Assembly (NCBI GenBank): GCA_012841305.1 | Contig: DUVA01000094.1 | Location: 1 to 33,861 of the forward strand | Direction of reading: 5' to 3' | Length of the DNA: 33,861 bases | DNA from: Bacillota bacterium | Lineage (GTDB): Bacteria > Bacillota > SHA-98 > UBA4971 | Shown here: piece after piece, positions 1-33,861 of the stretch | Numbering within the stretch: position 1 is the stretch's first letter | Layout: each line of letters starts with the position of its first letter | The notes under the pieces: model-generated | Database searches by the model: none | Seen by the model: the letters and a program-made list of their open reading frames with translations, nothing else | Told to the model about the DNA's origin: nothing | Position numbers and translations under genes: made by a program

Positions 1-38
1 ACATATGGAATCGCTTTCTAACAGCGTCCTAGTGGAAC

Positions 39-197
39 ATGGCTCACCCAGCGAGCCATTCAAGGGGATCTAAGGGCTTCTAAGTGAGCGAATGGCTTAC
101 CCCATGAGCCGTTCGAGCGGATCTGATAGCTTTCCGAGGGTCGGTTGGCTTACCCAGTGAGCCAATCGCGAGGATCTGATAGCGCCCTATGCCGTCA
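39..197. repeat. Three tandem 53-bp hairpin repeats
   Basis: Copies lie at 39-91, 92-144 and 145-197 and align without gaps; GGATCT is at the same offset in each (66, 119, 172). Each copy carries a stem-loop with a 7-nt loop of the type ACCCAGY. The stem is about 7 bp in copy 1 and about 10 bp, counting G-U pairs, in copies 2 and 3. The stem flanks differ between copies but still pair, which suggests selection on the fold. The last copy overlaps the stop codon of the MATE gene. No T-run follows, so these are not ordinary terminators. The array may continue beyond the left edge. Confidence 0.8.
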
Positions 198-1599
198 AGG
201 GCGCCGAAGCCGAAGATGGGATTAGGGATTTCTCTCGCCAGGTTCCTCGACGATACCAAAGGTATGTGGAGACAGCCCCAATGACCCAGCTTATGAGAAG
301 CGTGAAGAACAACGCATCAGGCGACCCTTGAGGGTGCGCTGGGCTTCTCGTAAGCCACGCCCAGAGATACGCAAGGGGCACACGTATTACGACAGTGGTG
401 AACATAGAAATCCACATGGAGGGCATGGTGTCTCCGGCGCCGCGCATGATGCCGCCGTAAACCTGGGTGATCGCCATAGCTATGTAGCCGGCGGATAATA
501 TGCGAATCTGTCTTACGCCGAGGTTGATGATATCTTCTGTGGTAGTGAACATGCTTATCAGGTGTTTGCCGAATATCGACAATAAGGCCACCAGCACGAA
601 TGACGTGGTCAGACTTACTTTTAACATGTCCCTTGACCCCTGGTTAACGCGATCCATCCTGTTCGCTCCGATGTTCTGGCCGACGAAAGTGGCAATAGCC
701 ATGCCGAAAGTAAAGTTGGGCATCATTGCGAAGCCATCAATCCGCATGACCGAGGTGGTGCAGGTCACCACCTGATAACCCATGCTATTGGCCAGCGCTT
801 GCACGAACACCATGGACATTGAGAAGATAGCTTGCGTGACGCCTGCCGGCAACCCTAACCGCAGTAATTGGCCGGTCAGTTTTCTGCAGGGGATTAGATT
901 CACAGGATCTATCTGCACTACATCTTTCATTCTATACAGTTTGATGATACATACGACTGCAGAGACGGCCACTGAAACGATGGTTGCCCAAGCAGCGCCT
1001 GCAACCCCCATGTTAAGGCCGGCTACAAACCAGATGTCCAAGATCACGTTAAGACATGAGGTGAGCAGTAAGGTTAGTAACGGGAACACAGAGTTGCCTA
1101 GTCCACGCAGGATTCCTGATACTATGTTATAGAATCCGAGACCCAAAGCTCCCCAGAGGACAATAGTAAGGTAGGAACGGGCCATATCAAAGGTTTGCAC
1201 AGGTGTCTTTGTGAGCCTCAATAGCGAACCCGCCAGGGGTATGCCAATCGCCATAACCAAAAGTGAGGATATGAAGACCAATACCAACGCATTGCCGATT
1301 GAACGCGAGAGCGCTTCTTTATCCTTGGCCCCGTAGTACTGTGCCACCATGATTCCTGCGCCTGTAGAAATCGCCATGAGGAGAACAAGGAGCAGGTTAA
1401 TAATTGGAAGAGTCGTCCCGATCGCTGAGAGGGCCTTGTCGCCTACATAACGGCCTGCGATGATAGAATCTACCGTGCTGTACAACTGCTGCGCAAAGTT
1501 GCCGATGAGCAAAGGGATGGAGAATCTCAGCAATGCAGATACCGGCCTCCCTACGGTCATATCTTGCGCGCCGAAAAGAGCATTGATCCTCTTAAGCAT
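187..1599 (-). CDS. MATE-family multidrug/cation antiporter
   Basis: A 470-residue polytopic membrane protein, the usual length for MATE exporters, which use Na+ or H+ gradients to expel drugs or metabolites. The N-terminus has the family pattern of a short cytoplasmic stretch (MTVGRPVSALLRFSIPLLIG) leading into helix 1, then Q-LYSTVDSIIAGRYVG. About twelve hydrophobic segments are visible in two related halves, the second starting near the segment LRLGLPAGVTQAIFSMSMVF. The start at 1599 has a GAGGTGG Shine-Dalgarno seven bases upstream. It is transcribed divergently from the serine hydrolase gene, with a 196-bp shared upstream region. The stop codon lies inside a tandem hairpin repeat. The substrate cannot be predicted. 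Confidence 0.93.
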   Translation of the reverse strand: MLKRINALFGAQDMTVGRPVSALLRFSIPLLIGNFAQQLYSTVDSIIAGRYVGDKALSAIGTTLPIINLLLVLLMAISTGAGIMVAQYYGAKDKEALSRSIGNALVLVFISSLLVMAIGIPLAGSLLRLTKTPVQTFDMARSYLTIVLWGALGLGFYNIVSGILRGLGNSVFPLLTLLLTSCLNVILDIWFVAGLNMGVAGAAWATIVSVAVSAVVCIIKLYRMKDVVQIDPVNLIPCRKLTGQLLRLGLPAGVTQAIFSMSMVFVQALANSMGYQVVTCTTSVMRIDGFAMMPNFTFGMAIATFVGQNIGANRMDRVNQGSRDMLKVSLTTSFVLVALLSIFGKHLISMFTTTEDIINLGVRQIRILSAGYIAMAITQVYGGIMRGAGDTMPSMWISMFTTVVIRVPLAYLWAWLTRSPAHPQGSPDALFFTLLISWVIGAVSTYLWYRRGTWREKSLIPSSASAPLTA

Positions 1600-1632
1600 G
1601 CAGCAACCACCTCTTCTTTAATAACAACATCT

Positions 1633-1662
1633 ATTATATCCTTCTTGCCATCACGGCGTCCA
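1633..1662 (-). promoter_or_regulatory. Probable sigma-A promoter of the MATE gene
   Basis: On the minus strand a perfect TATAAT -10 box (1633-1638) is preceded at 18 bp by TGGACG (1657-1662), a four-of-six match to the -35 box. It lies 34 bp upstream of the MATE start codon. No equally good promoter is seen for the divergent hydrolase gene. Confidence 0.55.
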
Positions 1663-1795
1663 CGGAATGTATTTTTCTGCTTGCCTTCCAATTAGTGGCG
1701 GTGGAAGCAGCAGTCTTGCATAAGGAGGAGATGCGCCGGATGAGGAGAAAGGATGGAAAAGATCATTTCCCTTCTGGATTGCCGGAGGTGCGCTC

Positions 1796-3748
1796 ATGAA
1801 AAAGACGGTGTCTGGGCTTCTTGCCTTTTTCATGTTTGTAGTTGTGTTATGGTCGATCAAGGCCGCCGCGGACGTAAGAACCGATCCCATATTCCCGTAT
1901 GATACGGCCTGCATCCACCAAGATTTAGACAAGTTTCTTGACGAATTTCTGCCGCCTGCAATGACTCGACTGCATGTTCCGGGGGTTGTCTTTGTTGCGG
2001 TGAAGGATGGGGAAGTCCTGACCATGCGTGGATTCGGATATTCTGACATAGAATTCGGCAAGGAGGTCGATCCTCTCCGAACAGTGTTTCGCGCAGGCTC
2101 TGTGTCTAAAGTCTTTACGGGAATGGCTGTGATGCAGCTTGTGGAGATAGGTCTTCTGGACCTGGATGAAGATATCAATACCTATATTGATGGGTTCAAA
2201 ATCCCGGACACTTACCCTGAGCCGGTTACCCTGCGCCACCTTCTCACTCACACTGCAGGATTCGATGAACGGTATTTAGGGGTGTCGGAATTCGGGCAAG
2301 ATGTCTATCCTGAATTAGGCGAATACCTTGCGCTTGAACTCCCACCTAGGATACGGCCTCCAGGGCAAGTGATTCAATACAGTAACCACGGGATGGCACT
2401 GGCCGGATATGTAGTGGAATGCGTCAGTGGGATACCGTTTGCCCGGTACATCGAAAAGAACATCCTCACTCCGCTGGGTATGGACCACAGCAGTTTTGAG
2501 CTGACGTCTAAGGTGGAAACACTGCTTTCATCGAGCTACAAGTGGCGCAAGAGCAAGTATGAAAAAGTGCCATACATACATACAAACGTAGTGCCAGCCG
2601 GGATGTTAATGACTTGCGGCGCCGACATGGCCAAATTCATAATGGCTAATTTGGCAGGTGGCGAGCTTGCCGGGGCACGAGTGCTCTGCTCGGAGTATGT
2701 AGACGCTATGCAGTCTCAGCAGTTTACGAACCATCCTCTTGTGCCCGGAATGGGATACTCATGGATGATAGGCCGGCGGAACGGACGCCGCACAGTTTTC
2801 CACGGCGGCGACATACCGCAATTTTCCACCCAGCTCGTGCTCGTGCCGGACGAGGATTTCGGCGTATTCATGTCAGGCAACGGGATCGGAGCGGCAACAC
2901 TAAATGATGAGCTCACAAAGGAGCTTTTTGACACGTTTTTTCCCGGGCCTAAGGCGGAGGAAACGGTGCATTTTGGGGAAGGGCCGGATGTGTCAGTTCC
3001 CTCCCTACCGGCAGGCGATCCACAGGATCTTGCAGGCGCATATCGCATGATCCGGGACCCGATGACCACTGCCGAGAAGGCCATATCACTGCTGACCCAG
3101 ATTCGCGTAACCGCTCAGGGCGACGAAGCTGTGGCGCTTGTTTTCCCTATCGGGAGTGGGATGCCCCATACGATATGGGTGGCCGAAAGGCCCGGAGTTT
3201 ACCGCGACACGGCAAGCGGTGCTCTTATGGTTTTTGACGAATGGCAGACTTTATTTGGAAGGAATCGACCGTCCCGCATGTATATCGATTTGTGGGCTTT
3301 CGACAGACTGAAGTTCTATGAGACAACTTCCTTCGCAACGGTATGTCTTGGGATAATCATTGCAGTATTTGTTTGGCCTGTGCTTGCATGGGTTTTCAGA
3401 CGCAAGGCGAGCGGCCTGGCAGTTCTGCTCGGTCTGGTAGACGTAGTTGCGGTTACGGGCATTGCCGGCTCGCTCCTTACAGCCCCTGACTGGGAGATAA
3501 CCACTCGTGTACCGAACACGACGAAAGCAGCCCTGGCTCTGCCACTCGTAGGCACAGCCCTTGCAGTAGCTTTGGCATGGCAGACTCTTACAAAGACCGT
3601 GGATTCCAAGAAGCCTTGTCGAAGGCCTTTCAACCTGAGAACACGCCAGGGATTCGCTTCTCGCGTTCTCCCTTGGCTCTGCGTCGTTGCCCATGCCGGC
3701 TTGGTATGGTTTCTGAACATATGGAACTTATTGGGCTGGAAGTTCTGA
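1796..3748 (+). CDS. Serine hydrolase, beta-lactamase/PBP4* family, with C-terminal membrane domain
   Basis: 650 residues. Residues 1-25 form a signal peptide or membrane anchor. A class C beta-lactamase-like domain follows with SxxK at S102-V-S-K105, YSN at 195-197 and HGG at 336-338, the three motifs of the AmpC/EstB/PBP4* fold. It is therefore expected to be an active extracytoplasmic hydrolase, acting on a peptide, an ester or D-amino-acid peptidoglycan-like material. After a connecting domain, the last 120 or so residues hold about four hydrophobic helices (from FATVCLGIIIAVF to AHAGLVWFLNIWNLL), anchoring the enzyme at the membrane. The start at 1796 has GGAGGTG five bases upstream. The next gene is also a penicillin-binding-type enzyme, but 360 bp of intergenic DNA argues against one operon. 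The substrate is unknown. Confidence 0.88.
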   Translation: MKKTVSGLLAFFMFVVVLWSIKAAADVRTDPIFPYDTACIHQDLDKFLDEFLPPAMTRLHVPGVVFVAVKDGEVLTMRGFGYSDIEFGKEVDPLRTVFRAGSVSKVFTGMAVMQLVEIGLLDLDEDINTYIDGFKIPDTYPEPVTLRHLLTHTAGFDERYLGVSEFGQDVYPELGEYLALELPPRIRPPGQVIQYSNHGMALAGYVVECVSGIPFARYIEKNILTPLGMDHSSFELTSKVETLLSSSYKWRKSKYEKVPYIHTNVVPAGMLMTCGADMAKFIMANLAGGELAGARVLCSEYVDAMQSQQFTNHPLVPGMGYSWMIGRRNGRRTVFHGGDIPQFSTQLVLVPDEDFGVFMSGNGIGAATLNDELTKELFDTFFPGPKAEETVHFGEGPDVSVPSLPAGDPQDLAGAYRMIRDPMTTAEKAISLLTQIRVTAQGDEAVALVFPIGSGMPHTIWVAERPGVYRDTASGALMVFDEWQTLFGRNRPSRMYIDLWAFDRLKFYETTSFATVCLGIIIAVFVWPVLAWVFRRKASGLAVLLGLVDVVAVTGIAGSLLTAPDWEITTRVPNTTKAALALPLVGTALAVALAWQTLTKTVDSKKPCRRPFNLRTRQGFASRVLPWLCVVAHAGLVWFLNIWNLLGWKF

Positions 3749-3920
3749 TTATGTGTAAACCAAATCCATTGTGGGTATATTATGGAAAGACCGAAGTTCC
3801 GTCTTCTGAAGAAGGAAGAAAGGATCTATGTGCAGAATAAACAACAGGTATCGCCATAATCCCACAATATTCGTGAGAACCGGTGGCCTGGTGGCGTTCT
3901 TTTATAGGGAGACGACATGC

Positions 3921-3946
3921 GCCCCTCCTCAAAAGGGGCTTATTCC
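3921..3946 (+). terminator. Weak rho-independent terminator candidate
   Basis: GCCCCT (3921-3926) pairs perfectly with AGGGGC (3934-3939) around a 7-nt loop, followed by an interrupted T-rich tail (TTATTCC). It could end the serine hydrolase transcript or attenuate readthrough into dacF. The tail is poor. Confidence 0.4.
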
Positions 3947-4031
3947 TTTAATGGGACGGTCTAGTTTTGTGGACGGGATGTAGCGAAGGCGGTATCAGGC
4001 CCACAATGAGACAATCCGGTTATTTCGATAA

Positions 4032-4060
4032 GATAGTCCGATTCTTGTAATAGGACTGTC
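4032..4060. promoter_or_regulatory. Inverted repeat upstream of dacF
   Basis: GATAGTCC (4032-4039) pairs with GGACTGTC (4053-4060) across a 13-nt loop, eight pairs including one G-U. It lies 48 bp before the start of the carboxypeptidase gene. It could be an operator or a leader hairpin; nothing more can be said. Confidence 0.35.
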
Positions 4061-4108
4061 GATCTGCTTTGACAAGAAGGCCTAATGCTTTCGAGAGGTG
4101 GTTATTGT

Positions 4109-5365
4109 ATGTGCCCTGGTAGGACAAACAGGATCCAGCAACTTTTCCGTTCCCGAGTTTTGCGTTCCCGGCTACGGTTGGGAGTATGTTTTTGTGTTAT
4201 AGCTGCGCTAATGGTAAGTCTGTCTCCGCTGTCGCAAGCAGCTGCGCCGGAGCTGAAGGCGAAATCTGCGATACTCATTGATGCTGAGACCGGACAGGTG
4301 CTCTACGAGAAAGATCCCGATATGCGGTTGGCGCCTGCCAGCGTTACGAAAGTCATGACAATGCTTTTGGCTATGGAGGCTGCTGAGACCGGGAAAGTCA
4401 GCTTTGATGATATGGTAGTCACAAGTACCGCTGCCAGCGAGATCGGAGGCTCCCAGATTTGGCTCATGGAAGGCGAAGAAATGAAATTCGAAGACATGCT
4501 GAAAGCAGTCGCCATTGTCTCCGCCAATGATGCCGCTTATGCCTTGTCCGAGCATATCGCAGGTACTGAATCGGACTTTGTCAGGTTGATGAATGAAAAA
4601 GCGAAAGACCTTGACATGAAGAACACACATTTTCAGAATTCCGACGGCCTCCCCGCTTCAGATCATTACAGCTCAGCGCGGGATATTGCCATCATGTCAA
4701 GGGAGCTTATTACGAAACACCCGAAAATCCTTGAATGGACCGCCACCTGGACGGACTGGCTCCAGCGTTTGCATCCAAGGGCGAAGCAGAAGGAGTCCTT
4801 TCTCAGAAACACGAATGAGTTGATAATCAAGTATCCCGGGGCTGACGGCCTCAAGACAGGCATGACCAATGAGGCGGGCTTTTGCCTTTCTGCCACAGCT
4901 AAGAAAAACGATACGCGGCTCGTTGGTGTAGTCATGGCGCTTTCTTCAAATGATGAGCGTCTGGATGATACGATAAAGCTGCTCAATTATGGATTCCGCG
5001 AGTTCGATCGTGTGGTTCTGGCAACTCAAGGAGAGAGCGTCGGTTCTGTCAGGATTCCCAACGGACGTAAGGAAATAGTTGTTGCAGGTGTTGACAAAGA
5101 CTATGCAGTGCTCGTGGATAAAGGTAAGATGGATCTAATAACGACGGAATTCGTCTCTGACGAGCGCAAAGCCCCAATCGACAAAGGAGAAAGGGTCGGC
5201 CAGGTAATAGTATCTGTTGACGGTAAGGAAATCACAAGAGTCAATGTGGTGTCTACCGAAGATGTTCCCAGGGCGGGCTTTTTCACAGTGCTGTCAAGAG
5301 GGATCCGTGACTTCTTCCGGGGCTTGTTCCGGCGCGCGATTCCTCAGAATGAAATTTCACTCTAG
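4109..5365 (+). CDS. dacF: D-alanyl-D-alanine carboxypeptidase (PBP5/DacF type)
   Basis: 418 residues from the chosen start. A positively charged N-terminus leads into a signal sequence ending near residue 45. Peptidase family S11 motifs are intact: S78-V-T-K81 (acyl-enzyme serine), S138-A-N140 and K249-T-G251. The protein trims the terminal D-alanine from peptidoglycan stem peptides outside the membrane. A PBP5 C-terminal beta domain follows, then an amphipathic tail (FFTVLSRGIRDFFRGLFRRA) typical of membrane-surface anchoring. The ATG at 4109 is preferred to the one at 4085 because GAGAGGTGG sits seven bases upstream of it and lies inside the longer reading. The symbol is by similarity to sporulation DacF; DacA or DacB would be equally compatible. 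ispE follows after 69 bp. Confidence 0.92.
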   Translation: MCPGRTNRIQQLFRSRVLRSRLRLGVCFCVIAALMVSLSPLSQAAAPELKAKSAILIDAETGQVLYEKDPDMRLAPASVTKVMTMLLAMEAAETGKVSFDDMVVTSTAASEIGGSQIWLMEGEEMKFEDMLKAVAIVSANDAAYALSEHIAGTESDFVRLMNEKAKDLDMKNTHFQNSDGLPASDHYSSARDIAIMSRELITKHPKILEWTATWTDWLQRLHPRAKQKESFLRNTNELIIKYPGADGLKTGMTNEAGFCLSATAKKNDTRLVGVVMALSSNDERLDDTIKLLNYGFREFDRVVLATQGESVGSVRIPNGRKEIVVAGVDKDYAVLVDKGKMDLITTEFVSDERKAPIDKGERVGQVIVSVDGKEITRVNVVSTEDVPRAGFFTVLSRGIRDFFRGLFRRAIPQNEISL

Positions 5366-5434
5366 GAATTTGCTCTGGGAGTTGGCTCGTAGATTTTGCC
5401 CTGGGATTTCGCGCCGGAGGGAGACTCGATAATC

Positions 5435-6664
5435 GTGGGAGACATGGTCTTACAGGCACGGGCCAAACTTAACTTGACCCTCAAAATCCTAGGACGGCGT
5501 CCCGACGGATACCATGACATCGAGTCGGTGGTGCAGTCGGTCGATCTTTGCGACCGAATAACTCTTCGGACTTGCTCTCCTGTTTACGCCGGGAGAAGTG
5601 GCCAGGAGATTGATATCACGGTTACCTGTAACGATACGAGTATTCCAACCGGTCGCGGCAATTTGGCGGTGGAAGCAGTCCTCGCTCTGGCCAACTTCGT
5701 CGGCCTAAGAGCTTCCGCAGAAACAGACGCCTGCCCGCCAGCTTCCGTGGAAATGGAAGCCGATCCGCGAGCTTCCGTGGAAATGGACGCCGATCCGGGA
5801 GTTTCTGTAGAAACAGACGCCTGCCCGCGAGCTTCCGTGGAAATAGACATGGGAAAAAGAATACCTGTAGCTGCGGGCTTAGGAGGCGGAAGCGCTGATG
5901 CAGCAGCAGTCCTCATAGGACTCAATCACCTATGGAGACTGGGCTTGGGCGAAAGAGAGTTAATGGCTGTCGGTGAGAGCCTCGGGGCAGATATTCCTTT
6001 TTGCGTCACAGGTGGGACAGGAGTTATTCGGGGGAAAGGTGAACGAATCGAATTGCTGCCGACGCCTGATGACTTGTGGTTTGTTGTTGTAACATTGCCG
6101 GAAAGAGTAAGCACTGCCCAGGCTTACACCACGTTTGATCAACTCACCGAGACTACCGGTGCCTATGATGCCGGCTCTTATGATCTTGCTGTCGATGCAA
6201 CTGATGTTACTTCAGGTATGGTTCGGGCTCTCAGAGCGGGCGAAGTTCAGGATATTGCCGGTAGGCTCACCAATGATCTGGAGTACTCCGCAGTGTCAAT
6301 CGTGCCTCAAATTGCCCGGGCGAAAGAGGCGCTGCTTGCTGCCGGGGCAGTTGGAGTCGGGATGTCAGGGAGTGGCCCTACAGTATTCGGTATTGCTGAT
6401 AGCAGGGAAAAAGCAGAAGCAATCTGTGACACATTGAGACTGACATCATCCGGTGGGGCGCTGGAACAGGTATCGTCCTATGATGTGCCGAAATTGTCAT
6501 CGTCCGGCGGTACGCCAAAACAGGCATCATCAGCTTGCGCGAAGGAGCAGGCGTCATCGGGCGGCACTTTTGCCATTGGAGCGTTCAAAGAGGTATTTGT
6601 GTGTAGAGCGGTTTCACAAGGAGTTGCTTATGCACGGGTGCCAGATGCCGGTGCAGGGCACTAA
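5435..6664 (+). CDS. ispE: 4-diphosphocytidyl-2-C-methyl-D-erythritol kinase with two repeat-rich insertions
   Basis: GHMP-kinase-family enzyme of the MEP isoprenoid pathway; it phosphorylates CDP-methylerythritol with ATP in the cytoplasm. The N-terminal ARAKLNLTLKILGRRPDGYH signature, the ATP loop PVAAGLGGGSADAAA (about 143-157) and the C-terminal GVGMSGSGPTVFGI are intact, so the enzyme is probably active. At 409 residues it is about 110 longer than usual. Residues 93-132 are four 10-residue repeats inserted just before the strand leading to the ATP loop, and about 337-381 is a Ser/Gly/Lys/Gln-rich repetitive stretch inserted before the last strand. The GTG at 5435 is chosen because GGAGGGAG lies 11 bases upstream; the ATG at 5444 is possible. 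Confidence 0.93.
   Translation: MGDMVLQARAKLNLTLKILGRRPDGYHDIESVVQSVDLCDRITLRTCSPVYAGRSGQEIDITVTCNDTSIPTGRGNLAVEAVLALANFVGLRASAETDACPPASVEMEADPRASVEMDADPGVSVETDACPRASVEIDMGKRIPVAAGLGGGSADAAAVLIGLNHLWRLGLGERELMAVGESLGADIPFCVTGGTGVIRGKGERIELLPTPDDLWFVVVTLPERVSTAQAYTTFDQLTETTGAYDAGSYDLAVDATDVTSGMVRALRAGEVQDIAGRLTNDLEYSAVSIVPQIARAKEALLAAGAVGVGMSGSGPTVFGIADSREKAEAICDTLRLTSSGGALEQVSSYDVPKLSSSGGTPKQASSACAKEQASSGGTFAIGAFKEVFVCRAVSQGVAYARVPDAGAGH
5711..5851 (+). repeat. Four 30-bp in-frame tandem repeats inside ispE
   Basis: Units lie at 5711-5740, 5741-5770, 5771-5800 and 5801-5830, with a partial fifth from 5831 that merges into the conserved ispE strand. They encode ASAETDACPP, ASVEMEADPR, ASVEMDADPG and VSVETDACPR, then ASVEID. 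The outer two units resemble each other (ETDACP) and the inner two resemble each other (EM-ADP), giving an A-B-B-A order. The frame is kept throughout. Confidence 0.95.
6446..6571 (+). repeat. Imperfect repeats in the 3' part of ispE
   Basis: Three irregular units each starting near TCATCSGGYGG encode SSGGALEQ, SSGGTPKQ and SSGGTF, with KEQASS between. They separate the GHMP core from the final short strand (FKEVFVCRAV). The repetitive character continues past the stop codon, where GGGTGCCA and CGCACGCTG are each repeated between 6630 and 6740. Confidence 0.7.
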
Positions 6665-6786
6665 CCCATTATGCGGGTGCCAACAGGTGCCGGATATCCT
6701 TGCCGGCTGCCGACGCACGCTGGCCACCGGCGCACGCTGAGTCCGGGATCTCGAAACCGTGCGACTTCGAACTTGAGTAAGGCCGA

Positions 6787-6824
6787 ATTAGTCAAGCAAA
6801 GGAAGCTTTGCCCTTGACAACTAA
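6787..6824 (+). promoter_or_regulatory. Leader hairpin upstream of the nucleotidyltransferase gene
   Basis: GTCAAG (6791-6796) pairs with CTTGAC (6813-6818), and CAAAG (6797-6801) pairs with CTTTG (6806-6810) around a GAAG tetraloop with a two-base bulge. Outer bases ATTAG/CTAAT extend it. The right arm contains a TTGACA sequence (6814-6819) without an obvious -10 partner. It may be an attenuator or an operator overlapping a promoter. Confidence 0.4.
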
Positions 6825-6907
6825 TACACGATACCTGAGACTTATGTTAAGCAGAGAAATGCAAGCCGGGTAAATGGTCCTGGCTGCGGGGAGGGAGGGC
6901 GGTAAGC

Positions 6908-7684
6908 ATGGTGGACGCAGTTGTCCTGGCTGGCGCGGCCAATGACGGGAAACTGGCTACGTGCGATAATGCAAAGTATGAAGCCCTTATCAGTGTCCAA
7001 GGCAAGCCCATGCTTTCGTATGTTCTGGATACGCTCAGGAGGTATGAGGAAATTGGGAGGATAGTGCTTGTATGCCCTAAGGAGGTGTCCGAGAGCATAG
7101 GCCCCATACCCGGACTTCTTACCGTAGAGGCGCGCGGCGCGCTGCTCGAGAATTTGAGAGCAGGCCTCTCTCAATTGGATCCTGACAAACCGGCGCTTAT
7201 TGTGACCGGGGATATACCTCTCTTAACCTACGAGGCAATTGATGACTTTTTTAGACAGGCAGCGACGCGCGCTGCTGACATATACTATCCGGTGGTTCGG
7301 CGAGAAGCCTGCGAAGCCGAGTTCCCGGGGATAAAGAGGACATACTTGACTATCCGTGAGGGGACGCTGACCGGTGGTAACATTGCCTTAGTAAAGCCGT
7401 CTGCCCTTTTGGCTTGCGGAAGATTACTGGAACAAGCGATAGCTACCCGCAAGAAGCCGTGGATGATGGGGAGCGTCCTTGGGATGTGGTTAATCTTCAA
7501 GTTCCTCATACGACGTTTATCTGTGCGGGATATTGAACGCAGGTTAGAAACCCTCACCGGGGTCCAGGCTATGGGTGTGATTTCAGATTATGCGGAAATA
7601 GCGTTTGACGTTGACAAGCCACAAGACCTGGAGCTTGCGCAAGCGATATTGGGAGATCAGGGGATCACCAACCAGGCGTGGTAA
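6908..7684 (+). CDS. MobA-like nucleotidyltransferase family protein
   Basis: 258 residues with the NTP-transferase (GT-A-like) fold. Visible are an N-terminal VVLAGAANDGKL nucleotide loop, QGKPMLSYVLDTL, a metal-binding region VTGDIPLLTYEAIDDF, and a C-terminal DVDKPQDLELAQA segment typical of MobA/CTP-transferase-like proteins. The first loop is degenerate compared with the classical LAGGxSxRMG. Its substrate is not known. Genes of this type commonly sit between ispE and spoVG in clostridial genomes (from memory), so its position is ordinary. The ATG at 6908 follows a GGAGGGAGGGCGG purine-rich site. Confidence 0.8.
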   Translation: MVDAVVLAGAANDGKLATCDNAKYEALISVQGKPMLSYVLDTLRRYEEIGRIVLVCPKEVSESIGPIPGLLTVEARGALLENLRAGLSQLDPDKPALIVTGDIPLLTYEAIDDFFRQAATRAADIYYPVVRREACEAEFPGIKRTYLTIREGTLTGGNIALVKPSALLACGRLLEQAIATRKKPWMMGSVLGMWLIFKFLIRRLSVRDIERRLETLTGVQAMGVISDYAEIAFDVDKPQDLELAQAILGDQGITNQAW

Positions 7685-7709
7685 TCCCAAGAGCTTTTGA
7701 CGGCAATTT

Positions 7710-7753
7710 CTATATTCCATAAGGAGGAATTTCTGTATTTATATGGAATATAG
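7710..7753. promoter_or_regulatory. 12-bp perfect inverted repeat overlapping the spoVG promoter
   Basis: CTATATTCCATA (7710-7721) is the exact reverse complement of TATGGAATATAG (7742-7753), with 20 bp between. The right arm contains the GGAAT -10 element of the sigma-H promoter, and the left arm abuts its -35. The arrangement suits a repressor operator covering the promoter. A second small hairpin, TTCTAT/ATAGAA with a 5-nt loop, lies just before the spoVG ribosome-binding site. Confidence 0.6.
7725..7749 (+). promoter_or_regulatory. Sigma-H-type promoter of spoVG
   Basis: AGGAATT (7725-7731) and GGAAT (7745-7749) match the sigma-H -35 (AGGAWWT) and -10 (RGAAT) elements. The overall spacing equals that of the B. 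subtilis spoVG promoter as I remember it. Transcription would begin about 40 bp before the spoVG start. Confidence 0.65.
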
Positions 7754-7801
7754 TCTACGCAACCCGCTTTTCTATTCTTTATAGAAGGTGGTGGCGTAGA
7801 A

Positions 7802-8080
7802 GTGAACATTACTGAGGTAAGAGTCAGGCCGGTGAAGAGTGACGGGAAAACACGAGCTATAGCTTCGATAACTTTCGATGACTCCTTTGTGGTAAAGGAA
7901 CTGAAAATAGTGGAAGGACCTTCAGGGCTATTTGTGTCAATGCCCAGTCGCAAAGTGGGTAACGGAGGGTACAGAGACATCGCCCATCCGATTACTGCAG
8001 AAGCTCGTGACGAAATTCAGACTGTGGTGCTCGCGGAATTTGAAAAACAGTCAGGTGATCCCGAAGCTGTGGTCCACTAA
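7802..8080 (+). CDS. spoVG: SpoVG, septation/sporulation regulator
   Basis: 92 residues, starting at a GTG preceded by AAGGTGGTGG. The sequence carries the hallmarks of the family: an N-terminal strand NITEVRVRPV, ITFDDSFVVKELKIVEG, and FVSMPSRKVGNGGYRDIAHPI. SpoVG is a small nucleic-acid-binding protein that influences asymmetric septation, sporulation and, in other Gram-positives, capsule and virulence gene expression. The sigma-H-type promoter upstream fits its known regulation in Bacillus. In B. subtilis the next gene is glmU; here glmU is about 22 kb away. Confidence 0.97.
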   Translation: MNITEVRVRPVKSDGKTRAIASITFDDSFVVKELKIVEGPSGLFVSMPSRKVGNGGYRDIAHPITAEARDEIQTVVLAEFEKQSGDPEAVVH

Positions 8081-8261
8081 GACAGCTACTTGTTGAGAGG
8101 TCGGAACCATCCTTTGAGAGGTTGAAACCACCCTGCGGCTGCTTACGTTTACTCACGCTCACCTCAGGAATTCCGTAACCTATGGAGCGTAGCATGTGAT
8201 GAACCAGCATGGACACTGCAAGGGAGCAATTAGAAGAGGCAGTTTGATATTGGAAAATGTC

Positions 8262-8300
8262 GAATTAATCGAGGTATCCCGTGGAATTAATCGAGTTATC
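8262..8300. repeat. 22-bp direct repeat, two copies
   Basis: GAATTAATCGAGKTATC occurs at 8262-8278 and 8284-8300 with one mismatch. It lies in the less structured part of the intergenic region after spoVG. Confidence 0.7.
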
Positions 8301-8814
8301 TCAACGTGTCCGGTTCGCAAACACTACTCGTCCTTCCTCATGTGCTTCCTCAAGACCCCTAGCCCCCATACGCTGAAGGTGGTGCTACTTGGCGCTTACG
8401 GTTAACATGAACATGATCGATTTTGAACCACTTCTTTCAAAACGCCGCTTCAATTTCAACCAGCTTTTTGGATTTCTGCAGCAAAAAGCCGATAAGTGTT
8501 CGGTTTTCGACCACCCCCGACGGCACAAGTGGTAGATTCTCGACCCAACTTTTCGCTTGAAGAGGGATTTTGATAGCCCTTTGAGGCTCATGTGGAAGGT
8601 TCTCTACCACTTTTTTGGAAAAGATGGCAGTTTTCCGCCCACCTTTCCAAAAAATGTGGTCGATTTTGTATCCACAATCCTCATGTGAAGGGATTCTCTG
8701 TGATGAGGTGTTCTATATTCTACCCCCCAGAGGCATGTTCGTGGTCGGTAAACAACCATTAACAAGCCCTCTGGGGGTCGATTCTCAACCATCCGGGCAA
8801 TTGCGCTGAAAAAG

Positions 8815-8866
8815 ATGGTTGAAAATGAACCACCGAAGAGCCTCTCGGTGGTTGTTTTTCAACCAT
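8815..8866. repeat. Long stem-loop, 20 paired bases
   Basis: ATGGTTGAAAA (8815-8825) pairs perfectly with TTTTCAACCAT (8856-8866). After a 2x2 internal loop, AACCACCGA (8828-8836) pairs with TCGGTGGTT (8845-8853) around an 8-nt loop. The neighbouring hairpin at 8724-8777 has the same design: a 10-bp outer arm CCCCCAGAGG/CCTCTGGGGG, then shorter inner stems. Confidence 0.9.
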
Positions 8867-9069
8867 GCGAACTGTCGCCTCGCAAAAGGTGGCAAAAAGT
8901 CACACGGCAAAGAAGGATTTGCGGTTGATCCCAGCCACCTAGGTAATTGCGCTGAAAAGAGTGGTGGAAAATCACACAGCAAAAGGGGTTCAGTTGGAAC
9001 ATATATCTAGGGAATACGGTATTTGCGGAATTCCTGGCGGTGGGGAGGGATTGGGAAGGCTGGGTAGTC

Positions 9070-9098
9070 TTGACGTGTTCCGGAGCCTTTGCTATACT
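9070..9098 (+). promoter_or_regulatory. Promoter of tRNA-Gln
   Basis: TTGACG (9070-9075), a 17-bp spacer and TATACT (9093-9098) form a near-consensus sigma-A promoter about 47 bp before the mature tRNA. Confidence 0.8.
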
Positions 9099-9145
9099 CG
9101 TAGTGCTACAAGAAACATAAGAAATATATTGTGTTTGACATATGT

Positions 9146-9220
9146 TGGGGCGTAGCCAAGCGGTAAGGCACGGGACTTTGGATCCTGCATGCGGAGGTTC
9201 GAATCCTCCCGCCCCAGCCA
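9146..9220 (+). tRNA. tRNA-Gln (anticodon UUG)
   Basis: A 75-nt cloverleaf. The acceptor stem TGGGGCG (9146-9152) pairs with CGCCCCA (9210-9216), followed by discriminator G and encoded CCA (9218-9220). The D arm is GCC/GGC, the anticodon stem CGGGA/TCCTG with loop CTTTGGA giving anticodon UUG, and the T arm GGAGG-TTCGAAT-CCTCC. It has its own promoter and a terminator 17 bases downstream. Confidence 0.97.
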
Positions 9221-9236
9221 ATTCTTTCGAGTTTTC

Positions 9237-9264
9237 GGGCCGGCTTAAGTGCGAGGCCCTTTTT
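9237..9264 (+). terminator. Rho-independent terminator after tRNA-Gln
   Basis: GGGCC (9237-9241) pairs with GGCCC (9255-9259), followed by TTTTT (9260-9264). It lies between the tRNA and the convergent CCA-adding enzyme gene. Confidence 0.7.
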
Positions 9265-9269
9265 GTTGT

Positions 9270-10652
9270 TCAGTGTATTTTCTTGTCCGCCATGGCCCTC
9301 ACAATATCCAACAGCCTCTCGCGGGAGTTAAGGCCAGGCTCTTCCAGAACCACATCGAGGAGCTTGGCAAGGACTCGGCCCACTTCCGGGCCTTCGGGTA
9401 TATCAAGGACTCTCATAACATCTCTGCCGTCCACAGTAAGGTCGTTTACTGTAAACGCAGGGCCTTGTTTCAATACTTCTTCCAGCCTTCTGAGAAAGGC
9501 CTCCATATTGCTGCCTGGGCCAGGATCCAAGCCCAGCGCTACTCTGTCTGCCTGCCGGACCTTGCCAAGGTCGTAGATGGCCTCGAGGCCCAATGAATTC
9601 ACCAGTCTCCGGATACCTTTATCCTTTGTAGCAGGCTCATAAGTAAACATATGCCACTTTATGAGGGTTGTGACTCTATGAATTAGGGCTCCGGGATATT
9701 TGAGCCTCTCGAGAGCGGTCTTTGCAAGCTCGGCACCGACGCTTTCGTGGCTGAAGAACCGGAGCCTGCCTGTGTCATCCTGCGCCATGGTCAAAGGCTT
9801 TCCGATATCATGGAGTAGCGCCGCGAGACGTAGTTCCAGCCTGGGTTCGATGCTCTCGCAAGCCTTAATGCTATGCTCAAGAAGGGTATCAGGGCTTTCG
9901 TGATATGCAGGAATACCGGCGCAATCTGAAAGCTCAGGGAGGATATGATCCAAAAGATGAGTTTCATAAGTATACCGAAGAGCTTTGCCGGGCCTGGTAG
10001 ATAATAGCATCCTGGATAATTCATCTTGTATACGTTCAGGCGACACCCTTCTGATGGCACAATGAAGTTTTGCTATTCCGCAGAGAGTTTCACAGGATAT
10101 CTCGAAACTAAGTTCAACTGCGAACCGAATTGCCCGGAGCATCCTTAGAGAGTCTTCACTGAAACGCTCTTCAGGATCTCCTACCGTGCGGATAATCCCA
10201 TCTCCAAGGTCGCGTATTCCTCCGAAATAGTCAGTAACGCTCTTTCGCCGGATGTCGTAAGCTAAAGCATTGATTGTGAAATCCCTGCGTGCCACGTCGT
10301 CCCTGAGATTCCCGGAAAAAACTACTCTGTCAGGCCTGCGTCCGTCAGAGTACCTACCTTCTTTCCGGAATGTCGTGACCTCAACTCCCTGGTCGCCAAG
10401 AAAGACAGTCAGTGTCCCGAAGCGCTCGCCTGTAGGGATCGCTCTATCACCAAATATCCTCTTCACGTCTTCAGGTGTGGCAGAAGACGCTATGTCCCAG
10501 TCAGTCGGCGTTTTGCCAATCAGACAATCCCGTATGGCGCCTCCGACTACATAAGCTTCATAGCCGCTTTTCGTCAGCATGTCGGCAATTGCCAAAACGT
10601 GTTCCGGGATCTTAATATCTATCTGCAAGATTACCGGCGTGTGACAATCCAT
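9270..10652 (-). CDS. cca: CCA tRNA nucleotidyltransferase / poly(A) polymerase family, with HD domain
   Basis: 460 residues. Class II nucleotidyltransferase: VGGAIRDCLIGKTPTDWDIA supplies the GG..R motif and the catalytic D51-x-D53. EVTTFRKEGRYSDGRRP and ARRDFTINALAYD are the usual tRNA-CCA enzyme motifs. An HD phosphohydrolase domain follows (LLHDIGKPLT). The enzyme adds or repairs the 3' CCA of tRNAs. From sequence alone I cannot separate a full CCA-adding enzyme from a CC- or A-adding one. The start at 10652 is chosen because AAGGAG lies about ten bases upstream; a longer reading from 10703 would begin upstream of that site. It is convergent with tRNA-Gln. Confidence 0.92.
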   Translation of the reverse strand: MDCHTPVILQIDIKIPEHVLAIADMLTKSGYEAYVVGGAIRDCLIGKTPTDWDIASSATPEDVKRIFGDRAIPTGERFGTLTVFLGDQGVEVTTFRKEGRYSDGRRPDRVVFSGNLRDDVARRDFTINALAYDIRRKSVTDYFGGIRDLGDGIIRTVGDPEERFSEDSLRMLRAIRFAVELSFEISCETLCGIAKLHCAIRRVSPERIQDELSRMLLSTRPGKALRYTYETHLLDHILPELSDCAGIPAYHESPDTLLEHSIKACESIEPRLELRLAALLHDIGKPLTMAQDDTGRLRFFSHESVGAELAKTALERLKYPGALIHRVTTLIKWHMFTYEPATKDKGIRRLVNSLGLEAIYDLGKVRQADRVALGLDPGPGSNMEAFLRRLEEVLKQGPAFTVNDLTVDGRDVMRVLDIPEGPEVGRVLAKLLDVVLEEPGLNSRERLLDIVRAMADKKIH

Positions 10653-10692
10653 GTCCTGAGATCTCCTTAAATAATGGCGGACATCTAGTTGA

Positions 10693-10738
10693 AGTATAGC
10701 CAAGAAGCTGAACCACCGTCAATATGAACCACCGTCAA
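10693..10738 (-). promoter_or_regulatory. cca promoter with duplicated -35 element
   Basis: On the minus strand TATACT (10693-10698) is preceded at 18 bp by TTGACG (10717-10722). The stretch TGAACCACCGTCAA occurs twice on the plus strand (10709 and 10725, period 16), so a second TTGACG lies 16 bp further upstream. The repeat shares TGAACCACCG with the hairpin at 8815-8866. Confidence 0.6.
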
Positions 10739-10740
10739 CA

Positions 10741-10769
10741 TTGATATCCGGCAGGGAATCAAGTAGACT
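10741..10769 (+). promoter_or_regulatory. Probable promoter of the first FGGY kinase gene
   Basis: TTGATA (10741-10746), a 17-bp spacer and TAGACT (10764-10769), 38 bp before the start codon. It is divergent from the cca promoter. Confidence 0.5.
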
Positions 10770-10807
10770 TACAGTCGTAGACGACCCAAGGAGGCTGCAT
10801 TTAGTCT

Positions 10808-12373
10808 ATGACTCTTGCTTCAAAATACTACATGATCGGTATAGATGTCGGTACAACCCACATAAAAGCGGTTATCTTCAATGAATGGGGAACGGAAATC
10901 TCAAAATCCGTTGTAGGCACCCCGTCCATGACAGACAGCAAGTACGGACAGGTGTGGGATCCTGAGGCAATGTGGACAGCAGTGACAGATGCAACCCGTT
11001 CTGCTCTGACCGCCCTTTCGCAAGGTGTATCCCTGGAAGATCGTGTCCGAGACTCCGAAATAGTGGGAGTTGCTGTTGCCAGTGTAGGTGAGTCAGGTGT
11101 CCCGCTGGACTGCCAAGGACAAGCGTTATATCCGATAATCCCATGGTTTGATACGCGCACTTTCCAGCAGGCCCAATGGTGGGCTAGGGAAATCGGCAGG
11201 GAGCGAACTGCACAAATCACAGGGCTTTCCGTTAAGTCCATCTACTCCGCACAAAAAATTCTTTGGCTGTTTCAAGAGGTGAATGGCCTCAGTGACGCTA
11301 TTGACACGTGGCTTCCCGTGTCAAGCCTTATTTCATTCAAACTTACAGGAGAGCGGTCAATTGATTACTCACAGGCTTCAAGGACTATGCTTTTCGATCA
11401 GACAAACCTCACCTGGTCCCAGGATCTCCTGGACATAGCCGGCATTCCCAGGCGAATACTTCCTGAACCTGTCCCAAGCGGTACATTCATCGGACGTGTG
11501 ACCGATTTGGCGTCCCAGGCTACCGGGATCCCTGCCGGTGTGCCTGTTTTCGCAGGCGGCCACGACCACGTATGCGGAGCGCTGAGCGTGGGTGCAACAG
11601 AGTCAGGGACTGTCCTGGATTCATGCGGAACTGCTGAAAGCCTGGTTGCGCCGTGTTCTGACTCTTCTCGAATGGCAGATGTCATAAAGAATGGTTTCTC
11701 TTTCGGCAGCCACGTGGCAAGAGGCATGTACTATGCCATGGGCGGACTTTATGCGTCAGGCGGGGCACAAGATTGGTTCCGTCATGAATTCTGCGGGCGA
11801 GAGGCATCTTATGGAGACCTCATTGATTTGGCGGGACGGTCTGCACCCGGGTCAGGCGGAGTTATCTTCATCCCCCGTCTCCTCGGAAGCGGCCCTCCGG
11901 ATCGGGATCAACGGGCAACCGGGGCTTTCACCCGTATTCTTCCCCATGTCACTCTTGCGGATTTCGCACGCGCTGTGTTAGAAGGGCTTTCCTTTGAGCT
12001 TAAGATGGCTGTCGACGCTATAGAGGCAGGTCTCAAGAAACCTGTAAGAAACATAATAGCTATCGGAGGAGGTGCGCGGAACGATCTGTGGCTTGCTATT
12101 AAGGCCTGCGTTCTCCGGATGCCGATTGAAGTTCCTCAGGTAGATGAGGCAGTCGCCTTGGGAGCAGCGCTCCTTGCCGGAATTGGGTCAGGTGTCTATG
12201 AAGACACAGAAGACGCACTGGCAAAGGCCAGGCCTGTCCGACGTATAGTGCTCCCGGATGAATCCCTCTCCCAGGTCTACATTGATGCCTTCCACACCTA
12301 CACAGCGGTGAGCCGTGCATTGCTAGAGGTAGATCGCTGCCATGTTCAGGAGGAGCGCTCCTATGGCTCATGA
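10808..12373 (+). CDS. FGGY-family carbohydrate kinase (xylulokinase-like)
   Basis: 521 residues in the two-lobed FGGY fold. GIDVGTTHIKAVIFN (11-25) is the N-terminal phosphate loop, PWFDTRT (112-118) a substrate-side motif, GGHDHVCGA (250-258) holds the likely catalytic D253, and AIGGGARNDLWLAIKACVLR is the second ATP-lobe signature. Such kinases phosphorylate sugars or polyols such as xylulose, gluconate, glycerol or ribulose; the substrate cannot be read from the motifs. It appears to be transcribed alone from a divergent promoter region shared with cca. A second FGGY kinase (25458-26984) sits in the catabolic block and is clearly diverged. AAGGAGG precedes the ATG. Confidence 0.88.
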   Translation: MTLASKYYMIGIDVGTTHIKAVIFNEWGTEISKSVVGTPSMTDSKYGQVWDPEAMWTAVTDATRSALTALSQGVSLEDRVRDSEIVGVAVASVGESGVPLDCQGQALYPIIPWFDTRTFQQAQWWAREIGRERTAQITGLSVKSIYSAQKILWLFQEVNGLSDAIDTWLPVSSLISFKLTGERSIDYSQASRTMLFDQTNLTWSQDLLDIAGIPRRILPEPVPSGTFIGRVTDLASQATGIPAGVPVFAGGHDHVCGALSVGATESGTVLDSCGTAESLVAPCSDSSRMADVIKNGFSFGSHVARGMYYAMGGLYASGGAQDWFRHEFCGREASYGDLIDLAGRSAPGSGGVIFIPRLLGSGPPDRDQRATGAFTRILPHVTLADFARAVLEGLSFELKMAVDAIEAGLKKPVRNIIAIGGGARNDLWLAIKACVLRMPIEVPQVDEAVALGAALLAGIGSGVYEDTEDALAKARPVRRIVLPDESLSQVYIDAFHTYTAVSRALLEVDRCHVQEERSYGS

Positions 12374-12486
12374 GCCCTGCCAATTTTCCTTGTGACGTGA
12401 CAGGCTTAAACCTAACTGTGAAATACTAAGCTTAATCATGGAAACCCACCGAGAAGATTTCCGTATGCGTTCAGGGGGTGTTCTTT

Positions 12487-13332
12487 TTGCGTCAATTCCG
12501 CGCGCTTATGGTTATTGCCGCTATCCTTCTGGGCATAGCTGTCATGTGGCAACGGGAAAGTGGGATTAGAAGAGAAAAATTAGGCCTGGACATGGCGCCG
12601 GGAATTGACGAGCCAGGCCCTGTAAAGGAGTACTCATGCGACTGCGAGCCTGAGGAGGTTTTGACTCCTGAAATGATGCAATTGGCTGCAAAACCATCCT
12701 GGCAGATGGAAATCGCAAACCCATCCGGCCCAACTGACATTATCAAGCCGACAGGGCGGATAGACATAGTGGTGGATACAATGGACAGGACCCTCACGGT
12801 TTTCTCCGACGGAAAGCCTTACCGGAAGTTTCCTGTAGCTGTAGGCAAGTCATCAACACCGTCTCCTCCCGGGCAATGGCAAGTTGTATCCAAAGGGGCA
12901 TGGAGCGGGGGATTCGGCACAAGGTGGTTAGGGCTCAATATGCCGTGGGGCAAGTACGGCATCCATGGCACAAATAAGCCTTGGCAGATTGGGGATTTTG
13001 TCAGCGCAGGATGTATCAGGATGTTTAACCATGACGTTGAACTCATTTATGACTGGATTCCCATGGGCACTCAAGTCGTGATAATAGGCAATTCCTTCGG
13101 CCCCTTGCGTAATCCCAGACGTGAGATAGGTCCGGGAGAACGTGGGCCTGATGTGCTGGCTGTCCAAAAACGCCTAAAAATGCTGGGGTTTGACCCGGGA
13201 GCGCAAGACGGAATGTACGAGCAATCTACGATTGATACGGTGAAAGAATTCCAAAAGGGCCATTCCATGCGCATTACAGGTGTGGTTACGGACGAAGTAT
13301 ACGATGCCCTCGGACTGCTCTTATTTGAGTAA
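12487..13332 (+). CDS. L,D-transpeptidase (YkuD) with peptidoglycan-binding domain
   Basis: 281 residues. A single N-terminal membrane segment (about 5-20) is followed by a linker and a YkuD domain (about 90-202) whose active site is H160-G-T plus S174-A-G-C176-I-R-M; C176 is the expected nucleophile. The C-terminal 60 residues form a PG_binding_1 domain (DVLAVQKRLKMLGFDPGAQD...). The protein should make 3-3 cross-links or attach proteins to peptidoglycan outside the membrane. The TTG at 12487 is favoured over the GTG at 12478, which falls within the AGGGGGTG Shine-Dalgarno. It starts 113 bp after the kinase and is probably unrelated to it functionally. Confidence 0.9.
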   Translation: MRQFRALMVIAAILLGIAVMWQRESGIRREKLGLDMAPGIDEPGPVKEYSCDCEPEEVLTPEMMQLAAKPSWQMEIANPSGPTDIIKPTGRIDIVVDTMDRTLTVFSDGKPYRKFPVAVGKSSTPSPPGQWQVVSKGAWSGGFGTRWLGLNMPWGKYGIHGTNKPWQIGDFVSAGCIRMFNHDVELIYDWIPMGTQVVIIGNSFGPLRNPRREIGPGERGPDVLAVQKRLKMLGFDPGAQDGMYEQSTIDTVKEFQKGHSMRITGVVTDEVYDALGLLLFE

Positions 13333-13436
13333 CAAGGCAGATGTTAGCTCTTAGCTGAGATACTGAGAGATATTATAAGCAAATAGCCATCCGGGCCCGT
13401 TGTTATACATTTAATGTCTTATTTTCCATAAAAATG

Positions 13437-13463
13437 TTGAAAATTGGGCTATATTAGTATAAA
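13437..13463 (+). promoter_or_regulatory. Possible promoter of the AbrB-like gene
   Basis: TTGAAA (13437-13442) and TATAAA (13458-13463) are separated by 15 bp, a short spacing. They lie in an AT-rich stretch 46 bp before the gene start. Confidence 0.4.
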
Positions 13464-13508
13464 ATGGATTCATAACATTCCTACATGGCTGGAAAGGAGG
13501 GGAAGTGG

Positions 13509-13703
13509 GTGGGGCGGACAAGGAGATTCTCTGGAGTAACCAGTGTTCATGGCGACGGAGCTATAATAATACCGGAGCAAGTACGTAGCCGGCTTGGACT
13601 TAAACCCCATGATCATCTGCTTTTCCAGTTAAAAGGTGAGCACATTGTCGCCTCGAAAGTGAAAGATGGGAGCAAGAAGTGTTACGGGGGAGTTGGGGGA
13701 TAA
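13509..13703 (+). CDS. Small AbrB/SpoVT-like DNA-binding protein, probably truncated by a frameshift
   Basis: 64 residues from the GTG at 13509, which has AAAGGAGG eight bases upstream; an ATG at 13485 would place that site inside the gene. The core VTSVHGDGAIIIPEQVRSRL followed by GLKPHDHLLFQLKGEHIVASKVK matches the swapped-hairpin SpoVT/AbrB/MazE DNA-binding fold. The last eleven codons (DGSKKCYGGVGG) look unlike a natural end. The +1 frame immediately after gives a plausible C-terminus (see 13666-13770). It could be a transition-state-type regulator or an antitoxin; no toxin gene is visible next to it. Confidence 0.65.
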   Translation: MGRTRRFSGVTSVHGDGAIIIPEQVRSRLGLKPHDHLLFQLKGEHIVASKVKDGSKKCYGGVGG

Positions 13704-13770
13704 ACTGTTTTTGCCGGTACAATCCATGGATCTTGATGACGTCTTCAAGGCGCTGATGGTACCGGAGTAG
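13666..13770 (+). pseudogene. Out-of-frame C-terminal tail of the AbrB-like gene, or a tiny overlapping ORF
   Basis: A 34-codon frame overlaps the AbrB-like gene in the +1 frame and ends in GDKLFLPVQSMDLDDVFKAL. The hydrophobic and acidic pattern, especially the DLDDVFKAL end, resembles the C-terminal helix of AbrB-type proteins. A stop in this frame at 13660-13662 limits any frameshift to 13660-13703. It has an ATG but no good ribosome-binding site. Confidence 0.4.
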
Positions 13771-14039
13771 TTGTTCAATCGGGAGGAGCCATTTGCCAAA
13801 TCGCTTAGCTTCTGTTCACGGACCTTAGCTTCTGTGCACGGACAAAGGCCACAGCGAACGCAAATGGCTTTGATCTGTCTTGCCTTGATCTATCTACCCT
13901 GTGCAATAGTATGATTATTGTGCTAAAATGAAATCGGATATTTCTAGGAAGACCCTTCCCGATAAACGTGAACAGCAAAAAAGGAATCTCGCACTGCAAG
14001 ACGAAAGGTGCGAGGTTGCGATTTCTAAGGAGTCTGAGG
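13771..14039. other. Spacer before the SorC regulator gene, with a 20-bp tandem repeat
   Basis: Contains CTTAGCTTCTGTKCACGGAC twice in tandem (13804-13823 and 13824-13843, one mismatch) and a doubled TTGATCT (13870 and 13885). TTGATC (13885-13890) with TATGAT (13910-13915) at 19 bp is a weak promoter candidate. No gene is seen. Confidence 0.6.
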
Positions 14040-14975
14040 ATGACGAAGAAGTCTTCTGTTGTGGAAATTGCCAGATTATACTATGAACACGGGAAGAACC
14101 AGGATGATATCGCTTGTGAATACGGGATTTCCCGTTCAACAGTCTCCCGGTTACTGAAAGAAGCCAGGGAAAGCGGCATAGTACGTTTTCAAATAATCGA
14201 TCCGAATTCAGTCTGCACTCAAATCGCCGCTGGGTTGGAAGCGAAGTTCAACCTTAAGAAGGCTGTTGTAATCGAAGGAGACTCGGATTCTGTAGATGTC
14301 ATCAAAAGAGATATCGGAGTCGCAGGGGCTTCTCTGTTTTCCCGATCGATTAGAGGCAACCAGACTATTGGGATATTTTGGGGTTCAACCATCTATGAAT
14401 TGGTTCGCAACTTAGTCCCTAAGGATGTCGAAGGTGTCAAAGTCGTTCAAATGGTAGGCACCCTTGGGAATATGCTGTCTGATACACATGCCGACCAGTT
14501 GGCGCGGTTGATTGCTACCAACTATGACGGCGAGTGGCACATATTATTTGCTCCCGCAGTGGTGGAGAGCAATGATTCGGCAAAAACGTTCCTCAAGGAG
14601 CCTCACATTGGGCAGGTATTGGAGATGGGGAAAGAATCTGATATAGCCTTAATCGGGGTCGGTTTGTGCAATGACGACGCATTGCTCGCCAGAGCCGGCT
14701 ACCTGACCTCTGCAGAAATACGCCATCTAAGGTCCCTGGGGGCTGTAGGAGAAGTGGGTTGTCGATTTTTTACTGCCGACGGACAACCTTGTTCATCTGA
14801 TATTGACCATCGGACAATATCCATAGAGCTTGAGGACCTAAGGAAGATTCCAACCAAAATCGGATTAGCCGGCGGACTGAAGAAGGTTGACGCCATCCAC
14901 GGCGCTTTGGTAGGCAATTACATTAATGTGCTGGTTACAGACATAAAAACCGCCACTGCATTGCTGGAACGGTGA
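14040..14975 (+). CDS. SorC-family sugar-responsive transcription regulator
   Basis: 311 residues. The N-terminal helix-turn-helix (about 18-47, NQDDIACEYGISRSTVSRLL then KEARESGIV) is followed by a SorC/DeoR-C sugar-phosphate-binding domain with DIGVAGASLFSRSIRGNQTIG, GIFWGSTIYELV, VVQMVGTLGN and LAGGLKKVDAIHGAL. Family members sense phosphorylated sugars and control adjacent sugar or polyol operons. The ATG at 14040 has AAGGAG seven bases upstream; a GTG at 13968 is further from any such site. It is oriented towards the 13-gene block starting at 15296, and its likely operators lie between (15172-15258). Confidence 0.9.
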   Translation: MTKKSSVVEIARLYYEHGKNQDDIACEYGISRSTVSRLLKEARESGIVRFQIIDPNSVCTQIAAGLEAKFNLKKAVVIEGDSDSVDVIKRDIGVAGASLFSRSIRGNQTIGIFWGSTIYELVRNLVPKDVEGVKVVQMVGTLGNMLSDTHADQLARLIATNYDGEWHILFAPAVVESNDSAKTFLKEPHIGQVLEMGKESDIALIGVGLCNDDALLARAGYLTSAEIRHLRSLGAVGEVGCRFFTADGQPCSSDIDHRTISIELEDLRKIPTKIGLAGGLKKVDAIHGALVGNYINVLVTDIKTATALLER

Positions 14976-15073
14976 GTTTCTTAAAAATAAGCGCCTAAGC
15001 CGGGGGTACCCGACGCCTTTCCGTTGTCTCTTGAAAACATCAGGACAACCTTCAGACACCCTTCTGTGTATTT

Positions 15074-15088
15074 ATGGAAGCGTTTGAA
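15074..15088 (+). promoter_or_regulatory. Possible cre (catabolite control) site
   Basis: ATGGAAGCGTTTGAA fits the Gram-positive cre consensus WTGNAANCGNWNNCW at all but one position. It is upstream of a presumed sugar catabolic operon, which suits CcpA control, but a single motif match is weak evidence. Confidence 0.35.
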
Positions 15089-15171
15089 AAATCAGGTAAG
15101 CCTCCACCCTAATTGCAACTAACATGGCCATCGCCATGACAGGCTGCTCAGTCCATTAGTATCCTTACAAC

Positions 15172-15258
15172 ACATATTTTCATGGTCAAGAATAATTGCA
15201 TATTGAGAAAGGATATTTGGATTTATGGCGAATATAAACTATAGCAATGAAAATATGT
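15172..15258. promoter_or_regulatory. Paired 12-bp inverted arms flanking the block promoter
   Basis: ACATATTTTCAT (15172-15183) is the exact reverse complement of ATGAAAATATGT (15247-15258). The centres are 75 bp apart, close to seven helical turns. A candidate promoter lies between, and the right arm would cover its start site. This arrangement is what a looping repressor or a SorC-type regulator would use. Confidence 0.5.
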
Positions 15259-15295
15259 TAAGCATAGAAAAAATGTTAGAGATGGGGTGGCAGAT

Positions 15296-16690
15296 ATGGC
15301 GACACCGGTCATAATGCCGAGACAGGGTCAGACGGTGGAAAGCTGTATTATTGGAGAATGGCACAAAAAAAGAGGTGATAAAGTCAAAACAGGAGATATC
15401 CTATTCACGTACGAGACTGACAAAGCCGTTTTTGAGGAAGAAGCAAAAGTAGATGGTACTATTTTGGAGATATTCTTTGAAGAGGGCGAGGATGTTCCGG
15501 TTCTGACTAATGTTTGTGTTATCGGGGAAGAAGGCGAAGACTATTCTGAGTTCAATCCCAAGATCCAAGAAGCAGATTTGACAAGCGGACAAACAGACAT
15601 ACATACGCAGGAGTCTGCGTCCGGTGACAACGGAAAATTGGAAAATATGCGCTCCGATCCGGGCGTTAATATAGCAGACAGCAAAAAGGCGTGGGAGATT
15701 TCGGTTTTATGCGAAGAGGATGCCAAACGACTGAAGATATCCCCCAGAGCGAAGAACTTGGCATCCAGAGCAGGCGTAGATTACCGGTACGCTAACCCAA
15801 CGGGTCCTCATGGCAGGATTATTGAAAGAGATATCACTGCTTTGCAGGAGACAGGTCCCAAGGTCACACCGGCAGCGCAGGCCGAGTATGGGAATCTGCC
15901 TATGGGAAGTGTTCAGAGAGGAACAGGCATAGGAGGCAGAATTACTACCAGGGACTTGAAGGATGCCCCAATGCCGGGAGTCAGTATTGAAGGCAAAGAA
16001 TATGAAGACAGAAAGCTTTCAACTATCAGAAGTATTATTGCTGAATCCATGTATCGCTCACTAACCACCACCGCGCAACTGACATTGAATTCCTCATTTG
16101 ACGCTACTGAAATCCTAAATTACAGGCAAAAGATCAAAGAATCACAAGAAAAACTAGGTCTGGCGAACATAACGATAAATGACATGATTGTGTATGCAGT
16201 CTCTAGAATACTGCTGAAACACAGGGAATTAAACGCGCACCTCCTTGGCGACACAATACGTCTCTTTACCCACGTAAACATGGGAGTAGCTGTTGATACC
16301 GAAAGAGGACTCATGGTGCCGACTGTTTTCCATGCTGACACAAAGTCCCTGAATGAGCTCTCCGCAGAAGTTGTGAGGCTGGGTGATATGTGCCGGAAGG
16401 GGACAGTGAATCCAGACTATTTGCAGGGAGGCACTTTTACCGTTACAAATCTGGGGACATTGGGGATTGAGTCCTTTACACCGGTGCTGAATCCTCCCCA
16501 AACCGGAATCCTCGGAGTTTGCACCATTACTCGTAAAGTAAAAGAGAGAGACGGAGAGAACATATACTATCCTGCCCTAGGCCTTTCACTTACTTTTGAT
16601 CATCGGGCAATTGACGGAGCGCCTGCTGCCAGATTCCTCAAGGATCTGGTGACAGCTCTTGAGAGTTTCCCCCTACTGCTGGCGGAGTAA
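15296..16690 (+). CDS. Dihydrolipoamide acyltransferase (E2) of a 2-oxoacid/acetoin dehydrogenase complex
   Basis: 464 residues. The lipoyl domain occupies 1-85 with the lipoate attachment lysine K43 in ETDKAVFEE. A peripheral subunit-binding domain is at about 146-180 (LKISPRAKNLASRAG... GRIIERDI). A second, degenerate copy may follow at 190-222 (ending GGRITTRDL). The catalytic domain runs from about 236 to the end with the active site D435-H-R-A-I-D440-G. E2 forms the core of the complex and transfers the acyl group to CoA. Whether the acyl group is acetyl or branched cannot be told. The ATG at 15296 follows GGGGTGG by five bases. It is the first gene of the block and 42 bp from E3. Confidence 0.93.
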   Translation: MATPVIMPRQGQTVESCIIGEWHKKRGDKVKTGDILFTYETDKAVFEEEAKVDGTILEIFFEEGEDVPVLTNVCVIGEEGEDYSEFNPKIQEADLTSGQTDIHTQESASGDNGKLENMRSDPGVNIADSKKAWEISVLCEEDAKRLKISPRAKNLASRAGVDYRYANPTGPHGRIIERDITALQETGPKVTPAAQAEYGNLPMGSVQRGTGIGGRITTRDLKDAPMPGVSIEGKEYEDRKLSTIRSIIAESMYRSLTTTAQLTLNSSFDATEILNYRQKIKESQEKLGLANITINDMIVYAVSRILLKHRELNAHLLGDTIRLFTHVNMGVAVDTERGLMVPTVFHADTKSLNELSAEVVRLGDMCRKGTVNPDYLQGGTFTVTNLGTLGIESFTPVLNPPQTGILGVCTITRKVKERDGENIYYPALGLSLTFDHRAIDGAPAARFLKDLVTALESFPLLLAE

Positions 16691-16732
16691 ACGGTATGCT
16701 CCGGGGTGTCGTCTACAGGAAGGAGACAGGCA

Positions 16733-18097
16733 ATGAGCTATGATCTTGTAGTTATTGGCGGAGGCCCGGCCGGATATTTGGCAGCCGAACGGGCTGGTAG
16801 AGGCGGTTTAAAGACCCTATTAATTGAAGAGAGAAGTGTCGGGGGAGTCTGTTTGAATGAAGGCTGCATCCCGTCGAAAACTCTCTTATATTCAGCAAAA
16901 TTATTGGACGGCGTAAAATACGGGGAGAAATACGGCGTTAGCGGTAAGGATTTATCCCTGGACCACCAACGAGTGGTTGCCAGAAAGAATAGAGTTGTCA
17001 GATCGTTGGTTGCCGGAGTTAAGAATTCGCTGAAGAAGAATGGTGTGCAACTGGTCCAGGGAGTCGGTGAAATCACCGGCAAGAGCAATGAAGGATTCCG
17101 AGTAAAGGTGAACGGAGATGAATTCATTGCGAGAAGGTTACTTATCGCAACCGGTTCTACGCCGATAGTTCCTCATATCGCCGGTGTGGAAGAAGGGCTA
17201 TCCAAGGGATTTGTCCTGACGAGCCGTGAGATCCTGGATCTTCAGGAGATACCGGAGTCACTTGTTATTATCGGTGGCGGGGTCATAGGGCTCGAGATGG
17301 CTTCCTACTTCAATTCTGCAGGAAGCAAAGTCACGGTTGTTGAGATGCTGGACCACATTGCCGGGGATACCGATAGTGACATCTCCCGAATATTACAGGA
17401 TAACTACAGAAAGAACGGCGTTGACTTCCGATTGAATTCCAAGGTCGTTGAGATTTGCAGAGGTTCCGTGATATACGAGTCACATGGGGAAAAGTCTACC
17501 GTATCTGCAGAGAAGGTCCTTTTGAGCATTGGCCGGAAACCTGCGGTTCAAGGAATTGGACTCGAACGGATCGGAGTTGAGACGGCAGGCGGTCGAATAA
17601 ATACCGATGAACGAGGCAGGACGAATATTGCCAATGTATATGCTGCCGGCGACGTTAATGGTCGCTCCATGTTGGCGCATACAGCTTACCGTGAAGCTGA
17701 GGTATGCGTTAACAATATTTTAGGCAGGAAAGATATCATGCGATATCACGCTGTGCCTTCGGTTATCTATACCAATCCGGAAGTGGCGGCTGTAGGCGAG
17801 ACTGAAGAGACCGCAAAAGCAAAGGGCATTGAGTATGACAGTGTAGTCCTGCCTTTGGGGTTCAGTGGAAGGTATGTTGCGGAAAATGAAGGCGGAAACG
17901 GAATTTGTAAGCTATTACTGGAGAAGAAGCGTCGTACCTTAATCGGGGTCCATTTGATAGCCAACTATGCCTCGGAAATAATATTCGGCGCAAGCGCCAT
18001 GATTGAAATGGAGTTAAGAACAGACGATATCAAAGAGATCATATTCCCACATCCTACAGTCTCTGAAATCATCAGAGAAGGGGTCTTTAGCTTGTAG
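16733..18097 (+). CDS. lpdA: Dihydrolipoamide dehydrogenase (E3)
   Basis: 454 residues. An FAD-binding GGGPAGYLAAERAG start, the redox disulfide in G-G-V-C40-L-N-E-G-C45-I-P-S-K, an NAD loop VIIGGGVIGLEMAS, the second FAD motif VYAAGDVNG, and the C-terminal H440-P-T-V-S-E445 dyad are all intact. It reoxidises the E2 lipoyl group and reduces NAD+. The ATG at 16733 has AGGAAGGAG nearby; an upstream GTG reading adds nine unlikely residues. It sits between E2 and E1 in the same direction, so it is dedicated to this complex rather than being the only housekeeping E3. Confidence 0.95.
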   Translation: MSYDLVVIGGGPAGYLAAERAGRGGLKTLLIEERSVGGVCLNEGCIPSKTLLYSAKLLDGVKYGEKYGVSGKDLSLDHQRVVARKNRVVRSLVAGVKNSLKKNGVQLVQGVGEITGKSNEGFRVKVNGDEFIARRLLIATGSTPIVPHIAGVEEGLSKGFVLTSREILDLQEIPESLVIIGGGVIGLEMASYFNSAGSKVTVVEMLDHIAGDTDSDISRILQDNYRKNGVDFRLNSKVVEICRGSVIYESHGEKSTVSAEKVLLSIGRKPAVQGIGLERIGVETAGGRINTDERGRTNIANVYAAGDVNGRSMLAHTAYREAEVCVNNILGRKDIMRYHAVPSVIYTNPEVAAVGETEETAKAKGIEYDSVVLPLGFSGRYVAENEGGNGICKLLLEKKRRTLIGVHLIANYASEIIFGASAMIEMELRTDDIKEIIFPHPTVSEIIREGVFSL

Positions 18098-18153
18098 ATA
18101 TCGTTTCCTGGACGAATTTATATAATATCAAATTTTAAAAAGGAGAATCTCAA

Positions 18154-20622
18154 ATGACCAAAGCACTTTTTGTGGATCCTAAAGCGCTAAGGGAAAAAGG
18201 AGAAGTAACGTTTACCACCATTCCTCTAAACCACTATGACAAGACTATCGAAGAGGAGAAAAGCAATTATCGAAACGAAGATCTCCTTCGCATTTATCGG
18301 GATATGACAATAATCCGGGAATTTGAGACGATGTTGAATTTGATCAAGACAACCGGTGAGTATAACGGTATTAAGTACAATTATCCCGGTCCTGCTCACC
18401 TTTCCATCGGCCAGGAGGCGTCGGCCGTAGGCCAGGCTTATCTGCTGGATAAGGATGACTTCATATTCGGTTCACACCGCAGTCACGGTGAAGTATTAGC
18501 CAAAGGGCTTTCTGCCATCGAGAAGATGTCTGATGATGAACTAATGGAGATTATGCGCACTTGCTCCGACGGTTTGATTTTGGATATCGTGGAAGGGAAG
18601 CGGAAGACGAATAATACCCGGGAACTGGCTATCGATTTTCTGCTATACGGGATAATGGCGGAGATTTTTGGCCGCGAGACCGGTTTCCAAAAAGGGCTGG
18701 GCGGTTCGATGCATGTCTTCTTTACCCCTTTTGGCATCTATCCCAATAACGCCATAGTCGGAGGATCCGCAGGAATCGCCATGGGAGCTGCCCTCTTCAA
18801 AAAGGTCAACCGTAAGAAGGGAATAGTCGTTTCTAATGTCGGTGACGGCGCCTTAGGATGTGGTCCGGTCTGGGAGGCCATGAACATGGCAACCATGGAT
18901 CAGTTTAATACCTTATGGGAAAAGGGGTACAAAGGCGGACTTCCTATTCTCTTCAATTTCTTTAACAACAGCTATGGAATGGGGGGCCAGACCTCAGGCG
19001 AGACCATGGGCTACGGAATACTGGCCAGAATCGGGGCAGGTCTTAGCCCGGATCAAATGCATGCCGAGCGAGTCGACGGCTATAACCCATTGGCTGTGAT
19101 AGATGCCATGCGTAGAAAGACTCAAATACTGAAGGAGAATCGAGGTCCTGTTCTACTTGATACTCTTACATATCGGGTAACCGGGCATTCACCATCAGAT
19201 TCCTCCAGTTACCGAACAAAAGAAGAGATAGAGGCCTGGGTCAATGTGGATCCTCTTGATACGTACAAGGAAGACTTGATCAAGAACAAGGTAGCTACGG
19301 AAGAAGATTTCCATAGAATTCTGGAAGAGACCGGTGAACTCATTACCAAGATTTGCGCCTTAGCTACAAACGACAGTGTGTCACCGAGAATGAGTCTCGT
19401 GGCAAATCCTGATGCCATCGGCGATTTGATGTTCTCCAATGAGCGAAAGGAAAAGATGGATGACAGAGAATGCGAGGTATTGATACCTAAGGATGAGAAT
19501 CCTCGAGTCAGGCAAATAGCGCGCAAAACAAGATTTGGCATGGAGAACGGGAAACCGGTTCCGAAGAACAAGGTGTTTCAGTTGAGAGACGGACTGTTTG
19601 AAGCTGTACTTGATAAATTCTATCAAGATCCTACCCTGATTGCTTACGGTGAAGACAACCGCGACTGGGGCGGAGCCTTTGCTGTATACAGAGGATTGAC
19701 CGAATCCTTGCCCTACCACCGGTTTTTTAACACTCCCATTTCCGAAGCTGCTATTGTTGCCTCGGCTGCAGGTTATGCAATGTGCGGCGGCAGAGTAATC
19801 GCCGAGTTGATGTACTGTGATTTCCTGGGCCGAGCGGGAGACGAAGTCTTTAATCAGCTACCGAAATGGCAGGCAATGAGTGCAGGTGAGCTCAAGATGC
19901 CTGTGGTGCTAAGAGTGTCTGTCGGTTCTAAATACGGTGCCCAACACTCCCAGGACTGGACTTCTCTTACCGCGCATATTCCCGGCTTAAAAGTGGTCTT
20001 TCCCGCGACTCCATATGACGCCAAGGGGTTAATGAACAGCGCTTTGTCTGGAACTGACCCTGTTGTATTCTTTGAAAGTCAACGCATCTATGATATCGGG
20101 GAGCTTTTCCACCCGGGAGGCGTACCTGAAGGCTACTACGAGGTTCCCATCGGTGAGCCTGATATAAAAAGGGAAGGACGAGACCTTACCATCTTAAGCG
20201 TTGGCGCTACATTGTACCGGGTTCTGGATGCAGCTGAAATACTTAAAGAGAAGCACAATCTCTCCACAGAGATCATTGATGCCAGGACACTGGTTCCGTT
20301 CAATTATGAAAAAGTGCTGGAATCAGTTAAGAAGACAGGTAGGATTCTTCTTACCAGTGATGCCTGCGAGCGGGGTTCTCACCTCAAAGACATGGCTCAG
20401 ACCATCAGCGAGTTGGCTTTCGATTACCTGGACGCTCCACCGGTTGTAGTTGGCGCGAGAAACTGGATTACTCCCGCTTACGAATTGGAATCGCACTTCT
20501 TCCCGCAACCCACGTGGATCATAGACGCAATCCATGAAAAGATACTGCCGCTTAAGGGACATACACCGCTTACCAATTTCACGCCCTGCGAGCAGATCAG
20601 GCTTAATAAGCTAGGCGTCTAG
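18154..20622 (+). CDS. Fused alpha-beta E1 of a thiamine-pyrophosphate-dependent 2-oxoacid/acetoin-type dehydrogenase
   Basis: 822 residues, the length of E1 alpha plus E1 beta. The alpha half (about 35-400) has [28 protein letters not shown] and the TPP motif G230-D-G ending N271-N272; this is longer than the usual GDG-to-NN distance because of a segment [11 protein letters not shown]. The beta half (about 470-822) begins [12 protein letters not shown] and contains YGED (E500 is the likely TPP-activating glutamate) and a transketolase C-terminal domain. E1 decarboxylates or cleaves the substrate and acylates lipoate on E2. AAAGGAG precedes the ATG. The gene order E2-E3-E1 is the reverse of the usual E1-first order. 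The substrate cannot be assigned. Confidence 0.92.
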
Positions 20623-20752
20623 GAGAGGATTGACGTCGGCCGCGAGAGAGGCAAAGGTGAAGGAGTTTATGTGTTCTTGTAGAATGTACTGGCGAAAGAG
20701 ATTTCAGCAATGAATGAATGTGCAGAGAGCATTAATAAATGTGCAGAAAACC

Positions 20753-20782
20753 TTGACACATTTTCAGGAAACAGGCTAATGA
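20753..20782 (+). promoter_or_regulatory. Possible internal promoter before the VOC gene
   Basis: TTGACA (20753-20758) and TAATGA (20777-20782) at 18 bp. They lie in the largest gap (212 bp) of the block. GTGCAGA is repeated just upstream at 20720 and 20741. The -10 match is weak. Confidence 0.3.
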
Positions 20783-20834
20783 TGTCCGGCTAACACACGA
20801 AGCAATTGGTCCAGGTCTATGAGGAGGACTATAG

Positions 20835-21377
20835 ATGAAGAGCAATTCCGCTGATAAATCAGATAACAGAGTCGATTTTCTGGCTAATGGGATCGCCCAA
20901 GTTTGTCTAATAGTTGAGGACATTGAAGAAGCAGTGAAGAACTACTGGGATGTCTTTGGAATAGGACCATGGCAGTTTTATACATATGGTAAACCTCTTG
21001 TAAAAAGGATGACAAGACACGGTAAACCTACGGAGTATAAGATGAAGGTTGCCTTAGCCAACATTGGTCCTCTTAGGATTGAGTTGATTCAGCCCTTAGA
21101 AGGCGATACGGTCTACAGCGAGTTTGTGAAAGAACATGGTTACGGAGTTCATCATTTCGGCGTGCTCGTCAATGACATGGAAGAAGCTATGAACAAAGCA
21201 AAGGAGGCAGGTTTTACTGTTACGCAAGACGGTGCAGGCTTCGGTCTGGACGATGACGGACATTATGCTTATCTAAATACTGAGGATCTAATCGGTACAA
21301 CAATTGAATTGATTGAACGACCCAAGAGAAGGCATGAACCTGAGAGAATATTTCCCCTTCCTGATGACGATGAATAA
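20835..21377 (+). CDS. VOC-family protein, methylmalonyl-CoA-epimerase-like
   Basis: 180 residues with two beta-alpha-beta-beta-beta modules of the vicinal oxygen chelate fold. Probable metal ligands are Q22 (where epimerases usually have His), E83 or Q86, H107 in GVHHFGVLV, and E158 in GTTIELIERP. Family members include glyoxalase I, methylmalonyl-CoA epimerase and dioxygenases. In this block an epimerase or isomerase of a hydroxy-ketone or an acyl-CoA is plausible, but the reaction cannot be predicted. The acidic tail (PLPDDDE) is unusual. GAGGAGG is present a short distance before the ATG. The gap to the next gene is 71 bp. Confidence 0.75.
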   Translation: MKSNSADKSDNRVDFLANGIAQVCLIVEDIEEAVKNYWDVFGIGPWQFYTYGKPLVKRMTRHGKPTEYKMKVALANIGPLRIELIQPLEGDTVYSEFVKEHGYGVHHFGVLVNDMEEAMNKAKEAGFTVTQDGAGFGLDDDGHYAYLNTEDLIGTTIELIERPKRRHEPERIFPLPDDDE

Positions 21378-21385
21378 TTTGCTCA

Positions 21386-21397
21386 AACTACGTAGTT
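21386..21397. promoter_or_regulatory. 12-bp perfect palindrome
   Basis: AACTACGTAGTT lies between the VOC and SDR genes, within wider CTCAA/TTGAG arms. A related core (ACTACGTGTAGT) occurs in the palindrome at 28961-28984. It could be a regulator site. Confidence 0.35.
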
Positions 21398-21448
21398 GAT
21401 ATTACTGCTTGAGTTCAGAGTCTTGTCGAAAATGGAGGAGATCTTGAA

Positions 21449-22243
21449 ATGGTGACTGTTAATCTTGAAGGGAAAACTGCCATTGTGACCGGGGGAGCAA
21501 ATGGAATTGGCAAAGCCGCTTCTGTCGAATTGGCTAAGGCAGGGGCTTCGGTAGTAGTCTGTGACATTAATTATGAAGGGGCTCAGGCGGTAGCTGAAGA
21601 GATCCGGAAGGCCGGAGGCAAGGGCAGAGCTATAAGAACCGATGTTTCCAGTGAAGATGATGTAAATGCGCTTGTAAACCAGACCCTTTCTGAGTTCAAC
21701 CACATTGACATACTGGTTAATAACGCAGGAGTCAGTAAGGCAGTAAAGTTTATCGATACTGACCTGGCTCAGTTTGAAAAATTCCTCAACGTTAATATCA
21801 GAGGAGTCTATTTGTGTTGCCAGGCAGTTTTGCCTCATATGATGAGGCAAAACCACGGGAAGATCGTTAATGTTGCTTCAATTGCAGGCAGGGAAGCTGA
21901 CGAGTTTTTCGTTGTCTACTCTGCCACTAAGTTCGCTGTCATAGGATTAACCCAAGGGCTTGCAAAGGAAATGGCAGAATACAACATTAACGTAAATGCC
22001 GTATGTCCGGGAATAGTAAGAACTGAGCTCTGGGAGAACCTTCTTAGGCAGTTGAAAAGCAGTGAAGAGTATCAGAATCTTGACAACGAAGAGATCTGGG
22101 ATCAATTCATGACCACGATACCAATGAGGCGGTCTCAGGAGCCTGAAGATATTGCTAATGCTATCGTTTTTCTGAGTTCGGATTTGGCAAAGAATATTAC
22201 CGGTCAAGCACTCAACATATGTGGAGGACTTCGACCTCGTTAA
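21449..22243 (+). CDS. Short-chain dehydrogenase/reductase (SDR)
   Basis: 264 residues, classical SDR length. The nucleotide motif TGGANGIG is at 14-21, D39 at the end of strand 2 suggests NAD(H) preference, NNAG is at 91-94, and the catalytic S144, Y157 and K161 (YSATK) are intact. The C-terminal MRRSQEPEDIANAIVFLSSD then ITGQALNICGG is typical of polyol, 3-oxoacyl or acetoin reductase-type SDRs. In this operon it may oxidise a polyol or sugar acid; the substrate is unknown. GGAGG precedes the ATG. Confidence 0.9.
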   Translation: MVTVNLEGKTAIVTGGANGIGKAASVELAKAGASVVVCDINYEGAQAVAEEIRKAGGKGRAIRTDVSSEDDVNALVNQTLSEFNHIDILVNNAGVSKAVKFIDTDLAQFEKFLNVNIRGVYLCCQAVLPHMMRQNHGKIVNVASIAGREADEFFVVYSATKFAVIGLTQGLAKEMAEYNINVNAVCPGIVRTELWENLLRQLKSSEEYQNLDNEEIWDQFMTTIPMRRSQEPEDIANAIVFLSSDLAKNITGQALNICGGLRPR

Positions 22244-22306
22244 GAGTAATTTACAGTCTATTAGGAGGTGAGGTGTAAACGAACTAGTCCCGTGTTCATT
22301 CTCGCA

Positions 22307-22319
22307 AGTATTGAATACT
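22307..22319. promoter_or_regulatory. 13-bp palindrome before the binding-protein gene
   Basis: AGTATT and AATACT flank a central G, just upstream of the AAAGGAGGA ribosome-binding site of the solute-binding protein gene. It is a possible operator. Confidence 0.35.
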
Positions 22320-22339
22320 CTAAAGGAGGAGACAGGCAC

Positions 22340-23614
22340 TTGAAAAAGACACTGCGAATTTCGTTGTTGACAGTTGCGTTAATGGTCTTCTTAGTTGGTT
22401 GGGGAGTTCAAGCTGCAGATGACAAACCTCTAAAGGGAGTTACTATTACCTTTGCAGTTCAATCGATGCCGACAATGACAAAAGCAATAGCCATGTTACC
22501 TCAGTTTACAGAAGAGACGGGAATCAATGTTAAGGTAGACTTGATGCCTTATGACAGTCTGGTTCAGAAGATAACCATTGACTTGACTACCGGGACTAAG
22601 CAGTATGATGTGTTCTGGATGGAACCTACCTGGTTAGGAAGATTCAAGAACGATTTCGAACCTATAGACAGATTCATCAATGATCCCAAAATCGGAATCG
22701 ATTTGAAAGATTTCGATCCGGTATTCTTTGAACAGACTCAGGAGTATGATGGCAAGATCTACGGCCTGCCGTTTGACGCCTGTCTTCTGTTGCTGGCCTA
22801 CAGGGAAGATGTCTATGAAGAACTGGGGCTGAAGGTGCCTGAAACATGGGAAGAATACCTGGAGAATGTTAAGATAATTGATGCGAAGTCAAATGTCCGC
22901 GGAGTGTCCTTGATGGGTAAAAGAGGACAACCGGTTTTCTACGAGTTCCTACCGTATTTCTGGGGATTCGGCGGAGAGTTCTTTGATGACAACATGAAGC
23001 CGGCTCTGAACACGCCTGAAGGCGTTAAGGCCCTGGAATACATGGTTGAACTGAGCAAGTATGCCCCTGCAGGAGTACCGACTTTTGGTTGGGAAGAATC
23101 TGCAACTGAGTTCCTTCAGGGCCGTGCTGCCCATGCCTTCATTTTCAGCGACTGGGTTCCCGCTCTGAAAGATCCTGCAAGCTGCACTGTTACCAAGACT
23201 TGGAACTTCATGAAGACCCCCAAGGGTCCAAGTGAAGGCTCGCCTGTGGGAACCATTAACATCGGAATCAACAAAGACATAAGCGAAGAGAAGAAACAAG
23301 CAGCATATCTCTTGTTGAAATGGATCACCGGATATGAAGTGCAGAAAGAACTGGCTGTAATAGGCGGTGCTCCCAGCAGGTTGTCAGTGCTGAATGACCC
23401 TGCATTTGCCACAGAGGAATTCAGATACTTCAAGGCCATAAAAGAGACGTTCCCAATTGAAAAAGTACCCATGAAAATTCCGGAATTCTTTAAACTGAAC
23501 GAAGCTTTATCCGTCCAATTGTCATCAGCGCTTTCCGGGGAGAAGACCCCCAAGAAGGCGTTAGATGATGCTCAGAAGTCCTGGGAAGAGATAATGAAAG
23601 AGGCAGGTTATTAA
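22340..23614 (+). CDS. ABC transporter sugar-type substrate-binding protein
   Basis: 424 residues from the TTG at 22340, nine bases after AAAGGAGGA; a GTG at 22268 would put a 24-residue tail before the signal peptide. The signal peptide (KKTLRISLLTVALMVFLVGW then GVQA) ends in an AxA-like site with no lipobox cysteine, unusual for a Gram-positive binding protein. The mature part is family 1 (MalE/polyol-binding cluster): ITFAVQSMPTMTKAIAMLPQ, QFTEETGINVKVDLMPYDSL, YDGKIYGLPFDACLLLLAYR, and FLQGRAAHAFIFSDW. It captures a sugar or polyol outside the cell. A 17-bp hairpin separates it from the permease genes. Confidence 0.92.
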   Translation: MKKTLRISLLTVALMVFLVGWGVQAADDKPLKGVTITFAVQSMPTMTKAIAMLPQFTEETGINVKVDLMPYDSLVQKITIDLTTGTKQYDVFWMEPTWLGRFKNDFEPIDRFINDPKIGIDLKDFDPVFFEQTQEYDGKIYGLPFDACLLLLAYREDVYEELGLKVPETWEEYLENVKIIDAKSNVRGVSLMGKRGQPVFYEFLPYFWGFGGEFFDDNMKPALNTPEGVKALEYMVELSKYAPAGVPTFGWEESATEFLQGRAAHAFIFSDWVPALKDPASCTVTKTWNFMKTPKGPSEGSPVGTINIGINKDISEEKKQAAYLLLKWITGYEVQKELAVIGGAPSRLSVLNDPAFATEEFRYFKAIKETFPIEKVPMKIPEFFKLNEALSVQLSSALSGEKTPKKALDDAQKSWEEIMKEAGY

Positions 23615-23644
23615 CATACTGAATTTCGGATGTAAATAGGCCAT

Positions 23645-23681
23645 ATTCCTCCTATGTGTGGGTTCCACACATAGGAGGAAT
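23645..23681 (+). promoter_or_regulatory. Perfect 17-bp stem-loop between binding protein and permease genes
   Basis: Arms 23645-23661 and 23665-23681 are exact reverse complements around a GTT loop. The following bases (CCTACTTCG) are not a T-run, so it is not a standard terminator. A stable hairpin here fits the known use of such structures to protect the upstream mRNA and raise binding-protein levels over permease. Confidence 0.85.
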
Positions 23682-23710
23682 CCTACTTCGTTTACAGGGA
23701 GCGATAGGAA

Positions 23711-24586
23711 TTGAAGCAGAATAATAAGTTCTATGCCTTAATATCATTGCCCGGCATCATATACCTGCTATCCATTGTCTTATTTCCGATCATATTCACC
23801 GTTTATCTGAGTTTTCATAAGTATAACTTTATCGAAACCCCACTGAGTAACATTCGTTGGATTGGCTTGGGGAATTACATTACGATTTTCAAGGACACCA
23901 CTTTTTGGAATTCTGCGCTGAATACCGGAATTTATCTGGTGGTCGGAGTTGTGGTTGAGTTGGCCATCGGTTTAGGTATAGCTCTTCTCATATTCCGGCT
24001 GTTTAAGAACCAGAATATCGTTACCTCACTAATACTGTTGCCTTCAATGATGGCGCCGATTGTAATAGGACTTGTCTTCAGATTCATGTTCAACCCGCAA
24101 TTCGGTGTTTTCGATTTTCTATTATCAAAGATGGGGATTGTAATTGAAAACTCAGTCTTAGGAAACAGGTCCACAGCTCTATTGGGGATAATTTTTGCTG
24201 ATATTTGGCAATGGACTCCCTTCATAGCCATTATTATTCTTTCCGGGCTGATTGCCTTACCGCATGAACCTTTTGAAGCAGCCAGGATTGACGGGGCAAA
24301 CGGTTTTGAGATCTTAACCAATATAACCCTGCCCTTATTAAGACCGGTACTGACGGTTGCCATCTTAATAAGAATGGCGGACATAGTTAGAGAATTCGAC
24401 AAGATATTTGTCATGACATATGGAGGGCCGGGCGCAGCATCGGAGGTGCTGAATTTCACGGCTTACAGAATAAACTACATAAACTTCGATATGGGCGTAG
24501 GCTCTGCTTATGTAGTTGTCATTTTTGCTATTGTAATACTACTTAGCGTAGCAGTATTCAAAACCTTCTATGTAAATGAATTCTGA
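23711..24586 (+). CDS. Sugar ABC transporter permease, MalF/UgpA type
   Basis: 291 residues with about six transmembrane segments, beginning with ALISLPGIIYLLSIVLFPII. The cytoplasmic EAA loop that contacts the ATPase is PHEPFEAARIDGANGFEILT then NITLPLLRP. It pairs with the next gene to form the membrane channel. The TTG at 23711 is the best start, after a weak GGGAGCGATAGG site. The block contains no ATPase, so a shared MsmX-type subunit encoded elsewhere is presumed. Confidence 0.92.
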   Translation: MKQNNKFYALISLPGIIYLLSIVLFPIIFTVYLSFHKYNFIETPLSNIRWIGLGNYITIFKDTTFWNSALNTGIYLVVGVVVELAIGLGIALLIFRLFKNQNIVTSLILLPSMMAPIVIGLVFRFMFNPQFGVFDFLLSKMGIVIENSVLGNRSTALLGIIFADIWQWTPFIAIIILSGLIALPHEPFEAARIDGANGFEILTNITLPLLRPVLTVAILIRMADIVREFDKIFVMTYGGPGAASEVLNFTAYRINYINFDMGVGSAYVVVIFAIVILLSVAVFKTFYVNEF

Positions 24587-24606
24587 GAAATCGGGAGGAG
24601 TCTTCT

Positions 24607-25440
24607 ATGGACTATAGACGCAGAAAAGCAATACAGAAATTTCTTCAGGTGTCTGTTATAGCCATAGTTCTGCTAGTGTTTCTGTTCCCTATAATCTGGA
24701 CCTTTATCACATCGATTAAAGATAACGTTACAGCGTGGAGTATGCCTCCGAAAATATTCTTCAGCCCTTCGATAAGCAATTATGTTGAGATCTTTAAAGA
24801 GAGAGGTTTGCATCACAACATAAAGAACAGCATTATTGTGGCTTTGGGCGCTACCGCCATTTCTCTGGTTTTAGGCACTCCGCTGGCATATATGTTTGCC
24901 AGGACCAGGTATCGATTCAACAATTTCCTGTTCATCTTTGTGTTTGCCTCATATATCCTACCGCCGATTGTTTTGAGTATCCCCTTGTATGTAGCTGCGG
25001 CAAGGGTCGGGCTGTTAAACACCTATCTTGTGGTTATCTTGGCCCATTCCTCGTTCTGTATGGCCTTTACCGTATGGATGCTAAGAGGGTTCTTTGAAGA
25101 GATTCCTGTGGAGATTGAAGAATGCGCCATGGTTGACGGATGTAGTAATCTCATGACTCTGTTCAAGGTTACCCTTCCTATAGCCACACCCGGGCTGGTC
25201 GCGACGGTGATATTCTGCATAATCCTATCATGGAATGATTTTATGTATGCTCTGGTTTTAACCGGTATGGATACTAGGACTCTTCCTGTGGCTGTAGGCC
25301 AATTCCTTACACCCCACGGAATGTTTTGGGGGCAAATGTGCGCCGCAGGTGTCATAGCTACAGCACCGGTCTTGGTATTCTCTCTATTCTTCCAAAGGTA
25401 TTTGATCAGGGGTATGACAGCCGGGGCCGTCAAGGGTTGA
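24607..25440 (+). CDS. Sugar ABC transporter permease, MalG/UgpE type
   Basis: 277 residues with six membrane segments. The EAA loop is VEIEECAMVDGCSNLMTLFK then VTLPIATPG, followed by a typical C-terminus (FQRYLIRGMTAGAVKG). CGGGAGGAG is located just upstream of the ATG. It starts 20 bp after the first permease and ends 17 bp before the kinase gene, so these are certainly co-transcribed. Confidence 0.93.
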   Translation: MDYRRRKAIQKFLQVSVIAIVLLVFLFPIIWTFITSIKDNVTAWSMPPKIFFSPSISNYVEIFKERGLHHNIKNSIIVALGATAISLVLGTPLAYMFARTRYRFNNFLFIFVFASYILPPIVLSIPLYVAAARVGLLNTYLVVILAHSSFCMAFTVWMLRGFFEEIPVEIEECAMVDGCSNLMTLFKVTLPIATPGLVATVIFCIILSWNDFMYALVLTGMDTRTLPVAVGQFLTPHGMFWGQMCAAGVIATAPVLVFSLFFQRYLIRGMTAGAVKG

Positions 25441-25457
25441 CCTAAGGAGGGACGAAA

Positions 25458-26984
25458 TTGGGAAAAGGGAAAATACTGATCTACGATTTTGGAACTACCG
25501 CAGTCAAGACTGTCCTATTCGATGAGAACATCCAAATACTTGACGTAATTACGACAGAGTTAAGTTACGATTACCCTGAAGACAGGTATGTGGAATTTGA
25601 CGCTGAGACTTATTGGGAGATAGCCGTCAATACAGCTAAAGAGATCATCACCCGAAATCAATGTCAGGACTCACTGGAAATCATATCCATAGCCAGTCAG
25701 GCTGAGACTGTAATCCCTGTTGACAGTAAAGGGAATTGCTTAAGAAAAGCCATGGTCTGGTTGGATACCAGGGCTGTTAAGGAAAATGACGATCTGAAAA
25801 ACAGTATCGACGTCCATTCATTTTATAGGATAACCGGATTAAATGATATGGACCCGATTTGGCCGATAAACAAGATAAAGTGGCTTAAAAACAATGAGCC
25901 GCAACTCTATTCTGATACCGCCAAGTTCTTACTCTTAAAAGACTATGTCCTCTTCAAACTCACCGGCGAATTTGTGACTGATCCTTCTATCTGTTCTTTT
26001 TCAGGCTACTTTGACATCGGTAAGAAGGAATGGTCTGAGAGATTACTTGACCTTGCAGAACTGGACGCAAATAAACTGCCTCGGCTTGAAGAGTCAGAGG
26101 AGATTATCGGAACACTGAAACCGGAAGTCCAAAAGATGTTCGGTCTTGAACGGCCGATTCAAGTAATGAATGGAATGTTGGATCAAAGTGGTTCTGCAAT
26201 CGGCGCCGGAAATATTGAAGAAGGTTCCCTGACCGAGACGACAGGTACGGTTCTGGCTTTGGCCAGCACAATTCGGAATCTGGATTCATTGGATTTGCAT
26301 GACAGAGTTCCTATAGTGTGCCATGGAGTAGCCGATAAGTATTTGGCCCTGACTTTTTGTCAAACCGCCGGTATACTCCTGAAATGGTTTAGAGATAACT
26401 TCTGCGAGATAGAAATCCAGGAAGCAGCCAGAAGCAATGAAGATGTCTATGACATCTTGACTCGGAAAGCAAGACCGGATTCTATAAACAAAAGACTGAT
26501 AATCCTGCCTCACTTTGGCGGCGCCACAAGCCCGGTTGTTAATCCGGACGCTTCAGGGGTTATCTTCGGATTGAATCTGGACACCAACAAAGGCGACATA
26601 GTCAAAGGTATTATGGAAAGTGTGGCGTTCTTGCTCAAAGAAAACTACACTTTTCTGCTGAACAGTGGATTTCACATTGATAAGGTGAGATCCCTCGGCG
26701 GGGGCGCCAAGAGTCCTTTTTGGCTGCAAATAAAGAGCGATGTTTTGAACAGGGAGTTTGAGACAATAGAGAGTGAAGAATCGACCTCCCGGGGCTGCGC
26801 TTTTTTGGCTGGAAAACAGTTAGGGCTTTATGACGACCTTGATGAGATCTGTCGAAAGATCAAGACCAAAGATTGTTACAGACCTGATCCTCGGAAAGTT
26901 GAGATATACGAACAGAAGTATCGTTTATATCTGGATCTATATAATTCCCTGGGTGAGGTATTCAAGAAATCCAGTCGCTATTAG
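25458..26984 (+). CDS. FGGY-family carbohydrate kinase of the catabolic block
   Basis: 508 residues. ILIYDFGTTAVKTVLFD (7-22) is the phosphate loop, WLDTRAVKEN (101-110) the sugar-side region, NGMLDQSGSAIGAG (238-251) includes the probable catalytic base D242, and SLGGGAKSPFWLQIKSDVLN the ATP-lobe signature. It is expected to phosphorylate the imported sugar or its ketose product. Xylulose, ribulose, erythritol and glycerol kinases all share these motifs, so the substrate is open. It starts with TTG after AAGGAGGG, 17 bp from the permease. It differs strongly from the kinase at 10808-12373. Confidence 0.9.
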   Translation: MGKGKILIYDFGTTAVKTVLFDENIQILDVITTELSYDYPEDRYVEFDAETYWEIAVNTAKEIITRNQCQDSLEIISIASQAETVIPVDSKGNCLRKAMVWLDTRAVKENDDLKNSIDVHSFYRITGLNDMDPIWPINKIKWLKNNEPQLYSDTAKFLLLKDYVLFKLTGEFVTDPSICSFSGYFDIGKKEWSERLLDLAELDANKLPRLEESEEIIGTLKPEVQKMFGLERPIQVMNGMLDQSGSAIGAGNIEEGSLTETTGTVLALASTIRNLDSLDLHDRVPIVCHGVADKYLALTFCQTAGILLKWFRDNFCEIEIQEAARSNEDVYDILTRKARPDSINKRLIILPHFGGATSPVVNPDASGVIFGLNLDTNKGDIVKGIMESVAFLLKENYTFLLNSGFHIDKVRSLGGGAKSPFWLQIKSDVLNREFETIESEESTSRGCAFLAGKQLGLYDDLDEICRKIKTKDCYRPDPRKVEIYEQKYRLYLDLYNSLGEVFKKSSRY

Positions 26985-27015
26985 GATATACATTTAGAGG
27001 AAGAGGTGTAGACGA

Positions 27016-28035
27016 ATGAAGGCAGTTGTTTTCGAGGCACCAAATACGCTCAAAATAAAAGAGGTGAAAACACCCAGACCCGGAGATAATGAGGTTGTTG
27101 TCAAGGTAGAAGCAAGCGGTGTTTGTGCTTCAGATATTCATATCCTAAAAGGAGACTTCATAGGCAGTGATCCGTACCCTTTGATTCCAGGCCATGAGTT
27201 TTGCGGGACAATTGTTGAAAAGGGTAAGAACGTCGAGAATTTCGATGTGAATGACCCTGTTGCCATAGACCCGGTAATACCGTGTGGCAAGTGTTACTAC
27301 TGCAGGAGGAATGAGCAAAACCACTGTATCAACTTTAACGGGCTGGGGGATACCATTGCAGGCGGATTTGCCGAGTATGTGCTTGTCCCGGAAGCGAATT
27401 TATTCCACTTCGAGAACGTGTCATTTGAGGAGGCTTCCCTGGCTGAGCCACTGGCCTGCGTGCTTTATGGTCATAAGCGGGCGCCTGTCCATTTAGGTGA
27501 TGATGTCTTGATATTTGGGGCAGGATCTCTTGGACTGTTACACTTGCAGGTTGCCAGACATAGCGGAGCTGCAAATATTACTGTCTGTGATCTGAAGAAG
27601 GACAAATTGGCACTGGCCGGAGAGCTTGGAGCAGACTATGTCATAAATCCCCGTGAAGAGGACGAAGACTCCCCACTAAAGTATGCGCCTCAGGGATATG
27701 ATGTGGTTATTGATGCAACCGGATCTCCGAGAGTTGTTGAGAATGCAATTAAGTTCATCAAAAACAAGGGTACGTTGATGGTTTTCGGTGTTTGTCCTCA
27801 AGCTGCTACGATTACTATATCTCCTTATGAGATCTATCGTAGGGATATAAACATTGTAGGCGTCTTTGCTCTGAACCGTACCTTTGGAGAGTCAATTAAA
27901 CTGATTGATAAGGGAGTAATCAATACCAAGAAGGTAATATCAGATATCTTCCCTCTTGAGAAACTGCCTTTAGCTCTTGAGATGGTTGAAAACGGAGAGG
28001 CCGGAGGAAAGATCGTAATAAAACCGCATCTATAG
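27016..28035 (+). CDS. Zinc-dependent medium-chain alcohol/polyol dehydrogenase
   Basis: 339 residues of the sorbitol/threonine dehydrogenase branch. Catalytic zinc ligands are C37 (GVCASD), H60-E61 (GHEF) and probably E144 (AEPLACV). The structural zinc cysteines are 90, 93, 96 and 104. The nucleotide loop is GAGSLG (168-173). It likely oxidises a secondary hydroxyl of a polyol or sugar to a ketose with NAD+. Its place right after the kinase and transporter suggests oxidation before phosphorylation, or of a phosphorylated intermediate. GAGGAAGAGG precedes the ATG. Confidence 0.92.
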   Translation: MKAVVFEAPNTLKIKEVKTPRPGDNEVVVKVEASGVCASDIHILKGDFIGSDPYPLIPGHEFCGTIVEKGKNVENFDVNDPVAIDPVIPCGKCYYCRRNEQNHCINFNGLGDTIAGGFAEYVLVPEANLFHFENVSFEEASLAEPLACVLYGHKRAPVHLGDDVLIFGAGSLGLLHLQVARHSGAANITVCDLKKDKLALAGELGADYVINPREEDEDSPLKYAPQGYDVVIDATGSPRVVENAIKFIKNKGTLMVFGVCPQAATITISPYEIYRRDINIVGVFALNRTFGESIKLIDKGVINTKKVISDIFPLEKLPLALEMVENGEAGGKIVIKPHL

Positions 28036-28066
28036 ACAAGATAGTTTGACGAGGAGGATTCTTGCC

Positions 28067-28765
28067 TTGTACAAAGGTTTTGAAGTCAAACCGCCGTTTT
28101 TTGAAATTGGGCCGAAGGCTTATCTGTACGGTGAGGGATTGCTGAAGCTGGCAAAGGTTGCGGATAAGGCTGCCCTGGAGTATGACGTAAGAATAATCAT
28201 GACTCCCCAATACACTGACATAAGTATGTTGGCAAGAGAAACCGAGAATCTGCTTGTCTTTGCCCAGCATATGGACGCTCTTCCAATAGGCAAAGGCCTT
28301 GGGTCCGTTCTTCCTGAGGCGGTTAAGGCTGCCGGTGCAGTAGGGGTAATGCTCAATCATGCGGAGAAGCCGGTGACTGTTTCAGAGCTTTATAGAGCAA
28401 TCAAGCGGGCTGATGAGGTAGGACTGGTTTCAATTGTTTGCGCTGATTCCATTGCTGAAGCTGCGGCCATTGCTCATTTTGCACCGAATATCATAGTAGC
28501 TGAGCCTACAGAACTCATTGGCACGGGGCAAACAAGTGATGAGGAATATGTGCTTATGACTACAGCTGCGATAAAGGCTGTAAATCCGGAAATACAGGTG
28601 TTGCAAGGGGCAGGAATCAGCTCCGGTGAAGATGTTTACAGGGTGATTAAGGCAGGCGCGGAAGGAACAGGATCTACAAGCGGTATCATTAAAGCCGACG
28701 ATCCTGAGGCAATGATTTACGAGATGATAAGTGCTGTACGCGCCGCCTGGGATGAATGCCATTGA
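28067..28765 (+). CDS. Triosephosphate-isomerase-like protein with altered active site
   Basis: 232 residues, the short form typical of archaeal TIM. Catalytic H98 (MLNHAEKP) and E146 (VAEPTELIGTG) are present, and K17 is kept in GPKAYLYGE, but the usual catalytic-site Asn two residues before the lysine is Gly15. The phosphate loop region GTGQTSDEE is recognisable. A substituted Asn is also seen in tetrulose-phosphate isomerases related to TIM (from memory, the EryH group), so it may act on a longer or shorter ketose phosphate than dihydroxyacetone phosphate. The TTG at 28067 has AGGAGG nine bases upstream; a TTG at 28046 lies before that site. It is probably not the housekeeping TpiA. Confidence 0.82.
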   Translation: MYKGFEVKPPFFEIGPKAYLYGEGLLKLAKVADKAALEYDVRIIMTPQYTDISMLARETENLLVFAQHMDALPIGKGLGSVLPEAVKAAGAVGVMLNHAEKPVTVSELYRAIKRADEVGLVSIVCADSIAEAAAIAHFAPNIIVAEPTELIGTGQTSDEEYVLMTTAAIKAVNPEIQVLQGAGISSGEDVYRVIKAGAEGTGSTSGIIKADDPEAMIYEMISAVRAAWDECH

Positions 28766-28828
28766 CAGTTCCACAGGTTTCTATACTCTAAAGAACTCTA
28801 TCTTGACTGGGACAAGGAGGAAAACAAC

Positions 28829-29329
28829 GTGGCAGTTTATCGAGACATAATTAACCTACAATCAGAAATCTTGAATCCAACTTTTCATGATGTTACAGAT
28901 GAGGTAAAGAGAATAGTCAAACAGTCCGGTATAAAGAATGGTATTTGCGTTGTCTATTCGCATCACACTACGTGTAGTGTGATGACTCAAGAGAATTCAC
29001 ATGATACTAATTATTGGGGACTGGAATTCCTCCAACAAGATCTATGTAATATTATGGAACACCTCATTCCCACATGTAGAACGGAAGGTCAATACATGCA
29101 TCCCGGGCCAAAGCATATTGAATTTGCTGAGAAAACAGTTGGCGAGGATGGTAAGTATAGCCTCAATACTGACGCTCATCTTCGTTCAGTGCTTTTTGGC
29201 CGTTCAGAGACTATTATCATTGCCGACGGCGAGCTACAGCTTGGCCAATTCGGGTATATATACTTTGTTGACTGGGATCAAGTTCGTGCCCGCAAGAGAG
29301 TTTGCCAGGTTCAAATCATCGGTGAGTAA
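28829..29329 (+). CDS. YjbQ/UPF0047-family protein
   Basis: 166 residues. The family core is clear: IKNGICVVYSHHTTCSVMTQ (about 35-54), a conserved H in MHPGPKHIEF, and NTDAHLRSVLFGRSETIIIA. The usual LGTWQ motif is changed to LGQFG. YjbQ proteins have been linked to a secondary thiamin-phosphate-synthase activity, although their real role is unclear. That would fit a block with a TPP-dependent E1, but a sugar-phosphate role is equally possible given its isomerase neighbours. It starts at GTG after AAGGAGG. A 24-bp near-perfect palindrome lies inside the gene. Confidence 0.85.
   Translation: MAVYRDIINLQSEILNPTFHDVTDEVKRIVKQSGIKNGICVVYSHHTTCSVMTQENSHDTNYWGLEFLQQDLCNIMEHLIPTCRTEGQYMHPGPKHIEFAEKTVGEDGKYSLNTDAHLRSVLFGRSETIIIADGELQLGQFGYIYFVDWDQVRARKRVCQVQIIGE
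28961..28984. repeat. Inverted repeat inside the yjbQ-like gene
   Basis: CATCACACTAC (28961-28971) and GTAGTGTGATG (28974-28984) are exact reverse complements with two bases between. It encodes the conserved HHTTCSVM stretch, so part of it is constrained by the protein. Confidence 0.7.
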
Positions 29330-29387
29330 TCCGTGAGTTGTTTCAAAGAATGCAGGTTTGCCATTCATAGTGCGGGAGGACTTGATA

Positions 29388-29987
29388 ATGACAGAACAGG
29401 CGTTGGAGTTGGCGATGGCTTCCATAGAGATCGAAAGCAAGGCCGTATCCGATATCCTGGGATATCTGGATAAAGAGCAATTCATGAGAGCAGTGGAAGC
29501 AATAGGTAAGTGTTCTAAGGTCATAACTTGTGGTAGCGGGTCTTCAGGCATTGCTGCAAAGAAGTTTGCTCACTCTCTCTGCTGTGTTGAAAAGAGCGCT
29601 TATTTTCTTTCCCCGGCCGAAGCAGTGCATGGGGGACTCGGTTGTGTAAAGAAAGATGATGTAGTCATATTCGTATCACGCGGAGGCAAAACCGTTGAAT
29701 TGCTGCCAATAATTGATGTATGTGAAAGAAAAGGCGCTACCATTATCGCTATCACAGAGAATCTGAATTCGCCGCTGGCAAGAACCGCTGATATTACCGT
29801 TCAACTTAAGATTGAGAAGGAGAGCGACAAGTTCAACGTAATGGCTACCTCAAGTTTCATTGCAACAATTGCAATGTTTGATGCCATGTTGGTAGCGATT
29901 ATGGAGGTAACAGATTATCAGTTGGATCAATTTGCACTAATTCACCCGGGGGGCGCGGTCGGAGCAAGGCTTAATCCTATTAAGTGA
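29388..29987 (+). CDS. SIS-domain sugar-phosphate isomerase-like protein (KpsF/GutQ-like, no CBS domains)
   Basis: 199 residues, a single SIS domain. The KpsF/GutQ layout is visible: SPAEAVHGGLG, then DVVIFVSRGGKTVELL, AITENLNSPLARTADI and the C-terminal ALIHPGGAVGARL (H186). The paired CBS domains of arabinose-5-phosphate isomerases are absent, and the usual G-K-S-G is G-S-S-G (50-54, no lysine), so activity or substrate may differ. It probably interconverts a ketose and an aldose phosphate. The ATG at 29388 follows GGGAGGA; a TTG at 29358 is upstream of that site. It is the last gene of the block. Confidence 0.82.
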   Translation: MTEQALELAMASIEIESKAVSDILGYLDKEQFMRAVEAIGKCSKVITCGSGSSGIAAKKFAHSLCCVEKSAYFLSPAEAVHGGLGCVKKDDVVIFVSRGGKTVELLPIIDVCERKGATIIAITENLNSPLARTADITVQLKIEKESDKFNVMATSSFIATIAMFDAMLVAIMEVTDYQLDQFALIHPGGAVGARLNPIK

Positions 29988-30040
29988 AAAACGTTTAACG
30001 TCTTTGCTGTTTTCTGTTGGCATAATAGAGGAAACTCATG

Positions 30041-30110
30041 ATACCATGTTGAACATATATATGGTATGCTAAAACCTGCTCCTAACTGCCGAAACAAGAG
30101 TTGGAGCGGG
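30041..30110 (+). promoter_or_regulatory. Inverted repeat and leader hairpin before glmU
   Basis: ATACCAT (30041-30047) pairs with ATGGTAT (30061-30067). Next, CCTGCTCC (30075-30082) and AACT pair with AGTT and GGAGCGGG (30103-30110) around an 11-nt loop, with one bulged T. They lie in the 150-bp gap that separates the catabolic block from the core operon and are the likeliest place for its promoter and leader. No consensus promoter is clear. Confidence 0.4.
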
Positions 30111-30137
30111 TATGTTGTTGTAGGGGAGTCAGAAATC

Positions 30138-31556
30138 ATGCGAGGATTTCAAGCTATTGTTCTCGCTGCCGGCCTTGGAACCAGAATGCGGTCAAAACTA
30201 CCGAAAGTTGTCCACGAAATCTGTGGCAAGCCCATGATTATGTTGGTCCTCGACGCACTGGAGGCTGCCGGGGCGGAACGCACTCTTGTAGTAGTAGGGC
30301 ACTTGGCGGAGCTTGTTGAGGAAATTGTGGGCGCGAGGGCGGTCTGTGTTCTTCAGGCTGAGCAAAAGGGAACGGGCCATGCTGTCATGCAGGCTAAAGA
30401 CGCGCTTTCCGCGTATGAAGGGCGGGTGGTGGTGGCTGCAGGAGACGCCGCCTACCTGACTAGATCCGACCTGGCATCCCTTGTCAACCACCATCAAGAA
30501 ACAAAAGCTTCAGCTACTCTGTTATCATCAATTCTCCAAGACCCATTCGGTTACGGGCGAGTGGTGCGTGAGGCTTCAGGACGGATACGGCGGATTGTCG
30601 AGGAGAAAGACTGCTCGCCTGAGGAAGCCTTGATATCCGAAGTCAATAGTTCCGTCTACTGCTTCGAAAAACGTGACTTGTTTAATGCCCTTTCCCGTAT
30701 TACTCCCGATAATGTTCAGGGAGAATACTATCTGACAGATGTAATCGAAGTAATGATAAAGGAAGGCCTTCGTGTTGAAGCCGTAGTCTCAGAGAACCCT
30801 CTGGCCGCACAAGGCATCAATACCAGAGTCCAATTGGCAGAGGCTGAGAGGATCTTCAGGGACAGGATACGGGAGCGCCTTATGCTCTCCGGTGTCACTA
30901 TGGTGGATCCTGCCACTACGTTTGTGGATTTTGATGTTGCCATAGGACAAGATACGAAGATTCTACCGTTTTCAGTAATCCAGGGCAAGACAGTTATCGG
31001 TGAAAACTGCACAATCGGGCCTTTTGCCCGCATTATCGACTCAAGGGTATCTGACGGGGCTTCCATAAGTAATGCTGTCGTTATTGAAGCTGAAGTAGGT
31101 GAAGATGTATCTGTAGGCCCCTATGCTTATCTTCGCACAGGAACTGTCCTTCTTGAGCACTCCAAGGTCGGGACTTTTGTTGAGGTAAAAAAGTCAACTG
31201 TGGGAAAAGGCAGTAAAGTTCCTCACCAGACTTATCTCGGTGATGCGACAGTGGGAGAAGGGGTTAACATAGGAGCAGGAACCATAACCTGTAACTATGA
31301 CGGACATCATAAATATCCCACGATTATTTCAGACAGAGCATTTGTGGGCAGTAATACTAACTTTGTGGCACCTGTGGAAATTGGTAAGGGAGCTTACATT
31401 GCCGCAGGTTCCACTATCACAGAAGATGTGCCTGAAGGAGCCCTTGGAATAGCTCGCGGAAAGCAGAAGAACATCCAGGGCTGGGCAGACAAGAGACATG
31501 AGAAGAGCAGAAAATCGGGTTCTGCAGAAGATTCCGGCGGAACCTGCGATATATAG
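30138..31556 (+). CDS. glmU: Bifunctional GlmU (GlcN-1-P acetyltransferase / GlcNAc-1-P uridylyltransferase)
   Basis: 472 residues. The N-terminal pyrophosphorylase has LAAGLGTRMRSKLPKVVHEI then CGKPM, followed by QKGTGHAVMQA, AAGDAAYL and EVNSSVYCF. The C-terminal left-handed beta helix carries hexapeptide repeats and HQTYLGDATVGEGVNIGAGT then ITCNYDGHHK, the acetyltransferase signature. It makes UDP-GlcNAc for peptidoglycan. The ATG at 30138 is chosen over 30066 because AGGGGAG lies close upstream and the N-terminus then matches the family. The glmU - prs - ctc - pth order is as in B. subtilis. Confidence 0.97.
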   Translation: MRGFQAIVLAAGLGTRMRSKLPKVVHEICGKPMIMLVLDALEAAGAERTLVVVGHLAELVEEIVGARAVCVLQAEQKGTGHAVMQAKDALSAYEGRVVVAAGDAAYLTRSDLASLVNHHQETKASATLLSSILQDPFGYGRVVREASGRIRRIVEEKDCSPEEALISEVNSSVYCFEKRDLFNALSRITPDNVQGEYYLTDVIEVMIKEGLRVEAVVSENPLAAQGINTRVQLAEAERIFRDRIRERLMLSGVTMVDPATTFVDFDVAIGQDTKILPFSVIQGKTVIGENCTIGPFARIIDSRVSDGASISNAVVIEAEVGEDVSVGPYAYLRTGTVLLEHSKVGTFVEVKKSTVGKGSKVPHQTYLGDATVGEGVNIGAGTITCNYDGHHKYPTIISDRAFVGSNTNFVAPVEIGKGAYIAAGSTITEDVPEGALGIARGKQKNIQGWADKRHEKSRKSGSAEDSGGTCDI

Positions 31557-31569
31557 GAGGGCTTGCGCA

Positions 31570-32544
31570 ATGAATGATAACAGCGGGGTGCATCTGATAT
31601 TACCGTCCTACAAGAGGCTGAAGTTGTTTACGGGGTTGGCTCATCCTGAGCTTGCCTTCGAGATTGCTGACCACCTTGGCATAGGAGTTTCTGCCATGAG
31701 GGTGGACAGGTTTAAGGATGGCGAGATACGAGTAGGCATAGACGAGACAGTCAGGGGTGTAGACTGCTTCTTAGTGCAGCCTACTTGCCCACCGGTGAAT
31801 GATAATCTGATGGAGCTACTGATTATTGTCGATGCCATGCGCCGGGCGTCTGCAAAGACTGTAACTGCAGTAATCCCGTACTATGGCTATGCAAGACAAG
31901 ACAGGAAGGCTAAAGCAAGAGACCCGATTACCGCAAAACTAGTCGCTAACCTCCTCTCTACTGCAGGATGTGATAGGATACTGACGATAGACCTCCATGC
32001 CGGACAGATTCAAGGTTTCTTCGATATTCCTGTCGACCCTTTGCTTGGCATGCCAATTCTGGTAAAATACGTTAGGGATTCCGGTCTCTCCAATTGCGTT
32101 ATTGGATCTCCTGACATAGGGGGAACGGTGAGAGCGCGGGCAATGGCAGAGAAACTAGGCGTTGGTTTGGTAGTCATTGATAAAAGGCGTCCTGCGCCCA
32201 ATATTTCAGAAGTGATGAACATTATTGGAGATGTAAAAGGTAAGACTGTTATACTAGTTGATGATATAATTGATACCGGCGGCACAATTGTCCAAGCAGC
32301 TGAGGCTTTGCAGAATGCAGGTGCAAAACAGGTATTTGCAGCATGCACCCATGCTCTCCTATCCGGGCAGGCAAAGGACAATTTGTCAGCATCGGTTCTT
32401 AAGAAGATAATCGTGACGAATACTATACCGCTGAGTGAATCCAAACGTCCTGAGAGAACTGAAGTCCTGTCAGTAGCACCTCTTTTGGGGGAGGCAATCA
32501 AGCGCATTTACCAGGACCTCCCGGTCTCTACGTTATTCGAGTAG
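31570..32544 (+). CDS. prs: Ribose-phosphate pyrophosphokinase
   Basis: 324 residues. The PRPP loop VDDIIDTGGTI, the flexible catalytic loop YYGYARQDRKAKARDPI and the regulatory-site region FKDGEIRVGIDE are intact. It makes PRPP for nucleotide, histidine and tryptophan synthesis. GGAGG overlaps the glmU stop codon and the ATG at 31570 follows 13 bp after glmU, so translation is coupled. A reading from 31498 would overlap glmU by 59 bases and is rejected. Confidence 0.97.
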   Translation: MNDNSGVHLILPSYKRLKLFTGLAHPELAFEIADHLGIGVSAMRVDRFKDGEIRVGIDETVRGVDCFLVQPTCPPVNDNLMELLIIVDAMRRASAKTVTAVIPYYGYARQDRKAKARDPITAKLVANLLSTAGCDRILTIDLHAGQIQGFFDIPVDPLLGMPILVKYVRDSGLSNCVIGSPDIGGTVRARAMAEKLGVGLVVIDKRRPAPNISEVMNIIGDVKGKTVILVDDIIDTGGTIVQAAEALQNAGAKQVFAACTHALLSGQAKDNLSASVLKKIIVTNTIPLSESKRPERTEVLSVAPLLGEAIKRIYQDLPVSTLFE

Positions 32545-32573
32545 GCGGCACGGATAGAAGGAGTTGACACGAA

Positions 32574-33251
32574 GTGAGACAGGTGATAATAGAGGGAGAA
32601 TTACGGCATCAGACGGGTAAAGGCGCTGCCAGAAGAATGCGGGCACGCCGCAGAGTGCCTGCTGTGGTCTATGGGAGAAGCGAAGAGACCACAATCATTT
32701 CCCTGGATGAGCGCGAATTCGAGAAAGCGATGCAAGCGGGGCTTGGAGGAGGAACTCTGATTAAGCTGATCCTATCCAAAGATGCGGATGCGACAGGCCC
32801 GGATAAGGTTGAAAAGACTGCAATTCTCAAGGAAGTGCAGTCAGATGTCGTTCGCGGTAATGTGATTCATGTGGATTTTCAGGCCATATCTTTGGATGAA
32901 GCCATTACCACGAAAGTGCCGGTAGTGCTTCTGGGTGAAGAGAACAGGCCGAGCGACGGAGGCATCATGCAGCACATGATATGGGAACTGGAAGTGCATG
33001 CCCTTCCTATGGATATCCCTGAGCGGGTAGAGGTAGACGTTTCCAAGCTGGAGATTGGTGATTCCATTAAGGTAGGAGACCTTGACCTTCCAGAGGATGT
33101 CCAAGTAAACACCGGTGAAGATGAAGTAATCATCCTTGTCTCTGCCCCCGAAGTAGTGGTTGAAGAGGAAGCTGAGGCGGAGGATGAAGAATCGGCGGTT
33201 GAAGGGGCAGCTGAGGATCATGTCGCTGCCGGAGGGCATGAAACAGAGTAG
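32574..33251 (+). CDS. ctc: Ribosomal protein bL25 / general stress protein Ctc
   Basis: 225 residues, the long (TL5/CTC) form. The N-terminal bL25 domain binds 5S rRNA (GKGAARRMRARRRVPAVVYG), and a C-terminal beta domain follows (VPVVLLGEENRPSDGGIMQH). The tail of about 30 residues is strongly acidic (EEEAEAEDEESAVEGAAEDH). It starts at GTG after AAGGAG, 29 bp after prs. Its end overlaps the pth start by 14 bases. Confidence 0.95.
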   Translation: MRQVIIEGELRHQTGKGAARRMRARRRVPAVVYGRSEETTIISLDEREFEKAMQAGLGGGTLIKLILSKDADATGPDKVEKTAILKEVQSDVVRGNVIHVDFQAISLDEAITTKVPVVLLGEENRPSDGGIMQHMIWELEVHALPMDIPERVEVDVSKLEIGDSIKVGDLDLPEDVQVNTGEDEVIILVSAPEVVVEEEAEAEDEESAVEGAAEDHVAAGGHETE

Positions 33252-33828
33252 AAGGGAATCCAATAAAGACATAAAGATTGTAGTCGGGCTGGGGAATCCC
33301 GGCAGTCAATATGAAGGTTCCCGGCACAATGCCGGGTTTAGGGTAATGGACATATTATCCGCACGACATGGGATTCGTTTTGGAGAGTATAAGTTTTCAT
33401 CGCTCATAGGATATGGGAAGATAGCAGGGAAAGATGTTATCCTTGCCAAACCGTTGACGTATATGAATCGCAGCGGTCTTGCAGTTGACGCTATGGTGGC
33501 TTGGTACAATCTGCACCCTGGCAGCATGCTTGTTGTTCTGGATGATGTCGCGCTGGAACAAGGCAGGCTGAGAATTCGCGCCAAAGGAAGCGATGGCGGA
33601 CATAACGGGTTGAAATCCATTATCGATTCTGTAAAAACAGAAGAAATTCCTAGGCTGCGCATTGGTATTGGAATGCCCAATCCTACTGTAGACATGAGTT
33701 GCCATGTGCTTGATCTGTTTGACAAGGAAGAAATTCCCATTATATCAGAGGCTTTGCTGAGGGCAGCGGATGCTGTGTCTGTTTGGGTGGAACACGGTAT
33801 TGAGCGAGCTATGAATGAATTTAACTAA
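33238..33828 (+). CDS. pth: Peptidyl-tRNA hydrolase
   Basis: 196 residues. Family motifs: IVVGLGNPGSQYEGSRHNAG with N20 and catalytic H30, PLTYMNRSG, LVVLDDVALEQGRLRIRAKG, and SDGGHNGLKSI. It frees tRNAs from peptidyl-tRNA after abortive translation. The ATG at 33238 overlaps the end of ctc by 14 bases and has GGAGGG too close (one base) to be an ideal site, so start by termination-reinitiation is likely. Upstream in-frame starts would add an implausible basic tail. Confidence 0.95.
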   Translation: MKQSRRESNKDIKIVVGLGNPGSQYEGSRHNAGFRVMDILSARHGIRFGEYKFSSLIGYGKIAGKDVILAKPLTYMNRSGLAVDAMVAWYNLHPGSMLVVLDDVALEQGRLRIRAKGSDGGHNGLKSIIDSVKTEEIPRLRIGIGMPNPTVDMSCHVLDLFDKEEIPIISEALLRAADAVSVWVEHGIERAMNEFN

Positions 33829-33842
33829 AAGGTGAGGTTAAT

Positions 33843-33861
33843 TTGGAAGGGGCCGAAGCCC
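33843..33861 (+). CDS. Possible start of the next gene, cut by the window edge
   Basis: A TTG codon follows GGTGAGG at a good distance, 14 bp after the pth stop, and opens a frame reading MEGAEA. In related genomes mfd is often near this position, but six codons are too few to identify it. Confidence 0.3.

Follow-up and report, generated by a model that had tools for sequence, protein, structure and literature searches.

The DNA analysed here, called the window in its full length of 33,861 nucleotides, is contig DUVA01000094.1 of a Bacillota genome (assembly GCA_012841305.1, the own genome or G000 below). It opens with a tandem array that runs up to the end of a MATE-family gene, and it contains, further along, a second copy of the same element family that has a spoVG gene and a tRNA-Gln gene as its neighbours (Table 1).

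Table 1. Repeats, element ends and the adjoining MATE gene in the window
Feature	Position	Strand	Basis and remarks
Left-end module remnant leading into array	1-36	+	31/36 identical to G002 copy of locus; contig starts here
53-bp unit 1	37-89	+	Palindrome 40-58, TGGCTC-n7-GAGCCA; pattern and covariance model
53-bp unit 2	90-142	+	Palindrome 93-111; pattern and covariance model
Unit 3	143-183	+	Palindrome 146-164; similarity ends at 183; pattern and covariance model
MATE-family gene, 470 aa	187-1599	-	Pfam PF01554, 9e-60; array abuts its stop codon 187-189
Second element copy, 872 bp	8165-9036	-	TIR scan, end HMMs, empty site in four relatives
Terminal inverted repeat, right-end type, CAGGAATTCCGTAACC	8165-8180	+	TIR scan
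Type-2/3 palindrome motif, ten matches	8307-8978	.	TGKTYGA-n3-TCRAMCA, up to 3 mismatches
Terminal inverted repeat, left-end type, CAGGAATTCCGCAAAT	9021-9036	-	TIR scan

Within positions 37-195, each unit opens with a TGGCTY-n7-GAGCCR palindrome, which is followed by a linker containing GGATCTRA. The preliminary description of the locus had reported three ungapped copies, and this was borne out: the copies (40-77, 93-130 and 146-183) are spaced by 53 and 53 bases, and the outer two are 74% and 84% identical to the middle one. The stem-loop pattern matches the window exactly at 40, 93 and 146. With up to three mismatches there are six matches against 0.30 expected, two of which represent the opposite strand of the same palindromes, while one lies elsewhere (24253). 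With the covariance model described below, the three units reach E=5e-14, 2e-13 and 1e-9, all three being among its 28 training units; the array is absent from the list of Tandem Repeats Finder at a score of 30. Two details needed correction. The loop had been described as ACCCAGY-type throughout, but the three loops read ACCCAGC, ACCCCAT and ACCCAGT, and copy 2 departs from that type. The last copy had been said to overlap the stop codon of the MATE gene, but its similarity stops short of it, and only the notional 53-bp frame of copy 3 reaches that far.

Extent of the family of 53-bp units

With the first 230 bases of the window as query, blastn matched 15 places in the own genome, counting the window; at L007 the match covers no more than the 3' end of another copy of the MATE gene. 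At L194 (G000:C203), a second MATE copy with 90% protein identity has a 3' flank that resembles the syntenic flank of the congener G006, and this copy is either a paralog or a contamination in the metagenome-assembled genome (MAG).

The covariance model was built from 28 aligned units with a mean column identity of 73% over the whole unit. In the own genome it produced 124 matches at E<=1, many of which are the opposite strand of an already counted palindrome. At E<=0.01, seven of the 61 genomes match. Within the genus, the own genome contributes 76 matches and four congeners contribute 49, 36, 12 and 5, some of them again opposite strands of one palindrome. Five of the seven genus members hence carry the family; in two of the five, G003 and G004, the signal is weak, with array matches of at most 32.3 bits. 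At the same threshold, the model found nothing in the congeners G006 and G001 or in the six sister-genus genomes; in the more distant genomes G013 and G047 there was one weak match each.

The preliminary description had named an absence of further copies, with pairing not conserved in relatives, as the outcome that would speak against it. Further copies do exist, although the pattern of pairing differs from what selection on base pairing alone would predict (see below). The 63 fetched loci, which had been picked because earlier searches matched there, contain 180 matches, and 165 non-overlapping units in 61 loci and five genomes are left after overlap removal (74 in G000, 41 in G005, 36 in G002, 9 in G004 and 5 in G003, only a few loci having been fetched from the last two). 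There are 1 to 9 units per locus, and neighbours are exactly 53 apart in 79 of the 92 spacings under 70 bp. Of 20 arrays tested in the own genome, 17 are free of open frames of at least 90 aa that overlap them by more than 30 bases. The unusual repeat behind the MATE gene is thereby recognised as part of a genus-level family of composite mobile elements, whose architecture is described below. The family may also help to explain why the own genome is split into 278 contigs, as a contig end is no more than 100 bases away from 15 of its 27 fetched array loci. Two loci near contig edges (L073:1-241 and L078:4694-4827) show units head-to-head, either true inverted arrays or assembly artefacts.

A pattern scan of wider genome contigs returned 27 stretches, of which 14 came from UBA4981 or AS23ysBPME_252 and one from FIZM01. 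The 12 single matches in unrelated organisms were taken as chance (a hand estimate of the chance expectation is about 7.5). Viral contigs gave one pattern match.

Ends, target sites and origin of the element

An all-against-all comparison of the intergenic DNA surrounding the arrays revealed flanks shared among the matches listed. One locus reads GCAGGAATTCCGCAAGC, left-end sequence, six palindromes, other repeats and then the same inverted repeat again. This terminal inverted repeat, the 16-bp CAGGAATTCCGCAAGC, was found with up to three changes at both ends of 14 copies; the left repeat of L145 has three. With up to two mismatches it matches the own genome 70 times, as compared to 33 times for the reversed pattern, and with up to one mismatch the corresponding numbers are 30 versus 2 in G005 and 7 versus 1 in G002. 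It is rare in the other congeners, with 3 matches against 1 for the control in G003, 1 against 0 in G004, 1 against 1 in G006 and 0 in G001.

The end-module HMMs were seeded entirely from the own genome, and the presence of ends is an independent result only in G002 and G005. Across these three genomes, 56 of the 58 end-module matches (31 left and 25 right) lie on the expected side and strand of the array; among the 58, three loci give one end in two pieces. Both matches that are out of place belong to a single G005 locus, L202 (G005:C152:21300-22900), where the order of ends and array fits two neighbouring or nested copies. At least one end-module match is present at 41 of the 61 array loci, and six of the other 20 lie within 100 bases of a contig edge. 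A separate blastn count in the own genome yielded 18 left-end and 17 right-end matches.

Both ends are present in 14 copies. Nine of these are sequenced throughout, with lengths from 351 to 1035 bp. The other five, all from G005, hold N runs that are due to an assembly gap or masking (L181 at G005:C86:17614-17807, L197, L198, L200 and L202), and their lengths, 194 to 1133 bp as given, and interiors are uncertain. Perfect target duplications at the exact ends occur in three of the 14 copies, L181 and L200 among them (CCTCAACCC, ATAAATATT and GATCTGACTG; 9, 9 and 10 bp). A duplication score of at least 6 was obtained for 8 of 14 copies and for 1 of 182 mismatched flank pairs, with small shifts allowed in both. 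In the nine copies without N, the longest frame inside an element has 127 aa, and another of 204 aa runs out through a right end; neither has a Pfam match.

The usual anatomy begins with a left end that opens with the inverted repeat; it spans 180-220 bp in the own genome, and the matches are shorter in G002 and G005. Next there is usually at least one 53-bp unit with its TGGCTC-n7-GAGCCA palindrome, often followed by arrays of one or two further palindrome types. A right end of about 165 bp closes the element with the same inverted repeat. Complete copies would on this view be bounded by CAGGAATTCC...GGAATTCCTG with duplications of 9-10 bp.

The second copy in the window has both terminal inverted repeats and type-2 palindromes but no 53-bp array, and its longest frame is 69 aa. 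The end HMMs place its right end at 8165-8289 (plus strand) and its left end at 9036-8990 (minus strand). The ten type-2/3 matches start at 8307, 8414, 8446, 8497, 8530, 8742, 8775, 8816, 8849 and 8962. No target duplication is recognisable at this copy (best 3 of 8). The copy is missing at the same site in G005, G006, G004 and G001, where 4, 70, 58 and 81 positions, respectively, separate the ends of the aligned flanks; in the window, the distance between those alignment ends is about 920 to 1014 positions. The site of G003 is rearranged on its tRNA side.

At the MATE locus of the window, the left-end HMM finds no match; only 36 bases of the contig precede unit 1, so that whatever lies further out is beyond the window. 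The MATE gene of G002 is likewise followed by an array, with a left-end remnant just upstream of the units; the G002 locus offers 55 more bases, and positions 56-117 of the left-end HMM match there, 20 bp from the array (E=2e-4). No right-end module was found by the end HMMs after unit 3, and the MATE-linked copy has neither a right end nor a target duplication, its left end being visible only in G002. We read this array as a truncated element copy, which consists of a left-end remnant and three units and has lost its right end. The array is absent from the syntenic MATE loci of G006 and G001, the two congeners without any model match, both of which have the MATE and spoVG region on one contig in the same order and orientation.

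A comparison of the two MATE arrays points to a fast turnover of the units. Between G000 and G002, 120 of 149 aligned columns are identical (about 20% different), whereas 5 of 471 third positions of the MATE gene differ (1%). Hardly any change is seen in the first hairpin or in the third unit, and what lies between the two has been replaced. The divergence is best explained by unit exchange rather than by slow compensation. Since it is much faster than that of the neighbouring gene, arrays would grow, shrink and swap units by recombination.

The sister genus provides a clue to the origin of the element. Against the sister-genus loci, which were fetched via the inverted repeat and share the first 16 bases by choice, the right-end HMM gives E=2.6e-14 over 117 positions and the left-end HMM 5.8e-6 over 127 positions, or 3.5e-5 for the stretch without the inverted repeat; reversed sequences used as a control yielded nothing below 6.7. 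Related left or right ends occur at L168, L172, L178-L180, L183, L184 and L187, several of them solitary or at contig edges. Just inside one sister-genus left end lies a 229-aa gene fragment that matches DDE_Tnp_1 (PF01609) at E=1e-8, with 35.7 bits versus a cut-off of 23. In NCBIfam the fragment reached no cut-off and had only sub-cut-off matches to IS4, IS701, ISAs1 and IS1380. Relatives of this transposase (P0002) are found in G009 and G012, with short fragments in G010 and G014; there are none at E<=1e-10 in the seven genomes of the genus, MAGs being prone to the loss of repeated genes, and none at 1e-5 in a plasmid collection. The gene is known as fragments, and no single contig showed both a left and a right end of the sister-genus transposon. 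We infer a DDE transposon of the sister-genus type as the ancestor of the gene-less element or as the source of its mobility.

The transposase searches in the genus covered relatives of P0002, PF13808 and PF01797. ISAs1 elements have the end CAGGG and an 8-10 bp duplication, and an ISAs1 partner had been guessed from the end sequence and the duplication length. A single PF13808 match was found in 13 genomes (G011), with no good inverted-repeat match at its locus, and no PF13808 partner with matching ends emerged.

The array as a probable part of a mobile element

The units are dispersed over the genomes in a fixed architecture, some copies are flanked by target duplications of 9-10 bp, one insertion site is empty in relatives, and the ends are homologous to those of the sister genus. 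Our preferred reading, to which we assign a probability of about 0.82, is that a composite, non-autonomous, MITE-like transposable element carries the 53-bp repeats as its internal tandem array. A DDE transposase of the sister-genus type, acting in trans, would have inserted the copies. As no relative of this transposase was found in the seven genomes of the genus, the copies may by now be stranded.

By design, the closest kind of element is BOX of Streptococcus pneumoniae. BOX consists of boxA, a variable number of boxB units and boxC, has inverted repeats, target duplications and IS-like ends, and measures 67-637 bp; its authors favour a parasitic role over a host function, though expression may be affected (PMC3049150, here and below in the portion accessible to us). 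Both are chromosome-wide composite MITEs with two end modules, variable tandem units, inverted repeats and target duplications (PMC3049150). The order of end module, tandem units and end module is what the 56 of 58 end matches and the 1-9 units per locus show here. The present family differs in that its 53-bp unit carries a palindrome of its own, in that there are three palindrome types, in the length of its fully sequenced copies (up to 1035 bp) and in belonging to another genus; the transposase related to it (PF01609) is known here from the sister genus alone. The family would thus work like BOX by analogy of design, BOX and ISSpn2 being taken from their descriptions, and we do not claim membership. 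The literature searched, as far as accessible, yielded no earlier description of this element family, which shows a BOX-like design, with two ends and a variable palindrome array, in a genus for which none was found.

The Chunjie, QMITE, Nezha and Correia MITEs are likewise non-coding and have terminal inverted repeats, target duplications and decayed copies, but they are typically under 500 bp, and the accessible portions of their descriptions mention no variable tandem palindrome array (PMC10969869, PMC3049150). Measured against MITEs in general, the 16-bp inverted repeats of the 14 copies fall within the usual range of about 4-30 bp, and none of the nine fully sequenced copies encodes a transposase of its own. 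Target duplications are perfect in 3 of 14 copies, partial in others and lacking in the complete copy of the window. Seven of the nine copies are 570-1035 bp long and exceed the usual 500 bp, which is a typical rather than a defining limit; the other two measure 351 and 403 bp. As to ends in common with an autonomous IS, the homologous ends and the gene fragment beside the left one, with its PF01609 domain of DDE transposons, were seen in the sister genus only.

Three other readings have to be set against the mobile element. The repeats could be a simple satellite, spread by slippage or recombination with no link to a mobile element, next to which the neighbouring repeats are coincidental. The fast turnover of units, their variable number at each locus and the 20 of 61 loci without end matches agree with this, but a coincidence does not account for order and strand being as expected in nearly all end matches of three genomes, or for the target duplications and the empty site, and we regard a satellite as improbable. 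Palindromes of the REP/BIME type, mobilised by a RAYT (a Y1 tyrosine transposase), are likewise short, extragenic and clustered (PMC3733652, accessible in part), and a remnant of a Y1_Tnp gene exists in the own genome, with a short match in G005. However, that remnant is split over two frames with a stop, Y1 matches number none in G002, which has arrays, and two in G001, which has no arrays, and no intact RAYT was seen in G000 or G002. GTAG and CGTC tags occur near the stem ends 7 and 6 times in 111 units, where a rough chance expectation is 7.8 each; neither the stem tag nor an associated Y1 transposase is thus in evidence. In contrast to REP/BIME as described in the accessible part of PMC3733652, the units stand in regular 53-bp tandem order inside a longer element with inverted repeats and target duplications. 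With the tags at chance level and no RAYT match in G002, we rejected this reading, which we consider even less probable than the satellite. A CRISPR-like array would also have palindromic repeats at regular spacing, but the "spacers" are themselves alike between units and loci (the 73% column identity holds for the whole unit), and the copies diverge and are dispersed in groups of 1-9; this reading is very improbable.

Palindromes as sequence or as structure

The preliminary description had also held that the stem flanks change together and still pair, and had taken this as a sign of selection for folding. In the first 28 units, 88.6% of the cells pair, which none of 500 shuffles reached and slid versions approached at most to 39.6%; the covariation score of these units was matched by 2 of 500 shuffles. 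We then compared observed pairing with that expected if the two sides were independent in a larger set. Of the 165 units, 40 were dropped for scoring under 30 bits and others for being shorter than 40 nt, for a poor core or for N, which left 117 (59 from G000, 29 from G002, 28 from G005 and 1 from G004) with 93 distinct hairpins; their shared ancestry is uncorrected in the values that follow. Observed pairing is within 0.01 of independence at pairs 1-25 (0.74 versus 0.75), 2-24, 4-22 (0.95 versus 0.95), 5-21, 6-20, 7-19, 8-18 and 11-15, and close to it at 9-17 (0.86 versus 0.84). A clear excess exists at pair 3-23 (0.52 versus 0.39 expected), which is broken in about half of the hairpins, and at pair 10-16 (0.77 versus 0.48), where mostly two loop types are involved. 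The inference of selection for folding is thus only partly borne out, with excess pairing at these two pairs and none at most others, and flanks that covary in the 28 units and in some copies do not do so in the family at large. All in all, the earlier observation was partly confirmed.

These results bear on the possibility that the units are RNA hairpins in the 3' ends of transcripts, which serve stability, processing or attenuation and whose base pairing is under selection. The high pairing of the 28 units, their palindromic form in every genome with clear copies, the position of the array behind a stop codon and the double changes at pairs 3-23 and 10-16 all speak for it; in unit 2, pair 3-23 differs on both sides, with A-T in the window and T-A in G002. 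Units 2 and 3 do fold as hairpins, but the minimum-energy RNA structure of copy 1 alone differs from the expected hairpin, and the folding z-scores of the three units are modest (-0.95, -1.56 and -2.08). In unit 3, pair 2-24 is a G-T wobble in the window and an A-C mismatch in G002. No terminator-like sites were found in positions 1-700. An Rfam search of the window, L065 and L190 at gathering score found only a tRNA and the FMN riboswitch, both outside the elements, and the array corresponds to no RNA described in Rfam. Above all, most pairs show no excess over independence in the 93 distinct hairpins, which weakens the selection of RNA hairpins as the main account, and we consider it unlikely, though less so than the three readings discussed above. 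The TGGCTC/GAGCCA core is nearly invariant; it is hence silent for or against pairing, but it shows that the sequence is kept. A palindromic DNA sequence as the target of selection fits better than an RNA fold, though there may also be a structural role. The family offers a testable case of palindromes that look conserved as DNA sites and not as RNA hairpins. The FMN riboswitch (RF00050, minus strand) is at L065:3929-4080, about 70 bases from an element copy.

The second palindrome motif, TGKTYGA-n3-TCRAMCA, has 112 matches in 20.5 kb (25 stretches in or beside elements) versus 1 in 17.3 kb (six other loci). Because a blind palindrome detector at a strict threshold missed most sites, their spacing was analysed with motif-defined sites, leaving out L142, a duplicate of L065, and spacings above 130. 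The spacings are discrete, with 32-33 in 46 of 85 cases, followed by 41, 51, 61-62, 72-74 and others. For the 19 distinct spacings, the mean cosine at 10.5 bp is 0.57, which was reached by 0 of 5000 random sets; for six basic spacings that include 53 and were chosen by us, it is 0.82, matched by 14 of 5000. These statistics are an indication only, as the modules share ancestry and some of the values are sums of others, so that they are not independent. Spacings near multiples of 10.5 bp hint at sites on one face of the helix, and this arrangement, if true, would speak for a bound protein.

Since the half-sites are conserved as sequence and the spacing is near whole helical turns, the palindromes are candidate sites for a dimer. 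Repeated binding sites for a dimeric DNA-binding protein would be their most likely role, which is the least certain part of our interpretation. A more far-reaching and rather doubtful idea, if somewhat less so than that of RNA hairpins, is that the element may act as a mobile scaffold of phased sites, in which the three palindromes, with centres 32-33, 41, 51, 53, 61-62 and 72-74 bp apart, present one helix face to a putative dimeric protein, and the copies could rewire or insulate their neighbours or titrate the protein. In that case, the protein may be a nucleoid protein, a repressor of the host or a regulator that belongs to the element itself.

A further tandem repeat is present in the window at 5709-5848, with 4.7 copies of a 30-bp unit. 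It lies inside a GHMP-kinase frame (5396-6664), which, judged by eye, is probably ispE, and adds a repeated ten-residue stretch directly before the glycine-rich motif PVAAGLGGGSADAA of this frame.
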